Assembly (NCBI RefSeq): GCF_003569045.1
Contig: NZ_BFCB01000003.1
Location: 2,294,001-2,358,000 of the forward strand
DNA length: 64,000 nt
Reading direction: 5' to 3'
DNA from: Aggregatilinea lenta
Lineage (GTDB): Bacteria > Chloroflexota > Anaerolineae > Aggregatilineales > Aggregatilineaceae
How positions within the stretch are numbered: position 1 is the first letter of the stretch; the number at the start of each line of letters is the position of its first letter. Below the pieces are notes generated by a model. That model ran no database searches. It was not told where the DNA came from and saw nothing but the letters and a program-made list of their open reading frames with translations. The position numbers and the translations under genes were made by a program. This document shows positions 1 to 64,000 of the stretch, piece after piece.

Positions 1-1
1 G

Positions 2-2425
2 CCGCTGGCGTCGCTGGCCGCGATCGTGTTCCCCGGCGCTGACACGCCGACCGATTTCGGCGTCTACCTGGGGCACGGGCTGGTGCTAACCAACTGGCAT
101 CCCTGGACCGCGGCGGGGCAGGGTTATCTGGACAGTGCGCCGCCCTCCCCGGCGCGCGAAGTGCCGGAGTACGACGCGGACGGCGTGGCCGATCCCGGCG
201 AGCGCGCGCTGGACATGGCCGACTGCGACGGGACGCTCACCCCGCTAGACGAGGCGGGCGCGGACTGCACGCCGCTGACCCGCATCGAGGGGGCGTCTTT
301 CGCGTTTCCGCTGGCCGGGACGCGCGCCCAGGCCGGACCGGACGCCGGGGCGCTGTCCGGTGCCGCCATGATCCCGGTGAGGGAATTGGTTTACGCCAGC
401 CAGAAGTACGACATTGCGCTGTTCGCGGTGGATGCGGCGGCGGTCGAAAAACTGGGTGTGCCCGCCGCGCGGCTGACGATGGTCTCGACCGGGGCGGACT
501 TCCCGGTGCGGATCGCGTCGCTGGATGCGGTGGACGGTCTCGCGGCGGCGCTGCGCAGCGGCGATCCGGTACTGCTGCCCGCGACGGATACGCCCGCCAT
601 GCCGGGGCCGTGGCGCGTCGAGTCGCTGGTCGCGGCAGAAGTGACGGCTCCGGCGGGCAGTCCGGTTTTCGCGGCGGAAAGCGGCGACCTGATCGGCCTG
701 GCGTGGCGCGGCGACGCGGGCGAGACGTGGATCACCCCGGCGGCGGCGTGGATTCACGCGCTGTACGCTGCCAACGACCAGATCGGCAGCCAGCGGCTGG
801 CCGGGGTGCTGGTCGACGCGGTGGCCGCGCCCGTGGACGCCCCGCCGACCATTGGCGATCCGCTGATTCCGACGCTGGGCAACGCGGGCATCGACGTGCT
901 GCACGTCACGCTCAAGCTGGACCTGGACCCGGACGCGGGCACGATCGCGGGGGTGGCGACGCTGCACATCCGCGCGGTGTACGATCAACTGGCGAGCTTC
1001 AACCTGGACGCGTACGGGCTGGACATTCAGGACGTGCAGATCGGTGGGGCGAGCGTGCCGTTCGTGGCGAAGGAACACAAGCTGGTGATCGAGCTGCCCG
1101 CGCCGCTGGCCTACGGGGCCGAGTTCGACGCGGCGATCACGTATCAGGCCGCGCCGCAGCCATATCACAGCGCGTACATCCCCTATTTCGACGTGGGCAT
1201 GCTGCACCGCGACGGGCGGCTGTTCACCTACAACGAACCGGACGCAGCGCATACGTGGTTCCCCTGCAACGATCACCCGCGCGACCGCGCGACGTACGAT
1301 TTTTACCTGCGTACGGCGATGCCGGATCAGGCCATCGCCAACGGGACGCTGCTCGACACGACCGATAACGGCGACGGCACGCGCACTTATCACTGGCAGA
1401 TGCCGTACCCGATGGCGAGCTATCTGGCCGAGGTCGCGGTGGGCGAGTATACGGTCGTGGCGGACAAAACGCCGGACGGCATCTCGGTGAAGCACTACGT
1501 TTATCCGGGGCAGGAAGCGACTGCGCGGACAGTGTTCAGCTATTCGGACGACGCGCTGGTGATGCTGCGCGGCTTCTTCGGCCCGTACCCGTTCGACGCG
1601 TACGGGCATATCGTCGTGCCGCACCAGGGCGTCGCCATCGAGACGCAGACGCTGACGACGCTGCCGGACGGCGTGCTGGACAGCACCGAAGAGGGCGTGT
1701 ACGTGATCATGGTGCACGAGATGGCGCACCAGTGGATCGGGAACGCGGTCCCGCTGGCGAGCTGGTCGGATATGTGGCTGAAGGAGGGGTTGGCGACGTA
1801 TGTCGAGTGGCTGGCGCAGGCGCAGCGCTACGGCAACAGCGCGGCGACGGCGGCTCGCTCGACATCCGAGCAGACGCTGCTGACCGACCGCCGCACGTCG
1901 TCGCTGATCGCGCCCGCAACGGGGGATCTGCTCGGCGTGGCGAGCTACGACAAAGGCGCGTGGGTGTTCCAGATGCTGCGCCAGGAGATCGGGGACGAGG
2001 CGTTCTTCAATCTGCTGCGCGCGACCGTGACCACCTTCACCGACCGCCCGATCTCCACACTGGACTTCTGGCGGTTGGCGGAGGAGGTCAGCGGGCAGAA
2101 CCTGGATGCGTTCTTCACACAGTGGCTGCTGCGCGGCGGCATCCCGAACCTGACGCTGTACTGGTCTGCGACGGACGCGGGCGCGGACGTACTGCTGTGC
2201 GCCAACGCCGCGACGGACTACCGCTTCGCGCTGCCGCTGCGCTTTGGGGATGGGACGCGCTCGATGGACGCAGCGCTGGACGTCGCGCCCGGCGAGCAGC
2301 GCGTGAGCCTGCCGTTCGACTTTGCGCCGATGACGCTGGCCGTGGACCCGGATCAGTTGGTGCTGGCGCAGGTGCAGGTCCAGCAGATCGCCGCGCTGCC
2401 GGACGCGTGCGCCGCGGTGGAGTAG
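2..2425 (+). CDS. Trypsin-like / M1 metallopeptidase fusion (5' truncated)
   Basis: The reading frame is open to the window edge, so the true start lies upstream; the first start codon inside is GTG at 26 (numbering below counts from it). Residues 1-250 look like a chymotrypsin-fold serine protease: H25 in GLVLTNWH, D129 in YDIALF and S212 in AGSPVF give a plausible triad. Residues 280-800 are an M1 aminopeptidase: zinc motif HEMAH at 564-568, third ligand E587 (HExxH-x18-E), a degenerate exopeptidase motif GVAIET at 535-540, and a candidate transition-state tyrosine Y641. The protein is probably exported or surface-bound, but the signal region is missing. Family membership of the M1 half is clear; activity of the serine protease half is inferred. 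A GH18-like gene follows 12 nt downstream. Confidence 0.85.
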   Translation, partial: PLASLAAIVFPGADTPTDFGVYLGHGLVLTNWHPWTAAGQGYLDSAPPSPAREVPEYDADGVADPGERALDMADCDGTLTPLDEAGADCTPLTRIEGASFAFPLAGTRAQAGPDAGALSGAAMIPVRELVYASQKYDIALFAVDAAAVEKLGVPAARLTMVSTGADFPVRIASLDAVDGLAAALRSGDPVLLPATDTPAMPGPWRVESLVAAEVTAPAGSPVFAAESGDLIGLAWRGDAGETWITPAAAWIHALYAANDQIGSQRLAGVLVDAVAAPVDAPPTIGDPLIPTLGNAGIDVLHVTLKLDLDPDAGTIAGVATLHIRAVYDQLASFNLDAYGLDIQDVQIGGASVPFVAKEHKLVIELPAPLAYGAEFDAAITYQAAPQPYHSAYIPYFDVGMLHRDGRLFTYNEPDAAHTWFPCNDHPRDRATYDFYLRTAMPDQAIANGTLLDTTDNGDGTRTYHWQMPYPMASYLAEVAVGEYTVVADKTPDGISVKHYVYPGQEATARTVFSYSDDALVMLRGFFGPYPFDAYGHIVVPHQGVAIETQTLTTLPDGVLDSTEEGVYVIMVHEMAHQWIGNAVPLASWSDMWLKEGLATYVEWLAQAQRYGNSAATAARSTSEQTLLTDRRTSSLIAPATGDLLGVASYDKGAWVFQMLRQEIGDEAFFNLLRATVTTFTDRPISTLDFWRLAEEVSGQNLDAFFTQWLLRGGIPNLTLYWSATDAGADVLLCANAATDYRFALPLRFGDGTRSMDAALDVAPGEQRVSLPFDFAPMTLAVDPDQLVLAQVQVQQIAALPDACAAVE

Positions 2426-2437
2426 CGTGGTAGGCAT

Positions 2438-3427
2438 ATGAACCGGCTGAGGGCATTCCTGATCGCGGCGATTGCCGGGATCGCATTGGCGCGGAGTTGT
2501 GTGTTCCGGCCCGCAACGGATTATCCTGGCATTGCCTTTAACCGCGACACAAATGCCGTCTGGCTCGGCGTGGAGTGGGTCAACGAGCCGCGCGCGCCGG
2601 GAGATGTGGCTGATCTCGTAGAGGATCTTCGACGACACCGCATACGAACGGTTTTTGTTTACACCAGCTATATGCGGGCGGACGGCACGTTTAATACTAC
2701 GTACGATCACGCTGCCGGCTTCGTGCACGCAGTCCATGCCCTCGATCACACGCTGGACGTACTGGCGTGGATTGGGCTGCCGCTTGACGTACCTCGTAGT
2801 AGCGGCACGGTCGATCTGGGCGATGGGACGACGCGCCAGCGTGTAGTCGCGCTGTGTACCGAACTCATTGCAGAGGCCGGATTCGATGGCGTTCACCTGG
2901 ACCCCGAGCCTGTTCCGGGCGGTGATGACACCGTGTTGGCCCTGTTGGAAGACGTGCGGCAGAGTTTACCGCCGGACGCGATGCTGTCCATCGCCACGCG
3001 GCGGATCTGGCCGGTGTTCCCGGACGTGCCGTGGCCGGGCGTCGGCGCGGGGTTCTGGCGCAGCGACTATTACCGGCAGATCGCGGCACACGTCGATCAG
3101 ATCGCGTTGATGACCTACGATAGCGCGCTGCCGGTTGCCTGGATGTACCGCCAGTGGACGCGCTATCAGGTGATCACTTTGAGCCGGGCGCTTGAGAACA
3201 GCACGGTCGAGATTCTGATCGGTATCCCGACCTCGGAAGAGGCAACCCGCACGCATCGCCCTCAGGCGGAAACGATGGAATCCGGGCTGCGCGGCACGAT
3301 CGATGGTCTGAATGACGAGGCCGCGCGCCCGGAACGGATCGCAGGCGTGGCAATTTACCCGTATTGGGAAACGGACGTCGACGAGTGGCGCGTATACGAC
3401 CGGCTGTGGCTGGGAAGGGAGGAGTGA
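2438..3427 (+). CDS. GH18-like glycoside hydrolase-fold protein, membrane-anchored
   Basis: This 329-residue protein starts with a hydrophobic segment (residues 4-18), either an uncleaved anchor or a signal peptide; the following ARSC is a poor lipobox. The rest reads as a TIM barrel: strands ending in VFVYTSY and LAWIGLPLD, the motif D150-G-V-H-L-D155-P-E157, and VDQIALMTYDS near residue 225. That resembles the GH18 signature DGxDxDxE with histidine at the middle acidic position, and E157 would be the proton donor. It lies 12 nt after the M1 protease gene and is probably co-transcribed. The substrate cannot be told from sequence; a non-catalytic barrel is possible. Confidence 0.6.
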   Translation: MNRLRAFLIAAIAGIALARSCVFRPATDYPGIAFNRDTNAVWLGVEWVNEPRAPGDVADLVEDLRRHRIRTVFVYTSYMRADGTFNTTYDHAAGFVHAVHALDHTLDVLAWIGLPLDVPRSSGTVDLGDGTTRQRVVALCTELIAEAGFDGVHLDPEPVPGGDDTVLALLEDVRQSLPPDAMLSIATRRIWPVFPDVPWPGVGAGFWRSDYYRQIAAHVDQIALMTYDSALPVAWMYRQWTRYQVITLSRALENSTVEILIGIPTSEEATRTHRPQAETMESGLRGTIDGLNDEAARPERIAGVAIYPYWETDVDEWRVYDRLWLGREE

Positions 3428-3438
3428 CGCGGGGTGCA

Positions 3439-3466
3439 GAACGGGCGGAGCAAGCCCCGCCCTTAT
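3439..3466 (-). repeat. Solo R2 repeat module
   Basis: A GC-rich imperfect palindrome with core GGGGCTTGCTCCGCCCG, read on the minus strand, lies between convergent genes. The same core recurs at about 9127-9151, 33247-33273 and 45092-45120, where it forms part of larger mosaic repeats. Here no other module accompanies it. It could fold as a hairpin between the two gene ends. Confidence 0.6.
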
Positions 3467-3486
3467 GAGCGTTCGTGCGCGGCGAT

Positions 3487-4071
3487 CTACCCCTGCGGCA
3501 CGATGTCGAAGCTGTCGAGGAGCAGGGTGTAGAGCGCGACGGCCTGACCGTACGGCTCCGTGTAGGTTGGGTCCATCGGGACCACCATCACTTCGACCAG
3601 CGTATTGTTGACCACCGCGAAGACCATCCAATTGATGTCCTGGCCGGGCAGATTGTAGACCGCGACCGCCGGGTAGCCGCCGAGCTCGACCGCTTCCGTG
3701 TCGGCCTCGAAGCCGGGGATGGCGGCCTGCGCCTCGGTTATGCGCGCGTCCGCCACGTCTTGCGCGGTGCGCCCCTCGGCATCGCTCACGTTGACGAACG
3801 CGATCGGCTGCGTACCCGCCTGGGGAACCGGGCCGCGCACCATGACCTCATTGTCGACCGGCATCTCGACGGTGTAGCCTTCCGGGTAGGAGAAGCAGAC
3901 GCCGATGCCCTGGAACGTCAGCGCGCCCGGCTCCGGCTCGCAGACGGCGGGCACTTCGGCGCTGCCCGACGAGTCGCCCTGCGACACGTAAAAGTCGAAT
4001 ACGCCGCACGCGCTGAGCGCGAGCGCCAGCAGCATGAGTAGGGTGATTCCGATGACTGTCCGTTTACTCAC
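3487..4071 (-). CDS. Small lipoprotein of unknown function
   Basis: The protein has about 194 residues with a lipoprotein signal: a basic start (SKR), a hydrophobic stretch and lipobox LSAC at residues 18-21, so it should be lipid-anchored outside the membrane. GTG at 4071 is preferred because GGAGG lies 5 nt upstream; an in-frame ATG at 4083 would overlap that ribosome binding site. The mature part holds a compact domain (GALTFQGIGVCFSYPEGY onward) with two cysteines near the start. A separate region near the end (NWMVFAVVNNTLVEVMVVP) resembles the surface-exposed beta strands of PsbP-like or DUF-type lipoproteins, but I do not recognise the family. It converges on the GH18-like gene. Confidence 0.75.
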   Translation of the reverse strand: MSKRTVIGITLLMLLALALSACGVFDFYVSQGDSSGSAEVPAVCEPEPGALTFQGIGVCFSYPEGYTVEMPVDNEVMVRGPVPQAGTQPIAFVNVSDAEGRTAQDVADARITEAQAAIPGFEADTEAVELGGYPAVAVYNLPGQDINWMVFAVVNNTLVEVMVVPMDPTYTEPYGQAVALYTLLLDSFDIVPQG

Positions 4072-4200
4072 AGATACCTCCATAGTCGATCCACTACTGG
4101 TGGTCTGATCGTAGTATAGAGGCATCTCGAATGCCCGTCGTCCGTCCTCCGGCGGATGCGCGCTCAGCTTTTGGACGGTGGGCGGATAGGTGTCATGCGC

Positions 4201-5241
4201 CTACTTTTTGCTCTCCACGGTTTTGCGCAGGTTTTCGGTGAAGGGCGGCAGCACGACGCCGCATTCCGTCACGAGGCCGTTCAGGTAGTGGGCGGGCGTG
4301 ACGTCAAAGGCGGGGTTGCGCGCGTGGAAGTGCGCCGGGACGATCTCGCAGCCGTACGGCGCGCGGACCTCGGCGGGGTCGCGCTCCTCGATCGGGATCT
4401 CGTCGCCGTCGGGCATGGTCAGATCGACGGTCGAGATCGGCATGGCGGAATAGACCGGGATGCCGTTTTCGTGGCCGAGCACCGCAATCTGGTAGGAGCC
4501 GATCTTGTTCACCACGTCGCCGTTGGCCGCGACACGATCCGCGCCGAACATGACCACGTTGATCTCGCCGCGCCGCATGTAAAAGCCCGCCGCCGTGTCG
4601 GGAATGATGTCGTAGGGGATGCCGAGCTGCTCGCATTCCCACGCACTGAGGCGCGCCCCTTGCAAGCGCGGGCGAGTTTCGTCCAGCAGGACGTGGATAT
4701 GCTTGCCCTGCTCGTGCGCGGTACGGATGATGCCCAGCGCCGTGCCGTAATCGACCGTGGCGAGGAAGCCCGTGTTGCAGTGGTGCAGGATCGTGTCGCC
4801 GTCCTTGATCAGCGCCGCGCCGTATTGCCCGATTTGCTTGTTGGTGCGCACGTCGTCTTCGGCCATGCGGTGCGCTTCGTCCAGGATCGCCGCACGGATG
4901 GCGTTCGGCGTGGTGAAGCGGTCGCTGCGGGCGACGTCCATCACGTGATCGACCGCCCACGCGAGGTTGACCGCCGTGGGCCGCGCGGCCTTCATCACGC
5001 CCGCCGCCGTGGCGAGATCCCGCAGCAGGGCGGGAACGTCCGTCGCGGCGCTCTGGCGCGCAGCGAGCGCCATGCCGTAAGCCGCCGAGACGCCGATCGC
5101 GGGCGCGCCGCGCACGACCATATCCGTGATCGCGCGGGCGACCTCGGCATAGTCCTCGTAATCGATCGTCTCCGTCTCGAACGGGATCTGGCGCTGGTCG
5201 ATCATGCGCAAACGGTCGTCAATCCATGCCACTGCTCGCAT
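4201..5241 (-). CDS. mtnA: S-methyl-5-thioribose-1-phosphate isomerase
   Basis: MtnA converts methylthioribose-1-phosphate to methylthioribulose-1-phosphate in the cytoplasmic methionine salvage pathway. The 346-residue length is usual. The family signature RGAPAIGVSAAYG lies at about residues 44-56, the catalytic cysteine is C155 in HHCNTG, and the catalytic aspartate is D235 in FGADRVAANGD, followed by NKIGSY. A GAGG ribosome binding site lies 9-12 nt before the ATG. A sigma-70-like promoter sits about 40 nt upstream. No other salvage genes (mtnK, mtnB, mtnC or mtnP) are adjacent. eIF2B-like relatives share the fold, but the active-site residues support MtnA. Confidence 0.95.
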   Translation of the reverse strand: MRAVAWIDDRLRMIDQRQIPFETETIDYEDYAEVARAITDMVVRGAPAIGVSAAYGMALAARQSAATDVPALLRDLATAAGVMKAARPTAVNLAWAVDHVMDVARSDRFTTPNAIRAAILDEAHRMAEDDVRTNKQIGQYGAALIKDGDTILHHCNTGFLATVDYGTALGIIRTAHEQGKHIHVLLDETRPRLQGARLSAWECEQLGIPYDIIPDTAAGFYMRRGEINVVMFGADRVAANGDVVNKIGSYQIAVLGHENGIPVYSAMPISTVDLTMPDGDEIPIEERDPAEVRAPYGCEIVPAHFHARNPAFDVTPAHYLNGLVTECGVVLPPFTENLRKTVESKK

Positions 5242-5280
5242 CGTCGCGTCCTCAAGGTATTGGATGAAGCCATACCGTGA

Positions 5281-5309
5281 AGTCTAGCGTTGGCACGGCG
5301 GGGCGTCAA
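5281..5309 (-). promoter_or_regulatory. mtnA promoter (-35/-10)
   Basis: On the minus strand, TTGACG (5304-5309) and TAGACT (5281-5286) are separated by 17 nt, about 40 nt before the mtnA start. The -35 continues into CCCC, as in the obg promoter at 26263. Confidence 0.65.
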
Positions 5310-5315
5310 TGCGGC

Positions 5316-6221
5316 TCACGACTTTTTGCGTTTGGCGCGGTTTTCCTGCGCGCGCCGCAGGATCTCGGCGGCGTCCTCGGACGTGGCCGGGGAGGGGGGC
5401 GGTGGTGTGTTCGGTGCCTGCTGCGTGCGGCTGCCGAGCGCCTCCCGGCGTCGCTTCATCTCCGCCGCGATCTCGCCGCTTTGCTCCATTTCCCAGTAGA
5501 ACATGCTCCAGTACAGGATCTTGCCGAACCGCTCGGCGGCCTGCCGGACCTCCGGCACGGGGTCGAGCAGGTACGCAGCAGCCAGGGCGGGCAGCGCCTG
5601 CGGATTGTTGATCTGGGCCAGCTCCGTGGCGGTCAGGGTGCGGTTGGACGCTTTCGTATCTTCGCGCAGCCGCCGCACGCGTATGGCGATGTCAGTTGTG
5701 GCGGGAGCCGTCGGCGGGACGCGCCGTACGCTGCCCATTCCCCCGACGCTCAGGTTCGACCCGGCGACGTCCGCGCCCGCCGCGAGTGAGGCGGACATCA
5801 TGCCCATGCCGGTCAGCGCGCCGCCCGCCATCATGCCGCCCAGCCCGGCGGCGAGTGCGGTCCCGGCGCGGCGCTTGGCGGCCTGTTCCTTCATGCGCTG
5901 AAGGTCTTTGTCGAACATGGAATCCATCTTGCGCAGCAGCTCGGCTTCGGCCTCGTCCGGCGCGTGCTCGATCTCGCGGTTGATGTTGAAGTGCTCGAAC
6001 AGCGCGTCAATGGTCGAATAACCCGCCTGCTGGGCGCTGTAAAGACGCTGCCCGGCCCACTGGATCGCCGCGCGAATGTCGGGGTCAGCTTCCGTCGCAA
6101 GCTGAGCGCGCAGCGCGTCGAGCGCGCGCGTCTCTTCGACCATGCCCAACACGCGCACGACGTCCAGCCGGACGGATGGAGTTGGGTGGGCGAGGCTGGC
6201 AATCAACGTGTTGAGCCGCAT
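5316..6221 (-). CDS. HEAT-repeat-like protein with Gly/Ala-rich central segment
   Basis: The 301-residue protein begins with HEAT-like helical pairs (residues 1-50; LAHPTPSVRLDVVRVLGMV) and has another near residues 205-240 (NNPQALPALAAAYLLDPVPEVRQAAERFG). Between them lie a charged helix and a Gly/Ala/Met-rich stretch (about residues 120-155) that is hydrophobic enough to insert in a membrane or pack as a helical hairpin. The C-terminus is charged (REALGSR to RAKRKKS) with a poly-proline patch. CAGGAG precedes the ATG. Such repeats usually mediate protein contacts; the partner is unknown. It is upstream of mtnA with about 75 nt between them, and mtnA appears to have its own promoter. Confidence 0.7.
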   Translation of the reverse strand: MRLNTLIASLAHPTPSVRLDVVRVLGMVEETRALDALRAQLATEADPDIRAAIQWAGQRLYSAQQAGYSTIDALFEHFNINREIEHAPDEAEAELLRKMDSMFDKDLQRMKEQAAKRRAGTALAAGLGGMMAGGALTGMGMMSASLAAGADVAGSNLSVGGMGSVRRVPPTAPATTDIAIRVRRLREDTKASNRTLTATELAQINNPQALPALAAAYLLDPVPEVRQAAERFGKILYWSMFYWEMEQSGEIAAEMKRRREALGSRTQQAPNTPPPPSPATSEDAAEILRRAQENRAKRKKS

Positions 6222-6498
6222 CAGTCGTCTCCTGAATTACCGGGTGAACCGCACCGTCTTTCATTGTACACGCACATTAACAAGAGCTATATGAGGTTTA
6301 ATTCACAATGCGCCTGGGTGCGTAAGGCATATGTTATGATGACGGGGGAATCGACCGCTGTGTCTAGTGTCATGTGTGAGCGGTCTTGGTGGTTTTTGTC
6401 ACATGAAAAATAGATAGGGTTCACGCTAAACTGAAAATTAAGCTCGCGCGCATCACGATTTTCTTCGCCTGTTTGCACACAGGAGGAATAGACCCTTC

Positions 6499-7896
6499 AT
6501 GGAAGCGTTGGATCTGGCGAGGTGGCAGTTCGCGCTGACCACCATATATCATTTTTTCTTTGTGCCGCTGACGTTAGGTTTGTCCATTTTAGTCGCCATC
6601 ATGCAGACCTTCTGGCACAACACCGACAAACCCGTCTACAAGCGTATGGCGCGGTTCTGGGGCAAATTGTTCCTGATCAACTTCGCGCTGGGCGTGGTGA
6701 CCGGCATCGTGCTCGAATTCCAGTTCGGCATGAACTGGTCCGAATATTCGCGCTTCATGGGCGACATCTTCGGGGCGCCGCTGGCGATTGAGGCGCTGCT
6801 GGCCTTCTTCCTCGAATCGACCTTCCTGGGCGTGTGGATCTTCGGGTGGGACAGGCTGCCCCGGCGCATCCATACGGCGTCCATCTGGGCGGTTGCGATT
6901 GGTGCGAACATCTCCGCGTTCTGGATTCTGGTCGCCAATTCGTTTATGCAGCAGCCGGTGGGCTATACGCTGAACGAAGCCGCGAACCGCGTCGAAATGA
7001 CCGACTTCTTCGCGCTCATCACCAACTCGAACGTGCTGGTCCAGTTTCCGCACGTCTTCACGTCGGGCATCACGACCGGGGCGTTTTTCGTGCTGGGCAT
7101 CAGCGCATGGCATCTGCTGCGTAAGCGCGGCGACGCTGAACAGCTCAATTTCTTCAAGCAGTCATTTGGGATGGCGGCGGTCTACGGCATCATCGGCATC
7201 GTGCTGGTGATCATGGTCGGCCACACTCAGGCACAGCACATGGTCGAGACGCAGCCGATGAAAATGGCCGCGGCAGAGGGTTTGTTCGATAGCGAAGACC
7301 CGGCGGGCCTATCGCTGATCACAGTTGGCGACTGGGAGCAGCGCAGCGAGGTGTTCTCGATTCGGATTCCGGGGGCGCTCAGCTTTTTGGCCTATAACAA
7401 GTTCGACGGCGAAGTGAAGGGTATCCACGACCTTCAGGCCGAATATGAGCAGGAATACGGCGAGGGCGAAAACTACATCCCGCCCGTGGCGCTGACCTAC
7501 TGGAGCTTCCGCGCGATGGTGGGGGCCGGCTTCCTAATGCTGGGGCTGGCTGGGCTGAGTCTGTACTTTGCCGCGCGCAAACAGGGGAATGTGGCGAAAT
7601 GGCTGCTGCGTGTGATGCCGTTCGCCATTGGGCTGCCCTACATCGCCAACACGTTTGGCTGGATCATGACCGAAGTGGGCCGCCAGCCGTGGATCGTGTT
7701 TGGCTTGCAGCGCACCGAAGACGCCGTGTCGCCCAACGTGACGGCGGGTATGGTGGCGCTGACGCTGGTCGGGTTCAGCGTGGTCTACATTTCGCTGATC
7801 GTGGTGGACGTCTATCTACTGGCGAAGTTCGCCAAGCAAGGCCCGGATTCCGATGATGCGGAAGCTGTGGCCGAGCCAGCGACGGTTACGGCGTAG
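6499..7896 (+). CDS. cydA: Cytochrome bd oxidase subunit I
   Basis: CydA is the haem-bearing, quinol-oxidising subunit of the membrane terminal oxidase that reduces O2 to water with high affinity. The 465-residue protein has the conserved N-terminal haem ligand H18 (TTIYHFFFVPLTLG), H185 in the segment VQFPHVFTSG, the signature GMNWSEYSRFMGDIFGAPLAIE, and GWIMTEVGRQPW near the end. The stretch between TM helices 6 and 7 is short, as in short-Q-loop enzymes. AGGAGG lies 12 nt before the ATG. cydB starts 16 nt downstream, so the two form an operon. No cydX or cydCD is next to it. A weak inverted repeat upstream (CATGTG/CACATG at 6371-6405) is a possible regulator site. Confidence 0.96.
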   Translation: MEALDLARWQFALTTIYHFFFVPLTLGLSILVAIMQTFWHNTDKPVYKRMARFWGKLFLINFALGVVTGIVLEFQFGMNWSEYSRFMGDIFGAPLAIEALLAFFLESTFLGVWIFGWDRLPRRIHTASIWAVAIGANISAFWILVANSFMQQPVGYTLNEAANRVEMTDFFALITNSNVLVQFPHVFTSGITTGAFFVLGISAWHLLRKRGDAEQLNFFKQSFGMAAVYGIIGIVLVIMVGHTQAQHMVETQPMKMAAAEGLFDSEDPAGLSLITVGDWEQRSEVFSIRIPGALSFLAYNKFDGEVKGIHDLQAEYEQEYGEGENYIPPVALTYWSFRAMVGAGFLMLGLAGLSLYFAARKQGNVAKWLLRVMPFAIGLPYIANTFGWIMTEVGRQPWIVFGLQRTEDAVSPNVTAGMVALTLVGFSVVYISLIVVDVYLLAKFAKQGPDSDDAEAVAEPATVTA

Positions 7897-7912
7897 GGCG
7901 GGAGAAAAGACA

Positions 7913-8929
7913 ATGTCACTATCTGACCTCTGGTTTATCCTGATCTCGGTCCTGTTCATCGGCTTCTTCTTCCTGGAAGGCTTCGACTACGGCGTGGGCA
8001 TCCTGCTGCCGTTCCTGGGCAAGACCGATACGGAGCGCCGCCAGATCATCGGCACGATTGGGCCGTTCTGGGACGCGAACGAAGTGTGGATGATCACCGC
8101 CGGGGGCGCGATGTTCGCCGCCTTCCCGCACTGGTACGCGACGCTGTTCAGCGGCTTCTACCTGGCGCTGGCGCTGATCCTGCTGGCGCTGATCCTGCGC
8201 GGCGTGGCGTTCGAGTTCCGCAGCAAGCGCGACGATCCGCAGTGGCGCAGCCGCTGGGACTGGGCGATCTTCTTCGGCAGCGTGATCCCGGCGCTGCTGT
8301 GGGGCGTGGCGTTTGGCAACATCATTCGCGGCACGCCGATTGACGCCAGCATGAATTTCACGGGCAACTTCTTTGACCTGGTCAGCCCCTACACGATCAT
8401 TACCGGGTTGGCGGGCGTGGCCGTCTTCGTGCTGCACGGCGCGATTTTCATCACGATGCGCACCGAGGGTGCGGTCGAGAAGCGCGCGCAGGACTGGGCG
8501 CGCAAGTTCGTGATGCCGGTGATCGCTGTCTGCGCGCTGCTGGCGATCGCGAATTACGCGCAGCTCGATCTGTATACCGAGATTGGTGCTAATCCGGGCG
8601 TGGTCCCGGTCGCGACGGCAGCGTCGCTGCTGGCGGTGGGCTACTTCGTGTGGAACCGGCAGTTCACGTGGGCGTTCGCCATGATGGCGCTGACGATGGT
8701 GCTGGCGCTGGTGACCTACTTCTGGTTCCTGTACCCGAACGTGATGGTGTCCAGCACGAACTCGGCCTTCAGCCTGACGGTGGACAGCGCGTCGTCGTCG
8801 GACTACACGCTGAAGGTGATGAGCATCGTGGCGCTGATCTTCGTGCCGATCGTGCTCGTTTACCAGGGGTGGACCTACTGGGTGTTCCGCAAGCGCGTCC
8901 TGGACGACACGAAGGCGCTGCATTATTAG
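7913..8929 (+). CDS. cydB: Cytochrome bd oxidase subunit II
   Basis: CydB is the structural partner of CydA in the bd-type quinol oxidase. The protein begins MSLSDLWFILISVLFIGFF and carries the family signatures GFDYGVGILLPFLG and PFWDANEVWMITAGGAMFAAFP, followed by further TM helices, for 338 residues in all. ATG at 7913 is chosen because the frame upstream overlaps cydA and a GGGAG site precedes this codon. The pair is followed by a factor-independent terminator at 8985. Confidence 0.96.
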   Translation: MSLSDLWFILISVLFIGFFFLEGFDYGVGILLPFLGKTDTERRQIIGTIGPFWDANEVWMITAGGAMFAAFPHWYATLFSGFYLALALILLALILRGVAFEFRSKRDDPQWRSRWDWAIFFGSVIPALLWGVAFGNIIRGTPIDASMNFTGNFFDLVSPYTIITGLAGVAVFVLHGAIFITMRTEGAVEKRAQDWARKFVMPVIAVCALLAIANYAQLDLYTEIGANPGVVPVATAASLLAVGYFVWNRQFTWAFAMMALTMVLALVTYFWFLYPNVMVSSTNSAFSLTVDSASSSDYTLKVMSIVALIFVPIVLVYQGWTYWVFRKRVLDDTKALHY

Positions 8930-8933
8930 CGGC

Positions 8934-9208
8934 GGCGAATAGCCGCTAGCAGTTGGCGGTTAGCCAAGGGCAAGAGCTATATGCAAGAGGCGGGTACAGA
9001 GCGCATCCGCCTCTTTCTTTGTGTGGGGGAAGGGCGAAAAGGCAAACGCGACCTCACCCCCCGGCCCCTCTCCAATCGGGGTTGGAGAGGGGAGACAAGC
9101 GAGGGGATGGGCCGCTCTGTTTTTCGTAGGGGTGGGGCTTGCTCCGCCCGTTTTGTCGTGAACAGCGTACGGAAACAAATGTAGGGGCGTATTGCAATAC
9201 GCCCCTAC
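8934..9208 (+). repeat. Mosaic intergenic repeat, modules R4-R1-R2-R3
   Basis: This gene-free stretch (8930-9269) is almost entirely repeat. In order it holds R4 (8934-8966, containing GCGGTTAGCC), R1 (9047-9095, GCGACCTCACCCC then a CTCTCC/GGAGAG hairpin), R2 (9127-9151, GGGGCTTGCTCCGCCCG) and R3 (9181-9208, a perfect 28-bp palindrome with half site GTAGGGGCGTATTG). A degenerate R3-like dyad follows at 9231-9255, where it may also end alaS transcription. The cydAB terminator sits inside the element, between R4 and R1. The same module order is seen at 44934-45237. Confidence 0.7.
8985..9020 (+). terminator. Terminator of cydAB
   Basis: A 9-bp perfect stem (AAGAGGCGG / CCGCCTCTT) with a 13-nt loop runs into TTTCTTTG, 55 nt after the cydB stop. 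Confidence 0.75.
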
Positions 9209-9269
9209 GGGAATGCCGTGGTGTCGTAAATGTAGGCGATACAAGATCGCCCCAACGGAACGGGCTGTG

Positions 9270-11975
9270 TCAGGACAGCGCTTGCTCGACCAGCGTCCAC
9301 GCGTGGTGCAGCGCGTCATCGAGCTTCTCCGGGTCCTTGCCGCCCGCTTGTGCCAGATCTGGGCGACCGCCGCCGCCCCCGCCGACGACTTTCGCCGCCT
9401 CGCGGATGATGTTCCCGGCGTGCACGCGCTTGCCGAGGTCTTTCGTCGCAGCGGCGATGAGCTGAGGTTTGCCTGTGTCCGCGATAGTCCCCAGCACGAT
9501 CACGCCGCTCTGGGCGCGGTCGCGGAACCAGTCCGTCATTTCGCGCAGCGTGTCGGACGTGGTCGGGTTGACGCGCGCGACGAGCACCGCCACACCGCCG
9601 ATTTCCGTCGCCTGCTGGTACAGGGTATCGAACTCGACCTTCGCCAGCCGGCGGTGCAGCCGCGCGATCTCCTGCTGCGATTCCTTCAGGTCCGTTTGCA
9701 GGCTGTGCACACGATCCGGCACGGCGTCCGGCGTCGCGCCAAGCAGCCCGGCGGTATCACGGAGCAGGCCGATACTGCGGCGGATGTAGGCTTCCGCGCC
9801 GTGGCCGGTCAGCGCCTCGATGCGGCGGATGCCCTGGGCAACACTGCCTTCCGCCGTAATCACGAATGGGCCGATCACGCCGGTTTCGGTGACGTGGTTA
9901 CCACCGCACAGCTCGTAGCTGAAGCGCGCGCGGGACTTCGGATCGGTGAAGATGTTGATGGTGCGCACGCGGTCGCCGTACTTCTCGCCAAAGAGCGCCA
10001 TCGCGCCCTCGCCGCGCGCCGTGTCGAGATCCTTCCACTCGGCGCTGACGGGGTAGTTCGCCAGGATCGCGTCGTTGATCAGGCGCTGGATCGTGTCCAG
10101 TTCGTCATCGCTGATCGGCTGGTCGTGACTGAAGTCGAAGCGCAGGCGATCGGGCGCGACCAGCGAGCCGCGCTGCTGGACGTGCGTGCCGAGCACAGAG
10201 CGCAGCACGGCGTGCAGCAGGTGGGTCGCGGTGTGGTTGCGCGTGATGTCCAGGCGGCGCCCGGCGTCCACGGTGGCGGTGCAGGTTTCGCCCGCCTGGG
10301 GCCGTCCCTCGACCACCTCGCCGCTGTGCACGATCAGCCCGCCGACTGGCTGGCGCACGTCTTCCACGTCCACGGTCCAATCCTGGCCCTCGATCACGCC
10401 CGTGTCGCTGACCTGGCCGCCCGCCTCGACATAAAACGGCGTCACGTCCAGCACCAGCTCGACGTGATCGCCCACGCTGGCGCTCTCGACCAGTTCGCCG
10501 TCGCGCAGGATGGCGACGAGACGCGTTTCCAGGCTGAGGGGGCCGTACTGGTCCTGCTTGACGCGCCCGTCGATCAGGCCCTGGTCGCGCAGCGTGTTCA
10601 GCGCGGCGCTGTAGGCTTCGCCCATGTCGATCGCGCCGAACGCGCCGCCGCCCACGCCGCGACTCACAGCTTCGTGGTGGGCCTGCGCCGTGCGGAAGCC
10701 TTCTTCATCCACGCTGTAGCCCTGTTCCTGGGCGATGTCGCGCGTGATTTCGAGCGGCAGGCCCTTTTCGGCGTGCAGGCGGAAGGCCAGATCGCCGGGC
10801 AGCGTGCCGCCGGGTTCCAGCGCGCCGAGCATCGTTTCAAGCTCCGACAGGGCGCGATCCATCGCGCGGCGGAAGCGGATTTCCTCGTTAGTGATGGTGC
10901 GTTCGATGGCTTCCTGGCGCTCCACGATTTCCGGGTACGCCTCGCCCATCGTCTCGATCACGGCGTCTGCGACTTTCGCCAGGAACGGCTGCTCGAAGCC
11001 GAGCTTGGTCCCGAAGCGCACGGCGCGGCGGATGATCATGCGGCATACGTAGTCGCGCCCGGTCGCGCCGGGACGCACGCCGTCCGCGATCATGAACGTC
11101 GCGGCGCGCATGTGGTCCGCGATGACGCGATAGGGCACGAAGTTGGCTTCGCGCTGGGCGTCGGTGTCGCCGGTAAGCTGCTGCACGCGGCGGATGATCG
11201 GCATGAACAGGTCGGTGTCGTAGTTCGCCAGCTTCTGCTGCACGACGCTGACGATGCGCTCCAGGCCCATGCCTGTATCGACGCCGGGCTTGGGCAGCGG
11301 CTCGCGGTGGCCGTCCGGGAACTGCTGGAACTGCATGAACACGAGATTCCAGATCTCCAGATAGCGTGCGCAGCCGTTATCCAGGTGGAAGTGCGGTTCC
11401 GCGCCGATGCCGCAGGTGCACGCCTCAGCGCCCCAGTCGTAGTGAATCTCGCTGGTGGGGCCGCACGGCCCGACGTCGGCCATCTGCCAGAAATTGGTCT
11501 TGTCGCCCATGCGGTAGACGCGCTCGGCGGGCACGCCGATTTCCTCGGTCCAGATCGCGTAGGCGTCGTCGTCGGTGGTGTGGACCGTGAAAAGCAGGTC
11601 CTCATCCGGGATGCCGTAGGCACGCGTCAGCAGGTCATAGGCGAAGCGGATCGCGTCGTGCTTGAAGTAATCGCCGAAGCTGAAGTTGCCGAGCATCTCG
11701 AAGAACGTGTGATGCCGGGGTGACGGGCCGACGTTTTCCAGGTCGTTGTGCTTGCCGCTCACGCGCATGCACTTCTGAGAGGTCGTCGCGCGCGAATAGT
11801 CGCGCTTGTCCAGCCCCAGGAACACGTCCTTGAACTGGACCATGCCCGCGTTGGTGAACAACAGAGTGGGGTCGTTGCCGGGCACGAGGGAGGAGGAAGC
11901 CACGCGCTTGTGGTTCATTTCCTCGAAGAATTCAAGGAACGCCTCGCGCACTTCGGCGCTGGTCATTTTCTTCAT
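9270..11975 (-). CDS. alaS: Alanyl-tRNA synthetase
   Basis: AlaS charges tRNA-Ala and edits mischarged Ser and Gly. The 901-residue protein has the class II catalytic core from residue 1 (MTSAEVREAFLEFFEEMNHKRV, then DPTLLFTNAGMVQFKDVFLG) and motif 2 (SPRHHTFFEMLGNFSFGDYFK). An editing domain follows with HTATHLLHAVLR and the zinc motif CGGNHVTETG, and a C-terminal DHHA1-type domain ends in GGGGGGRPDLAQAGG. All expected landmarks are present. AGGAAG lies 10 nt before the ATG at 11975; an internal ATG three codons later is less well placed. I see no T-box signature in the leader. Confidence 0.97.
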   Translation of the reverse strand: MKKMTSAEVREAFLEFFEEMNHKRVASSSLVPGNDPTLLFTNAGMVQFKDVFLGLDKRDYSRATTSQKCMRVSGKHNDLENVGPSPRHHTFFEMLGNFSFGDYFKHDAIRFAYDLLTRAYGIPDEDLLFTVHTTDDDAYAIWTEEIGVPAERVYRMGDKTNFWQMADVGPCGPTSEIHYDWGAEACTCGIGAEPHFHLDNGCARYLEIWNLVFMQFQQFPDGHREPLPKPGVDTGMGLERIVSVVQQKLANYDTDLFMPIIRRVQQLTGDTDAQREANFVPYRVIADHMRAATFMIADGVRPGATGRDYVCRMIIRRAVRFGTKLGFEQPFLAKVADAVIETMGEAYPEIVERQEAIERTITNEEIRFRRAMDRALSELETMLGALEPGGTLPGDLAFRLHAEKGLPLEITRDIAQEQGYSVDEEGFRTAQAHHEAVSRGVGGGAFGAIDMGEAYSAALNTLRDQGLIDGRVKQDQYGPLSLETRLVAILRDGELVESASVGDHVELVLDVTPFYVEAGGQVSDTGVIEGQDWTVDVEDVRQPVGGLIVHSGEVVEGRPQAGETCTATVDAGRRLDITRNHTATHLLHAVLRSVLGTHVQQRGSLVAPDRLRFDFSHDQPISDDELDTIQRLINDAILANYPVSAEWKDLDTARGEGAMALFGEKYGDRVRTINIFTDPKSRARFSYELCGGNHVTETGVIGPFVITAEGSVAQGIRRIEALTGHGAEAYIRRSIGLLRDTAGLLGATPDAVPDRVHSLQTDLKESQQEIARLHRRLAKVEFDTLYQQATEIGGVAVLVARVNPTTSDTLREMTDWFRDRAQSGVIVLGTIADTGKPQLIAAATKDLGKRVHAGNIIREAAKVVGGGGGGRPDLAQAGGKDPEKLDDALHHAWTLVEQALS

Positions 11976-12342
11976 CGGTTAGGTTCTTCCTAAGCATCGT
12001 TGAGAGCGTGTATGGGACGCAGCTTGCCGCTGTTCTCGTCGTCACGGTAAGCGACCTCTCCCACTTTCCTGCTCCCCATCTTCCTAAGTGAGAAGGGGTT
12101 GGGGAATGAGGGTTTCTGTACACACTCATAGAGATTTGGACGGAGGCGATTATAGTGAACGCCAGGGGAGATAGCAATGTGAAGTTGGGCGCTGGCAGGG
12201 CAGGATCGAACACGGTCTGAAAAATGCATGAAATTAGCCGTTGTAATAGAGGTTCGGCCACTGTTTTAGGACAACTCTTACCGGAATTGGCCGATAAAAT
12301 AAGAGTATTGCGTTCACTTTGGAGTGGGGGAAATATCCTTCT
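11976..12342. other. Intergenic region between divergent alaS and SH3 gene
   Basis: This 367-nt gap carries the leaders of two divergent genes. Its centre (about 12045-12110) looks like a degenerate R1 repeat (a cytosine-rich arm, then GAGAAGGGGTTGGGG). The right part is AT-rich, with TAAAAT at 12295-12300 as a possible -10 for the SH3 gene but no good -35. No gene or RNA is visible. Confidence 0.4.
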
Positions 12343-13389
12343 ATGCGAGTTTTTCGGTTCTTAACTCTTGTCCTGGTCCTGGCGCTGGCGCTGGCTGCGG
12401 TGCCGGTGCTGCATGCGCAGGGCGACGTGCCCGTAGTGACGATCTACGACGCAGTGCTGCGCGGCGGCCCTGGCACGGCGTTCGACAGCGTGGGGGGTGT
12501 GCCGGTCGGCACAACGCTCCCGGCGGTGGGGCGCAACACGGACAGCTCGTGGATTCAGGTCAACTTCGACGGCACGGTGGGGTGGATTGCGTCCAAGCTG
12601 CTGGAGTGGTCCGGCGATATCACCGTGCTGCCCGTGATGAGCGGTCAGCCCGCCAGCGACGCCCCTGAAGCGGCTCCGGCGGCGGCTGCGCCGGGTGGCG
12701 TGACGGCGACGAACGGGAGCGGGATCAACGTGCGCTCCGGCCCATCGACCAACGACGCCGTGCTGGGTCAACTGGCTGCGGGCACGACCGTCGGGCTGAA
12801 CGCGCGGTCCGGCAGCGGGCGTTCGATGTGGGTGCGGTTCGACTACAACGGGCAGGCTGGCTGGCTGGCAAGTTGGGTGGTCACGATCAATGGCGACGCG
12901 AACAGCCTGCCGGACGTGAACGGCGCGCCGCAAGCCGATGCACCCCACGCCGACGCGCCGCAGGCGTCCGTTCCGCTGACGGCGGATCGCGTCGCGCTGC
13001 TGGATCAGCTTCAGGCGGCGCTGGACAAGGCGCGCGCCGAGCTTCAGCCGATTGCCGATAAGTGGCACAGCCTCGCGGGCGGGCTGGACGTGTCGTGCAT
13101 CGACAGCCCGACCACCACGACGCCCGTCACGATCAACGCCTCGGCGCATTCCGACATTCAGGATGCGGTGAACACGCTGAACTGGGGCGTGGGCGAGACG
13201 CAGAACGCGATGGACCAGTGGATCGCGGAATGCCTCAACCTCGATCGTGACTTCGAAGTTCGGGACGATGGCACGGTGGTTTACTTCGTCCCGCGTGACG
13301 TGATGGACAGCGGCTGGACCGTAATCGCGCACGCGGAAGGCGCGTTTACCGACGTGCAGAACCGCATCAACGCGATGCGCGGCCAATAA
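12343..13389 (+). CDS. Secreted protein with two bacterial SH3 domains
   Basis: The protein has 348 residues with a clear signal peptide (MRVFRFLTLVLVLALALAAVPVLHA). Two SH3b-type domains follow: about residues 30-95 (VLRGGPGTAFDSVG to GWIASKLLEW) and 115-185 (INVRSGPSTNDAVLGQL to GWLASWV). An Ala/Pro/Asp linker leads to a helical C-terminal domain (ALLDQLQAALDKARAELQPIADKWHSLAGG onward) with two cysteines (CIDS, AECLNL). SH3b domains commonly bind cell-wall peptides or other extracellular ligands; no catalytic domain is present. ATG 12343 begins the signal peptide directly; an earlier in-frame TTG would add eight polar residues. It stands alone and is closed by a terminator. Confidence 0.8.
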   Translation: MRVFRFLTLVLVLALALAAVPVLHAQGDVPVVTIYDAVLRGGPGTAFDSVGGVPVGTTLPAVGRNTDSSWIQVNFDGTVGWIASKLLEWSGDITVLPVMSGQPASDAPEAAPAAAAPGGVTATNGSGINVRSGPSTNDAVLGQLAAGTTVGLNARSGSGRSMWVRFDYNGQAGWLASWVVTINGDANSLPDVNGAPQADAPHADAPQASVPLTADRVALLDQLQAALDKARAELQPIADKWHSLAGGLDVSCIDSPTTTTPVTINASAHSDIQDAVNTLNWGVGETQNAMDQWIAECLNLDRDFEVRDDGTVVYFVPRDVMDSGWTVIAHAEGAFTDVQNRINAMRGQ

Positions 13390-13412
13390 GCCAATCTGAA
13401 GCCTCGCACAGT

Positions 13413-13448
13413 AAAAGGGACTTCCCCATCAGGGGAAGTCCTCTTTTA
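13413..13448. terminator. Bidirectional terminator between convergent genes
   Basis: A 10-bp perfect stem (GGACTTCCCC / GGGGAAGTCC, loop ATCA) is flanked by AAAAG on the left and TCTTTTA on the right. It lies between the SH3 gene and the methyltransferase gene, so it can serve both strands. Confidence 0.85.
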
Positions 13449-13455
13449 TGGTGGA

Positions 13456-14094
13456 CTACGCCTGGCGCGCGATCACCGTCTGTAAAAACGGGGGCGTGGG
13501 CGCGTTTTTTTCGAGAGTGAGCGGGACCCCGGCGAAGATCCGGTCGATTTCCGGCGTCACATAGGCGGCCCGCAGCGACTGGAAGAATCCGCTGCGACTC
13601 GGCACCCAGTACAGCCACGGGGCGCGCCGCAAGTCGTAGAGCACCAGTCGCCCGTCCTCGTTGAGCGCGTCCGCCAGCAGGCACAACACCGGGCCTGGAT
13701 CGTCGAAGTGGTGCAGGGTGAAGCTTGAGTAAATCAGGTCGAAGGTGCCCAGACCGCGCACGAACTCGCCGTCCGTGGCGCTACCGACGGCGTAGGCGAT
13801 GCGCTCCGCCAGCCCTCTCGCCGCGACGGTTTCCCGGCCAATGGCGGCCATTTCCGGTTCCAACTCAAGCGCTGTGATGGTCACGCCGGGGTGCTGCTGC
13901 GCGACGGCGGCGGTGAGGATGCCCGGCCCGGCGCCGACATCCAGGTAGCTCCCGGCGACGTCCAGCGCCTTCAGTTCCTTCAAAAATGCCTGGTACTTCA
14001 GCATCGACTTGCCCGCTTCATGGGCGTAATGCTGCGCCTGCTCCCTGGTGCTGAAGCTTTCCGCCTGGTGCGCCGCGACCTGCCGTTTGAACAT
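13456..14094 (-). CDS. Class I SAM-dependent methyltransferase
   Basis: The 212-residue protein has a Rossmann-like methyltransferase core: motif I YLDVGAGPGIL at about residues 50-60, an acidic residue closing strand 2 (ALELEPEM), and the motif IV region TFDLIYSSFTLHHFDDP. The LHHFDDP string is typical of Methyltransf_11/25-type enzymes. The substrate is unknown; such proteins methylate small molecules. GAGGAGGGG precedes the ATG by about 7 nt. It is the last gene before the terminator at 13413 and is separated from the upstream reductase gene by that gene's own terminator. Confidence 0.85.
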   Translation of the reverse strand: MFKRQVAAHQAESFSTREQAQHYAHEAGKSMLKYQAFLKELKALDVAGSYLDVGAGPGILTAAVAQQHPGVTITALELEPEMAAIGRETVAARGLAERIAYAVGSATDGEFVRGLGTFDLIYSSFTLHHFDDPGPVLCLLADALNEDGRLVLYDLRRAPWLYWVPSRSGFFQSLRAAYVTPEIDRIFAGVPLTLEKNAPTPPFLQTVIARQA

Positions 14095-14177
14095 TGCCGC
14101 CCCTCCTCGTGGAAACGCACGCTGCCGTCCTACATAGGAGTACGCGCGGCGCGGGCCGGAGTTGCTGCCGAAGCAGC

Positions 14178-14204
14178 AAAAAGGGGCAGCGTGTGGGCTG
14201 CCCC
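14178..14204 (-). terminator. Terminator of RibD/DHFR-like gene
   Basis: On the minus strand, a perfect 8-bp stem (GGGGCAGC / GCTGCCCC) with a 6-nt loop is followed by TTTTT, 21 nt after the stop codon. Confidence 0.85.
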
Positions 14205-14224
14205 TGGCGTTGCATTCAGGAGCG

Positions 14225-14827
14225 TTATGCCTTGACGACGCGGTAGCGCAGGTGGGTCACGCCGACGTCAGGCGCGACATCCGCGATTTCCAGCGCGATT
14301 GGTTCGATCCCCAATTCCTCGAACAGGCGAACGCCGCTTCCCAGCAGGACCGGTACGAGGTCAATGCCGATTTCGTCCAGCAGCCCGGCTTTGAGGCACT
14401 GTCGCGCCACGTTCGCGCCGCCCACACCGACCGTTTTCTCGCCTGCGATCTCTTTTGCTTTGGCGACAGCGCTTTCCAACCCGTCTGTGACGAAAACAAA
14501 TGGCGAGTCCGGCTTGTCAACCCATTCCTGTGGGGGCTGGTGAGTCAAGACTACTATCGGCACGTCCAGCGGATGTTTGCCGCCCCACGCCTGCGCGACG
14601 TCGAACATACGCCGCCCGGACAGGATCACACCGAGCGCCTGCGCCATGTCTTCGCGCTGGCCTTCGCCTTCCGAGGTGAGCTTGAGATTCAGGTCTTCAT
14701 CGCCAATGGACACCTGAACGTCCCGGTTGCCCTGGAACATCCACGCGAAGACGTGCCGGGTATCATCGCCCGGTCCGGCGATAAACCCGTCCAGCGACAT
14801 GCTGAAGCCTGCCCCAAGTGTTCCCAT
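14225..14827 (-). CDS. Dihydrofolate reductase / RibD C-terminal family protein
   Basis: The 200-residue protein matches the RibD C-terminal (DHFR-like) fold: N-terminal SMSLDGFIAGPGDD, central VILSGRRMFD, DVPIVVLTHQPP, and VGVGGANVARQCLKAGLLDEIGIDLVPVLLGSG near the end. These proteins bind NADPH and reduce unidentified substrates; the family is often listed as 'dihydrofolate reductase family protein', but it is not the true FolA. AAAGGA precedes the ATG. An inverted repeat (GATGGTC/GACCATC) lies just upstream at 14853-14878. The AraC-type regulator gene next door may control it. Confidence 0.85.
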   Translation of the reverse strand: MGTLGAGFSMSLDGFIAGPGDDTRHVFAWMFQGNRDVQVSIGDEDLNLKLTSEGEGQREDMAQALGVILSGRRMFDVAQAWGGKHPLDVPIVVLTHQPPQEWVDKPDSPFVFVTDGLESAVAKAKEIAGEKTVGVGGANVARQCLKAGLLDEIGIDLVPVLLGSGVRLFEELGIEPIALEIADVAPDVGVTHLRYRVVKA

Positions 14828-14852
14828 GCTCTCGTCCTTTCGTGCTGGAGTA

Positions 14853-14878
14853 GATGGTCGTTCTGTGATAGGACCATC
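14853..14878. promoter_or_regulatory. Inverted repeat upstream of RibD/DHFR-like gene
   Basis: Perfect 7-bp arms GATGGTC and GACCATC, 12 nt apart, lie about 26 nt before the start codon and just after the AraC gene stop. It may be an operator or a leader hairpin. Confidence 0.35.
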
Positions 14879-14886
14879 ATAAACCG

Positions 14887-15585
14887 TCAGGACGCGGCTG
14901 TATTGTACGGAATGGCAACATAGGCGAGGTCGGGGGCGGCGGGCGTGGTCCCGATGAACCGCCGCAGCGCCCGGGTGAGGTGCGACTGGTCGAAGAAGCC
15001 TGTCTCGTACACCGTATCGAGGATCGGCATGCCGTTTTGCAGCAGGGCCGCCGCCTGTTGAGCGCGCGCGAACTGGCGGATGTGGCTTTGCGTCAGCCCG
15101 GTTGCCCGCAGGAAGCGGTGGCGCACCGTGCGCGGCGACACGCCCGGCTGCTGGTCCTGTAGGGACGCGCGCACCAGCGAATCATGCACGAGGATCTCGT
15201 CTTGGACGAGGCGATTCACGAACGTCTCCACATTGTCGTAGTCGGGGAACTGCCACGCCGAGCCTTTGAGCCAGAACGATTTGCTCGACGCGTCCGGCAG
15301 GATGATCTCGCTGTCGCGGAAATCGCGCACAGGCAGGTGCGGCATGAACGTGCCCAGCTTGAACTTGATCCAGAGGACTTCGCCATCTGCGCCCCACGAC
15401 GCAATGCCGGACGTGGTCCAGGGTCCGACGAGCTGCATATGCATGTGGCCTTCGTATTTGACGAACACCATATACCAGGCGCACTCGGCGGGCCGGACGA
15501 CGGACGCCGCGCTGAGCGTGTGGCCGTGCATGATCGTCTCGACGTAAGGGGAGTCCGACGGGCGTTGGAGGAGAAGGATGCTCAT
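14887..15585 (-). CDS. AraC-family transcriptional regulator
   Basis: This 232-residue protein has an N-terminal beta-rich ligand/sensor region (about residues 1-130) and a C-terminal AraC helix-turn-helix pair: GVSPRTVRHRFLRATGLTQS and ILDTVYETGFFDQSHLTRALRRF. ATG at 15585 is chosen because GGGAGG lies 6 nt upstream and the sensor domain begins there; the longer reading frame has no such site. It lies directly upstream of the RibD/DHFR-like gene on the same strand, with an inverted repeat in the gap, so local regulation is likely. The effector is unknown. Confidence 0.85.
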   Translation of the reverse strand: MSILLLQRPSDSPYVETIMHGHTLSAASVVRPAECAWYMVFVKYEGHMHMQLVGPWTTSGIASWGADGEVLWIKFKLGTFMPHLPVRDFRDSEIILPDASSKSFWLKGSAWQFPDYDNVETFVNRLVQDEILVHDSLVRASLQDQQPGVSPRTVRHRFLRATGLTQSHIRQFARAQQAAALLQNGMPILDTVYETGFFDQSHLTRALRRFIGTTPAAPDLAYVAIPYNTAAS

Positions 15586-15794
15586 GTTAGCCTCCCGGTT
15601 GCGACGGTAAGGGCTGCAATGCATGTGGCACGCTAACACGTCACTCGATTTTCTGAATGTCACTTTCGGGAGAGAAGGTAGCGCGGATGTTCTGAATTGA
15701 CCAGCGGAGGATTTGTGCCATGCGTACCGGTGGGCACGGCGTGAAATGAAATGGGTCACGCAGTCGCATCGGGGAGGGCGGCAATGAAACAATG

Positions 15795-15818
15795 CAGGGG
15801 CACATGAACAGGCCCCTG
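15795..15818 (-). terminator. Probable terminator of fabF-fabH
   Basis: A 7-bp stem CAGGGGC/GCCCCTG with a 10-nt loop, followed on the minus strand by the T-rich CATTGTTTCATT, lies just after fabH. Confidence 0.45.
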
Positions 15819-15825
15819 TGCGTCG

Positions 15826-17097
15826 CTATTTATCGGTTGTGTTGCCGCCATCACCGTCCGGGCTAGGCGGCGGATTGTTGTTGCGGAAGGTGATCAGCCA
15901 CCGGCGCACGTAGCCCATGAGTGATCCTGGTGCGAGCAGCATCGCGCGCCGCCACCAACGCACGATCGGGCGGCGCAGCCCGGCCAGCGCATATTCGCCC
16001 TGACGGCGCACGCCGGTCATCGAGTACTGCGCGCGGCCCGGCAGCGCAGACCATTCGAGGATAGCCGTGGCCCACGTCAGCCCACCGCCAAAGCCGACCA
16101 GCGCCACGATGTCGCCGGGGCGAATGCGCCCGGCGGCGGCGGCTTCGGCCAGCGCGATCGGGATCGACGCGGCGGAGGTGTTGCCGTACCTCGCCACGTT
16201 GCTGTAGACCTTCTCTGGGGGGAGCTTCAGCGCCTTGGCGGCGTAGTCAATGATGCGCTGGTTGGCCTGGTGAGGGATCACGAGGCTGAGCTGTTCGGGC
16301 GTCAGGTTGACCTGTTCCAGCGCGTTCCTGATGCTGTCGCCGATGATACGCGTGGCGAAGCGGTACACGCCCTTGCCGTCCATGTAGATGCGGTGCATCT
16401 GGTGGTTGCCGTCTTGCAGGTAGGTGTCGCGACTGCTGACGGTCGGCAGGGTGAGCATGTCCCAGCCCGACCCGTCCGAGCGCAGCTCCGTGCTCAGCAC
16501 GCCGCCGGGTGTGTCGCTGCCTTGAAGCACCACCGCGCCCGCGCCGTCGCCGAACAGGATGCACGTGCCCCGGTCGGTCCAGTCCACCACGCGGCTGAGC
16601 GTCTCCGCGCCGATGACCACCGCGGTGTTGATCGAGCCGCAGCGGATCTTGCTGGTGGCGACGTCCAGCCCGTACACGAAGCCGGAACACGCCGCGCTGA
16701 GGTCGAACGCGCCCGCGTTGCTCGCACCGAGCAGATCCTGGACCATGCTGGCCGTGCTCGGAAAGATGTACTCCGGCGTGGCCGTCGCGACGATGATCAG
16801 GTCGATGTCGCTGGGCAATACGTCGGCCACGTCCAGCGCCTTTTGTGCCGCCCGAACGGCCAGGCTGGTCGTCGTCTCGTGCTGTTCCGCGATGCGGCGT
16901 TCCTTGATCCCCGTGCGCGACGTGATCCACTCGTCGTCGGTTTCGACGATCGCTTCCAGATCGGAGTTGGACAGCACCTGGATCGGCACTTCCATGCCCC
17001 AGCCGATCAGGTGCGCGTAGCGCATGGCGCGAGGCCGGTCGCCGTTCAGCACGCGGCTGGCGTGCAGACGGCGTTGGCGTGTGCTTGTATCAGTCAT
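15826..17097 (-). CDS. fabH: Beta-ketoacyl-ACP synthase III with C-terminal extension
   Basis: FabH starts fatty-acid chains by condensing an acyl-CoA with malonyl-ACP. The Cys-His-Asn triad is visible as C137 (SAACSGF), H276 (VIPHQANQRI) and N306 (RYGNTSAAS), with the loop GGGLTWA near residue 345. At 423 residues it is longer than the usual 320-335: about 70 extra residues after ILEWS are rich in Arg and Trp and end in a polar tail. The ATG overlaps the fabF stop by 8 nt (ATGACTGA), implying translational coupling. A second in-frame ATG at 17025 (MRYAHLIGWG) matches the usual family start but has no ribosome site. 3-oxoacyl-ACP synthase-like enzymes of other pathways share these motifs. Confidence 0.9.
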   Translation of the reverse strand: MTDTSTRQRRLHASRVLNGDRPRAMRYAHLIGWGMEVPIQVLSNSDLEAIVETDDEWITSRTGIKERRIAEQHETTTSLAVRAAQKALDVADVLPSDIDLIIVATATPEYIFPSTASMVQDLLGASNAGAFDLSAACSGFVYGLDVATSKIRCGSINTAVVIGAETLSRVVDWTDRGTCILFGDGAGAVVLQGSDTPGGVLSTELRSDGSGWDMLTLPTVSSRDTYLQDGNHQMHRIYMDGKGVYRFATRIIGDSIRNALEQVNLTPEQLSLVIPHQANQRIIDYAAKALKLPPEKVYSNVARYGNTSAASIPIALAEAAAAGRIRPGDIVALVGFGGGLTWATAILEWSALPGRAQYSMTGVRRQGEYALAGLRRPIVRWWRRAMLLAPGSLMGYVRRWLITFRNNNPPPSPDGDGGNTTDK

Positions 17098-18340
17098 TCC
17101 CGTTGTACTTGCTAAAGATCAACACGGCGTTGTGCCCCCCGAAGCCAAACGAGTTGCTCATCACCGTCTCGACCTCGGCGGCGGTGCCCACGTTGGGCAC
17201 GTAGTTGAGGTCGCAATCGGGATCAGGTTCGTTAAGGTTGATGGTGGGCGGGATGAACTGCTCGGTGATGGTTTTGACGCTGAAGACCGCCTCGACACTG
17301 CCCGCCGCGCCCATCAGGTGGCCGGTAACGGACTTGGTCGAGCTGATCGGGACGTTGTAGGCGTGCTCGCCAAAGATGGCCTTGATCGCCTTCGTCTCGC
17401 TGGAGTCGTTGAACTTGGTGCTGGTTCCGTGCGCGTTGATGTAGCTGATGTCTTCCGGCGTCAGCCCGGCATTTTTCAGGGCGCGGCGCATGGCTTCCTG
17501 CGCGCCTTCGCCGTTTTCCAACGGGGCGGTGACGTGATAGGCGTCGCACGTCGAGCCATAGCCGATCAGCTCGCAATAGATGTGCGCGCCGCGTGCCTTG
17601 GCGTGCTCCAGCTCTTCGAGCACCAGCGTCGCCGCGCCTTCCGCCACGACGAAGCCGTCGCGGTTCAGCGAGAACGGACGCGAGGCACCCTGCGGATCGT
17701 CGTTGCGGCGCGAGATGGCCTGCATGTTGTTGAGGCTGGACATCGCCAGCGGGACCATGCCCGCTTCGGTACTCCCGGCCAGCATGGCGACTGCCGCGCC
17801 GCGCCGGATCATTTCGCACGCCTCGCCGATGCTGTTGTTGCCGGTGGCGCAGGCCGTCGCTATCGCCATGTTGGGGCCGCGCAGGCCCAGGTCGATGGCG
17901 ATCTTGCCGGACGGGCTGTCGGGCAGCATCATGGGCAGCAGCAGCGGGCTGACGCTGGTGACGCCCTTTTCGTTCACGGTGTTGATGCCGTCGATCAGCG
18001 ACTGGATGCCGCCGATGCCGGTGCCCATCAGCACGCCGATTTCCCACAAGTTTTCCTGAGACACGTCCAGGCAGGAGTCTTCGAGGGCCTGCTTGCAGGC
18101 GTAGAGGCCCAACTGGGTCACACGATCCGTGCGGCGGAATTCGCGCCGGCCCAGGAATGCTTCGGGATCGAAGTCCTTCACCGGCGCGCCGAAAGTAACT
18201 TCGAGGCCCATTTCCTCAAATTCCGGGATGTGCTGCGCGCCCGACACGCCGTTGGACGCGTTTTGCCACGCTTCGTCGGGTGAGTTGCCCACCGGACAAA
18301 TGATGCCAAGCCCGGTCACAACTACACGTTTCATTTCCAC
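17090..18340 (-). CDS. fabF: 3-oxoacyl-ACP synthase II
   Basis: FabF elongates acyl-ACP by decarboxylative condensation with malonyl-ACP. The Cys-His-His triad is C164 (ATACATGNN), H304 (INAHGTSTKFND) and H341 (VTGHLMGAAGS); length 416 is typical. The start is taken as GTG 18340 because GGAGG lies 8 nt before it; an ATG two codons in (18334) is the alternative. It is the first gene of a two-gene operon with fabH. A TATAAT (minus strand, 18426-18431) lies 85 nt upstream without a good -35. No acpP, fabD or fabG is adjacent. Confidence 0.95.
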   Translation of the reverse strand: MEMKRVVVTGLGIICPVGNSPDEAWQNASNGVSGAQHIPEFEEMGLEVTFGAPVKDFDPEAFLGRREFRRTDRVTQLGLYACKQALEDSCLDVSQENLWEIGVLMGTGIGGIQSLIDGINTVNEKGVTSVSPLLLPMMLPDSPSGKIAIDLGLRGPNMAIATACATGNNSIGEACEMIRRGAAVAMLAGSTEAGMVPLAMSSLNNMQAISRRNDDPQGASRPFSLNRDGFVVAEGAATLVLEELEHAKARGAHIYCELIGYGSTCDAYHVTAPLENGEGAQEAMRRALKNAGLTPEDISYINAHGTSTKFNDSSETKAIKAIFGEHAYNVPISSTKSVTGHLMGAAGSVEAVFSVKTITEQFIPPTINLNEPDPDCDLNYVPNVGTAAEVETVMSNSFGFGGHNAVLIFSKYNGND

Positions 18341-18536
18341 TGAGCTATCCTCCGGTCAAGCTGCGCACGCAGCAGTAAGCTCACTTGCGCAAAGCGTTCA
18401 GTCACCCACAGTGGCGGGCCGCGCGATTATATCTCGGTCCGGCAGCGCCAAGAACGCTTCACGATCATCTCGCACTGTATAAACCCGCCATGACCCAAAA
18501 CGTTACACTTCGACCCCGTGGATCGCGGCGGCGACA

Positions 18537-18545
18537 TGGTATAAT
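18537..18545 (+). promoter_or_regulatory. Extended -10 promoter of SDR gene
   Basis: TGGTATAAT (extended -10 type) lies 23 nt before the ATG, with GGGAGG between; no matching -35 is seen. Confidence 0.5.
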
Positions 18546-18568
18546 TCTGCGCGGGAGGCAGGCAAACC

Positions 18569-19516
18569 ATGATTTTGATTACGGGTGCAACCGGACTGGT
18601 TGGACGCTATCTCGTATCCCAGCTCGCGCAGGCGGGCTGGCCGGTGCGCGTGCTGACGGAACGCCGCCACGAAGGGCGACTGGCGCGGCTCGGCTGGCCG
18701 GACACCGTCGAGATCTTCCAGGGCGACCTGGCGGACACCGACAGCCTGCACCAGGCGCTGCAGGGCGTGCACACCGTCTTTCACCTGGCGAGCGCGCAGT
18801 GGTGGGGCCGCCGCCGCGACCTGGAACGCGTGGACGTGCAAGGCACGCGCAATTTGGTCGCTGTGGCCCGTTCGGCGCGTATCGGGCGGATCTACTTCCT
18901 CAGCCAGCTCGGCGCGGAGCCGTCGTCAGCCTACCTGCTGATGCGCGTCAAGGGGCAGGTCGAAGGGCTGATCCGCAACAGCGGCATCCCGTACACGATC
19001 ATGCGCTGCGGCCTGATCTTCGGGCCAGAGGATCGCTTCGTCAACGGTATCGCCATGCTGCTGCGCACGAACCCGGTGGTGTTCTTTCAGCCGGGCAAGG
19101 GCGAAGGCCTGCTGCATCCTATTTACGTCAAAGACCTCGTCGCCGCGCTGGAACACAGCCTGCAAAGCATCGACCTCGTGGACCAGACGATCGAGATCGG
19201 CGGGGCGGAATACGTCACGTACAACGAAATGGTCCGCACGGTGATGCGTGTGACAGGTGCGCACCGGATCGTCGTGCCGCTGCCGCCGTATACGCTGCGC
19301 ATTATGACCAACCTCGTCAACCGCGTGGTGCGGCGCTGGCCGATGACGCCGCAGTGGTTCGACATTCTGGCCGGGAACCGTACCGCCAAGCTGGGTAACC
19401 TGTACGATTACTGCGGCGTGCGTCCGGTGCGCTTCGAGGACACGCTGCTGACTTACATGCCGCAGCGCCGCTATTTGCCAGAGCTGGCGCGTTTCATGCT
19501 GCGCCGCTCGTATTGA
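18569..19516 (+). CDS. NAD(P)-dependent epimerase/dehydratase-type (atypical SDR) protein
   Basis: The 315-residue protein opens with the Rossmann glycine motif TGATGLVGRYL (residues 5-15), then DLADTDSL and VFHLASAQWWG, features of extended/atypical SDRs. The usual YxxxK site is not obvious: after FLSQLGA the sequence reads SSAYLLMRVKGQVE, where Y and K are spaced differently (YLLMRVK). This fits NmrA or complex-I NDUFA9-like atypical SDRs, which bind cofactor but may not catalyse. A late region (GGAEYVTYNEMVRTVMRVTG) is typical of that group. It is divergent from fabF with its own extended -10 promoter and a GGGAGG site. The substrate is unknown. Confidence 0.8.
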   Translation: MILITGATGLVGRYLVSQLAQAGWPVRVLTERRHEGRLARLGWPDTVEIFQGDLADTDSLHQALQGVHTVFHLASAQWWGRRRDLERVDVQGTRNLVAVARSARIGRIYFLSQLGAEPSSAYLLMRVKGQVEGLIRNSGIPYTIMRCGLIFGPEDRFVNGIAMLLRTNPVVFFQPGKGEGLLHPIYVKDLVAALEHSLQSIDLVDQTIEIGGAEYVTYNEMVRTVMRVTGAHRIVVPLPPYTLRIMTNLVNRVVRRWPMTPQWFDILAGNRTAKLGNLYDYCGVRPVRFEDTLLTYMPQRRYLPELARFMLRRSY

Positions 19517-19574
19517 GGCGGCACGGGCCGGATTTGACTGAATCGTACGCGAAGATTATCGGGTGACGGACGAC

Positions 19575-20441
19575 ATGGCAGACATTCGCAGATTGATACA
19601 GCCGGACGACCTGCGCGACGCAGCCACTTTTCAGGATCATCCCGCGTTTGGCGCGCAGCCGATCCGATTTTCGCAGCCTGCCCTGGTCGCGCTGGCCCAC
19701 AACGGTGGGCTGGTGTTGGGGGCCTACGACAACGGCGACTTGATCGGGCTGTCGGTCAGCTTTCTGGGAACCGACGTGAGCGATCCCAAGCGGCCCGCGA
19801 TGGCAAACCTCAAAATGGTCACGACTTTTCTGGGCGTGCACCCCGACGCGCGGGCGGGCGTGGGGTTCGAACTGCTGCTGGAACAGCGCGCCTACGCCAC
19901 GCGGCAGGGCATCCGGCTGATTACGTGGACGCTCGATCCGCTCAACGCCGCGTATGCGGACTTGAGTCTGCACCAACTTGGCGCGATCACGGGCGAGTTT
20001 GTGGCCGATTACTTTGGAGCCAACGGTCACCCGACCAGTGCCGCTGACCGGTTGGTGATCGAGTGGTGGGTGACGAACCGCCGCGTCGAAGAGCGGCTCA
20101 CCGGACGGCGTGTGCAGTTGGAGCTGGACGCCTATTTGGGCGGCAATGCGACCGTGATCAACCCATCGCAGCCGGGCGAGCCGTGGCCTCAGCCGGAGCC
20201 GCTGCACGCGATGGGCGAGGCTACCATACTGCTGCTGGAAATCCCGATCGAGTTCGGCGCGCTGCACGTGGATGTGCCCGAGTTGGCGGCATCGTGGCGC
20301 GAGCATGTGCGCGTTGCTCTGCGGGCCGTGCTGAGCGAGGGGTACATCATCACCGATTTCGTGCAGGGGAATTGGCAGGGCCGCCCGCGCAGTTTTTACG
20401 TGCTCAGCCTCGCGCCGCGCAGTTTCTTCAGCCTCAGTTAG
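19575..20441 (+). CDS. Predicted GNAT-superfamily acyltransferase (COG3375-like)
   Basis: The protein of about 288 residues resembles the uncharacterised GNAT-like family COG3375: LVLGAYDNGDLIGLSVSFLG, then KMVTTFLGVHPDARAGVGFELLLEQRAYATRQGIRLITWTLDPLNAAYADLSLHQLGAI, with the acyl-CoA-binding loop around GVHPDARAGVGF. The C-terminal part (RRVEERLTGRRV onward) is characteristic of the same family. ATG 19575 is used; GTG 19563 is four codons earlier and neither has a clear ribosome site. It follows the SDR gene by about 58 nt on the same strand. No substrate can be assigned. Confidence 0.7.
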   Translation: MADIRRLIQPDDLRDAATFQDHPAFGAQPIRFSQPALVALAHNGGLVLGAYDNGDLIGLSVSFLGTDVSDPKRPAMANLKMVTTFLGVHPDARAGVGFELLLEQRAYATRQGIRLITWTLDPLNAAYADLSLHQLGAITGEFVADYFGANGHPTSAADRLVIEWWVTNRRVEERLTGRRVQLELDAYLGGNATVINPSQPGEPWPQPEPLHAMGEATILLLEIPIEFGALHVDVPELAASWREHVRVALRAVLSEGYIITDFVQGNWQGRPRSFYVLSLAPRSFFSLS

Positions 20442-20449
20442 CAGACAGG

Positions 20450-20552
20450 GAGCGGTTAGCCGTTAGCGATTTGCCAGGAGCAAACGCGGCCAGCAAAAGC
20501 AGACGCGACCTCACCCCGGCCCCTTTCCAGCGACGACCGGAGAGGGGAGACG
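20450..20552 (+). repeat. Mosaic intergenic repeat, modules R4-R1
   Basis: R4 (20450-20475) contains GCGGTTAGCC, identical to 8956-8965, and TAGCCGTTAGC, identical to the reverse strand at 33370-33380. R1 (20503-20552) starts GCGACCTCACCCC and folds on TTTCC...GGAGAGG. It fills most of the gap between the convergent GNAT and VOC genes. Confidence 0.65.
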
Positions 20553-20616
20553 AGCAATGCCGGGTGGGGCAGGGACAGGACGATTTTGAGTTCGTCTTTG
20601 GCGGCAAATTCTTTCG

Positions 20617-21099
20617 TCAAGGAGTGTCTGAAACAGTCGCTGCCGGTTTGTTGTCGAGCTGCTCGGACAGCGCCACGATGATGCCTTCAGGTCCGCGAAT
20701 GTAGGCCAGCCGGTACGCGTCTTCGTACTGCATTTCACCGATCAGCTCAGCCCCATGAGCGCGCAGACGCGCGACGATCTCATCGATGCCATCGACGAGG
20801 AACATGGCACGGCGCAGGCCCATCGTGTTCGCCGGCAGATTGACGGGCCCAAATCGGACCGGGTCGGGCGTGTGGAACTTGTCCAGCTCGACGCCGACGC
20901 CGCCGTCGGGAGACCGCAGCATGGCGAGGGTGGCCCGGACATCCTTCAGCCCGATCAGGCTCCCGATCGAAGGCCCTTCGACCGTCGCCTCGCCTTCCAG
21001 CTCCAAACCAAGTTCGATGAAGAACGCTTTGACCGCTTCCAGGTCGTCGACCACGATAAGCACGTTGTCCATCCGTAACAAGCTGCCTTTTGCGGCCAT
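20617..21099 (-). CDS. VOC-superfamily (glyoxalase/bleomycin-resistance fold) protein
   Basis: This 160-residue protein has the paired beta-alpha-beta units of the VOC fold: MDNVLIVVDDLEAVKAFFIELGLELEGE (first unit) and MGLRRAMFLVDGIDEIVARLRAHGAELIGE followed by YIRGPEGIIVALSEQL (second unit). The ending IRGPEGIIVALSE, with the metal-ligand glutamate, is typical. It may be a dioxygenase, lyase or binding protein; the substrate is open. ATG 21099 is chosen because GGAGG sits 5 nt upstream; the longer frame adds 24 unrelated residues. TATAAT (minus strand, 21192-21197) is a likely -10. Confidence 0.8.
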   Translation of the reverse strand: MAAKGSLLRMDNVLIVVDDLEAVKAFFIELGLELEGEATVEGPSIGSLIGLKDVRATLAMLRSPDGGVGVELDKFHTPDPVRFGPVNLPANTMGLRRAMFLVDGIDEIVARLRAHGAELIGEMQYEDAYRLAYIRGPEGIIVALSEQLDNKPAATVSDTP

Positions 21100-21280
21100 C
21101 CATTCCTCCGGTTTCTGTGTCGGCAAAAATGCGCCAACCGGCAAATAAGCATCCAGCGTACAGTGAGTCATCCGTGGACCGTTCTGGTGTGATTATATGA
21201 AAATGCCGGAGGCGTTGGCTTGTAAAAAATCAACGGGTTGGCAAATTTGAACCTGCTCCTACAAACCCCGTTGAGATGGC

Positions 21281-21334
21281 TTTTCTCCCCTCTCCAGCCC
21301 AGACTGGAGAGGAGTCGAGGGTGAGGTCGCGGTG
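21281..21334 (-). repeat. Solo R1 repeat module
   Basis: An inverted copy of R1 (CTCCCCTCTCCAG...CTGGAGAGG...GTGAGGTCGC) lies in the gap between the VOC and MarR genes, without R2-R4 beside it. Confidence 0.6.
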
Positions 21335-21397
21335 ATAGCCGGATTGATTATTTTGCTAAACTGCATCACTGCGCCCCTATATGTTTAGGGTAGGGGA

Positions 21398-21847
21398 TCA
21401 GGGCGTGCGGCTCAGGCGGCGCAGCGCCGCGATCAGCACCGGCAGATTGGGTCCGGCGTCGGCGAAGAAGCGCTCGTCCACGTCTTCCACAACCTGCGTC
21501 GCCTGCGCGGCCAACGCGCGTCCCCCGTCCGTCACTTCGACCGCCTTCGCGCGGCTGTCGGTGGGATGCGGCGCGCGGCGAACCAGCCCCTTGTCCTCCA
21601 ACGTGCGCAAGACCTGGGACGCCATCATCGGATCGATGCGCGCTTCGGCGGCGATCTGTGCCTGGGTGACTGCTTCCCCGCGGCGGCTGAGCCACACGCC
21701 AACCGCCAGCACGACGTACTGCACGTGCGTCAGGTTGAGCGGTTCCAGGGCAGCGCGCTGCTCCCGCTGCCAGCGATTCGTGGCCTGCCACAGCAGAAAG
21801 CCGGGACTGTCGTCCGCGGAGGAATAGCGGAAGGGCACGTCAGGCAT
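21398..21847 (-). CDS. MarR-family transcriptional regulator
   Basis: The 149-residue protein has the MarR winged helix-turn-helix: LTHVQYVVLAVGVWLSRRGEAVTQAQIAAEARIDPMMASQVLRTLEDKGLVRR, then the wing segment HPTDSRAKAVEVTDGGRAL. Its ATG overlaps the stop of the upstream EVE gene by 8 nt (ATGCCTGA), so the two are translationally coupled. The longer frame is rejected because it would run through the EVE coding region. Two AT-rich dyads at the EVE promoter are candidate autoregulatory sites. The ligand is unknown. Confidence 0.88.
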   Translation of the reverse strand: MPDVPFRYSSADDSPGFLLWQATNRWQREQRAALEPLNLTHVQYVVLAVGVWLSRRGEAVTQAQIAAEARIDPMMASQVLRTLEDKGLVRRAPHPTDSRAKAVEVTDGGRALAAQATQVVEDVDERFFADAGPNLPVLIAALRRLSRTP

Positions 21848-22274
21848 CGATGCCCACTCCCATCGCGGCGGCGATGCGGCGGAAATCCGCTTCCGGCACG
21901 CTGAGATGCCCGGTGCGGAAGACATAACCCCAGTGCTGGCGGTCGTGGATGAAGGACAGCGCCTCCAGCATGGGCGCGATGGGCGCGGGATGGGATGGCA
22001 AAAACGTCACGTCGCGGCGGAAGGGGGTGAAGTCCGGGGCCATCTCGACCTGATAGATCGTGTCGCCGGTGATGCGTCCGAGGGCGGTGAACGCCTGAAG
22101 CGGCTCCCCGGCGGGGTAGTCGGTGCGCGGCGAGTAGTAGACGAACCAGTCGCCCACGTTCATGCGGCGCAGCGGCGCGGCTTTCCCGTGGTTGAGCTGC
22201 ACGAAGCTGCCTTCGACGCCCCGTTGGACGTGGCTGCGGGAGACGACGCCGATCCAGTAGCGGGTGGGTTCCAT
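21840..22274 (-). CDS. EVE-domain (UPF0310, PUA-like) protein
   Basis: The protein has 144 residues and the small standalone EVE layout: YWIGVVSRSHVQRGVEGSFVQLNHGKAAPLRRMNVGDWFVYYSPRT, then QAFTALGRITGDTIYQV and RDVTFLPSHPAPIAPML. EVE domains share the PUA/YTH/ASCH fold and are thought to bind modified bases in nucleic acid. The gene leads a two-gene operon with the MarR regulator. GAGG precedes the ATG by 9 nt, and TATAAT lies about 30 nt further up. No restriction or modification gene is adjacent. Confidence 0.88.
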   Translation of the reverse strand: MEPTRYWIGVVSRSHVQRGVEGSFVQLNHGKAAPLRRMNVGDWFVYYSPRTDYPAGEPLQAFTALGRITGDTIYQVEMAPDFTPFRRDVTFLPSHPAPIAPMLEALSFIHDRQHWGYVFRTGHLSVPEADFRRIAAAMGVGIDA

Positions 22275-22294
22275 GCTGCTGCCTCGTGTGATTC

Positions 22295-22332
22295 ATATGT
22301 ACGAATATTATATACGCGCATATCAAATGCGC
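22295..22332. promoter_or_regulatory. AT-rich dyads at the EVE-marR promoter
   Basis: The minus-strand -10 TATAAT (22307-22312) is framed by two inverted repeats: ATATG/CATAT (22295-22323) and GCGCAT-N5-ATGCGC (22316-22332). MarR proteins bind such palindromes; binding here is inferred. Confidence 0.45.
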
Positions 22333-22333
22333 C

Positions 22334-22364
22334 AAACAAAAGCGGGCGATGGGTGGTCGCCCGC
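22334..22364 (-). terminator. Terminator of the double solute-binding lipoprotein gene
   Basis: On the minus strand, a perfect 8-bp stem GCGGGCGA/TCGCCCGC with a 7-nt loop is followed by TTTTGTTT, 22 nt after the stop codon. Confidence 0.85.
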
Positions 22365-22385
22365 CGGTTGTCGTTTCGGCGAGGG

Positions 22386-24317
22386 TTAGCCCATCGCGGC
22401 GTCGCTGACGTGCGAATCCGGGTTGACCTGCGGCCACGGCACGATCGTCAGCGGATCGCCCAGGGCAAAGTCCTCCGACCACAGCCGCTGGTACGTGCCG
22501 TCACTCGCCATGTCTTGCAGCGTGAAGTCCACCAGGGCGCGGAAGTCCGCGTCGTTGCGGGGCAGGGCCAGCGTGATGGGCAGCGTGTCGCCGTAGGGCG
22601 TGTCGAGGATCTTCACCGAGTCGGGGTCGGCTTCGCGGGCCAGCGCCAGCAGGCGCAGGCTGTCCCCGAAGATGGCCTTGATGTTGTCCGCCACGACCAT
22701 CGTATAGACCGCTTCCTCTTCGCGCTGGATAGCGAAAGTCGAGACGTTGTTCTCGACGTTGAACATCTCCGCCAGCGCGGTGATGCGCTCCTCGTCGCCC
22801 GCCGTGTCGGCGAAGAACCCGATCCACCAGCCCGTGCCGCGCATGTCCGCGAAGCCTTCGATCTCGCTGTTGGCCGGGACCATCAGGCGGTTGCCGTGCT
22901 GGATGTACGGCAGCGAATACTCGACACGATCCGCGCCGTCCCAGCGCGGGCTGACGCCGACGGCCAGATCCGCCTCCCCATTGGCGACCAGGTCGACGGC
23001 GTTTTGCGCGGAGTTGGGCACGTATTCGATCTGCGCGCCCCAGCGCCGCGCCATTTCCTCGATCATCGCCCGGTTCAGCGCGTTGGTGATGCGCACGCGG
23101 GCGGGCGCTTCTTCGCCCTCCTGCATGAGGCCCGCCACACGGATCGGCTGGCCGTTCTGGATGCGGTCCATCACCGAGCTGGCGGGGTAGGGCATGTCGG
23201 CGTTGAAGTCGGCCAGGACACGCTCGTCCTCGTAGAGGCTGTCGTAGACCGGCACCAGCGCATCGAAGTCCATATCGTCGTTGGGGAACCACTGGTCGAA
23301 GATCTCGTCCAGGCGACCGCTGGCCTTCAGCCGCTGCAACGAGCGGTTGAGCACGTTGCGCAGGTTGACGTCGAAGCGGCGCAGGGCCATTGCGTACGGC
23401 TCGAAGGCGACCGCCTCGTCGATCAGGCGCATCTGCTGGCGACCGGCGCGGCGCAGGCTGTCCAACGGCCCGACCATGCCCTCGACTTCGCCCGCCGCCA
23501 ACGCGTCCAGGGCGGCGTTCTGCGACAGGTACGTGCGGATGTCCACGTCGGTGCCCGTCTGTTCTTCCCACTGGCGCAGGACGCGCTCGCTGCGGGTCCC
23601 GATCTCGACGCCGATGGGCAGCCCGGCCATCGAGGCAAGATCGCCGTAGGGGCTGTCCGCCCGCACGACCATACGTTCCTCGTTCAGGTAGTAGGCGTGC
23701 GTGTAATCGAGCGCGTCTTCACGGTCGCGGGAGTGCACCTGCGTGCCGAGCAGCATGTCTACGTCGCCGTTGAGCAGCGTGGCGATGTCGTTCTGGCGCG
23801 TGACCTGGACCCACTGCACGCTGATGCCCAGCTCGATCTCGATGGCGCTCATGATGTCGGCCTCGTAGCCGTCCACCTCGCCGGTTTCGTTCAGCCACGC
23901 GAACGGGTAGGCGTTGTAATAGGTGCCGACGCGCAACGTTTGCGATTCCTGCGCGTTGACCAGCCCGGATTCATCGTAGGGCGCGGAGGACGTAGGCGTG
24001 GCCTGATTGGGCACGAGCGTCGGCGGGACGAGCGTCGGCGCGGAGATGGTCGGCGTGGCGGACGGATCCGGCGGCAGCGTGGCGGTCGGCGTCGGGGTCG
24101 AAGTGATCAGCGGCTCGACCTCGGCGGTTCCAATCGGCTCCACGATGATCGGCCCGGCTTCTTCGGTCGCTTCCGGTCCCTGGGCGGCGGCGGGCGATCC
24201 GCAGCCGGACGCGACCAGCGCAGCCAGCAGCAGGGCGGCGATCAGCGGGGCAAAAGGCCCAGTGCGCCGCGCCATACGCGGGTGAGCCTGTGTCACGTTA
24301 GGATTCATCACGTCCAT
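22386..24317 (-). CDS. Lipoprotein with two tandem family-3 solute-binding domains
   Basis: The protein has 643 residues. A lipoprotein signal (RRTGPFAPLIAALLLAALVASGC) is followed by a Pro/Thr/Ser linker. Solute-binding domain 1 (about residues 125-350; TLRVGTYYNAYPFAWLNETGEVDGYEADI) and domain 2 (about 390-620; PIRVAGLMQEGE to LWSEDFALG) complete it. Both have the form of amino-acid-type ABC receptor proteins, or of the sensor domains of signalling proteins. There is no permease, ATPase or kinase domain here. ATG 24317 has GGAG 8 nt upstream and overlaps nadD by 20 nt, so it is part of the obg-nadD operon. A MltF-type lytic enzyme is unlikely because no transglycosylase domain is seen. Confidence 0.8.
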   Translation of the reverse strand: MDVMNPNVTQAHPRMARRTGPFAPLIAALLLAALVASGCGSPAAAQGPEATEEAGPIIVEPIGTAEVEPLITSTPTPTATLPPDPSATPTISAPTLVPPTLVPNQATPTSSAPYDESGLVNAQESQTLRVGTYYNAYPFAWLNETGEVDGYEADIMSAIEIELGISVQWVQVTRQNDIATLLNGDVDMLLGTQVHSRDREDALDYTHAYYLNEERMVVRADSPYGDLASMAGLPIGVEIGTRSERVLRQWEEQTGTDVDIRTYLSQNAALDALAAGEVEGMVGPLDSLRRAGRQQMRLIDEAVAFEPYAMALRRFDVNLRNVLNRSLQRLKASGRLDEIFDQWFPNDDMDFDALVPVYDSLYEDERVLADFNADMPYPASSVMDRIQNGQPIRVAGLMQEGEEAPARVRITNALNRAMIEEMARRWGAQIEYVPNSAQNAVDLVANGEADLAVGVSPRWDGADRVEYSLPYIQHGNRLMVPANSEIEGFADMRGTGWWIGFFADTAGDEERITALAEMFNVENNVSTFAIQREEEAVYTMVVADNIKAIFGDSLRLLALAREADPDSVKILDTPYGDTLPITLALPRNDADFRALVDFTLQDMASDGTYQRLWSEDFALGDPLTIVPWPQVNPDSHVSDAAMG

Positions 24318-24978
24318 CGTCGGCACTCCTATACAAGTGGTGTTCCTCGACGTACGCACACACGGCGTCCGGCAGTTGGTAGCGCACGCTGACGCCCGCA
24401 GCGATCTGCGCCGCGATATGGGACGCGGACAGCTCGATCAGCGGTGCGTCGATCCAGGCGATACGCGATCGGAGGCCGGGGATGTGACGCTCCAGGTCGT
24501 CGAGGGCAGGGGGGTAACCGGGGCGGCGCATCACGCCGAGCGTTGCCAGCGCGATCAGCTCCGCCGGGCGCGACCAGTTAGGCAGGTCGCGCAGGGAATC
24601 GCCACCGATCAGGAAAAACAGATCCGCGCCGGGATAGTCGGTCTGGACCAGACGCAGCATATCGACGGTGTAGTGCGGGCCGGGCCGGTCGAGGTCCGCG
24701 CGACACAGGGCAAAGCGGTCGTTATCCGCAATCGCGCGCTCGACCATCGCGGCACGGTGCGCGGCGCTGGCGCGTACGTCGGCGGCGAGCTTGTGGGGCG
24801 GATCGGCGGCAGGCGTAAACAATATACAGTCCAGCGCGAGGCTGCTGGCGGACGTCTCGGCCAGGATCAGGTGGCCGACGTGCGGCGGGTCGAAGGTCCC
24901 GCCGAAGATCCCGATGCGTTTCCCGCGCGCTGGATTGGCCCCCCTCACCGCGCTGGCGGCGAGGCTCAGTCTTCCCAT
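24298..24978 (-). CDS. nadD: Nicotinate-nucleotide adenylyltransferase
   Basis: NadD adenylates nicotinate mononucleotide in NAD synthesis. The 226-residue protein has GIFGGTFDPPHVGHL at residues 23-37 (nucleotidyltransferase T/HxGH motif) and LFFLIGGDSLRDLPNW. Its C-terminal motif reads LSASHIAAQIAAG, where the family usually has an arginine (ISxTxIR); here that position is alanine. The N-terminus carries about 20 extra residues whose coding overlaps the obg stop by 13 nt. It sits between obg and the lipoprotein gene in one operon; obg-nadD is a common bacterial pairing. The function is secure, the missing arginine notable. Confidence 0.92.
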   Translation of the reverse strand: MGRLSLAASAVRGANPARGKRIGIFGGTFDPPHVGHLILAETSASSLALDCILFTPAADPPHKLAADVRASAAHRAAMVERAIADNDRFALCRADLDRPGPHYTVDMLRLVQTDYPGADLFFLIGGDSLRDLPNWSRPAELIALATLGVMRRPGYPPALDDLERHIPGLRSRIAWIDAPLIELSASHIAAQIAAGVSVRYQLPDAVCAYVEEHHLYRSADDGRDES

Positions 24979-26231
24979 TCAAACTCCATGTCGCCGATGT
25001 GCACCGTGTCGCCGTTGTGAATGCCCGCGTTGCGCAGGGCCTTGGCGATGCCCATCGATTCGAGGATACGCTGGAAGCGCGCCACGGCCTGATCGTAATC
25101 CCAATAGGTCATGGCGACGGCACGCTCGATGCGCTTGCCCGTCACGCGGAACTCGCCGTTCCGGTCGCGCGCGACTTCGAACGCAAACGGATCTTCGCCG
25201 AGCTGGTAGACCGGCTTTTCGGTTTCTTCGTCGGACACTTCTTCCGGCAGTTCGTCCAGGATCTGCATGGCGCGCAGCAGCACAGTGCGTGTGTTGAGAT
25301 GTGTCGCGGCGGAGATGTCGATCACCTCGTAGTCGAGGGCTTCCAACGCGGCGCGGATTTCCAGCCAGCGGGTTTGCGCGTCGGGCAGATCCATCTTGTT
25401 GAACGCGACGATCTGCGGCTTTTCGCCCAGGCGCTCGTCGAACAGGGCCAGCTCGGTGTTGATCTGGTGGAAGTCGGCCAGCGGGTCCTCCGCGCTGCCG
25501 TCGAGCACGTGGATCAGCACGCGCGTGCGCTGGATGTGGCGCAGAAAGTCGTGGCCCAGCCCGACGCCCGCGTGCGCGCCTTCGATCAGTCCCGGAATAT
25601 CGGCCAGCACGATGTCACGGTGATCGACCATCGCCACGCCCAGATTCGGCTCCAGGGTGGTGAAGGGGTAATCGGCGATCTTCGGCTTGGCGTTGCTGAG
25701 GACGGACAGCAGGGTCGATTTGCCCGCGTTGGGCGCGCCGACCAGCCCGATATCGGCCAGCAGCTTGAGTTCAAGCTGCAAACGGCGCTCCTCGCCCGGC
25801 TCCCCTTTTTCGGCGTAACGCGGCGCCTGGTTGGTGCTGGTGGCGTAACGCGCGTTGCCGCGCCCGCCGCGCCCGCCCTTGGCGACCATCACCTGCTGGC
25901 CCGGCTCCACGAGGTCCGCGATCAGCGCTCCTGTTTCCGCATCGCGCACGATGGTGCCCGGCGGCACGTCGATCAGTAGATCGTCGCCGCCGTGCCCGGT
26001 ACGGTCACTCTGGCCGCCGTGCTCGCCGTGCTGGGCCTGAAACGAACGCTTCTGGTTGAAGACGACCAGCGTGTTGAGGGTCGGCTTGACGACAAGGTAC
26101 ACGTCGCCACCCTTGCCGCCGTCACCGCCGTTGGGACCGCCCCTGGGGATATACTTCTCGCGGCGGAACGCGATGATGCCGTTGCCGCCATTGCCGCTTT
26201 TTACGGTTATCGTTGCTTCATCATAGCTCAT
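24966..26231 (-). CDS. obg: Obg-family GTPase
   Basis: Obg (CgtA) is a ribosome-associated GTPase needed for late 50S assembly and stress control. The 421-residue protein has a glycine-rich Obg fold (residues 1-155; SGNGGNGIIAFRREKYIPRGGPNGGDGGKGGDVYL), a G domain with GAPNAGKST, DIPGLIEGA and NKMD, and a C-terminal OCT domain (about 345-421) found in Gram-positive and Chloroflexota types. There is no ribosome binding site before the ATG, but a -10 box lies only 8 nt away, so the mRNA is probably leaderless. It leads the obg-nadD-lipoprotein operon. Confidence 0.96.
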   Translation of the reverse strand: MSYDEATITVKSGNGGNGIIAFRREKYIPRGGPNGGDGGKGGDVYLVVKPTLNTLVVFNQKRSFQAQHGEHGGQSDRTGHGGDDLLIDVPPGTIVRDAETGALIADLVEPGQQVMVAKGGRGGRGNARYATSTNQAPRYAEKGEPGEERRLQLELKLLADIGLVGAPNAGKSTLLSVLSNAKPKIADYPFTTLEPNLGVAMVDHRDIVLADIPGLIEGAHAGVGLGHDFLRHIQRTRVLIHVLDGSAEDPLADFHQINTELALFDERLGEKPQIVAFNKMDLPDAQTRWLEIRAALEALDYEVIDISAATHLNTRTVLLRAMQILDELPEEVSDEETEKPVYQLGEDPFAFEVARDRNGEFRVTGKRIERAVAMTYWDYDQAVARFQRILESMGIAKALRNAGIHNGDTVHIGDMEFEWED

Positions 26232-26239
26232 GTTGGCGG

Positions 26240-26268
26240 AGTTTAGCGCGCGCCGTGAGGGGCGTCAA
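26240..26268 (-). promoter_or_regulatory. obg promoter, leaderless arrangement
   Basis: TTGACG (26263-26268), 17 nt, then TAAACT (26240-26245) on the minus strand, ending 8 nt before the obg ATG. Transcription should begin at or beside the start codon. The module is repeated in front of the DUF4926 gene. Confidence 0.65.
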
Positions 26269-26301
26269 ACCGGGGAGCGATCCCGGTTGGTGAGCGTAGG
26301 G

Positions 26302-26526
26302 CTAGGTGAGGGCGCGCGCGTGCAGGACTTCCGTGCTGCGCACCGGACGTGCCTGCGCCGCCTCGACCGTCACCACGTCGAGCGTCTGCCCGTCGAGCGT
26401 GAAGAATTCGACCTCGTAGGCTTCGCCCGTGCGGTAAATGTGGACGACCGTGCCTACGTCCCCCGCGCGAAGCTGGTAGTCGGGCAGGTCCACTGTCAGG
26501 ACGATCCGGTCGTGTTCTTTGATCAT
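26302..26526 (-). CDS. DUF4926-type small protein
   Basis: The 74-residue protein reads MIKEHDRIVLTVDLPDYQLRAGDVGTVVHIY, then YEVEFFTLDGQTLDVVTVEAAQARP, which matches the small DUF4926 family (an SH3-like barrel often found near toxin-antitoxin or mobile genes). It lies between obg and a low-GC propeller gene on the same strand. No ribosome binding site precedes the ATG; a promoter nearly identical to that of obg ends 8 nt upstream, so it too is probably leaderless. No toxin partner is adjacent. Confidence 0.75.
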   Translation of the reverse strand: MIKEHDRIVLTVDLPDYQLRAGDVGTVVHIYRTGEAYEVEFFTLDGQTLDVVTVEAAQARPVRSTEVLHARALT

Positions 26527-26534
26527 GGCGCGGG

Positions 26535-26563
26535 AGTTCAGCGCGCCGCGTGAGGGGCGTCAG
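26535..26563 (-). promoter_or_regulatory. DUF4926 gene promoter, leaderless arrangement
   Basis: CTGACG (26558-26563), 17 nt, TGAACT (26535-26540), then 8 nt to the ATG. The geometry equals that of the obg promoter. It overlaps the 3' end of the propeller gene. Confidence 0.55.
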
Positions 26564-27647
26564 CCCGGGAGAAGCACTCGATGAGGTAAACAGACATCAA
26601 ATCGATATCAGCGAAATAAACGATAATGAAGCCATTATCCGAAATCAACTGACTGGCCCCTATTGAATCATCGCTTTCGGTCGTATCGTAGTTGGAAGGT
26701 TCAGGCGGCGAAAAACGCCGAGAGCCTATTTGCTGACCCGTATTGATATCTAGTGCCTGCAATTCCGCGTTGATAGTGAGCGAGTAAACGGCATTGCCCA
26801 CAACGGTTGGACCAGCGATGGAGCTTCCAGAATAGCGCCACAGGTCTCCGCCTGATCGCTGGTCTAGGGCAAAAATATCAGTTCCCACCCCAACTATTAT
26901 TTTCCCTTGTGCAACAGCTATACCTTGCAAACAGCAGGGATTTAACTTGTTTTTTGAGGATTCCCACGTAACTTCGTTATCAACCGTTATTGCCTGCAGA
27001 TACCCGCCATGTATCTGCCAGAAGTGATCGTAAACAAAGTAATCACTGCTAAACGAGTCACGAGGCGCGACTATAATGGGGGTGCCCTTTTTGCCTGTAT
27101 CCGGGTCTAGTGGCGAGATTTGCACTCCTTGTTTTTCTGCGGTGACAGCAAAAAGCCGCCCATCGGTGAGCATCAAGACTTGTAGTTCTCCTCTGTAACC
27201 GATGCTTACAGGGGTGTTGCTCCATAGTTTTTCGCCTGATGTTGCATCCAACGCAACGATACTCCTGCCTTTTATTGGAGAGTAATAGACATAGATACGA
27301 TTTCGATCTCTGTCCAGGAAAAGTTTGCCAGGACTAGCAACACGAGATTCCCACTTAACTTGACCAGTTCTTGCCTCCAACGCGAAAACCCGATCACACT
27401 GGCTTTCAGATATAAACACCGTATCGTTCATAGCCCTGACGGTGATATTTTGAGCGTCAATGAAGTTCCAGAGGTTATCCAAATTCAGCGAGGCGCTCGT
27501 AACCGTTCTTTCGTGCGATTGCCCTATACGGCTGTCAACTGGATCGCAATCATTGAACAATGCGGGGTGGGTCCAAGATAGCCATATAAACACGCCGCTA
27601 AATAGCCACACAAAGAGTGCAAAGCCTATCTTAAAGTTCCGATTCAT
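26538..27647 (-). CDS. PQQ-like beta-propeller repeat protein, membrane-anchored, low GC
   Basis: The protein of about 369 residues begins MNRNFKIGFALFVWLFSGVFIWLSW, an uncleaved anchor or signal. Blade repeats of PQQ-like type follow: FALEARTGQVKWES, VALDATSGEKLWSN, FALDQRSGGDLWRY and QALDINTGQQIG. Such propellers usually act as extracellular scaffolds (BamB-like) or dehydrogenases; no PQQ ligand set is visible. Base composition is clearly AT-richer than its neighbours, which suggests transfer. The last residues (SRADAPHAAR) are read through the promoter repeat of the DUF4926 gene. The start is uncertain: two upstream ATGs exist (27653, 27689) and none has a strong ribosome site. Confidence 0.75.
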   Translation of the reverse strand: MNRNFKIGFALFVWLFSGVFIWLSWTHPALFNDCDPVDSRIGQSHERTVTSASLNLDNLWNFIDAQNITVRAMNDTVFISESQCDRVFALEARTGQVKWESRVASPGKLFLDRDRNRIYVYYSPIKGRSIVALDATSGEKLWSNTPVSIGYRGELQVLMLTDGRLFAVTAEKQGVQISPLDPDTGKKGTPIIVAPRDSFSSDYFVYDHFWQIHGGYLQAITVDNEVTWESSKNKLNPCCLQGIAVAQGKIIVGVGTDIFALDQRSGGDLWRYSGSSIAGPTVVGNAVYSLTINAELQALDINTGQQIGSRRFSPPEPSNYDTTESDDSIGASQLISDNGFIIVYFADIDLMSVYLIECFSRADAPHAAR

Positions 27648-27771
27648 TGTCATTATTCTTTTAAGATAAAGTGAGCAACGAAGGCCCAACGCTGTTTTAC
27701 AGAGGCGTTGAGCATGACCAGTCTACTTTAAAAGCGCACTATTGGATACTGTCGGGGCTTTTGATGTGTTG

Positions 27772-28257
27772 TTAAGCTCTGGGAAGATTAGGCATCTGTG
27801 ACCGCAGCTGCGCGGCAAGCTCCGCGCGCTGCTCGGTGGGCATGAGGAAACGCCGCTGGAGGTAGGTGGCGTAGAAGTCGTCGCCGGAGTAGCGCGGCGT
27901 GACGTGCAGGTGATAGTGCCACACATCCTGGTTTCCGGCGGGCTCGTTGTGCTGGCGCGTCGAGACGCCGTCGCAGGACCACGCGGCCTTCATCGCCAGC
28001 GCGACCGCCTGCGCCACGAGGTGAATCCGCGTGCCGACGTCGGCGGGAAGCACGTACAGGTTCTCGTAGTGGGTGGTGGGGATGACCAGCGTGTTTCCGG
28101 CGTTGACCGGCGACTGGTGCGAGGCGATCATGGCATAGACGAGGTCGTCGCGGTAAACGACGTGGTCGGGGGTGCTCCAGCCCTTGTCGTCGGCCAGCCC
28201 CTGCGCCAGCAGGCAGAACGGGCAGCGGTAGCCGTCGGGGGCGTGGTGGAAATCCAT
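27772..28257 (-). CDS. HIT-family nucleotide hydrolase/transferase
   Basis: The protein has 161 residues with the histidine triad H114-Y-H116-L-H118 in DVWHYHLHV and an N-terminal zinc-type CPFC (residues 12-15). HIT proteins split nucleotide phosphoramidates or dinucleoside polyphosphates; the exact substrate is unknown. ATG 28257 is chosen because the polyprenyl synthase stop lies 4 nt before it and family members begin at this point; translation is probably coupled. It is the second gene of the polyprenyl synthase operon. Confidence 0.88.
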   Translation of the reverse strand: MDFHHAPDGYRCPFCLLAQGLADDKGWSTPDHVVYRDDLVYAMIASHQSPVNAGNTLVIPTTHYENLYVLPADVGTRIHLVAQAVALAMKAAWSCDGVSTRQHNEPAGNQDVWHYHLHVTPRYSGDDFYATYLQRRFLMPTEQRAELAAQLRSQMPNLPRA

Positions 28258-28261
28258 CGGG

Positions 28262-29194
28262 CTAATGGTCGCGGTTGGCGGCCTGATACGCCAGATCGCG
28301 CAGTTCGTCGCGGGCAGGAGAGGCGGGCAGCACGTCGAGGCTCTGTACGGCAAGGTCGGCATACTCGCGCGCCTTCGCGCGGCCCTTGGTCACGGCCTCT
28401 TGCAGCGAATCGCCGAAGCCCTCGGCCAGGGCGGAGAAATCGTCGTTGGCCAGCTCGACCGCGATGCCGTTGCCGGGTGTGTGGCCGCCCTGCATGGCGA
28501 CCGCGAGGCCGCGTCCCTGCGCCACGTCGATGCCCGCATTCTTGCCAAGCGTTGTCGTATCCCCGATCAGGTCGAGGATGTCGTCCGCGATTTGGAACGC
28601 CAGCCCCAGGTTGAACGCGTACGCCTTGAGCGCGGCGGTCCACTCGGCGGGCGCGTGCGCGATGGTCGCGCCCAGTTCCACCGCCGCGACGAACAGCGCC
28701 GCCGTCTTCTTGGCGATGATTTCCATGTAGGTTTCACGGTCGAGCGCGCCCTGCTTGGCGGCCAGGATTTGCAGCGTCTCGCCTTCGACGAGCGTCGCGG
28801 TCGCTTCGGCCAGGATCGCGTTGATTTCGCGCGGATAGGTCGCCATCATCTGGTAGACCTTGGTGAACATGAAGTCCCCGGTCAGCAGGGCGACCGTGCC
28901 GCCCCAGCGTGCGTTGACCGTTTCGCGTCCGCGTCGCATCGTGCCGTGATCGTTGATGTCGTCGTGGACGAGCGTCGCCGTATGGATCAGTTCCACGCCG
29001 ACCGCCAGCGGGATCGCATCGTCAGGTGTCTGCCCGTTGACGGCGGCATGCGCCAGCAGCACGAGGCGCGGGCGGAGTCGTTTGCCGCCTGCCGCGAGGA
29101 GGTGGTTGCTGGCGTCTTGGAGAACCGGGACGGCGCTTTGCGTAACCGAGAGCAGTCGCTCATCTACCGCCTTGAGAAGATCGTCGAGTGCCAT
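28262..29194 (-). CDS. Trans-polyprenyl diphosphate synthase
   Basis: This enzyme builds isoprenoid chains by adding IPP to an allylic diphosphate. The 310-residue protein has GGKRLRPRLVLLAHAA, the first aspartate-rich motif D78-D79-I-N-D82 with the following MRRGR, KKTAALF, and the second motif D203-D204-I-L-D207 in FQIADDILDL. The residues before the first motif are small (HTATLVHDD), which fits a medium to long chain product such as quinone side chains. GGGAG precedes the ATG. The promoter carries a perfect palindrome next to the -10, and a GbsR-type regulator gene lies upstream. Confidence 0.92.
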   Translation of the reverse strand: MALDDLLKAVDERLLSVTQSAVPVLQDASNHLLAAGGKRLRPRLVLLAHAAVNGQTPDDAIPLAVGVELIHTATLVHDDINDHGTMRRGRETVNARWGGTVALLTGDFMFTKVYQMMATYPREINAILAEATATLVEGETLQILAAKQGALDRETYMEIIAKKTAALFVAAVELGATIAHAPAEWTAALKAYAFNLGLAFQIADDILDLIGDTTTLGKNAGIDVAQGRGLAVAMQGGHTPGNGIAVELANDDFSALAEGFGDSLQEAVTKGRAKAREYADLAVQSLDVLPASPARDELRDLAYQAANRDH

Positions 29195-29261
29195 GCAGTC
29201 TCCCGTTTGTTACTTGTACGCCGCTCGCAGCCTGGGAGGTTATGGAGCGGATTGTTTGTTC

Positions 29262-29281
29262 CTTTTAGAACTTTCTAAAAG
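29262..29281. promoter_or_regulatory. Perfect 20-bp palindromic operator
   Basis: CTTTTAGAA-CT-TTCTAAAAG has two perfect 9-bp arms. It begins one base downstream of the polyprenyl synthase -10 box, covering the expected transcription start, as a repressor operator would. Confidence 0.7.
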
Positions 29282-29282
29282 A

Positions 29283-29311
29283 ATTATACGAAGATTGAGC
29301 GCAGCCGTCAA
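29283..29311 (-). promoter_or_regulatory. Polyprenyl synthase promoter
   Basis: On the minus strand, TTGACG (29306-29311), 17 nt, TATAAT (29283-29288): a near-consensus sigma-70-type promoter about 90 nt before the start codon. Confidence 0.8.
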
Positions 29312-29359
29312 TTTGAAATATGTATTAATTCCAATCTCACGGGGTGGGCGAGCGGTATC

Positions 29360-29929
29360 CTACTCAAAGTCCAGGCGTTTGAACTCGTTGATGTCCGGCT
29401 GGTTCTGCGCCTGCTCGATGATCGAGGTCAGCACGAGCTTGGCCAGCCCGAAAAAGTCCTGAAGCTGATCCAGGCGGTTGATGTAAAAATCGGCCATTTC
29501 CCGGTCCTGCTCGTTCATCTTGGGCATGGCGTCCTGGACGGCTTCCGCGTTGTCGTGCAGGACGCGCAGCGCCTGGTTGACGTCGCGCAGCTCGCGGCTG
29601 CTGAGCACGTTGGTCATGATGCGCCAGAAGTCGCTCTCGGGCCGGTAGTACTTGCGCCGGTCGTCCTTGATCCAGACTTCATGCACGATGCCCATATGCT
29701 CCAGCGAGCGCAGATTCATGCTGACGCTGGCCTTCGAGATCCCCAGCTCTTCCATCATTTCGTCCAGGTTGAGCGGGCGCGGACTGAGCAGCAGCGCCCC
29801 AAACAACTGGCCGACGACTTTGCTAAAGCCGAAGTAACTCGCGAGTAAACCCAGTCCTTCGAGCACGCTGGTATTGGCGGCCTGTAGGCTGGGGTCCTGA
29901 AACCCGTGTGGGGTGGTTGTATCGGTCAT
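29360..29929 (-). CDS. GbsR/MarR-type transcriptional regulator
   Basis: The 189-residue protein belongs to the GbsR-like group. The winged helix (about residues 20-100) reads YFGFSKVVGQLFGALLLSPRPLNLDEMMEELGISKASVSMNLRSLEHMGIVHEVWIKDDRRKYY. A helical C-terminal half (about 105-189) resembles the dimerisation part of that family. Known members repress membrane-stress or osmolyte genes. It lies immediately upstream of the polyprenyl synthase gene on the same strand, with a perfect palindrome in the promoter between them, so it likely controls that operon. The ATG lacks a clear ribosome site. Confidence 0.88.
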   Translation of the reverse strand: MTDTTTPHGFQDPSLQAANTSVLEGLGLLASYFGFSKVVGQLFGALLLSPRPLNLDEMMEELGISKASVSMNLRSLEHMGIVHEVWIKDDRRKYYRPESDFWRIMTNVLSSRELRDVNQALRVLHDNAEAVQDAMPKMNEQDREMADFYINRLDQLQDFFGLAKLVLTSIIEQAQNQPDINEFKRLDFE

Positions 29930-30103
29930 GCAGGTCTGCCGTATTCAGTACTCAGGCGCACGCTGGAAGGTGACCAGCATGCCGCACGCCGCTCCACGCG
30001 CTCGCGATGTAGTCCAGCAAGCGCAGCATGATGGTAACAGCCCAACCACCACCATGCAAGTGCGATCCTGACGCAATGCCGGTGACAGGCGGCACCCGTG
30101 CGA

Positions 30104-30868
30104 TCACGTCTCCGGCTCTACGTAACCGCCGGTGCCCAGTTCGAGCCCGGCGGACTGCGCCAGCGCCTCAAGGTAATAGCTCAGGTTGCGGCCCGGACAA
30201 TCGGTGAAGTCGTTGAAATCCATGTGTCCGGCCAGGTGGGTCAGCTCCAGGCGCAGGGCCAGCCAGTTGATCAGGTCTTCCCCCGCGCCGAGCTGTTCGG
30301 CGGTGGGCACCGTTTCCTCGAAGTTGCCGAAGAACACCACGCCGACACTGCCGGTGTTGGCCCCTTCGACGTGCGTGCCGCGCACGTCCAGCGCGCGCCC
30401 CTCGAACACGGCCCCGGTCGTGCCGACGCCGAAATGGTACGCGATGTCGGCCCAGCCGCGGTCGTCCATGTGCAGATCCTGGATCTCGCGCATCGTGGCG
30501 TCGTCGGCGGTTTCCAGGATTACCGAGTGGTGCACGACGACGGTCGTGTACGTGGCGCGCAGATCGCCCTCGTATTCGCGCCAGCCCTCTTCGTTGAGCA
30601 GACTGTAGAAGCCGGACTCGTTGCGCGCTTCGTGATTCGGCTCGCGTGCGCCCCAGTCGGTACGAGAGGTGATCACCGGGCGCTCAATCTGCTTGAGGGA
30701 CAGGGGGCGCGGGGTAGGGGACGGATCGGCGGCCCCATGGCTGCGGCGCACCGCGCTGAGCAGGAAGTAACCTGCTGCGCCGGTTGCGCAGGTCAGCCCG
30801 GCGGCCAGCGACGTGATCCCGGCCAGGCCCAGGAAGCGGCGGCGGGTCAGATCAGCGTCGCGGGACAT
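30104..30868 (-). CDS. N-acetylmuramoyl-L-alanine amidase / PGRP domain, Tat-exported
   Basis: The protein has 254 residues and a twin-arginine signal (TRRRFLGLAGITSLAAGLTCATGAAGYFLL). The amidase_2/PGRP domain spans about residues 90-240: first zinc histidine in VVVHHSV, then WADIAYHFGVGTTGAVFEGR, HVEGANTGSVGVVFFGNF, and the last zinc pair in GHMDFNDFTDCPGRNL (His and Cys). It would cut the amide between MurNAc and the stem peptide outside the membrane. A variable insert (NHEARNESGFYSLLNEEGWREYEGD) precedes the first histidine. It stands alone, divergent from rex. Confidence 0.9.
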   Translation of the reverse strand: MSRDADLTRRRFLGLAGITSLAAGLTCATGAAGYFLLSAVRRSHGAADPSPTPRPLSLKQIERPVITSRTDWGAREPNHEARNESGFYSLLNEEGWREYEGDLRATYTTVVVHHSVILETADDATMREIQDLHMDDRGWADIAYHFGVGTTGAVFEGRALDVRGTHVEGANTGSVGVVFFGNFEETVPTAEQLGAGEDLINWLALRLELTHLAGHMDFNDFTDCPGRNLSYYLEALAQSAGLELGTGGYVEPET

Positions 30869-31113
30869 GGGAGGTGCGGTCCGAGAATACAGGGGAGAAT
30901 TTCATTTGTGGTTTTGGTTTCTACCTGCTACGTTTGTGCCTATCATTTTAGACATAGACCGCTCGCTTGTGCGAATTGTCTTGCTGCTACATCTGTGCTA
31001 GGATTGCTCTAGTATTCACACTTAGACGAGTATTGTTGGCGGGCGCTGCACGTGCGAAAGGAGGAAACGGGCCCCTCGCGTCATTCGACCGGGCAACCCG
31101 TTGGCTGTTCCTA

Positions 31114-31737
31114 ATGGCGAATACCCCCACCATTCCAGACATTGTCATTGGACGCTTGCCGATCTATCTGCGAGCGCTGAACCATATGATCCAGGAAGAA
31201 AAGGATTATACGTCGTCGCACGAGCTTGGCGAGCGCCTGGGCATCAGTTCCGCACAGATCCGGAAGGACCTGTCGCACTTCGGTGAGTTTGGCAAGCAGG
31301 GAACCGGCTATAACGTCCGGTTCCTTTACGATCAGATCCGCCAGATCCTTCAGGTAGACCGGCAGTGGCCGATGGCCGTCGTCGGCATCGGCGACCTGGG
31401 GCGCGCGGTCGCCAATTATCGCGGCTTTGAGCCGCGCGGCTTCCAGGTTGCGTGCCTGTTCGACAACGACGCCGACAAGATCCGGGAAAAGATCAACGAC
31501 CTCGAAGTGCTGCCGATGGAGCGCCTGAGCGACGAAATTGAGAAGCGCGGCATCCAGGTGGCGATGATCGCGGTGCCCGCCGAAGCGGCGCAGGCGGTCG
31601 CGGACCAGCTCGTCGAGGCCGGGGTCCGCGCGATTCTGAACTACGCGCCGATCTCGCTCGTCGTGCCGCCGAATGTTCGTGTCCAGCACATCGACCCGGC
31701 GGTGCACCTGCAGCACATGGCCTATTACCTGCGCTGA
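31114..31737 (+). CDS. rex: Redox-sensing transcriptional repressor Rex
   Basis: Rex senses the NADH/NAD+ ratio and represses fermentative and respiratory genes. The 207-residue protein has an N-terminal winged helix (IPDIVIGRLPIYLRALNHM to LGISSAQIRKDLSHFGEFGKQGTGY) and a Rossmann domain with VVGIGDLGRAVANY, ending in HLQHMAYYLR. ATG 31114 fits the family start exactly but lacks a nearby ribosome site; a strong AAAGGAGG lies 50 nt further up without a start codon in reach. Targets could include cydAB at 6.5 kb, but I found no clear Rex site there. Its end overlaps the convergent vanZ gene by 13 nt. Confidence 0.95.
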   Translation: MANTPTIPDIVIGRLPIYLRALNHMIQEEKDYTSSHELGERLGISSAQIRKDLSHFGEFGKQGTGYNVRFLYDQIRQILQVDRQWPMAVVGIGDLGRAVANYRGFEPRGFQVACLFDNDADKIREKINDLEVLPMERLSDEIEKRGIQVAMIAVPAEAAQAVADQLVEAGVRAILNYAPISLVVPPNVRVQHIDPAVHLQHMAYYLR

Positions 31738-32180
31738 CCGGCTGGCTGCGGCGCGCGCCAGCGCATGACGATCCACACGAGCAGAATCGCCAGCGCTGCG
31801 CCGACGAAGTCGAAGCCCAGATCGGTCGCGGAGGCATGACGCCCGCGTACGAGAGTCTGGTGCAGTTCATCGCTCACTGCATAGAGCATCGTCCCCGCCA
31901 GCGCGCCGAGACCGGCGCTGCGTCCGGCACCGGGACGCCATAACGCACGACACAGCAGAGCGGCCAACAGCCCGTACGCGAGCATGTGGCCGCTCTTTTT
32001 GACGATGAAATCCCACCCGCCGGGGAAGATCGGCATCGCGCCGGAGAAGTAGACCGTTTCCGCACCGGGCTGCTCGATCTTTGGCTGCGAGGAACTGACG
32101 AACAACAGCGCCATGATCGCCAGCGCGGGACCCCAGCGGCGCAACCAGCCCGGGATTGTAATTCTCTCGTGGTGTGTCAT
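31725..32180 (-). CDS. VanZ-like membrane protein
   Basis: The protein has 151 residues and about four hydrophobic segments, with the VanZ-family landmarks VKKSGHMLAYGLLAALLCRALW and YAVSDELHQTLVRGRHASATDLGFDFVGA. VanZ-like proteins are integral membrane proteins of uncertain function; one member gives low-level teicoplanin resistance, but no glycopeptide-resistance genes are near. ATG 32180 follows GGGAG by 6 nt; the longer frame is less likely. It is convergent with rex and divergent from proC. Confidence 0.85.
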   Translation of the reverse strand: MTHHERITIPGWLRRWGPALAIMALLFVSSSQPKIEQPGAETVYFSGAMPIFPGGWDFIVKKSGHMLAYGLLAALLCRALWRPGAGRSAGLGALAGTMLYAVSDELHQTLVRGRHASATDLGFDFVGAALAILLVWIVMRWRAPQPAGQRR

Positions 32181-32310
32181 ACTATCTCCCTGTCGCACAC
32201 CCCATTCTTAACGCGTGCCTGCGGGCTGCGCAATCAGCGGTTGGTTGGCGCTATCCTGATGCAGCATTCTGTCGGACCATCCAGGCACTCCAGCGCACAA
32301 GGAGCTTCGC

Positions 32311-33195
32311 ATGTTTGAGGATCTCACCCTGGCGTTTATCGGCGGCGGCAACATGGGCGAGGCGATGATCCACGGCCTGATCAAGAAGAATATGGTCGAT
32401 CCGCAGCAGATCATCGCGTCCGAGCCGCGCACGGAGCGCGGAGAAGAGCTGGCCGAGCGCTACGGCGTGCGCTTCACGACGGATAACGTGGAAGCCACCA
32501 CGGAAGCCGATCTGCTGGTGCTGGCGGTCAAGCCGCAGGTGCTGGAAGACGTGCTGCCGGAGATCCGCTCCGGGGCGCGTAACTGCTCGCTGGTGCTGAG
32601 CATCGTCGCAGGCGTGCCGATCCGCGCCATCGCGGACGGGCTGGCGAACCCGTACGTTGTGCGGGCTATGCCCAACACCCCGGCACGCATCGGGCAGGGG
32701 ATCAGCGTCTGGGCGGCGACGCCGGAAGTGCCGGAAGATCAGCGCAAGCTGGCGCAGGCGCTGCTGCAAGCGCTGGGCCAGGAAATTTACGTGCGCGACG
32801 AGGATTATCTGAACATGGCGACGGCGCTCAGCGGCACCGGCCCGGCCTACGTGTTCCTGTTCATGGAAGCGATGATCGACGCGGGCGTGCACATGGGCTT
32901 TTCGCGCTACGTCGCGGAGCAGCTCGTGATCCAGACCATGCGCGGCTCGGTCGAATATGCGGCTGCGTCGGGCGAGCACCCGGCGGTGCTGCGCAACCAG
33001 GTCACCAGCCCCGGCGGCACGTCGGCAGAGGCGATCTATCACCTGGAAAAAGGCAACCTGCGCACGGTGGTGGCGCGGGCGATTTGGGCCGCGTACCAGC
33101 GCAGTGTTGGGCTGGGCGGCGGTCGGAAAGTGTCGCGGCTGGCGGGCCGCCATCCCGACCAGAACGGCGACGATGAAGGCGACGAGAGCGACTAG
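32311..33195 (+). CDS. proC: Pyrroline-5-carboxylate reductase
   Basis: ProC reduces pyrroline-5-carboxylate to proline using NAD(P)H. The 294-residue protein has an N-terminal Rossmann motif FIGGGNMGEAMIHGL, LAVKPQVLEDVLP, VVRAMPNTPARIGQG, ALSGTGPAYVFLFMEAMIDAGVHMG, and the C-terminal signature LRNQVTSPGGTSAEAIYHLE. It is slightly longer than the usual 265-280 because of a polar acidic tail. AAGGAG lies 7 nt before the ATG. It stands alone upstream of the ATP synthase operon with a 423-nt gap. Confidence 0.96.
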   Translation: MFEDLTLAFIGGGNMGEAMIHGLIKKNMVDPQQIIASEPRTERGEELAERYGVRFTTDNVEATTEADLLVLAVKPQVLEDVLPEIRSGARNCSLVLSIVAGVPIRAIADGLANPYVVRAMPNTPARIGQGISVWAATPEVPEDQRKLAQALLQALGQEIYVRDEDYLNMATALSGTGPAYVFLFMEAMIDAGVHMGFSRYVAEQLVIQTMRGSVEYAAASGEHPAVLRNQVTSPGGTSAEAIYHLEKGNLRTVVARAIWAAYQRSVGLGGGRKVSRLAGRHPDQNGDDEGDESD

Positions 33196-33246
33196 CGTTT
33201 CGCTGACCCCCGTCCATATGCAAGCGGAGGGACGGGGAAAGAATAA

Positions 33247-33385
33247 GAACCGGGCGGAGCGAGCCTCGCCCCCACGGATCACACGGAATCTGCTTTTCCC
33301 CCTCTCCAGCCCAGATTGGAGAGGGGGCGCAGGGGTGAGGTCGCGTTTGTGTTTGCTTTTGGCTCTTAAGCTAACGGCTATCAGC
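33247..33385 (-). repeat. Mosaic intergenic repeat, inverted R2-R1-R4
   Basis: Modules R2 (33247-33273), R1 (33296-33345) and R4 (33356-33385) appear in reverse orientation, so the order R4-R1-R2 is kept on the minus strand. The R4 core GCTAACGGCTA (33370-33380) is the exact complement of 20458-20468. It lies in the 423-nt gap between proC and atpA. The rest of the gap (33386-33618) is AT-rich leader for atpA, with no clear -35/-10 pair. Confidence 0.65.
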
Positions 33386-33618
33386 TGAATTTCGGCAAAG
33401 TACACGAGAAAACCAGATAAACTTTTGATTTTTTCGCTTAATTGTACTATTCTTAACAAAGGACGCCTGCAACCTTGCCGATCCGTACCCGCCGTCCGCA
33501 ACCAGCATTTATCTCTTTTAGAAAAAACTGAACAAATGTGAATAATCTGCTCAAAACAGGTACCATTTGCACGTAACGAACAGGCTGAGACCCCCAGGCT
33601 GCAAGGAGACAACTCTAC

Positions 33619-35157
33619 ATGGCGGAACTAACAAGCGAACTGACTAAAGGTTTATTGGAGCAAATTGCGAGCTTTGAGCGTGAACTGAAGGCGGTCGAGG
33701 TCGGGACCGTCGAAGAAGTTGGCGACGGTATCGCTCGCGTGGCGGGGTTGGACCACATCCGCGCGTCCGAACTGGTGCAGTTCGAAAACGGCGTGATGGG
33801 GATGGTGTTCAACCTCGAAGCGGACAATGTCGGTGTGATCATCATGGGTGACTACACCGAAATCCGCGAGGGTGACGAGGTGCGCGGCACAGACCGCGTG
33901 ATCTCGGTGCCGGTGGGTGAGGGCCTCGTCGGGCGCGTCGTGGACGCGCTGGGCCGCCCCATCGACGGCAAGGGGCCGATCCGCAGCGCCGAATACCTGC
34001 CCGTCGAGCAGATGGCGCCCGGCGTCATCGACCGTCGCAACGTGGACCGTCCGCTGCAAACCGGTATCCGCGCCATCGACGCGATGTTTGCCATCGGTCG
34101 CGGCCAGCGCGAGCTGATCATTGGCGACCGCCAGACGGGTAAGACCGCCATCGCGCTCGACGCCATCATCAACCAAAAAGACGAAAACGTGATCTCGATC
34201 TACGTCGCCATCGGCCAGAAGCGCGCGCAGGTGGCGCGGGTCGTGGCGACGCTGGAAGAACACGGCGCAATGGACTCGACCATCGTCGTCGTCGCGTCCG
34301 CATCCGACCCCGCCGCGCTGCAATACATCGCGCCTTATTCGGGCACGGCGATGGGTGAGTACTTCATGGCGAAGGGCGGCGATGCCTTGATCGTCTACGA
34401 CGACCTGTCCAAGCACGCGTGGGCGTATCGCCAGGTGTCCCTGCTGATGCGCCGCCCGCCGGGACGTGAGGCCTATCCGGGCGACGTGTTCTACCTGCAC
34501 AGCCGCCTGCTGGAGCGCTCGGCGCAGATGTCGACGGAGCGCGGCGGCGGCAGCCTGACGGCGCTGCCGATCATCGAAACGCTGCTTGGCGACGTGTCGG
34601 CCTACGTGCCCACGAACGTGATCTCGATCACGGACGGCCAGATCTTCCTCGAAACGGACCTGTTCTACGCGGGCGTGCGTCCGGCGATCAACACGGGTAT
34701 CAGCGTCAGCCGCGTCGGTGGTGACGCGCAGCGCCCAATCCTGCGCAAGATCGCGGGCCGCCTCAAGCTGGACATGGCTCAGTTCCGCAGCCTGGCTGCC
34801 TTCGCACAGTTCGGCTCGGACCTGGACAAGGGCACGCAGCAGCAGCTCGACCGTGGTATGCGCCTGCAGGAACTGCTGAAGCAGCCGCAGTACCAGCCGA
34901 CCCCGCTGGGTGATCAGGTGGCGCTGCTGGTGGCAGGCACACGCGGCAAGCTGGACCATGTGCCGGTGGCGCAGGTGAAGGACTGGGAGGAGCGCTTCCT
35001 GATCTTCTTCCATACCAACCAGCCGGACTTCGAGCAGATCGTCGTCGCAGCGGATTACAAACTGACGGACGAGATCGATAAGGTGTTGGTAGAAACGATT
35101 GACGCCTTCAACGAAACCTGGGCGCGCACGACTGAACCCGCCGCCGCGCAAGCCTAG
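33619..35157 (+). CDS. atpA: ATP synthase F1 subunit alpha
   Basis: The alpha subunit forms the non-catalytic nucleotide sites of the F1 head. The 512-residue protein has the P-loop GDRQTGKT at about residues 169-176, GQKRAQV, the stretch [38 protein letters not shown], and the alpha signature [20 protein letters not shown] precedes the ATG. It is the first gene of atpA-atpG-atpD-atpC. The F0 subunits and the delta and b subunits, which normally come before atpA, are absent; an AT-rich leader and a mosaic repeat lie upstream instead. Confidence 0.98.
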
Positions 35158-35178
35158 CGCGCCGGGAGGACGCCATCC

Positions 35179-36129
35179 ATGCCTACCGCACGAGAGATTC
35201 AGCGCCGGATTAACTCGGTGCAAAACATCAATCAGGTGACGCACGCGCTTGAGGCCGTGTCGGCCTCGGCGGTGCGCCGCGCGCAAAGCGCCGCGACCTC
35301 CAGCCGTCCCTATGCCCAATACGCCTACGAGGTGCTGGTGAACGTCGCCGCGCAGAGCCGTGGCACGCCGCTGCACCCGCTGCTGGAAGTCCGCCAGGAC
35401 GTCCGGCGCATTGCCGTGGTGCTCATTACCGGCGATCGCGGGCTGGCAGGCGCGTACAACACGAATATCGTGCGCCGCGCGATGGGCTTCGTCGACCAAT
35501 ACGAGCGTCCGGTGCACTGGGTAACCGTGGGCCGCAAAGGCCGCGATCTCGTGCGGCGCTGGATTGCGCGGCAGAAGGCGAACCCCGATGCGCCCGCGTA
35601 TCTCAAGCAGCAGACCATCGTCGCGGAGTTTTCCAACCTGCCCGCCGCGCCGGATTTTGAGGACGTCGCGCCCGTCGCGCAGACGATCTTCGACGAGTTC
35701 CTGAACCACGCGGTGGACGAGGTCTTTATCGCCTACACGGCGTTCGTGAACACCATGACGCAGCGCCCGCAGGTGCTCCACCTGCTGCCGCTGAAGCCCT
35801 TCGAGCCTGCCAGCCGCACGATCCTCGATCTGGTGCAGCCCAGCCCGGAGGTGCACAACCAGCACCGTGTGTACACCTACGAGCCGAGCGCCGAGGCGAT
35901 TCTGCAGGAAGTGCTGCCGCGCTTCACCGAGCTGCAAATCTTGCAGGCCCTGCGCGAAAGCCTGTCGAGCGAGCATAGCGCGCGCATGGTCGCCATGCGC
36001 AACGCCTCGTCGAGCGCGGAAACGCTGTCGGAGATGCTCACGCTGGAATACAACAAGGCTCGCCAGTTGGCGATCACGAGCGAAATCTTGGACATTATCG
36101 GCGGCGTCGAGGCCCTTGATCAGGGCTAA
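35179..36129 (+). CDS. atpG: ATP synthase F1 subunit gamma
   Basis: The gamma subunit is the central rotating shaft linking F0 and F1. The 316-residue protein has the N-terminal helix REIQRRINSVQNINQVTHALEAVSASAVRRAQ, LITGDRGLAGAYNTNIVRRA, and the C-terminal helix LSSEHSARMVAMRNASSSAETLSEMLTLEYNKARQLAITSEILDIIGGVEAL. The last stretch is close to the family signature. GGGAGG lies about 8 nt before the ATG. It is somewhat longer than the usual 285-295 because of loops in the middle. Confidence 0.96.
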   Translation: MPTAREIQRRINSVQNINQVTHALEAVSASAVRRAQSAATSSRPYAQYAYEVLVNVAAQSRGTPLHPLLEVRQDVRRIAVVLITGDRGLAGAYNTNIVRRAMGFVDQYERPVHWVTVGRKGRDLVRRWIARQKANPDAPAYLKQQTIVAEFSNLPAAPDFEDVAPVAQTIFDEFLNHAVDEVFIAYTAFVNTMTQRPQVLHLLPLKPFEPASRTILDLVQPSPEVHNQHRVYTYEPSAEAILQEVLPRFTELQILQALRESLSSEHSARMVAMRNASSSAETLSEMLTLEYNKARQLAITSEILDIIGGVEALDQG

Positions 36130-36154
36130 CCGCCCGTCCGCACAGGAGAATTGA

Positions 36155-37603
<1,449 letters not shown>

Positions 37604-37621
37604 GGCAGAAGGGAGTAACCG

Positions 37622-38071
37622 ATGCCCATAGAAGTTGAGGTGGTTTCGCGCGTGCGCGAGCTGTACCACACGACCAGGGCCACGCTGGTGGTCATCCCCG
37701 GCAGCGAAGGGCAGATGGGCGTGCTGCCCAACCACACGCCGCTGCTCACGACGCTGAACTACGGGGAGCTGCGCATCGTGGAAGGCCAGCAGGAAGTCAG
37801 CTTTGTGGTGTACGGCGGCATCGTCGACATCCGTCCCGACAAGGTCACCGTGCTGGCTGACGACGCCGAATCCGTGTACGACATCGACCTGGACGAGGTC
37901 GAGGCCGCGCGTGAGCGGGCGCGCCAGTTTATGCTGGAGCACCCGACTGACGGCCAGCGGGCCGAGATCGCGCAGGAGCTGCGGCGCGCCGAAATCGCGG
38001 TACGCATCCGGCAGCGCGTCGAGGCGAGCGGCCACCAGATCCGCGTGCTGGACGACACCGGCGCCGGGTAA
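37622..38071 (+). CDS. atpC: ATP synthase F1 subunit epsilon
   Basis: The epsilon subunit binds gamma at the foot of the shaft and can inhibit ATP hydrolysis. The 149-residue protein has an N-terminal beta sandwich (TLVVIPGSEGQMGVLPNHTPLLTTLNYGELRIVEG) and a C-terminal helical hairpin (LDEVEAARERARQFMLEHPTDGQRAEIAQELRRAEIAVRIRQRV). GGGAG precedes the ATG. It ends the operon and is followed by a terminator. Confidence 0.95.
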   Translation: MPIEVEVVSRVRELYHTTRATLVVIPGSEGQMGVLPNHTPLLTTLNYGELRIVEGQQEVSFVVYGGIVDIRPDKVTVLADDAESVYDIDLDEVEAARERARQFMLEHPTDGQRAEIAQELRRAEIAVRIRQRVEASGHQIRVLDDTGAG

Positions 38072-38097
38072 GCGGCAAGACGTTAACAGGAATGGAA

Positions 38098-38128
38098 CGG
38101 GGGCGGCCTATGGGCGGCCCTCGTTTTT
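38098..38128 (+). terminator. Terminator of atpAGDC
   Basis: A 7-bp stem CGGGGGC/GCCCTCG (one G-U pair) with further pairing inside the loop is followed by TTTTT, 27 nt after atpC. Confidence 0.8.
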
Positions 38129-38265
38129 GTTCGGCGGCATTCAACTTGACGGTTTTGGTTGCGCTGATTTCCCTCCTGATTTTTCGCCTAGCCGGGCCGG
38201 ACGCGGTATGGTAAGCTAAAATCTTTGCGGCTACGTGAATCACGGCACGCAGAAGGTGTTGGTAC

Positions 38266-39270
38266 ATGGCGGTATTCGTACGAAAACTCGGCGTGGATCT
38301 GGGGACGGTAAACGTCATGATCTACGCAAACAACCAGATTGTGCTGCAAGAACCCGCGATGGTCGCGCTTACGATTGAGGATGAGCGCGTCGTCGCGGTG
38401 GGGCAGGAAGCCCGTGATATGTATGGACGTCATCCCGAACATATCGAAGTGATCCGTCCTTTGCGCGACGGGGTGATCGCGGATTATGAAGTGACGGAAG
38501 CAATGCTGCGCTACTTCCTGCGTAAGATCGCCGGACGGATGCGCATGCGCAAACCGGAAGTGATGATCAGCGTGCCTTACGGCGTGACGAGCGTCGAGAA
38601 GCGCGCCGTGCACGAGGCGACTATCCGCGCCGGGGCGCGCGTGGCGTACCTGCTGCCGGAGCCGCTGCTGGCGGCGCTGGGCGCGGGTCTACCGATCAGC
38701 ACTCCAGCGGGCAACATGGTTTTTAACCTGGGCGGCGGCATCAGCGAGGCGGCGGTGCTGGCGATGAACGGTATCGTCGTGGCCGACAGCGTGCGCATGG
38801 GCGGCATGCGCCTGGACGACGCGATCATCAACTACATCCGGCGCAAGTACAGCCTGGTGATCGGCGAGCCGACGGCAGAGTCGATCAAGATCCAGATCGG
38901 CGCTGCAGTGGATATTGGCGAAGAACTCAGCATGGAGATCCAGGGGCGCGATCAGGTCGGCGGCCTGCCGCGTACGATCACGGTCACGACGAGCGAAGTC
39001 GTTGAGGCCATCGAAGAGCCGCTGGCGACCATCGTCGGCGCGGCCAAGGCCGTGCTCGAAAAGACGCCGCCGGAGTTGGCCTCGGACATTATCGACCGGG
39101 GGATCGTGCTGACCGGGGGCGGGGCGATGCTGCGTGGCATCGACGAATTCATCACGCGCGCGGTGGGTGTGCCCGCTTATCGCACCGAAGATCCGATGGT
39201 CGCGACGGCGGTCGGTGCCGGGCGCGCGCTGGATGACCTGGGGCTGCTGCGGCGCATGCACGGTTTATAA
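38266..39270 (+). CDS. MreB/Mbl-family actin-like protein, divergent
   Basis: The 334-residue protein has the actin fold of MreB: phosphate-1 loop GVDLGTVNVMIY (D11), the LLPEPLLAALGAG segment with catalytic-type E132, phosphate-2 region FNLGGGISEAAVLAMNG, RMGGMRLDDAIINYIRRKY and LTGGGAMLRGIDEF. MreB filaments guide side-wall synthesis. Here the phosphate-2 aspartate of the usual DIGGGTTE is asparagine (N154) and the next threonine is isoleucine, so nucleotide handling may differ. No mreC, mreD or rodA is adjacent. It lies alone after the ATP synthase terminator. The gene symbol is left blank because paralogues (mbl, mreBH) cannot be told apart. Confidence 0.9.
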   Translation: MAVFVRKLGVDLGTVNVMIYANNQIVLQEPAMVALTIEDERVVAVGQEARDMYGRHPEHIEVIRPLRDGVIADYEVTEAMLRYFLRKIAGRMRMRKPEVMISVPYGVTSVEKRAVHEATIRAGARVAYLLPEPLLAALGAGLPISTPAGNMVFNLGGGISEAAVLAMNGIVVADSVRMGGMRLDDAIINYIRRKYSLVIGEPTAESIKIQIGAAVDIGEELSMEIQGRDQVGGLPRTITVTTSEVVEAIEEPLATIVGAAKAVLEKTPPELASDIIDRGIVLTGGGAMLRGIDEFITRAVGVPAYRTEDPMVATAVGAGRALDDLGLLRRMHGL

Positions 39271-39292
39271 GCGCGTCGGGCGAATGAGAAAC

Positions 39293-39330
39293 ACGGGCGG
39301 GTGCGGCGATAGCTGTGCCCGCCCGTTTGC
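39293..39330. terminator. Terminator between mreB-like and phosphoesterase genes
   Basis: A perfect 9-bp stem ACGGGCGGG/CCCGCCCGT with a 16-nt loop is flanked by AAAC and TTTG. It lies between convergent genes and may serve both. Confidence 0.65.
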
Positions 39331-39346
39331 GTTGAGTTGGGCGAGG

Positions 39347-40909
39347 TCACTCTTCGGGGGGGCGGGGCGGGACCTGGCGCAGAATGTCGCCCAGCGGCTG
39401 GGTCTTGTGGGGCCGGGGTGTGTCGCCAGGCTCGACCGGTGGCTCGGCGACGTCCGGCGAGCGGGTCACGGCCACGGCTCGCAGCTCGATGCGCGGCTCG
39501 GCGGGCGGGGTGGTCGTTGGCTGCTGGCGCAGATAGTCCAGCAGCACCTCGCGCAGCACGCGCGTGACGTCCAGCGTGATCTCGTCCAGGGCCAGATCGG
39601 GGAAGTAGCCCCGGTGCGGCACCAGCTCGAAGTCCGTTGCCGCGATGCGGTAGGTTGCGTCCGGCTGGACGGGGTGATCGTCAATTTTCACGTCGCGCAC
39701 GCGCTGGCCGAACGGCGCTTCGAGGTTCAAGTGGTAGCGCAATCCCGATACCTGGAGGATGCCGACCGTCTGGTTGACCATGCCGCGCGGGCTGCGCTGC
39801 CACACGTCAGGATCGGCCCCATATTCTAGCGCGCGCACCAACTGCGCCCCGGTGACCTCCGCCACGCCTGCGTTGGCCGTCGAGGAACACGCGTGCACGA
39901 GGTCGCCGAGCGTGATCGGGCCGGACGGCAGGCCGTCCGCGAAGTGGCCCGTCGCGCAGATCGCCACGTCCGCCTGCATACGTTCGCGCAGGGCGTCGGC
40001 GGCCATCTGACCCAGGCCGCACGCTTCGCTGTGAGCCAGCGTCGCGGGGCCGTCGAGCTGCGCGATCTCCTGGTTCAGCTTGCGCGCGGTGTCCTGTTTG
40101 ATGACGGTCCACATCGCGCTGGCTTCGGGGTGGGGCGGTAGATCGTCTTTGACCGGCAAGACCTGCCCGCGCCACTCGACGAGCTTGTCGTGGTCGTCCA
40201 GTGTCAGGTCCAGCCGCCCCAGGAAGCGCGCCCGGTCGCCCGCGTGGCAGATCGGGACGCCGTAGACCACGCGCGGCTGCGCCATACGTGTATGTGAATG
40301 CCCGCCGATGATGAAGCTCAGCTCCGGCATGGTTTCGGCCAGCGCCACGTCGCGCTCGTAGCCGAGGTGCGACAGCACGCCAATCACCTGGCAGCCCTGC
40401 GCGCGCAGCGCGTGAAGCTGCTGGCGGGCCGTCTCGATGGTGTTGGGCACGCGCACGCTGTAAAACTGCTCGTAGGTATCTTTGATCTCGGTCGTCAGGC
40501 CGATGAGGCCCACCCGCACCGGGCCGCAGGCGACGATGCGCGCCGGGGTTGCGCCGGGCAGGGGGGTCGGATGCAGGTCGCGCGTGAGCACGTTGGCGCA
40601 CAGCAGGGGCAGGTTGCTGGCCCCGTCGATGTGCGGCAGGATCTGCGGCCCGTATGACAGCAGCAGCCCGTTGCCGACCACCGCCGCCTGATATCCGGCG
40701 ATCCGCAGCAGGCGGTACATCGCCGCGCCCTTGCTCAGGTCGCTTTCCACGCAGGCTCGATCTTCGGCGTCGCCCGTATCGACCAGGATCACGTGGCGGC
40801 CCACCGCCGTTAGCTCGTAGCGCAGGCTGGAGGCCAGGGTCGCCAGCCGCAAAAAGCGATCGACGTCCGCATGAATGTCGCTCGAATACAAGATTGAAAT
40901 CTGGTTCAT
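39347..40909 (-). CDS. 5'-nucleotidase/UshA-type metallophosphoesterase, cytoplasmic, altered active site
   Basis: The 520-residue protein has the two-domain layout of UshA/YfkN enzymes: a calcineurin-like metal domain (residues 1-270) and a 5'-nucleotidase C-terminal domain (about 295-460; TLAHSEACGLGQMAADALRERMQADVAI). Metal ligands seen are D11 and H13 (SSDIHAD), D47 (DTGD), N80, H181 (LSHLG), H204 and H206 (GGHSH). The usual GNHE/D motif reads GNGL, so the conserved histidine is replaced by G81. There is no signal peptide, unlike most family members. A polar Pro/Arg-rich tail follows residue 460. It may hydrolyse nucleotides or a cyclic dinucleotide slowly, or act by binding. Confidence 0.85.
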   Translation of the reverse strand: MNQISILYSSDIHADVDRFLRLATLASSLRYELTAVGRHVILVDTGDAEDRACVESDLSKGAAMYRLLRIAGYQAAVVGNGLLLSYGPQILPHIDGASNLPLLCANVLTRDLHPTPLPGATPARIVACGPVRVGLIGLTTEIKDTYEQFYSVRVPNTIETARQQLHALRAQGCQVIGVLSHLGYERDVALAETMPELSFIIGGHSHTRMAQPRVVYGVPICHAGDRARFLGRLDLTLDDHDKLVEWRGQVLPVKDDLPPHPEASAMWTVIKQDTARKLNQEIAQLDGPATLAHSEACGLGQMAADALRERMQADVAICATGHFADGLPSGPITLGDLVHACSSTANAGVAEVTGAQLVRALEYGADPDVWQRSPRGMVNQTVGILQVSGLRYHLNLEAPFGQRVRDVKIDDHPVQPDATYRIAATDFELVPHRGYFPDLALDEITLDVTRVLREVLLDYLRQQPTTTPPAEPRIELRAVAVTRSPDVAEPPVEPGDTPRPHKTQPLGDILRQVPPRPPEE

Positions 40910-41221
40910 GGGCCAGGCTACCGGCTGTGACCTTTATCCGCGCATAACTCGCAGTATAACACGAGGCTTGGGGCACGGAAACCAGCCGCACGGGTTGCGC
41001 CACTTACACCGGCGACCACGCGCCGCCTCGCGCGGGACAATCTAACGAAACGTTTATGCCGGGAGGTGTCAAAAGTTTCTATAATCAATTTTAGAGAAAA
41101 TTGGCGTTGAGCCGCGTTGACTCCTTCCCGCCAGACAGGCTGGCGCCGGTTGCTCTCTGCGAGAGCCTGTTGGTTTATTCAGTAACCTGACATTCAGTAA
41201 CCTGATACAAGGAGACAGACG
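40910..41221. other. Intergenic region between phosphoesterase gene and sodA
   Basis: This 312-nt gap holds, on the minus strand, TGTTATACT (40953-40961, extended -10) for the phosphoesterase gene. On the plus strand TATAAT (41080-41085) may be the sodA -10, though I find no good -35. Two tandem copies of TTCAGTAACCTGA (41178-41190, 41193-41205) sit just before the sodA ribosome site. No gene is visible. Confidence 0.5.
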
Positions 41222-41830
<609 letters not shown>

Positions 41831-41860
41831 CCGCGACCTTCCCCGTTTGCGATTAATGGA

Positions 41861-41893
41861 GCGGGCGCCTGCGGGGCGCTCGCTTCTTTTTTT
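41861..41893 (+). terminator. Terminator of sodA
   Basis: A 9-bp stem GCGGGCGCC/GGCGCTCGC (one G-U pair), loop of 5 nt, then TTCTTTTTTT, 30 nt after the stop. Confidence 0.88.
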
Positions 41894-41935
41894 CGGGGTC
41901 CCCGCGCACCACGGTTGCATGGAGTGGTTTTTTAG

Positions 41936-41963
41936 TTGTACTTTCGGCGGTATCTGGTATAGT
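41936..41963 (+). promoter_or_regulatory. Ferredoxin-operon promoter, extended -10
   Basis: TTGTAC (41936-41941), 16 nt, then TATAGT (41958-41963) preceded by TGG. The expected start of transcription falls at the ATG of a 36-codon reading frame, 145 nt before the ferredoxin start. Confidence 0.65.
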
Positions 41964-41970
41964 GAACGGC

Positions 41971-42081
41971 ATGGTTTGGCACACCGAGCAAAGCGTTGGC
42001 CGCGGTGACTGCTGGCACACTTTTGCCCTGGTCGTCCTGGTTATTTCGGGGGCGCGTGCCGCCACCGGAGCAGTGTTTTAG
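41971..42081 (+). CDS. Possible leaderless 36-residue leader peptide
   Basis: An open frame from ATG 41971 encodes 36 residues: a polar start with His and Cys (MVWHTEQSVGRGDCWHTF), then a hydrophobic stretch (ALVVLVISGARAATGAVF). The ATG lies 7 nt after the -10 of the ferredoxin promoter, so the transcript would begin at or beside it. No ribosome site exists. It ends 27 nt before the ferredoxin ATG. It could be a real leaderless peptide, a regulatory leader or chance. Confidence 0.35.
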   Translation: MVWHTEQSVGRGDCWHTFALVVLVISGARAATGAVF

Positions 42082-42108
42082 ATCTTAACCTCTACAGGAG
42101 CATTGCGC

Positions 42109-42456
42109 ATGACTCACATCATTACCAGCATTTGCTTGCGCGACGGCGCATGTGTTGAAGTGTGTCCCGTGGACTGCATCGTGCCGGGCTTCCCGGAAAA
42201 CGAGTGGCCGTGGTACTTCATCGATCCTGACACCTGCATCGACTGCGGCGCGTGCATTCCCGAATGCCCGTTTGAAGCGATCTTCGTCGAGGACGAAGTC
42301 CCGGCTTCTTATGAGCTGGCCGCCGGGCAGGAACGCATCCCGTTCCGTGGCGATCGTTATGCGTCGGATGGCGGCGAGGTCGTGGACCTGACCGAAGACA
42401 TCCAGCCGAATTACGATTTCTTCCAGTCCGGCCCTGGGTACGATTCGAAGGCCTGA
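42109..42456 (+). CDS. Ferredoxin, two Fe-S cluster type
   Basis: The protein has 115 residues. Cysteine set one is C9-x5-C15-x3-C19-x3-C23 (ICLRDGACVEVCPVDCI), typical of 7Fe-type ferredoxins with a 3Fe-4S or seven-iron arrangement. Set two is CIDCGACIPECPFEAI (a 4Fe-4S motif). The C-terminal 65 residues are acidic. It carries low-potential electrons in the cytoplasm; the partner enzyme is not nearby. CAGGAG lies 8 nt before ATG 42109; an upstream TTG is ignored. It is followed by a terminator and preceded by a long leader. Confidence 0.93.
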   Translation: MTHIITSICLRDGACVEVCPVDCIVPGFPENEWPWYFIDPDTCIDCGACIPECPFEAIFVEDEVPASYELAAGQERIPFRGDRYASDGGEVVDLTEDIQPNYDFFQSGPGYDSKA

Positions 42457-42488
42457 CCCGGCACCACACAATTTTTGAAACCAAGAAA

Positions 42489-42513
42489 GGGATCGTCTGC
42501 GGGCGATCCTTTT
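42489..42513 (+). terminator. Terminator of ferredoxin gene
   Basis: A stem GGATCG/CGATCC with an 8-nt loop and TTTT lies about 33 nt after the stop. Confidence 0.75.
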
Positions 42514-42695
42514 GCGTTTATAACGTCCGGTCAATACTGCGCAGCGCAAGAAATATATTTTGCAAGGTAAATGCGCTATAATGAGTTATAGGGTTCCTGT
42601 TTTGACTACTTTATTGTAGGACTGTAACCGCGTGGGATGTATTATCGTGTTAATAGATAGATATGAAATAGGACATCTAAGAGAGTATCAGGTGA

Positions 42696-43151
42696 ATGGA
42701 TGAGGAAGTGGCCGGTATGCGCGGCAAAAAACTGATTCTGGTGGTCGAGGACAACGAGGACGATGTCGCCCTGACGCAGCGCGCCTTACGTCGCGAAAAC
42801 CGGGCGTACGAACTGGTCATCGCGCGGAACGGTGGCGAGGCACTGGACTATCTGTTTGGGGACGGGGCTTACCGGGATCGCGATGTCTCGGTCCAGCCGG
42901 ATCTGATCCTGCTCGATCTTAAGCTGCCGGGACTGAATGGGCTGGATGTGCTCCAGCGGCTGCGCATGGACACGCGCACGCACATGATCCCGACGGTTAT
43001 TCTGACCTCGTCGGACGAACACCGCGACGTGATCGAGAGCTACAGACGGGGCGCAAACAGCTACGTGCGCAAGCCGATCGACTTCACCGAGTTTGTCAAC
43101 GTGGTGAAGCAGCTCGGCGGGTATTGGCTGGAATGGAATCTGGTGCCCTGA
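42696..43151 (+). CDS. Single-domain response regulator (Rcp1/CheY type)
   Basis: The 151-residue protein is a lone receiver domain: acidic pair E18-D19, phospho-acceptor D74 (LILLDLKLPG), switch threonine T104 (VILTSS) and lysine K126 (YVRKPID). The extra loop FGDGAYRDRDVSVQPD and the ending GGYWLEWN are typical of the Rcp1 group that partners phytochrome-like or hybrid histidine kinases. No kinase is adjacent. ATG 42696 or 42717 could be the start; the second begins directly at the first beta strand and has AGGAAG upstream. TATAAT at 42577-42582 may be its -10. Confidence 0.92.
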   Translation: MDEEVAGMRGKKLILVVEDNEDDVALTQRALRRENRAYELVIARNGGEALDYLFGDGAYRDRDVSVQPDLILLDLKLPGLNGLDVLQRLRMDTRTHMIPTVILTSSDEHRDVIESYRRGANSYVRKPIDFTEFVNVVKQLGGYWLEWNLVP

Positions 43152-43173
43152 TAGGGCGCAGGCAAAGTGATTG

Positions 43174-43210
43174 ACAGGCCGGGCGGTACACGTCACCCGG
43201 CCTGTTTTTT
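43174..43210 (+). terminator. Terminator of response regulator gene
   Basis: A perfect 10-bp stem ACAGGCCGGG/CCCGGCCTGT, 12-nt loop, then TTTTT, 22 nt after the stop. Confidence 0.9.
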
Positions 43211-43264
43211 GTCGCCGCAGCGGGCGCGCGAGCAACGTAGTGGGCACGCGAGTAACGTTGTAGC

Positions 43265-44836
43265 TTAGCCGCGTGCGAGCAGATCGTAGTGCAGGAAGAA
43301 GTTCGGCTCCAGCGTGATGCCGGTGATGCCGTCCCGGGCGGCGACCTGGATGTGGTCCTGCCACAGCGGGACGAGGTCGTAGTCGCGCAGCAGCAGCCCG
43401 GCGACGTCGCGGTAGAGCGCGCCGCGCTCGGCGGGGTCGTCGAGCAGGGCTGCCTGGTCGAGCAGGGTGTCCTTGTCGTCGCTGGCATAACCCGCGTTGC
43501 GCGGAATCATCGAATCCGAGTGCACCAGCGGCCCCAGATACGCGGCGGGATCGGGCACGATGGGCGTCCAGGCGAACAGGAACGCCTGACCCTCGCCACG
43601 CTGCAGGGCACGCACGAAGGTGGATGTTTCCACGTTGCTGAAGACGCCGGTGCTGACAAAGTCGCTGGACGTAAAGCTGGACCGGACCAGCTCGCTGGCC
43701 GCGCCGACATAAGTGTCGCCGTAGGTTGGCTGCGAGAAGTTGATCTGGAACTGGAGCCGCGACGAGCCGCGCGTGCTGTACGACGCGGCACGCAGCACTT
43801 CTTCCGCGCGCTGGATGTCGGGCGTATCCGGCCAGACGGGCGCATAGGCGTCCGGGAACAGGTCCGGCACGGGGCTGGTCAGCGGCGTGGCGTAGCCGCC
43901 CAGCGCCTCGTGGATCACGCTGCTGCGCTCGACGAGTAGTGTCACGCCCTCGCGCGCGAAGGGATCTTCGAACGGATCGCGCGTCTGGTTGAAGTCGAGG
44001 TAGAAGACACGCGTGCTCGGCACGTCCACGATCTGGATGCCGTCCGCGTTTTCCAGCGCGGCCAGGTCGTTGGTGAACAGCGCGCGCGACGCCAGATCGA
44101 TCTCGCCGTCCAGTAGCGCGTCGCGCAAGTCCTGGGCGCGGGCGTAGGCGCGCAGCACGATGTGCGGCGTCAGTGGGGCCGGACCGAGCGTGTAGTCCGG
44201 GTTGGCGGCCAGCACGATCGCGTCGCCCACGTCGAACGATTCGAGCGTGTAGGGTCCGTTGCCGATCAGCCCTTCCTCCGCGAACGGCTGCGGCATCTCG
44301 GCGGCGGCCAGATCGGGGTGCTGCGGGAAGTAGGGCGGCAGGGCGAGCAGCGCCAGGAAGTACGGCACCGGCTGTTCGAGCGTGAAGACCAGCGCGCCTT
44401 CGCCATCGACCTCGACTGTATTCACGACGTCGGTGATGGCCTGCGCCGCGTCGCGCTGCAGGGCGCGCGTGCGGGCGATGGAGTCCACGAATGTCTGCGG
44501 GGTGATGGGCGTGCCATCACCGAAGGCGGCGTCGGGGTGCAGCGTGAAGGTGTAGGTGAGGCGATCGTCGCTGACGGTGACGCTGTCGGCCAGCGCCAGC
44601 TCGTAGTCGACCGTGCCCGGCACCTGGCGCGTCAGCCCGGTATAGAGGTGGCTGAGCACTTCCCACGCGGCAAAGTCGTAGGCGTCGCCGGGATCGAGAG
44701 AAGTGGGCAGGTCGGTTGTGCCGATGGTGATCGTGTCCGCGTCCTGGGCGTCGGCGGGTGCGCCGGGCAGCGGCTGCGCCAGCAGGACGATGAGCGCGGC
44801 CAGGACGGCGGCGAGGGCAGTGCGGCGGAAAACGGG
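43265..44836 (-). CDS. Family-5 (peptide/nickel-type) ABC solute-binding protein, orphan
   Basis: The 523-residue protein starts with a signal peptide (MPVFRRTALAAVLAALIVLLAQPLPGAPADA) without a lipobox cysteine, then the SBP_bac_5 fold: TIGTTDLPTSLDPGDAYDFAAWEVLSHLYTGL, YTFTLHPDAAFGDGTPITPQTFVDSI and GNGPYTLESFDVGDAIVLAANPDY. It probably binds peptides or similar compounds outside the cell. No permease or ATPase genes are near. ATG 44836 is chosen because GGAG lies 10 nt upstream and the signal peptide begins there. Confidence 0.88.
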   Translation of the reverse strand, partial: PVFRRTALAAVLAALIVLLAQPLPGAPADAQDADTITIGTTDLPTSLDPGDAYDFAAWEVLSHLYTGLTRQVPGTVDYELALADSVTVSDDRLTYTFTLHPDAAFGDGTPITPQTFVDSIARTRALQRDAAQAITDVVNTVEVDGEGALVFTLEQPVPYFLALLALPPYFPQHPDLAAAEMPQPFAEEGLIGNGPYTLESFDVGDAIVLAANPDYTLGPAPLTPHIVLRAYARAQDLRDALLDGEIDLASRALFTNDLAALENADGIQIVDVPSTRVFYLDFNQTRDPFEDPFAREGVTLLVERSSVIHEALGGYATPLTSPVPDLFPDAYAPVWPDTPDIQRAEEVLRAASYSTRGSSRLQFQINFSQPTYGDTYVGAASELVRSSFTSSDFVSTGVFSNVETSTFVRALQRGEGQAFLFAWTPIVPDPAAYLGPLVHSDSMIPRNAGYASDDKDTLLDQAALLDDPAERGALYRDVAGLLLRDYDLVPLWQDHIQVAARDGITGITLEPNFFLHYDLLARG

Positions 44837-44933
44837 CATAGCGGATTTCTCCAACGTGAAGGTGAGTGACACCAGTCTGTTATACGCTCGCGGGGCGAGG
44901 CGTTGTCAGGCGGTGGCGCACCGCGCCACAGTC

Positions 44934-45237
44934 GTTAGTTTTTAGTTATTGGTTATTAGTTTAAGGCAAAGACAGGATCGAAGCTGATCCGCTCCACGTG
45001 CCGAGGCTGCGACGCCGCGATCCAACGGGCGAAAATCACCTCACCCCCGACCCCTCCCCAGTCTGGGCCGGAGAGGGGAGAAAACCATGCTCGTAGGGGC
45101 GGAGCTTGCTCCGCCCGCTGCGCCGAGGCCGCGTAACGCTCGCGCAGGGATGATTTATGAAGTGCCCCTGCGGTCGAACGTCCTGGATGCATTTTCGCGC
45201 TAGACAAGCGTAGGGGCGTATCACGATACGCCCCTAC
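44934..45237 (+). repeat. Mosaic intergenic repeat, modules R4-R1-R2-R3
   Basis: This fills most of the 462-nt gap 44837-45298. The modules are an AT-rich, TTAG-rich R4-like stretch (44934-44964), R1 (45036-45082), R2 (45092-45120, GGAGCTTGCTCCGCCCG) and R3 (45210-45237), a palindrome of two 13-bp arms GTAGGGGCGTATC with AC between. Order and orientation equal those at 8934-9208. No gene is visible in the gap. Confidence 0.65.
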
Positions 45238-45298
45238 TGAGCGGGTTACAGACCCGCCCCTGTGCTATGCTGTGAGGCTGGTCGAACCGGCGACCGGA

Positions 45299-46669
45299 TC
45301 AGGCTTCTTCGGGCTTGGCCGCGTCGGTGTTGCCGTTGGAGGCCGGGGCCGGTTGCGATCCGTTCGGCACGCGGTTCAGCGCGTCGATGAGGTTGAGGCC
45401 GGTTAGCGCTTCGACCGTTGCCGGGACCTGCGCAATGATGTTGGCGATGTCGCCGCTGATCTTGGACGCGCCCGCGCCCTTGCCGTCGCCGCTGCTGACG
45501 ATCACGATGCGCTCGGTCTGGGCCAGCGGCGCAGACACGGCAGCGGCCACTTCGGGCAGGCGGTCGATGAGCTGCTGGACCAGCGCGGCCTGCGTGTAGT
45601 TGGCCCACGCGGCGGCCTTCTGCTGCATCGCTTCGGCTTCGGCCAGACCGCGCGCGCGGATGGCGTCGGCTTCGGCTTCACCCTTGATGCGGATCGCGCC
45701 GGCGTCGGCTTCGGCGCGCGCCTGGATCTCGTACTTCTGCGCGGCGGCCAGGGTCTGGATCTCGTACTGGCGGGCCTCGGCGGGCTTGCGCACGGTGGCT
45801 TCAAGCTCGCGCTCGCGGCGCAGCGCTTCCTGCTCCTGGACCTCGATCTGCTTCGTCTTCTCGATAACCTCGATCTGCACCTGCTCGGCGCGGACCAGCT
45901 GGTTGGTCTTGTTTTCCTGCAGCGTTCCGGCCAGGTTGGCTTCGGCGCGCTGGCGCGACACTTCGTTGTCGTACGCGGCCTTTTGCAGCTCGTAGTCGCG
46001 CATGGCTTCGGCTTCGCGCGTGCGGGCCAACTGCTCGGCGATGGTCGCGTCGCGCTTGACTTCGGCGATGCGCGGGCGCCCCAACGCTTCCAGGTAGCCT
46101 TCCTTGTCGCGCACGTCCTTGATCACGAACGTGTCGATGCCCAGACCCATGTTCGACAGGTCGCTGCCGGAGACGTCCTGCACGCTCTGCGCGAAGACAT
46201 CCCGCTCGCGGTAGATCTGCTCGACGGTCAGCGTGCCAATGATGGCGCGCAGGTGACCGGCCAGCGTTTCGTGCGCGACGTTGATGATTTCCGCGCGTGA
46301 CTTGGACAGGAAACGCTCGGCGGCGGTGCGGATCGAGACGTCGTCGCTGGCAACCTTGATCTGCGCGACGCCTTCCAATGTGATCGCCACGCCCTGGATG
46401 GTATACACGTCGTCCGTGACGACTTCGATCGTCATCAGCTCCAGCGAGAGGGTATCGACGCGCTCCAGCACGGGCCAGATGAACGCGCGCCCGCCCTTGA
46501 CGATACGGTACGGCTCGACTTCGCCCGTCTCGGGGTTGCGGCGCTTGCGGCCCGAAATGACCAGCACTTCGTTGGGGCCGACTTTGCGCACGCGAGTGGC
46601 ATACACCGACACCAGCGCGAAGAGAATGAACAGGGTCAACAGAATGACAAATGCACCAAGGCCTTCCAT
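45299..46669 (-). CDS. Flotillin-like SPFH-domain protein
   Basis: The 456-residue protein has one N-terminal membrane segment (GAFVILLTLFILFALVSVYA), an SPFH/band-7 domain (about residues 25-200; VGPNEVLVISGRKR to GLGIDTFVIKDVRD), and a long Ala/Glu-rich coiled coil (about 205-370; AEAMRDYELQKAAYDNEVSRQRAEANLAG). This is the layout of flotillin (FloT/YuaG). It organises membrane microdomains. AAAGGA lies upstream of ATG 46669. It is the second gene after an NfeD-like gene with a 57-nt gap, as is usual for the pair. Confidence 0.93.
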   Translation of the reverse strand: MEGLGAFVILLTLFILFALVSVYATRVRKVGPNEVLVISGRKRRNPETGEVEPYRIVKGGRAFIWPVLERVDTLSLELMTIEVVTDDVYTIQGVAITLEGVAQIKVASDDVSIRTAAERFLSKSRAEIINVAHETLAGHLRAIIGTLTVEQIYRERDVFAQSVQDVSGSDLSNMGLGIDTFVIKDVRDKEGYLEALGRPRIAEVKRDATIAEQLARTREAEAMRDYELQKAAYDNEVSRQRAEANLAGTLQENKTNQLVRAEQVQIEVIEKTKQIEVQEQEALRRERELEATVRKPAEARQYEIQTLAAAQKYEIQARAEADAGAIRIKGEAEADAIRARGLAEAEAMQQKAAAWANYTQAALVQQLIDRLPEVAAAVSAPLAQTERIVIVSSGDGKGAGASKISGDIANIIAQVPATVEALTGLNLIDALNRVPNGSQPAPASNGNTDAAKPEEA

Positions 46670-46726
46670 CGCCGTTTTCCTTTCTGGGCGAACCAAACAG
46701 GGTCCTGAAACGCGAACAAAACGAGG

Positions 46727-47326
46727 TCAGTCGAGCGGCTCGACATACACGATATTCCCGGTGATATGTTCGATGCGCACGCGCTCACCTCGCGGAACGG
46801 ACTGGCCGTGTTTGGTCGAGCGCGCGCTGTACGTCACACGGCTGCCTTCGGCCACCAGCGCGATTTGCCCCACGCCATTGGCCGGGATGGGCGTGGTGAT
46901 CTCCCCCGTCATGCCGATCAGGCGGGTCTGGTGGACCTCGCTGCTGACCGTTGGCGAGAGAATATACACGAAAAAGAGCTGCGCGAGAATGCCAACCACG
47001 ATCCCGCCGAGCAGCGCCGTCATCAGGCTGGCCGCGCGGCTGGCGTCGAGCAGGGTGACGGCGATGAGGCCCGACGCGCCAAAGGCCGACACGAAGCTGG
47101 CGATAGCCAGGGTGCTCACGCCGACGGCGTCGCCGGTATCGTGATCGCCAATGTCGAAGTTAGTGTGCAGATCCACGTCCAGGTTGCCCAGCGCGTCGGC
47201 GACGCCGTGGAAGAACACCAGGAACACGGAATACACCACGCCGACGAACAGCGCGCCTGCGTAGACGACGTTGAGCGGGTTACCCTGGAACAGGTCGCCC
47301 AGTGCACTTGCCAGCGGCGTAATCAT
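46727..47326 (-). CDS. NfeD-like membrane protein with C-terminal OB domain
   Basis: The 199-residue protein has two or three hydrophobic helices (VVYAGALFVGVVYSVFLVFF; LAIASFVSAFGASGLIAVTLL; SLMTALLGGIVVGILAQLFFVYIL). A soluble OB-like domain follows (about residues 140-199; GMTGEITTPIPANGVGQIALVAEGSRVTYSAR). NfeD partners work with flotillin in membrane organisation. It resembles the YqiJ/YuaF branch, which lacks the serine protease domain. ATG 47326 has GGGGA upstream; the longer frame is rejected. The promoter lies about 80 nt away. Confidence 0.85.
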   Translation of the reverse strand: MITPLASALGDLFQGNPLNVVYAGALFVGVVYSVFLVFFHGVADALGNLDVDLHTNFDIGDHDTGDAVGVSTLAIASFVSAFGASGLIAVTLLDASRAASLMTALLGGIVVGILAQLFFVYILSPTVSSEVHQTRLIGMTGEITTPIPANGVGQIALVAEGSRVTYSARSTKHGQSVPRGERVRIEHITGNIVYVEPLD

Positions 47327-47402
47327 GGCCCGTCCCCTTTCTCCTACAATTCTCTTTGGCCGGGTGGCTGCCGAACTGCGGCTGGCGATCACGGTCAATA
47401 GC

Positions 47403-47431
47403 ATTATAGAGTCGCACATCTCCCAGGGCAA
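47403..47431 (-). promoter_or_regulatory. nfeD-flotillin promoter
   Basis: On the minus strand TTGCCC (47426-47431), 17 nt, TATAAT (47403-47408), about 77 nt before the NfeD-like gene start. Confidence 0.65.
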
Positions 47432-47495
47432 TCATTTTTGCTGACAGCGGCCTGACGTTCGTCTAAAGTTCCTGACAAGCCGACAGGCCCGATTC

Positions 47496-47504
47496 TGGTA
47501 TAAT
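47496..47504 (+). promoter_or_regulatory. Extended -10 promoter for small membrane protein gene
   Basis: TGGTATAAT lies 21 nt before ATG 47526, with AGGAGG between. No -35 is visible. Confidence 0.6.
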
Positions 47505-47525
47505 CCGGGCCAGGAGGACGGCCTG

Positions 47526-47699
47526 ATGGATCGACGAAATGCTGCGGCACGGGTGTGGCTGTTGGTGCTCATCGCGCTGGTGGTGATGGCGATCGTTCTG
47601 GGCGCGTCGCTGCATCTGCTGCCGCCGCCGCCCGGCAGTCCCACGCCGACCTCGCCGCCTGTCCTGGACCGGCCTGAAGGGCTGCCGCGCGTCCAGTAA
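47526..47699 (+). CDS. 57-residue single-pass membrane protein
   Basis: ATG 47526 starts a 57-codon frame: a short basic start (MDRRNAAARV), one hydrophobic helix (WLLVLIALVVMAIVLGASLHLL), then a Pro-rich tail (PPPPGSPTPTSPPVLDRP). It has AGGAGG 8 nt upstream and an extended -10 promoter, both good signs of a real gene. It ends 21 nt before the prepilin peptidase start, so the two are probably co-transcribed. The function is unknown; it may assist the peptidase or be an accessory pilus-assembly protein. Confidence 0.7.
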   Translation: MDRRNAAARVWLLVLIALVVMAIVLGASLHLLPPPPGSPTPTSPPVLDRPEGLPRVQ

Positions 47700-47720
47700 G
47701 CACACGAGGGAGATAGCCAG

Positions 47721-48515
47721 ATGGAGATCGTGATAGCGGTGGTGGCCGGGATCATCGGCCTGCTGGTGGGGGGCCTCATCAACGTGCTGGCCGACGATCT
47801 GCCCGATCGCGGGAGGCCGCATGCGCCGCATTATCCCGATGGCAGCCCACGCCCGGTGAGCGCGTGGCTCGGCGTGACCGCGTTTCTGACTGGGGAGCGC
47901 GCCTCGTCGTTTGATCCGACTGCGTGGCTGTCGTGGCGGCACCCGATCACCGAAGTGGTGACGGCGATCTTTTTCGCCGCGATTGCGCTCGGACTGCGCG
48001 GCGAGCTGGCCCCCGTGCCGCTGATGGTGTACGTCGCGGTGCTGATCCTGATCACTGTGATCGACGTGGAACACCGGCTGATCCTGTTCATGGTGGTGCT
48101 GCCCGCGTGCCTGTTTGCGCTAATCGTGGCCGCCGTGCTGCCGGGCGAAGATCGCGCCTTCACCGATTATCTGCTGGGCGGGGTCGAGGGCTTTGCGCTG
48201 TTCTTCGCGATGTTCCTGGGCGGCGTGGTCTTTTCCGAGGCGGCGCGCACCGGCGAGGTGGCGTTCGGCTTCGGCGACGTGATGCTGGCGACGCTCAGCG
48301 GCCTGATGCTCGGTTGGCGGGCGTTCATCTTCGCCGCTCTGATCACGGTGTTCGTCGGGGCGTTGGGCGCGGTGGTCTACCTCGCCGCGCGCGCCATGAT
48401 GCGCCAGCGCTACCGGCTGTTCACGCCGCTGCCGTACGGCCCGTACATTGTGATCGCCACGCTGATCATGCTGCTGTTCCGTGACGAGGTGCAGCGCCTG
48501 ATCCAGGGAGGGTGA
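47721..48515 (+). CDS. Prepilin peptidase (A24 family)
   Basis: The 264-residue integral membrane protease cuts the leader of type IV pilin-like proteins. The catalytic aspartates are D115 (VIDVEHRL) and D186 (FGFGDVMLATLSGLML). The usual GxGDxK has methionine in the lysine place. The N-terminal cytoplasmic CxxC zinc site of PilD is absent, and the methylase region is short and odd (DRGRPHAPHYPDGSPRP). Multiple TM helices are clear. GGGAG precedes the ATG. No pilin genes are in the window. Confidence 0.9.
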   Translation: MEIVIAVVAGIIGLLVGGLINVLADDLPDRGRPHAPHYPDGSPRPVSAWLGVTAFLTGERASSFDPTAWLSWRHPITEVVTAIFFAAIALGLRGELAPVPLMVYVAVLILITVIDVEHRLILFMVVLPACLFALIVAAVLPGEDRAFTDYLLGGVEGFALFFAMFLGGVVFSEAARTGEVAFGFGDVMLATLSGLMLGWRAFIFAALITVFVGALGAVVYLAARAMMRQRYRLFTPLPYGPYIVIATLIMLLFRDEVQRLIQGG

Positions 48516-48551
48516 TTCGGCATGCTATAGTGATACGTTCCTGCAAATGTC

Positions 48552-49313
48552 TCATTCAAGTGATTTTAGTTCTTTGATAATGGCCTTGATTTTTGTAGGT
48601 CCCATATCCCTGTCTCTTAATAGTTCTTCCAATAATGTAATTGCACGTTCAGTTACCAACTCTATTTCGTCGATCTTTTTTAAAGATATCTTTGTAGTCT
48701 TATTGGCTTGATCAGCTACTTCTGCCATATGCCTCATGCTGTCGGTTGCTGAAGCTACTTGCTGACTGTATTCTTCTGCTGTTTTTATTGCCTCCGATGT
48801 AACTTGTGCTGATTTCTTTGCGTCGTTCATTGCTTCATCTGTGATCTGCCATGCTTCGTTCCATCCGTCAAGTATCTCTTGTATTAAGGGTATCATCTGT
48901 TGTGAAGTTCGAGTTAGTTGATTGATAGCGTTTGTGGCTATTATGATGCCTATAGAAAAACCTAGACCTATGCTGCCAATCATTGTGTACCACACGCTGG
49001 ACCGATAAATACCGTATGCAAGCACTCCTAGTAGATAAAGCAAACTGATAAGCGAACGCCAATTTAGGAAAGTGGAGAGAAGACTATGATTGAGGATTTT
49101 TACTTCACTATTCACCTCTCGATATTCGATAGCTTGTTCGGGTCGATGCGAAGATTTGAGTTCCTGTCGGAGTAGTAGTTGTTGTTGCTTTATTTCAAAT
49201 CTGTACCTTGCCCACGATCCAGCCACTCCTTGTGCAACTCCAGCAAGAATAGCAAAGATACCGCCGCCAACAACAGTAATTATCGCTATGATGCCTGGAT
49301 CGTTGAGTGACAT
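48552..49313 (-). CDS. Low-GC membrane protein with long coiled coil
   Basis: The 253-residue protein has a hydrophobic start (IIAIITVVGGGIFAILAGVAQGVAG), a polar stretch, and a second pair of hydrophobic segments (LISLLYLLGVLAYGIYR; MIGSIGLGFSIGIIIATNAI). A coiled-coil tail of about 110 residues (AWQITDEAMNDAKKSAQVTSEAIKTAEEYSQQVASATDSMRHM) resembles the helical hairpin of methyl-accepting proteins but lacks their signalling tip. AAAGGAG precedes the ATG. Base composition is clearly AT-richer than its neighbours, suggesting transfer. It converges on the prepilin peptidase gene. Confidence 0.75.
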   Translation of the reverse strand: MSLNDPGIIAIITVVGGGIFAILAGVAQGVAGSWARYRFEIKQQQLLLRQELKSSHRPEQAIEYREVNSEVKILNHSLLSTFLNWRSLISLLYLLGVLAYGIYRSSVWYTMIGSIGLGFSIGIIIATNAINQLTRTSQQMIPLIQEILDGWNEAWQITDEAMNDAKKSAQVTSEAIKTAEEYSQQVASATDSMRHMAEVADQANKTTKISLKKIDEIELVTERAITLLEELLRDRDMGPTKIKAIIKELKSLE

Positions 49314-49545
49314 CGAGTGCTCCTTTGACTGCTACTACATCTAGCAGCCAAGAAATTCGTTACAGTCTCTAATAAGACCTGCTTACACCAAACATTATCT
49401 TTGGAACTGAGGTTTCAAGCAATCGGGAACCAGACGCGTGCACGCGGTGTAACGCTTGTGATCCGCCGCAGTGCGCGGCGGCATCGATCCGAAAAACGAG
49501 ACTGAACCCGCCCAAACACAGTCAGGTACATTAAGGAGCATCGCC

Positions 49546-50232
49546 ATGCCTCGCAAACACATCCTCCTTACGCTACTCGTCATCGCCCTGCTGAATCTGC
49601 CAACTATGCCTGCCTTCGCGGGCGGCTGGGCCGTCGCCACGCTCGACGCGTGGCCGGGCGCGGTCGTCGCCGGGGAGCCGGTCGAGATCGGCTTTGCCAT
49701 ACGCCAGCACGGCGTCACGACGCTGGAAGCCCTCGCTCCAGTGATCACCGCGACGCACCGCGAGACAGAGGCATCCTTCGCGGTGGACGCGGTCGAAGAC
49801 GCGCCGGGCCACTACAGCGCGACGCTCATCTTCCCAGAGGCGGGCGAGTGGGACTGGATGCTGACCGCCTTCGGGCCGGACCAGCCGCTGCCGACCCTGA
49901 CAGTGCTGCCGGAGGACACCGACCCGGAAGCGACGCCCGAAGCGCCGGACGATCCCGACGCGGCGCTGGCTGAGCTGGGTGCGACGCTGTTCGTGGCGAA
50001 GGGTTGCGCAGTGTGCCACGAACACAACGGCGTCGAGTTCGAGTTGTTCGCCTCGAACAATCGCGGGCCGGAGTTGTCGGATTACAGCGGTGACCCGGAT
50101 TTCCTGGCGCAGTGGCTGGCGGACCCGGCCAGCGTCGATCCGAGCACAGCCATGCCGGACCTCGACCTGGACGAAGGCGAGATCGAGGCGCTGATCGCGT
50201 TCCTGAACGCGGACGCCGAGCCGGCTGAGTAG
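49546..50232 (+). CDS. Secreted cytochrome c with N-terminal Ig-like (FixH/YtkA-type) domain
   Basis: The 228-residue protein has a signal peptide (MPRKHILLTLLVIALLNLPTMPAFA), a beta-rich domain (residues 27-120; ATLDAWPGAVVAGEPVEIGFAIRQHGVTTLE to EAGEWDWMLTAFG), an acidic linker (EDTDPEATPEAPDDPDA) and a small cytochrome c domain (about 140-225). The haem motif is C-A-V-C-H, and the axial methionine is probably in AMPDLDLDEGEIEALIAFLN. It would pass electrons outside the membrane. TAAGGAG precedes ATG 49546. No oxidase gene is adjacent. Confidence 0.87.
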   Translation: MPRKHILLTLLVIALLNLPTMPAFAGGWAVATLDAWPGAVVAGEPVEIGFAIRQHGVTTLEALAPVITATHRETEASFAVDAVEDAPGHYSATLIFPEAGEWDWMLTAFGPDQPLPTLTVLPEDTDPEATPEAPDDPDAALAELGATLFVAKGCAVCHEHNGVEFELFASNNRGPELSDYSGDPDFLAQWLADPASVDPSTAMPDLDLDEGEIEALIAFLNADAEPAE

Positions 50233-50256
50233 AGCGTGGCTGAAAGGGAATAGAAA

Positions 50257-50292
50257 ACTCTGCCCGCGACAGACTCCTGTCGCGGGCAGAGT
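50257..50292 (-). terminator. Terminator between cytochrome c and FAD oxidase genes
   Basis: A perfect 16-bp stem (ACTCTGCCCGCGACAG and its complement) with a 4-nt loop. The minus-strand end runs into TTTTCTATT, so it terminates the FAD oxidase gene and may also block the convergent gene. Confidence 0.85.
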
Positions 50293-50318
50293 GGTGAAGG
50301 TGAAGGGACCGGCTGCGG

Positions 50319-51716
50319 CTAGTTGGCGCGGGCCGGGATGTTGAAGCCGTGACAGAACACGTTCTCCGGGTCGTATTTGGCCTTGACCGCGATCAAACGG
50401 CGGTAGGTGTCGGGCAGGTACGCCTCGTGGGTGCGCTGCCGCGATTCCTGGCCTTCCAGGAAGTTCATGTACACGCCGCCGTGCATTGCGCTGCCCAGGG
50501 CCTTCTTCATCTCGACGATATGGGCGCTCAGCGCGGTATGGGCGTCCGGCGAGAAGGGTACCCCGATCAGGCACAGCAGCAGCGGCGCATCGCGGTGGCT
50601 GAAGGCCGCTGACTCCGGATCGACGCGGGCAATCGCGCCGCCTGCGTGGCGCACTTCGGTCACGGTGAGCGGGGAGAACGCGCCGTAGCGGATCAGCGTG
50701 TCAATCGCTTCGTCGCTCAGCTCGCGCATCCAGCCGCCGGACACCATATCGGGCATCGGGTCGCTCGGGTCGCTGCTGATCATGCCGACCTGGGAGAACG
50801 GCAGCGCCTGGAACATGTTCATAATCGGCGTCTGCCAATCGATCCACTGCTGCACCAGCGCTTCGCCTTCTTCCACCGGCCCCGCATAGCAGCCGCGCAC
50901 CATGACCACCGTCTGGCCGCGCAGCGGTTCCGGCACCATCGGCAGGGGCGGGAAGTTTATGATCACGATGGCGGAGGTCAGCGCATCGGGCGCAGCGGTG
51001 ATCCAGTCGCGGTAGCGGGCGAACACGTCGCGCGCCATTTCAATCGGGTAAATCAAGTTGCCGCCGTAGACGACCGTCTCAGGGTAGAGTCGGAAGCCGA
51101 GCGCGGTGATCACACCAAAGCTGCCGCCGCCGCCGCGCAGCGCCCAGAACAGGTCGTTGTGCTCGTCCGCACTGGCGCGGATCAGCTCTCCGTCCGCCGT
51201 CACCACGTCGAAGTACACGACACTGTCGGTCGCCAGACCGTACTTGCGCGCCAGCCAGCCCATGCCGCCGCCAAGCGTGTAGCCGACCACGCCGACGTCG
51301 GGCGAGGAGCCGAGCAGTGGGGCGAGGCCGACTTCTTGCGCTGGGCCGAGGACGTTGTGCCACTGCGCGCCGCCCTGAACGTGCGCGATTCGTGCCTCGG
51401 CGTCGATGGTGACACCGGTCATGCGCTCGGTCACCAGCAGCAGGCAGTCGTCGGCGGGCAGGGTCACACCGTGGCCCGTCGATTGCACGGCGATGTCCAG
51501 GTTAAATTCGCGGGCGAAACGGACCGCTGCCACGACGTCCGCTGCCGTTTCGGCGACGACGACCAGCGCGGGATACTGGTCCACGGTCAGATTCCAGGCG
51601 CGGCGCGCCGCGTCATAATCGGTGTCGGTGGGTGTTACCACAGCGCCTGCAACTTCAGCGCGCAATCCGGCGAGCATGTCGGCGGTGTATTCCATCATGG
51701 CGTTTAACGTGGTCAT
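50319..51716 (-). CDS. FAD-linked oxidase, berberine-bridge type
   Basis: The 465-residue protein has a PCMH-type FAD-binding domain (LVVVAETAADVVAAVRFAREFNLDIAVQSTGHGV, then GGGMGWLARKYGLATDSV, GGGGSFGVITAL) and a C-terminal BBE segment (KAKYDPENVFCHGFNIP). The histidine in STGHG is the likely covalent FAD attachment site; no second cysteine link (GxC) is seen. It oxidises an unknown substrate such as an alcohol or sugar. No signal peptide is present. GAGGG precedes the ATG. It is followed on its strand by a strong terminator. Confidence 0.88.
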   Translation of the reverse strand: MTTLNAMMEYTADMLAGLRAEVAGAVVTPTDTDYDAARRAWNLTVDQYPALVVVAETAADVVAAVRFAREFNLDIAVQSTGHGVTLPADDCLLLVTERMTGVTIDAEARIAHVQGGAQWHNVLGPAQEVGLAPLLGSSPDVGVVGYTLGGGMGWLARKYGLATDSVVYFDVVTADGELIRASADEHNDLFWALRGGGGSFGVITALGFRLYPETVVYGGNLIYPIEMARDVFARYRDWITAAPDALTSAIVIINFPPLPMVPEPLRGQTVVMVRGCYAGPVEEGEALVQQWIDWQTPIMNMFQALPFSQVGMISSDPSDPMPDMVSGGWMRELSDEAIDTLIRYGAFSPLTVTEVRHAGGAIARVDPESAAFSHRDAPLLLCLIGVPFSPDAHTALSAHIVEMKKALGSAMHGGVYMNFLEGQESRQRTHEAYLPDTYRRLIAVKAKYDPENVFCHGFNIPARAN

Positions 51717-51979
51717 TTGATGTCCCTCAGGTCACTGGTGTGATTGCGAAGCTATGGTTCTAGAGTACGCCTCATCCCGCCCGCGATCATCCGGCCTAGG
51801 GCTGATTTGCGCGTCCGCCTAAAGACGGAGCCGCCGCCGGTAGCCGGGTGACGGGTAATGGGGCAGGCCAGGTGACCCAGGGCAAAACGCGCCACTGCGC
51901 CGATGCGAACGGAGCGCAAGGCGCGTATGCTAACAGTAACTAATGGGAAGGGCTGTGACGTATCGAAGGAGAAGGTCGA

Positions 51980-52192
51980 ATGCCTGACAAACACCACCGC
52001 GATGGCGGGATGAAAATGCCCGACGACGAGCGGCTCCGCGACGACGGCGAACCGGACGTGCTGCCCAGCCAACCCGAAGGCGAGCGTGGGACGGAGGAAC
52101 AGACTCCCAACGCGCGCACGCCCGGCCAGGCCGAAGGCACGCGCGAAGAAGTCGACGAGGCCCTGCGCGAACAGCGCAAGAACGGCAAATAA
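51980..52192 (+). CDS. Small hydrophilic protein
   Basis: The 70-residue frame is very polar, without cysteine or a hydrophobic core (DGGMKMPDDERLRDDGEPDVLPSQP, ending REEVDEALREQRKNGK). It is probably disordered. AAGGAG lies 7 nt before the ATG and a bidirectional terminator follows, which support a real gene. The family is not recognised; such proteins include stress-response and histone-like accessory types. Confidence 0.55.
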   Translation: MPDKHHRDGGMKMPDDERLRDDGEPDVLPSQPEGERGTEEQTPNARTPGQAEGTREEVDEALREQRKNGK

Positions 52193-52282
52193 CCAGGCGC
52201 TGCGTCCAGCGAGCATCGGTGCAGTGGGGTGGCGATCCTACGGGCGTGGGGCGCTTCACCCGATCGTTTGGACGCAGAGCCG

Positions 52283-52316
52283 AAAAACGCCGGAGTGTGA
52301 CGGCTCCGGCGTTTTT
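52283..52316. terminator. Bidirectional-type terminator
   Basis: A perfect stem AAAAACGCCGGAG/CTCCGGCGTTTTT with an 8-nt loop lies 90 nt after the small hydrophilic gene. Confidence 0.88.
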
Positions 52317-52355
52317 GCGTGTCGGTATCGTGATCTGTGCGATTCCGAACGATGC

Positions 52356-52396
52356 TTGACTCACCTTAATTTTGAGATTACTGTGAGTGTTACAGT
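52356..52396 (+). promoter_or_regulatory. Promoter with overlapping dyad for ABM-like gene
   Basis: TTGACT (52356-52361), 17 nt, TACTGT (52379-52384). A short dyad ACTGT-N7-ACAGT (52380-52396) covers the -10 and likely start point. Confidence 0.6.
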
Positions 52397-52429
52397 GTCG
52401 TTCGTCCTCACCTGCAAAGGAGCCACATC

Positions 52430-52732
52430 ATGTATGGAACAATCGCCCGCATGCAGCTCAAGCCCGGCGCGTTGGACGCGATGATGGCCTTTGGCCGTGA
52501 GCAGCCGCCGCCACCCGGTGACGGCGTGATGCTCGTCTTCCAGATGGACAACAACCCGGATGAACTCTATTTGATCGTGGCGGCTGAAAGCGAAGAAGCG
52601 TACCGCGCGGTTGCGAACAGCCCGGAACAGCACCAACGCTTCCTGCAAATGATGGAACTGCTGGTCGCGGAGCCGGACTGGCACGATGGCCGCGTCGTGG
52701 CGGCCCAGACTCCGGCGCTCAATATTGAATGA
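52430..52732 (+). CDS. ABM-like dimeric alpha/beta-barrel protein
   Basis: The 100-residue protein fits the antibiotic-biosynthesis-monooxygenase-like fold: MYGTIARMQLKPGALDAMMAF, a middle GVMLVFQMDNNPDELYLIVAAESEEAYRAVANSPEQHQRFLQMMELL, then PDWHDGRVV. Members are haem-degrading, oxidase or sensing proteins; the role here is unknown. AAAGGAG precedes the ATG. It has its own promoter and terminator. Confidence 0.75.
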   Translation: MYGTIARMQLKPGALDAMMAFGREQPPPPGDGVMLVFQMDNNPDELYLIVAAESEEAYRAVANSPEQHQRFLQMMELLVAEPDWHDGRVVAAQTPALNIE

Positions 52733-52771
52733 TTTGGTTCTGTTGGCACACACGTAAGCGATAATATACAG

Positions 52772-52807
52772 ACGCCGGGATCACCAAAATGGGATCCCGG
52801 CGTTTTT
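52772..52807 (+). terminator. Terminator of ABM-like gene
   Basis: An 11-bp stem ACGCCGGGATC/GATCCCGGCGT with a 10-nt loop, then TTTTT. Confidence 0.88.
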
Positions 52808-52828
52808 GTTCGTTCGTGGGGAGCCGCC

Positions 52829-53923
52829 TTACAGCGCCTGCGTGATGATCCCGCCGCCCAGGCACACGTCGCCATCGTAGAACACCGCGCCCTGGCCGGG
52901 CGTGATGTCGCGCAGTGATGCGTCGAAGGTGACCTGTACACGATCCGGCCCGTCAGGCGTGACGGTCGCCGGGGCAGGGTGCGCCTTGTAGCGGATCTTG
53001 ACCTCCGCGCGGAAGGGCGCGTCCGGCGCAGTACCGGAGGTCCAGTTGACGCGCCCGGCAAGCAGTTCGCGGCGGCCCAACTCGTCGAGCGTGCCGACGA
53101 TCAGCTCGTTGCGGGCGGGATCGGCTTCGAGCACGTAGAGCGGTTCCGGCGCGCTGATGGCGAGGCCCTTGCGCTGCCCGACGGTGTAGTGGGGCAGGCC
53201 GGTGTGCTGGCCCAGCTCGCGCCCGTCGCGGGTGACGATGGGGCCGGGCTGGATGGCCTGGGGCGCGTGCTCGGCTAAAAAGCGGCGGTAGTCGCCGTCC
53301 GCCAGGAAGCAGAGATCCTGGCTGTCGTGCTTCTGCGCGACGGGCAGGTTAAACTTCGCGGCCATCTCGCGCACAACCGGCTTCGCGTAGTCACCCACAG
53401 GGAACATCGCGTGGCGCAGCTTGTCCTGCGTCAAGACGCTGAGCACGTAGCTCTGGTCCTTCGCATCATCGAGGCCCTTCAGAAGCCGGGTCGTGCCGTC
53501 CGCGTCGCGCTGGACGCGCGCGTAGTGCCCGGTTGCCAGAAAGTCCGCTTTCATCGCCAGCGCGTGGTTGAGCAGCCACTCGAAGCGGATGTGCCGGTTG
53601 CATTCGAGGCAAGGGTTGGGTGTGTCTCCGGCGGTGTAGCGGTCGATGAAGAACTGCACGATACTGCCCCGGAACACGTCCTGCGTGTCGATCACGTAAA
53701 ACGGGATGCCGAGCTGATCCGCGATGCGACGCGCGTCGGCCATCTGGCCGGGCGTGCAGCAGCGGTTCGCGCCGCCTTCGCCGCAGTCCTCGGACCACAG
53801 GCGCATCATCATGCCGATCACGTCGTAGCCCTGCTCGACCAGCAGCGCCGCCGCGACGGAGCTATCCACGCCGCCGCTCATCGCGACGACGACACGTGGC
53901 TTGGTGTTCATTCCAGCACTCAT
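52829..53923 (-). CDS. mnmA: tRNA-specific 2-thiouridylase
   Basis: MnmA adds sulfur to U34 of tRNA-Lys, -Glu and -Gln. The 364-residue protein has the PP-loop SGGVDSS near residues 16-22 and the catalytic cysteines in TPNPCLECN and [13 protein letters not shown] and [12 protein letters not shown] match the family, and the C-terminal barrel ends [18 protein letters not shown]. The start at 53923 or 53911 is equally possible. It is close to a cysteine desulfurase gene (56.2-57.4 kb) that can supply the sulfur. Confidence 0.96.
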
Positions 53924-54004
53924 TCAGAACTTACCCTGTACACAAACGAAACGGTGGTTGGAAAGAAAGCGGTACTCCGCACCGGGAAAGGGGTGCGTGC
54001 ATTC

Positions 54005-54712
54005 TCACTCGTAATACTCCGGCAGCATTTTCAACCCTTTCCACTGTTCCACGTCATGACCGAAGATCACCAGCCCGATATGCTCCCGTTCGACCAGATC
54101 GAGCAGTTTAATCGTACTGGCGCGAATCGCTCCGGCGTCCGGGTCGCTGCCATCGTCTTGCTCGTCACGGGTGAAGCCCTCGCCGAAGGGCACAGCGTCA
54201 ACCGTCAATAAAATCGCCCCCGTTTTGGGCAGCCGCACCAGCACCGATTGGTGTCCCGGCACGTGCCCGCTCGTCTCGATCAGCTCCAGCCCCGGCAGCA
54301 GTTCCGTGTCCCCATCCACCAGTCGAATGCGCTCCATGGGCTGATCCCATTCGGGTCGGTTGGCAGCAAAACGCGGGTTGCTCGCCGCGTCCGCGTGGTG
54401 CGCGCGCTGCACGACATACTGCGCCTTGGTGAAGGCCGCGTGCCGTCCGGCATGGTCGATATCATAATGCGTCGAAATGACGGTATCAATATCGTCCGGA
54501 TTTAAGCCAACGCGCGCCAGCTGCTCGATAACGTCCTGCCCATTCTCGAAATCCGTTTCTTCTTCAGGGATGATCTCCGGCAGGCCGCTGTCGATCAGGA
54601 TATTTTTGCCGTCATCCGTCTGCACCAGATAACAAACGACCGGAATCTGGTACTCCGGCATGGACCCAACCTGCATCAGATAAAGACGCTTCGCGGCATT
54701 CTGGCTCATCAT
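54005..54712 (-). CDS. MBL-fold hydrolase, N-acyl homoserine lactonase-like
   Basis: The 235-residue protein reads MQVGSMPEYQIPVVCYLVQTDDGKNILIDSGLP, then STHYDIDHAGRH (H82, D84, D86, H87), SGHVPGHQSVLVRLP, LLTVDAVPF and FGHDVEQW. This layout matches the AHL-lactonase-like group of MBL enzymes. The usual HxHxDH has aspartate in the second histidine place (HxDxDH), so metal binding may differ. Quorum quenching is possible but unproven; no luxI/luxR genes are here. GAGG precedes ATG 54712; longer frames are rejected. Confidence 0.82.
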   Translation of the reverse strand: MMSQNAAKRLYLMQVGSMPEYQIPVVCYLVQTDDGKNILIDSGLPEIIPEEETDFENGQDVIEQLARVGLNPDDIDTVISTHYDIDHAGRHAAFTKAQYVVQRAHHADAASNPRFAANRPEWDQPMERIRLVDGDTELLPGLELIETSGHVPGHQSVLVRLPKTGAILLTVDAVPFGEGFTRDEQDDGSDPDAGAIRASTIKLLDLVEREHIGLVIFGHDVEQWKGLKMLPEYYE

Positions 54713-54793
54713 CTCGTCCTCAGGACTTACCCGCCTGTTTTTTGATTTTCCGGGATCCCGGCACAGCACGGCGGCGTGGGGTGGTTTCCTATC

Positions 54794-56164
54794 TTATACC
54801 GGGCGGGCGGTAGTTGCGCCTTCGCGGGCGGCGACGCGCAGAATCGCGTCCAGGCTGCGTTCGACGTCTTCGTCGGTGGTGGCCCATGATGACACGCTGA
54901 TCCGCATCGCAGGGTGACCCTGCCACACCGTCCCGCCGCACCAGCACGTGCCGTCTGACTGGATGCCCCGCACCACGCGCTGCACCGCGTCTTGATCGCC
55001 AAACGAAACCAGCACCTGATTGAGCACGACGTCGTTGAGGATCGGGTAGCCCGCGGCGGAGAGGCCGTCCGCGAAGCGCTGCGCCTGGCGGCAGGTGCGC
55101 TCCACCAGATCCGACAACCCGGCGCGGCCCAACGTTTTAATCGCGGCCCAGATCTCGACTCCGCGCGCCCGGCGCGACAGCTCCGGCGTGTATTCGGACG
55201 GTTCGCGGCGCTCCGTCTTGGGCAGATAGTCGGCGCTCATGATCATCGCCGCGCGCAGAATGTCAGGGTCGCGCACGAAGGCGAGGCCGCTGTCGTAGGG
55301 CACGTTGAGCCACTTGTGCGCGTCCGTGGCCCACGAATCGGCGTCCGCGAAGTCCGCGACGAGGTGCGCGCGATCCGGGGCGACAGCGGCCCACAATCCG
55401 AACGCGCCGTCCACGTGGACCCACGCGCCTGCGTCGTGCGCCCAGGGGATGATCGCCCCGGCGGGATCGAACGCGCCCGTGTTGACGTTGCCCGCCTGCA
55501 CGCACACGATCGCGGGGCCGCTGAGCGCGGGCAGCGCGTCGGCGCGCATCCGGCCCTGATCGTCGGTCGGCACGCGGACCACGCGCTTTTTGCCCAATCC
55601 GAGCAGGCCCAGCGACTTCAGCAGGCTGGGGTGGGCTTCGTCGCCCACGACGACCGTAATTTCCGGCGCGCCGAACAGCCCATCGGCACCCACGTCCCAA
55701 CCCTGGCGGGCCAGCACCGCGTGACGTGCGGCGGCGAGCGCGGTGAAGTTAGCGACGGTTGCTCCGGTGACGAACGCGCCGCCGGTGCCGGGCGGCAGCT
55801 TGAGCGCATCCACCAGCCAGCCGAGCGCGATCTCCTCCAGCGCGGAGCCGGTCGGGGACGCGGCCCACAGCCCCACGTTCTGATCCCAGGCGGTCGCCAG
55901 CCAGTTAGCCGCGACGGTTACCGGCAGCGATCCGCCGATCACGAAGCCGAAGAAGCGCTGCCCTGCCGTGCCGACTGTCGCCGGGGAGCCGATGTCATCG
56001 AGTTGGGCGATCACGGCTTCGGGTTCAGTTGGGCCATCCGGCAGCGAGCCGCCCAGCGCAGCCAGCCGGGCAATGTCATCGGGCGAGGGTGCGACGCCGC
56101 GCGCGTCCAGCGTGGCGAGATAATGCGCGGCGCGTTCGGCGGCCAGTGTTAACAGTGAATTCAT
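54794..56164 (-). CDS. PLP-dependent decarboxylase (group II type)
   Basis: The 456-residue protein fits the pyridoxal-dependent decarboxylase family (glutamate, aromatic amino acid or diaminobutyrate type): FFGFVIGGSLPVTVAANWLATAWDQNVGLW, GAFVTGATVANFTALAAARH, VHVDGAFGLWAAV, and the PLP lysine K284 in SWATDAHKWLNVPYD. Its substrate amino acid is not clear. ATG 56164 is chosen because GAGG lies 9 nt upstream and the domain begins there; the longer frame is shadow sequence. It lies between the MBL gene and the cysteine desulfurase gene, all on the same strand. Confidence 0.9.
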   Translation of the reverse strand: MNSLLTLAAERAAHYLATLDARGVAPSPDDIARLAALGGSLPDGPTEPEAVIAQLDDIGSPATVGTAGQRFFGFVIGGSLPVTVAANWLATAWDQNVGLWAASPTGSALEEIALGWLVDALKLPPGTGGAFVTGATVANFTALAAARHAVLARQGWDVGADGLFGAPEITVVVGDEAHPSLLKSLGLLGLGKKRVVRVPTDDQGRMRADALPALSGPAIVCVQAGNVNTGAFDPAGAIIPWAHDAGAWVHVDGAFGLWAAVAPDRAHLVADFADADSWATDAHKWLNVPYDSGLAFVRDPDILRAAMIMSADYLPKTERREPSEYTPELSRRARGVEIWAAIKTLGRAGLSDLVERTCRQAQRFADGLSAAGYPILNDVVLNQVLVSFGDQDAVQRVVRGIQSDGTCWCGGTVWQGHPAMRISVSSWATTDEDVERSLDAILRVAAREGATTARPV

Positions 56165-56226
56165 CGAAGGGCCTCTTCTACTCTGGGCCGCACGCGGCAG
56201 CCACGATAGGCAGGAATGTGATTGGG

Positions 56227-57408
56227 TCAGGTCCAATTGAGGGTAACGGCCTTGCGCGCTCGCTCGACTACGTCGGTCACGATGGCGACCGCCTGCGCGA
56301 TCTCGTCGGGCGTGGTGTGGCGACCCATCGTCAGGCGCAAGCCACCGCGCGTCCATTCCGGGCCGAAACCACATGCCTCCAGCAGGGGCGACGGCTGCGG
56401 GTTGCCGGTTTTGCAGGCACTGCCGGACGAGGCCGCGACGCCCTCCTGATCGAGCAGCATCAGCATCAAGTTAGCGTCCACGCCGCGAAAGACGAAGCTG
56501 GCATGGCCGGGCAGCCGGTTTACCGGATCGCCCGTGAGCTGCGCGTCTTCCACGCCTTCGAGGATGCCGCCGACCAGGGCGTCGCGCAGGGCGGTCAGGC
56601 GCTCTGCCTCGATGGGTAGATCTTCGCGCGCCAATTCCAGCGCGCGGGCCGTGCCGACGATGCCGGGCGTGTTGTGCGTCCCGGCGCGGCGGTGATCCTC
56701 GTGGCTGGCGCCCGTGCTCGACGACAGGAACGGCACGTCCCGGCGCAGCACGAGCACGCCCGCGCCTTTGGGACCGTAAAATTTGTGCGACGACATCGAC
56801 AGCATATCGACACCCAGCGCGTCCACATCCAGCATGAGCTGGCCGGGGGCCTGCACCGCGTCGGTGTGGTAAAACGCGCCGTGCTCGTGCGCGACGGCGG
56901 CGAGATCGGCGGTGGGGTTGATTGTGCCCACTTCATTGTTGGCGTGAATCAGGCTGACCAGCGCGATGCCGTCAGCGGGTAGGGCGCGCAGCGCGGCGCG
57001 TAGATCGTCCGGCGAGACCCGGCCATACCGATCGACGGGCACGACGCGCAGGGATGCGCCGAGCGTCTCGCGCACCTGGCGCGAAGTGGCGGTGATCGCC
57101 TCGTGCTCGACGGGGCCGGTGATCAGCGTGAAAGGGCGGCCCTGAACGCGCGCGGCCTGGGCGGGGCCGCGCAGGGCGAGATTGTCGCTTTCGGTCCCGC
57201 CGCTGGTGAAGACGACTTCCGCCGGGTTCACGTTGAGCAGGTGGGCGATAGAAGCACGCGCGCCTTCGACGGCGCGTTCGGCGGCCTGCCCATAGGCGTG
57301 CACGGCCATTGAGTTGCCGTAGTTCGCGCCGAAGGAGGGCAGCATGTGCTCCAGGACACGCGGGTCCAGGGGCGTCGTAGCGCTGTGATCGAGATAGATA
57401 CGAGCCAT
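56227..57408 (-). CDS. Cysteine desulfurase (IscS/NifS family)
   Basis: The enzyme takes sulfur from cysteine for Fe-S clusters and thiolated tRNA. The 393-residue protein has IYLDHSATTPLDPRV, FTSGGTESDNLAL, HANNEVGTINP, HTDAVQAPG, PLP lysine K209 (SSHKFYGPKG) and catalytic cysteine C332 (SSGSACKTGN). The loop around the cysteine is of the group I, IscS-like type. No iscU or sufE is adjacent, but mnmA lies 2 kb downstream. The upstream gap is shared with the divergent acyl-CoA synthetase gene. Confidence 0.95.
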   Translation of the reverse strand: MARIYLDHSATTPLDPRVLEHMLPSFGANYGNSMAVHAYGQAAERAVEGARASIAHLLNVNPAEVVFTSGGTESDNLALRGPAQAARVQGRPFTLITGPVEHEAITATSRQVRETLGASLRVVPVDRYGRVSPDDLRAALRALPADGIALVSLIHANNEVGTINPTADLAAVAHEHGAFYHTDAVQAPGQLMLDVDALGVDMLSMSSHKFYGPKGAGVLVLRRDVPFLSSSTGASHEDHRRAGTHNTPGIVGTARALELAREDLPIEAERLTALRDALVGGILEGVEDAQLTGDPVNRLPGHASFVFRGVDANLMLMLLDQEGVAASSGSACKTGNPQPSPLLEACGFGPEWTRGGLRLTMGRHTTPDEIAQAVAIVTDVVERARKAVTLNWT

Positions 57409-57715
57409 GTTAACTGCCTGTGATTACAATGATGCTGGTCTGAGAAATTGAACCTTATTTTATCGCACGAAAGCAGCTTTGTCAGGGGGATGCAATTTGG
57501 CAGTGGCGGGAGTGACTTCCCTCTGTGGCGTGATGAGGGCAGGTGGGTATAATGACCCGTGGCTTGGGTGCAGAGCACTCGGTATCACTCCGCCAAAGCT
57601 AATGGTGGCCGGCTCTGGCTGCCTTTGTCCAGCCCATTGTAACTCCATTGAACTGGAGAGCGTTATGCTTACCGGCAAGGCCTATCAGTTTAAGTATGAC
57701 TCCGTGGGAGCTTCT
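57409..57715. other. Intergenic region between cysteine desulfurase and acyl-CoA synthetase genes
   Basis: This divergent gap holds, on the minus strand, TTCAAT-N18-TGTAAT for the desulfurase gene. On the plus strand TATAAT (57548-57553) may be a -10 for the synthetase gene. A long open frame runs through it on the plus strand, but family comparison places the true start at 57716 or 57665. No RNA gene is recognised. Confidence 0.4.
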
Positions 57716-59815
57716 ATGCTAGACGCATTTTTCCAACCCAACTCGGTAGCGATTATCGGGGCCAGCTCGACCCCCGGCAAACTCGGATACACGGTGCTCG
57801 CCAACGTGATCGAGTCCGGCTTCAGGGGTGGCATCTACCCGATCAATCCAGGGGCCACCGAAATCTATGGCCACCAAGCGTACGCCTCCGTTCTCGATCT
57901 GCCTGAAATCCCCGACCTCGGCGTCATCGTCATCCCAGCCAAATACGTCGCTTCCGCCCTGCGCGACTGCGGCGAGAAGGGCATCCCCGCCGTCGTCATC
58001 ATCACCGCCGGGTTCCGTGAGGCCAGCGTCGAGGGCGCGGAGCGTGAGGCGGAACTCATCGAGATTGCCAAGCAGTACAACATCCGCATCATCGGCCCCA
58101 ACTGCCTTGGCCTGATCGATACCTACACGCCGATCAACGCGACGTTTGCCGCCGGGACGCCGCCACAAGGCAAGATCGCCTTTATGTCTCAGTCGGGCGC
58201 GCTGCAAACTGCGATCCTCGACTGGTCGCTGGCGACGGACGACCTCGCCTTCAGCAAGTTCGTCAGCCTGGGCAACAAGGCCGACGTGAGCGAGATCGAC
58301 CTGATGGAAGCCTGGGCAGATGACCCCGACACGCGCGTGATTTTGGCCTATGTCGAAGGCGTGCCGAGCGGTCAGAAGTTCATGCAGGTCGCGCGGGAAG
58401 TCAGCCGCAAGAAGCCGATCCTGATGCTGAAGTCCGGCGTGACCGAATCCGGCTCGCGCGCGGTATCCAGCCATACCGGCTCCCTGGCGGGGTCTGAAGC
58501 AGCCTATGACGCGGCGTTTTTCCAGTCGGGCATTCTGCGCATGGACTCGCTGCAAGAATTGTTCGATAACGCGCGCGCTTTCGCCAACCAGCCCCTGTTG
58601 CAAGGCGACCGCATCGCCATCATTACCAACGCAGGTGGTCCCGGCATCCTGGCGACAGACATGCTCGAACGGAAAGGCATGCACCTGGCGCGCTTCGAAA
58701 AAGAGACGACCGAAGCGCTTAATGCCGTGCTGCCGGAAGCCGCCAGCGCCCATAACCCGGTGGACGTGCTGGGTGACGCGCTCGCGGATCGCTACGCTAA
58801 GGCCATCGAGATCGTGGCGAAGGATCCCAACGTGGACGGCTTGCTGTGCATCGTGACGCCGCAGGCCATGACCGATGTGCCCGCGACGGCACGCCTCGTC
58901 GGTGAGATGTGCGAGGATATCGACAAGCCCATTCTCGGCGCTTTCATGGGCGGCGCGCGCGCCAAAGAGGGCGAAGACATCCTGGCAACCTACAAGATCC
59001 CTAATTACAAGTTCCCGGAGCAGGCCGCGAGCGCGTTTGCCGCCATGCGCGATTACCGCATCGCCCGCGACCGGCCCGACGCCGAGTACGTCACCTTTGA
59101 CGTGGACAAAGAAGCCGTCGAGGAGACGTTCGCCAAGGTGCGCGCCGAAGGGCGCGTGCAGATCGGCGAACTCGAAGCGCAGGCGGTCGGTAAGGCGTAC
59201 GGCATTCGCCTGCCGGGCAGCCAGCTCGCCGAAACCGCCGATCAGGCGGTCGAGATCGCGGGCAAGTTTGGCTATCCGGTCGTGCTGAAGATCGCCAGCC
59301 CGGACATCCTGCACAAGACGGACGTGGGCGGCGTGAAGGTTGGCCTGCAGACGGCGGCGGACGTGCGCGACGCGTTCGACCTGATCGTCTACCGGGCGCA
59401 GCGTTACGTGCCCGACGCCCGCATTTGGGGCTGTCTGGTGCAGGAAATGGTCGCCACGGACGGCATGGAAGTGCTGGTCGGCATGAGCCGCGACGCGCAG
59501 TTCGGCCCGTTGGTGACTTTTGGGTTAGGTGGTATCCTGGTAGAAGCGTTGAAAGACGTGACCTTCCGTGTTGCGCCGTTCGGCAAGCAGGACGCCGAAG
59601 AGATGCTGGACGAGATCCGCGCTCATTCGCTGCTGCGCGGCGTGCGTGGCAAGCCCCCGGCGGACCGCGAAGCGCTGGCCGAAACACTGCTGCGCATCGG
59701 GCAGATGGTGACGGACTTCCCGGAAATCGTCGAGATGGACATCAACCCCCTCATGGTGTACGACAGTGGGCGCGGGGCCATTGCGCTGGACATGCGCCTG
59801 GTCCTGAAGAGCTAG
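57716..59815 (+). CDS. Acyl-CoA (acetate-CoA) synthetase, ADP-forming, single chain
   Basis: The protein turns acetyl- or acyl-CoA into the acid while making ATP, common in archaea and Chloroflexota. The 699-residue version starts MLDAFFQPNSVAIIGASSTPGKLGYTVLANV. It has a CoA-binding domain, two succinyl-CoA-synthetase-like domains with the phosphohistidine loop SSHTGSLAGS (H253), and an ATP-grasp domain from about residue 470 (GYPVVLKIASPDILHKTDVGGVKVGL). GGGAG lies 5 nt before ATG 57716; ATG 57665, 17 codons up, with GGAGAG, is an alternative. It is followed 53 nt later by a P-loop/DRTGG gene, its usual partner. Confidence 0.93.
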   Translation: MLDAFFQPNSVAIIGASSTPGKLGYTVLANVIESGFRGGIYPINPGATEIYGHQAYASVLDLPEIPDLGVIVIPAKYVASALRDCGEKGIPAVVIITAGFREASVEGAEREAELIEIAKQYNIRIIGPNCLGLIDTYTPINATFAAGTPPQGKIAFMSQSGALQTAILDWSLATDDLAFSKFVSLGNKADVSEIDLMEAWADDPDTRVILAYVEGVPSGQKFMQVAREVSRKKPILMLKSGVTESGSRAVSSHTGSLAGSEAAYDAAFFQSGILRMDSLQELFDNARAFANQPLLQGDRIAIITNAGGPGILATDMLERKGMHLARFEKETTEALNAVLPEAASAHNPVDVLGDALADRYAKAIEIVAKDPNVDGLLCIVTPQAMTDVPATARLVGEMCEDIDKPILGAFMGGARAKEGEDILATYKIPNYKFPEQAASAFAAMRDYRIARDRPDAEYVTFDVDKEAVEETFAKVRAEGRVQIGELEAQAVGKAYGIRLPGSQLAETADQAVEIAGKFGYPVVLKIASPDILHKTDVGGVKVGLQTAADVRDAFDLIVYRAQRYVPDARIWGCLVQEMVATDGMEVLVGMSRDAQFGPLVTFGLGGILVEALKDVTFRVAPFGKQDAEEMLDEIRAHSLLRGVRGKPPADREALAETLLRIGQMVTDFPEIVEMDINPLMVYDSGRGAIALDMRLVLKS

Positions 59816-59868
59816 TATCGGTACTGCCCGATTGACTTCGGCTACTCATGCTGAGAAGGACCAACAGA

Positions 59869-60951
59869 ATGAAACGTTTGTACATTACATCCGTGAGTAC
59901 TTATTCCGGCAAGACGGCGCTGAGCCTGGGCCTCGGTCTGCGCATGCAGGCAGCAGGCTTTAAAGTTGGCTACCTGAAGCCGGTGAGCACCCAGCCCTAC
60001 ATGGTAGGCGGGCGCGTGCTGGACGAAGACGCGGACTTTGTGCGCCGCACGCTGGGCCTCGAGACGCCGCCGTGGGAACTGTCTCCGGCTGTAATCACGA
60101 GCGAGATCCTCGACGAAGTGATGGCGGGCACGCTGGAGCGCGACCTGCTGGCGGAAGTCAAGCAGGCCATCGAGGCTGCGAGCGAAGACAACGACATCGT
60201 GCTGCTCGAAGGTGGCGCGAGCATGCGTGAAGGATACGCGGTCGGGCTGAACACGCTGAACATGGTTGAAGCGCTCGATGTGCCGGTGCTGAGTGTGGTG
60301 AGCTACAACGGCGAGGAATGCGTGACCGGTATGTGCGTGCTGGACGACGCCCTGGCCGCACAGAAGCGCGTCGAAGATCACCTGCTGGGCCTGGTGATCA
60401 ACGCCGTGCCGCGCGAGGATATGGCCTACGTGCGCGAGCGCGTGGTGCCGTTCCTGGAGAAGCACGGCATCAAAGTCTACGGCGTGCTGCCGTACGACCC
60501 GTACCTGCGCGCGCTGAGCGTGGGCGAGATCGTCTCCGCGCTGGGCGCGAAGATCCTGACCGGCTCGCACCTGATGGAGCGGCTGGTCGAGCACATGAGC
60601 GTGGGCGCGATGTCGGTCGAGGCGGCTCTGCCGCGCTTCCGGCGTCAGCTCAACAAGGCTGTCTTCACCGGCGGCGACCGCACGGATATCCAGGCGGCGG
60701 CGCTCGAAACCTCGACGACCTGCCTCGTGCTGACGGGCAACCTTCAGCCCACCTCCACCATCCTCAAGCGCGCCGAAGAGCTGAACGTCGCGGTGCTGCT
60801 GGTGCCGGACAGCACGCTCGAAGCGGTAGAAAAGGTCGAGGGCGTGTTTGGCAAGACCAGCCTGGGCCAGCCCGAAAAACTGAGCCGCTTCCAGGCGATG
60901 CTCTCCGAGCACCTGGATTACGCCGCCCTGCTGCGCGATCTGGGCCTTTAG
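59869..60951 (+). CDS. Phosphotransacetylase-family P-loop/DRTGG-domain protein
   Basis: The 360-residue protein has a dethiobiotin-synthetase-like P-loop domain (residues 1-210; SVSTYSGKTALSLGLGL, VGYLKPVST, DDALAAQKRVEDHLLGLVINAVP) and a DRTGG domain (about 225-330; LVEHMSVGAMSVEAALPRFRR). This is the N-terminal half of the large Pta protein without the catalytic transacylase half. It may sense nucleotides and regulate the neighbouring ADP-forming synthetase; that role is inference from gene order. AGAAGGA precedes ATG 59869. Confidence 0.85.
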   Translation: MKRLYITSVSTYSGKTALSLGLGLRMQAAGFKVGYLKPVSTQPYMVGGRVLDEDADFVRRTLGLETPPWELSPAVITSEILDEVMAGTLERDLLAEVKQAIEAASEDNDIVLLEGGASMREGYAVGLNTLNMVEALDVPVLSVVSYNGEECVTGMCVLDDALAAQKRVEDHLLGLVINAVPREDMAYVRERVVPFLEKHGIKVYGVLPYDPYLRALSVGEIVSALGAKILTGSHLMERLVEHMSVGAMSVEAALPRFRRQLNKAVFTGGDRTDIQAAALETSTTCLVLTGNLQPTSTILKRAEELNVAVLLVPDSTLEAVEKVEGVFGKTSLGQPEKLSRFQAMLSEHLDYAALLRDLGL

Positions 60952-61051
60952 GTCCAGGCGTATGGGCCGGTGATTTGAACATGTTAGATCGGGGCGTGGC
61001 GGCTGCTGCGCCCCCATCGCTGTGTCAGCCGGGAGTTTCCGGCGGCCCTGA

Positions 61052-62377
<1,326 letters not shown>

Positions 62378-62420
62378 TTTTCCGCGTACATCATCACGCG
62401 GACCGAACGATGAGAACTTG

Positions 62421-62456
62421 GCAGGCCCGGAACACATCTCGTTGTTCCGGGCCTGC
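62421..62456. terminator. Strong hairpin between eno and pyk
   Basis: A perfect 14-bp stem (GCAGGCCCGGAACA and its complement) with an 8-nt loop lies 43 nt after eno and 20 nt before the pyk ATG. No T-run follows on either strand, so it may protect the mRNA end or attenuate read-through into pyk rather than be a standard terminator. Confidence 0.55.
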
Positions 62457-62476
62457 TGTGTAAACAAGGGGATGGC

Positions 62477-63946
62477 ATGGAATCGCACCTGGACTACCAC
62501 AAGCGGACCAAGATCGTAGCGACCATTGGGCCGGCATCGTCTGATGTCGGCATGCTGCGGGCGATGATCCGCGCCGGGATGGACGTCGCGCGCATCAACT
62601 TCAGCCACGGGGATTACGAAACGCACGCCCGTAATATCGCCAACATCCGGCATGTGGCGGCGGAGGAAGATGTAGTCGTCGCGATCATCGGGGACCTGCA
62701 AGGACCCAAGCTGCGGCTGGGTGACCTCGCAGTCGATCCGCTTGAGCTGACCGAAGGCGACGAACTGACGCTGTCCCCGCATGAAAACGCCGATCCCGAG
62801 CAGCCGTTCCTCGTGCCGATGCCGCATCCCGACGTTCTGCGCGATCTCAAGTTGGGCGACCGCATGCTGGTGGACGACGGCCAGATGGAGTTCGTGGTGC
62901 GCAGCAAAAAGGGCGACACGGTCGTTATCGAGGTGCTGACGGGCGGCATGCTGCATTCGCGCAAGGGCGTGTCGTTGCCCGACACGAGCCTGACGCTCTC
63001 CGCTATCACCGACAAGGATCGCGAAGACGTCAAGTTTGCCATCGAGCAGAAGGTCGATTTCATTGCCATGTCGTTCGTGCGCTCCGCCGATGACCTGCGC
63101 GAGCTGGGCTGGCTGGTGCGCCACCTGAACGGCGATGTGGCGCTGATCGCCAAAATCGAAAAAGCGGAGGCCATCGTCAATTTCGAGGGCATCCTGGAGC
63201 ATTCGGATGCGATCATGGTCGCGCGCGGCGACCTGGGCGTGGAGACGCCCGCCGAGCGCGTGCCAGTCTACCAGAAGACGATCATCCGCCGCTGCAATCA
63301 GGTCGGCAAGCCGGTTATCACGGCGACGCAGATGCTCAACAGCATGATCGAAAGCCCGCGTCCCACCCGCGCCGAGGCCAGCGACGTGGCGAACGCGATC
63401 TTCGACGGCACGGACGCGGTCATGCTCTCCGGCGAGACGGCGGTGGGCAAATATCCGCTGCAATCGATCGAGATTATGACGCGCATCGCGCATATTGCGG
63501 AACAATACCTGCGCGAGCATCACGAGAGTCAGCCCAAGCTGACGCTGGACGAACTGCATACCGAGCAGCGCCGCAGCGTGTCGGCGGCGATCAGCCACGT
63601 CACGGACGAGATCGCGGATCTGCTTGACGCCAAGCTGATCGTGGCGAGCACGTGGACCGGCTACACGGCCCGGCGCGTGGCGCGCGAGCGCCCCTATACG
63701 CCGATCCTGGCGGCGACGCCCAGCCGCATCACGTATAACCGGCTGGCGCTGGTCTGGGGCGTGCGCCCGATGCTGGTGGACGAATTCCGCACCATCGACG
63801 AGATGACCGAGGTGATCATGCGCACGGCAGGCGAGCAGGAGATGGTCGAGCCGGGCGATCTGGTCGTGATTATCGGCGGTGTGCCCTTTGGCGTGGGCAA
63901 CCAGACCAATTTCATGAAGGTGCTTCGCGTCGGCGAACGAGAGTAG
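62477..63946 (+). CDS. pyk: Pyruvate kinase
   Basis: Pyruvate kinase makes ATP and pyruvate from PEP. The 489-residue protein has the N-terminal KIVATIGPASSDVGMLRAMIRAGMDVARINFSHG, DLQGPKLRLG, the active-site IAKIEKAEAIVNFEGILEHSDAIMVARGDLGVE, TQMLNSMIESPRPTRAEASDVANAIFDGTDAVMLSGETAVGKYP, and a C-terminal allosteric-type domain. AAGGGG precedes the ATG. It lies next to eno, so the last two steps of glycolysis are together. Confidence 0.97.
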   Translation: MESHLDYHKRTKIVATIGPASSDVGMLRAMIRAGMDVARINFSHGDYETHARNIANIRHVAAEEDVVVAIIGDLQGPKLRLGDLAVDPLELTEGDELTLSPHENADPEQPFLVPMPHPDVLRDLKLGDRMLVDDGQMEFVVRSKKGDTVVIEVLTGGMLHSRKGVSLPDTSLTLSAITDKDREDVKFAIEQKVDFIAMSFVRSADDLRELGWLVRHLNGDVALIAKIEKAEAIVNFEGILEHSDAIMVARGDLGVETPAERVPVYQKTIIRRCNQVGKPVITATQMLNSMIESPRPTRAEASDVANAIFDGTDAVMLSGETAVGKYPLQSIEIMTRIAHIAEQYLREHHESQPKLTLDELHTEQRRSVSAAISHVTDEIADLLDAKLIVASTWTGYTARRVARERPYTPILAATPSRITYNRLALVWGVRPMLVDEFRTIDEMTEVIMRTAGEQEMVEPGDLVVIIGGVPFGVGNQTNFMKVLRVGERE

Positions 63947-63961
63947 GATCGGTAGGGGGCA

Positions 63962-64000
63962 ATGGCCGATCTGCTTTCGGTTCTCTATAACGTCATCAGT
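63962..64000 (+). CDS. Start of a further gene (3' truncated)
   Basis: ATG 63962 with AGGGGG upstream, 15 nt after the pyk stop, opens a frame reading MADLLSVLYNVIS to the window edge. It looks like the first membrane helix of a transporter, possibly of the AEC (auxin-efflux-carrier-like) family, but 13 residues cannot settle it. Confidence 0.45.
   Translation, partial: MADLLSVLYNVIS

Follow-up and report, generated by a model that had tools for sequence, protein, structure and literature searches.

A conserved obg promoter predicted to give leaderless mRNA in Aggregatilinea lenta and its family, and a diverged second copy that is probably weak or dead

INTRODUCTION

Two neighboring genes of Aggregatilinea lenta, the essential gene obg, which encodes the ribosome-assembly GTPase Obg, and a gene encoding a DUF4926 protein, are each preceded by a copy of one promoter-like module whose -10 box lies almost upon the start codon. 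Both lie in the 64,000-nt stretch of DNA analyzed here as a whole (the window). The first-pass annotation regarded both copies as promoters of probably leaderless genes and proposed that a promoter cassette had been copied from obg to its neighbor. This raises two questions: whether obg is indeed leaderless, and whether the second copy drives DUF4926. Zheng et al. (2011; PMC3160421) describe bacterial leaderless genes in which a -10 signal, TANNNT, lies about 12 nt ahead of the start codon, and report such genes in Chloroflexi too (4 of 12 genomes; mean, 4.7%).

RESULTS

The repeated module

On the minus strand, obg is preceded by TTGACG, a 17-nt spacer, TAAACT, and 8 nt to the ATG at 26231 (module to 26229), and DUF4926 by CTGACG, 17 nt, TGAACT, and 8 nt to the ATG at 26526 (module to 26524) (Table 1). 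The spacer and the distance to the ATG that had been described for both copies are borne out, and neither gene has a GGAG-, GAGG-, or AGGA-type ribosome binding site, as had also been claimed. Over the 37 nt from the -35 to the ATG, the copies are identical at 29 positions; in windows resampled by a Markov model (n = 40), the best pairs reached 22 to 25 of 37. The repeat search returned a single family (54 nt, 78% identity), and BLAST between the copies found a 30-nt core of 90% identity (E value, 4e-5); the likeness of about 85% given at first fits this core and is somewhat generous for the whole. In the complete 6.2-Mb genome, the module occurs at these two places only when up to 3 mismatches are allowed (control, 0). 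The resampling and the genome-wide control rule out a chance repeat and confirm the duplication; the two places only also rule out a promoter cassette of genome-wide use. Judged by eye, both copies resemble the promoters of relatives about equally.

Table 1. Features of the obg locus and related promoter places (window positions, except in the last line, which refers to the genome)
Feature	Position	Strand	Basis
obg, 421 aa, predicted leaderless	24966..26231	-	Pfam GTP1_OBG 1e-62, MMR_HSR1, DUF1967
Repeat copy 1, 54 nt, reference, at obg	26221..26274	-	Repeat search
-10 element of obg promoter, TAAACT, 8 nt before ATG	26240..26245	-	TANACT at 7-10 nt in 14 family genomes
-35 element of obg promoter, TTGACG	26263..26268	-	Sequence; TTGACG in 14/14 family genomes with assembled obg start
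Hairpin-forming inverted repeat AACCGGG...CCCGGTT, between DUF4926 stop and obg promoter	26268..26288	-	By eye
DUF4926 gene, 74 aa, without Shine-Dalgarno site	26302..26526	-	Pfam DUF4926 1.5e-23
Repeat copy 2, 78% identical, at DUF4926	26516..26569	-	Repeat search; BLAST core E 4e-5
-10-like element of copy 2, TGAACT, second base changed	26535..26540	-	Sequence; matrix score
PQQ-repeat (beta-propeller) ORF, end encoded by promoter copy 2	26538..27662	-	Pfam PQQ_2
-35-like element of copy 2, CTGACG, first base changed	26558..26563	-	Comparison with 14 obg promoters
Similar promoter of mtnA, TTGACG-17-TAGACT, normal leader	5281..5309	-	Sequence
hisG leader of the same genome (L168)	G000:C1:149444-149482	+	Strict promoter-plus-ATG place

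The promoter and start of obg

The copy before obg is a sigma-70-type promoter, TTGACG-17-TAAACT, with 9 of 12 consensus matches and a spacing within 16 to 18 nt. It scores 18.6 bits with a matrix built from the promoters of relatives (13 obg orthologues and 35 leader promoters described below; two leader promoters with another -35, those of L229 and L256, were left out). The first T of its -10 lies 14 nt before the ATG (13 to 16 nt in relatives), close to the distance of about 12 nt in known leaderless genes, and no Shine-Dalgarno site precedes the start. A wrongly placed start is ruled out: no earlier in-frame ATG, GTG, or TTG follows the preceding stop, and the orthologues begin at the same residue. 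Transcription usually starts 6 to 7 nt after the -10, so a leader of only 0 to 4 nt is predicted for obg; one of 1 to 4 nt is not strictly leaderless. The inverted repeat just upstream of the promoter has few T residues behind it and is absent from the terminator predictions for the window.

The other promoter singled out at first, that of mtnA, proved to be as described: it is similar in sequence and has a normal leader, with the mtnA ATG 39 nt after the -10. A further ATG, out of frame with mtnA, follows this -10 at 7 nt (5271-5281, minus strand) and opens a 23-codon frame that overlaps the mtnA start.

Conservation of the obg layout

All 14 family genomes in which the start of obg is assembled, from 11 genera, carry the layout TTGACG-N16-18-TANACT-N5-11-ATG at this gene. 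Of the 18 family genomes, two had obg cut off (G002 and G013) and two gave only weak matches to other GTPases (G003 and G005). At the 10 named family loci (L005 to L014), which come from the same assemblies as 10 of the 14 genomes and are not independent evidence, the spacer is always 17 nt, the -10 always ends 7 to 10 nt before the ATG, and a Shine-Dalgarno site is never present (0/10). When the same test was applied at seven positions 20 to 87 nt upstream of obg, 0 or 1 of the 10 loci passed, one locus (L014) having just 50 nt upstream of obg. The first claim, that obg is leaderless, is thus well supported by sequence, with a predicted leader of 0 to 4 nt, since the layout holds in every one of the 14 genomes and across 11 genera.

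The alternative that obg is an ordinary leadered gene, transcribed mainly from upstream and with a minor or chance promoter next to its ATG, draws on the upstream genes, which share the orientation of obg both in the window and in four relatives; read-through from them could give a longer obg mRNA. We regard this alternative as very improbable, because both boxes, the spacer, and the distance are conserved in all 14 genomes, and because a leadered message would have no Shine-Dalgarno site at any of the 10 loci.

The strict pattern itself occurs at 38 places in the 18 family genomes, compared with 8 in the control, and 14 of the 38 are obg. Among the 30 places whose frames were examined, 12 are obg, and only one of the other 18 opens a frame of at least 80 aa from that ATG; the 8 places outside this check include two at obg (that of A. 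lenta and that of G009). A recurrent promoter, TTGACG followed by AGAACATTAGTGCTACACTGACTC, precedes related frames of about 410 codons at L141, L145, and L162 (in G004, G009, and G011).

Outside the family, the survey covered other Chloroflexota, so that 79 of 80 obg loci were used in all (L047, with obg cut off, was dropped). The layout is present at 4 of these 69 other loci (L078, L079, L082, and, weakly, L034), L078 and L082 being near-copies; slid positions gave 0 to 2 of 69. A Shine-Dalgarno site precedes 17 of the 69, and no locus has both site and layout. At L033 and L038, for example, a TANNNT can be seen by eye 9 nt before the obg ATG, but the -35 test failed. In a tree of Obg proteins (49 in all, from the window and 48 of the 79 survey loci, L034 being unlabelled), the family's 11 members fall into a single supported group (100/95), and the layout label needs 3 changes, at least 2 of them forced. 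This suggests that the trait is clustered on the tree, with probably more than one gain or loss.

How exceptional obg is within its genome

The rest of the genome was sampled over 464 kb (the window and 20 further stretches), in which a simple gene caller found 272 genes over 70% of the bases and therefore misses some. Shine-Dalgarno motifs show a sharp peak about 10 to 15 nt before candidate starts in this sample, whereas TANNNT at 11 to 16 nt before starts shows no peak over neighboring positions, and general leaderless expression finds no support. At most upstream positions, TANNNT is more common than before internal ATG or GTG codons, so scattered leaderless starts may exist elsewhere in the genome. 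A Shine-Dalgarno 4-mer is present at a near-best start in 181 of 268 genes, compared with 92 of 268 at a control position. The promoter layout is found at 4 of the 268, and obg alone of these has no Shine-Dalgarno site. In this 464-kb sample, the search for -10 boxes before starts without ribosome sites, as proposed in the first-pass annotation, singles out obg and gives no general signal.

Genome-wide, TTGAC-N17-19-TANNNT occurs at 387 places (control, 178), and with an ATG 6 to 9 nt later at 41 places (control, 6). Coding-like frames of at least 60 aa begin at 10 of the 41, obg among them, and in 4 of the 10 an earlier in-frame start makes the start uncertain; other frames named by Pfam at such places include MarR, TetR, and two ArsR regulators. 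Two of the places, L174 (G000:C2:317266-317303) and L200 (C3:1463001-1463038), are copies of one strict promoter with an ATG 6 nt after the -10; the proteins begin almost identically, with MVQ[IL]AEHFGRIDLSETRAGDRVF, and that of L174 has no Pfam match.

The second copy and the genes around it

The copy before DUF4926 departs from the 14 obg promoters at two bases that are invariant among them: its -35 no longer begins with T, and its -10 has no A in second place. It scores 0.5 bits, compared with at least 16.3 bits for the 48 promoters of relatives, although the A at position 2 of the matrix is circular for the 35 leader promoters, which were found with TANNNT. As many as 42 window positions, copy 2 included, score as high at spacer 17. 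It falls short of the sigma-70-type pattern (A second and T last in the -10, near-consensus -35), and it is absent from the promoter predictions. The copy also overlaps the 3' end of the upstream PQQ frame, the stop codon of which is the TGA of its TGAACT.

About 1.5 kb, comprising the PQQ frame, copy 2, and DUF4926, separates the HIT gene from obg in the window. In four relatives, a HIT or polyprenyl synthase match ends 66 to 110 nt before obg; in the other three of the seven compared, the genes upstream of obg differ from the neighbors in the window. No DUF4926 or PQQ match (E value up to 1e-5) was found within 3 kb upstream of obg at any of these seven family loci, and the DUF4926 genes of relatives sit on other contigs than obg, four of them with a GGAG before the ATG as seen by eye. 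The G+C content is 46.8% in the PQQ part (26571-27662), 79.5% in copy 2, and 65.3% in DUF4926 (window, 63.7%), with a sharp step from 79.5% to 46.8% at about 26570. The best homologue of the PQQ ORF in another genome has 29% identity and aligns only to residue 362 of 374. The low-G+C PQQ ORF between HIT and obg (26571-27771) has only distant homologues in 121 genomes of the order, and the spacer from it to HIT is A+T-rich as well.

The duplication is real, but the earlier proposal that the copied cassette drives a neighbor becomes doubtful, because copy 2 has lost two invariant positions and overlaps the PQQ 3' end, and because neither DUF4926 nor PQQ was found in the 3 kb before obg in any of the seven relatives. 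That both copies work, the module having been copied so as to give DUF4926 leaderless expression, would accord with the identical 17-nt spacer and 8 nt to the ATG, with an intact DUF4926 frame (54 to 67% identical to its five nearest relatives in other genomes), and with the other contexts in which the DUF4926 genes of relatives start. Against this stand the two changed bases in CTGACG and TGAACT and the low score, which many other window positions reach, and we consider it unlikely. Copy 2 is instead read as a decayed duplicate of the obg promoter.

The repeats might also be the ends of a DUF4926 insertion of roughly 295 bp, as a target-site duplication or recombination scar with no regulatory meaning at the second place. 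The copies do lie on either side of DUF4926, 295 nt apart, the seven relatives have no DUF4926 or PQQ match at this place, and the G+C step is sharp. Pfam matches of five neighborhood genes include no adjoining mobile-element gene, and a target duplication of 40 to 50 nt would be unusual, so we hold this origin to be possible but somewhat less probable than not having arisen so. It is compatible with a decayed second copy, as it concerns origin and not function.

Leaders before hisG, proS, and metG

Three of the 41 strict places in the A. lenta genome open short frames before hisG (L168), metG (L170), and proS (L175), and these frames recur across the family. All 17 hisG loci of the family (L216 to L232, from 16 genomes) have the leader, which starts 7 nt after the -10 in every case and has 4 to 7 His codons; a terminator-like hairpin follows at all 17. 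Outside the family, a His-rich leader begins 7 to 13 nt after a -10 box at 12 of 16 hisG loci examined in the same order. The proS leader (L233 to L246) is found at 13 of 14 family loci, 6 to 10 nt after the -10, with a PTPSSVH-like sequence and 1 to 3 Pro codons in 13 of 14; a terminator-like hairpin follows in 10 of 13 and was not found in the other 3. This count leaves out L250, a proS piece from G010 that includes the gene start. The metG leader (L253 to L267) begins 6 to 7 nt after the -10 and is found at 13 of 15 family loci; at one of the other two, the upstream DNA is only 103 nt long. The leader carries 2 to 4 Met codons besides the start in 13 of 15, mostly as MMRM or MRM, and all 13 leaders are followed by a terminator-like hairpin. 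Complementary CTTGCCGTGG and CACGGCAAG stretches can be seen by eye in the metG leaders, and their pairing could form an antiterminator.

The codon evidence is strong for His, and Pro and Met codons are few. As a control, the leader layout occurs at 4 of 256 sampled genes, and at 0 of 256 when the upstream DNA is reversed. An Rfam search of L168, L170, L175, L146, and the window gave no match at the gathering threshold. We consider it probable from these sequences that the three leaders are leaderless attenuators.

DISCUSSION

Taken jointly, a conserved leaderless promoter of obg and a diverged second copy, probably weak or dead, make the explanation that we hold with considerable confidence. 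The box before obg would be a genuine sigma-70-type promoter whose position is kept across the family; obg mRNA would start about 7 nt after the -10, within about 0 to 4 nt of the AUG, and translation would initiate on this 5' AUG without a Shine-Dalgarno site. Copy 2 would be a diverged duplicate that probably arose as the PQQ and DUF4926 stretch came between HIT and obg in this lineage, and would at most give DUF4926 a minor leaderless start.

Work on leaderless genes usually concerns groups in which such genes abound, as in actinobacteria and Deinococcus. Here the layout of one essential gene is kept family-wide, although the sampled part of the genome has Shine-Dalgarno sites and lacks a general leaderless signal, and this points to selection for the initiation mode itself. 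Together with the leaders of hisG, proS, and metG, it suggests that 5'-terminal starts serve a few genes of translation and amino acid supply in these bacteria.

Why obg in particular might be kept leaderless can be framed from reports on ribosome assembly and initiation. Obg is described as preventing 50S from joining 30S subunits (PMC4028186), leaderless messages as being started mostly by intact 70S ribosomes (PMC9031893), and YchF, an Obg-family ATPase, as repressing the translation of leaderless mRNA (PMC8138138). As Obg blocks subunit joining, leaderless initiation depends mostly on 70S ribosomes, and an Obg-family ATPase represses leaderless translation, Obg could conceivably act as its own sensor: more Obg, or ppGpp-bound Obg, would leave less free 70S and lower obg translation, a feedback without leader or repressor. 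We offer this idea as a long shot. YchF resembles the present case as a member of the wider Obg family tied to leaderless translation; it acts on other messages, whereas in the present case the predicted leaderless message is that of obg itself.

Literature searches combining leaderless genes with Chloroflexi, Anaerolineae, or Chloroflexus, and leaderless mRNA with obg, gave no title on a leaderless obg among the matches listed. Leaderless his, pro, or met attenuators in Chloroflexota likewise did not appear among the matches listed, nor in excerpts of PMC3896937, PMC9413887, and PMC4833913.

Leaderless genes as such are already known, and a well-conserved leaderless obg, as its sequence context suggests, is a new member of the class. 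Like the leaderless genes described by Zheng et al. (PMC3160421), obg has the first T of its -10 13 to 16 nt before the ATG and no Shine-Dalgarno site; what marks the present case is that a single essential gene keeps this layout across a whole family, while the genome sample gives no general leaderless signal. The leaders find their counterpart in mycobacteria, where leaderless Cys-rich short ORFs are reported to attenuate operons (PMC4633059; also Canestrari et al. 2020, via PMC9031893). As in those ORFs, the frames before hisG, proS, and metG begin near the -10 and contain codons for the matching amino acid. They differ from the mycobacterial ORFs in that the amino acids are His, Pro, and Met, in that a terminator-like hairpin mostly follows, and in that they belong to Chloroflexota; obg itself is not an attenuator.
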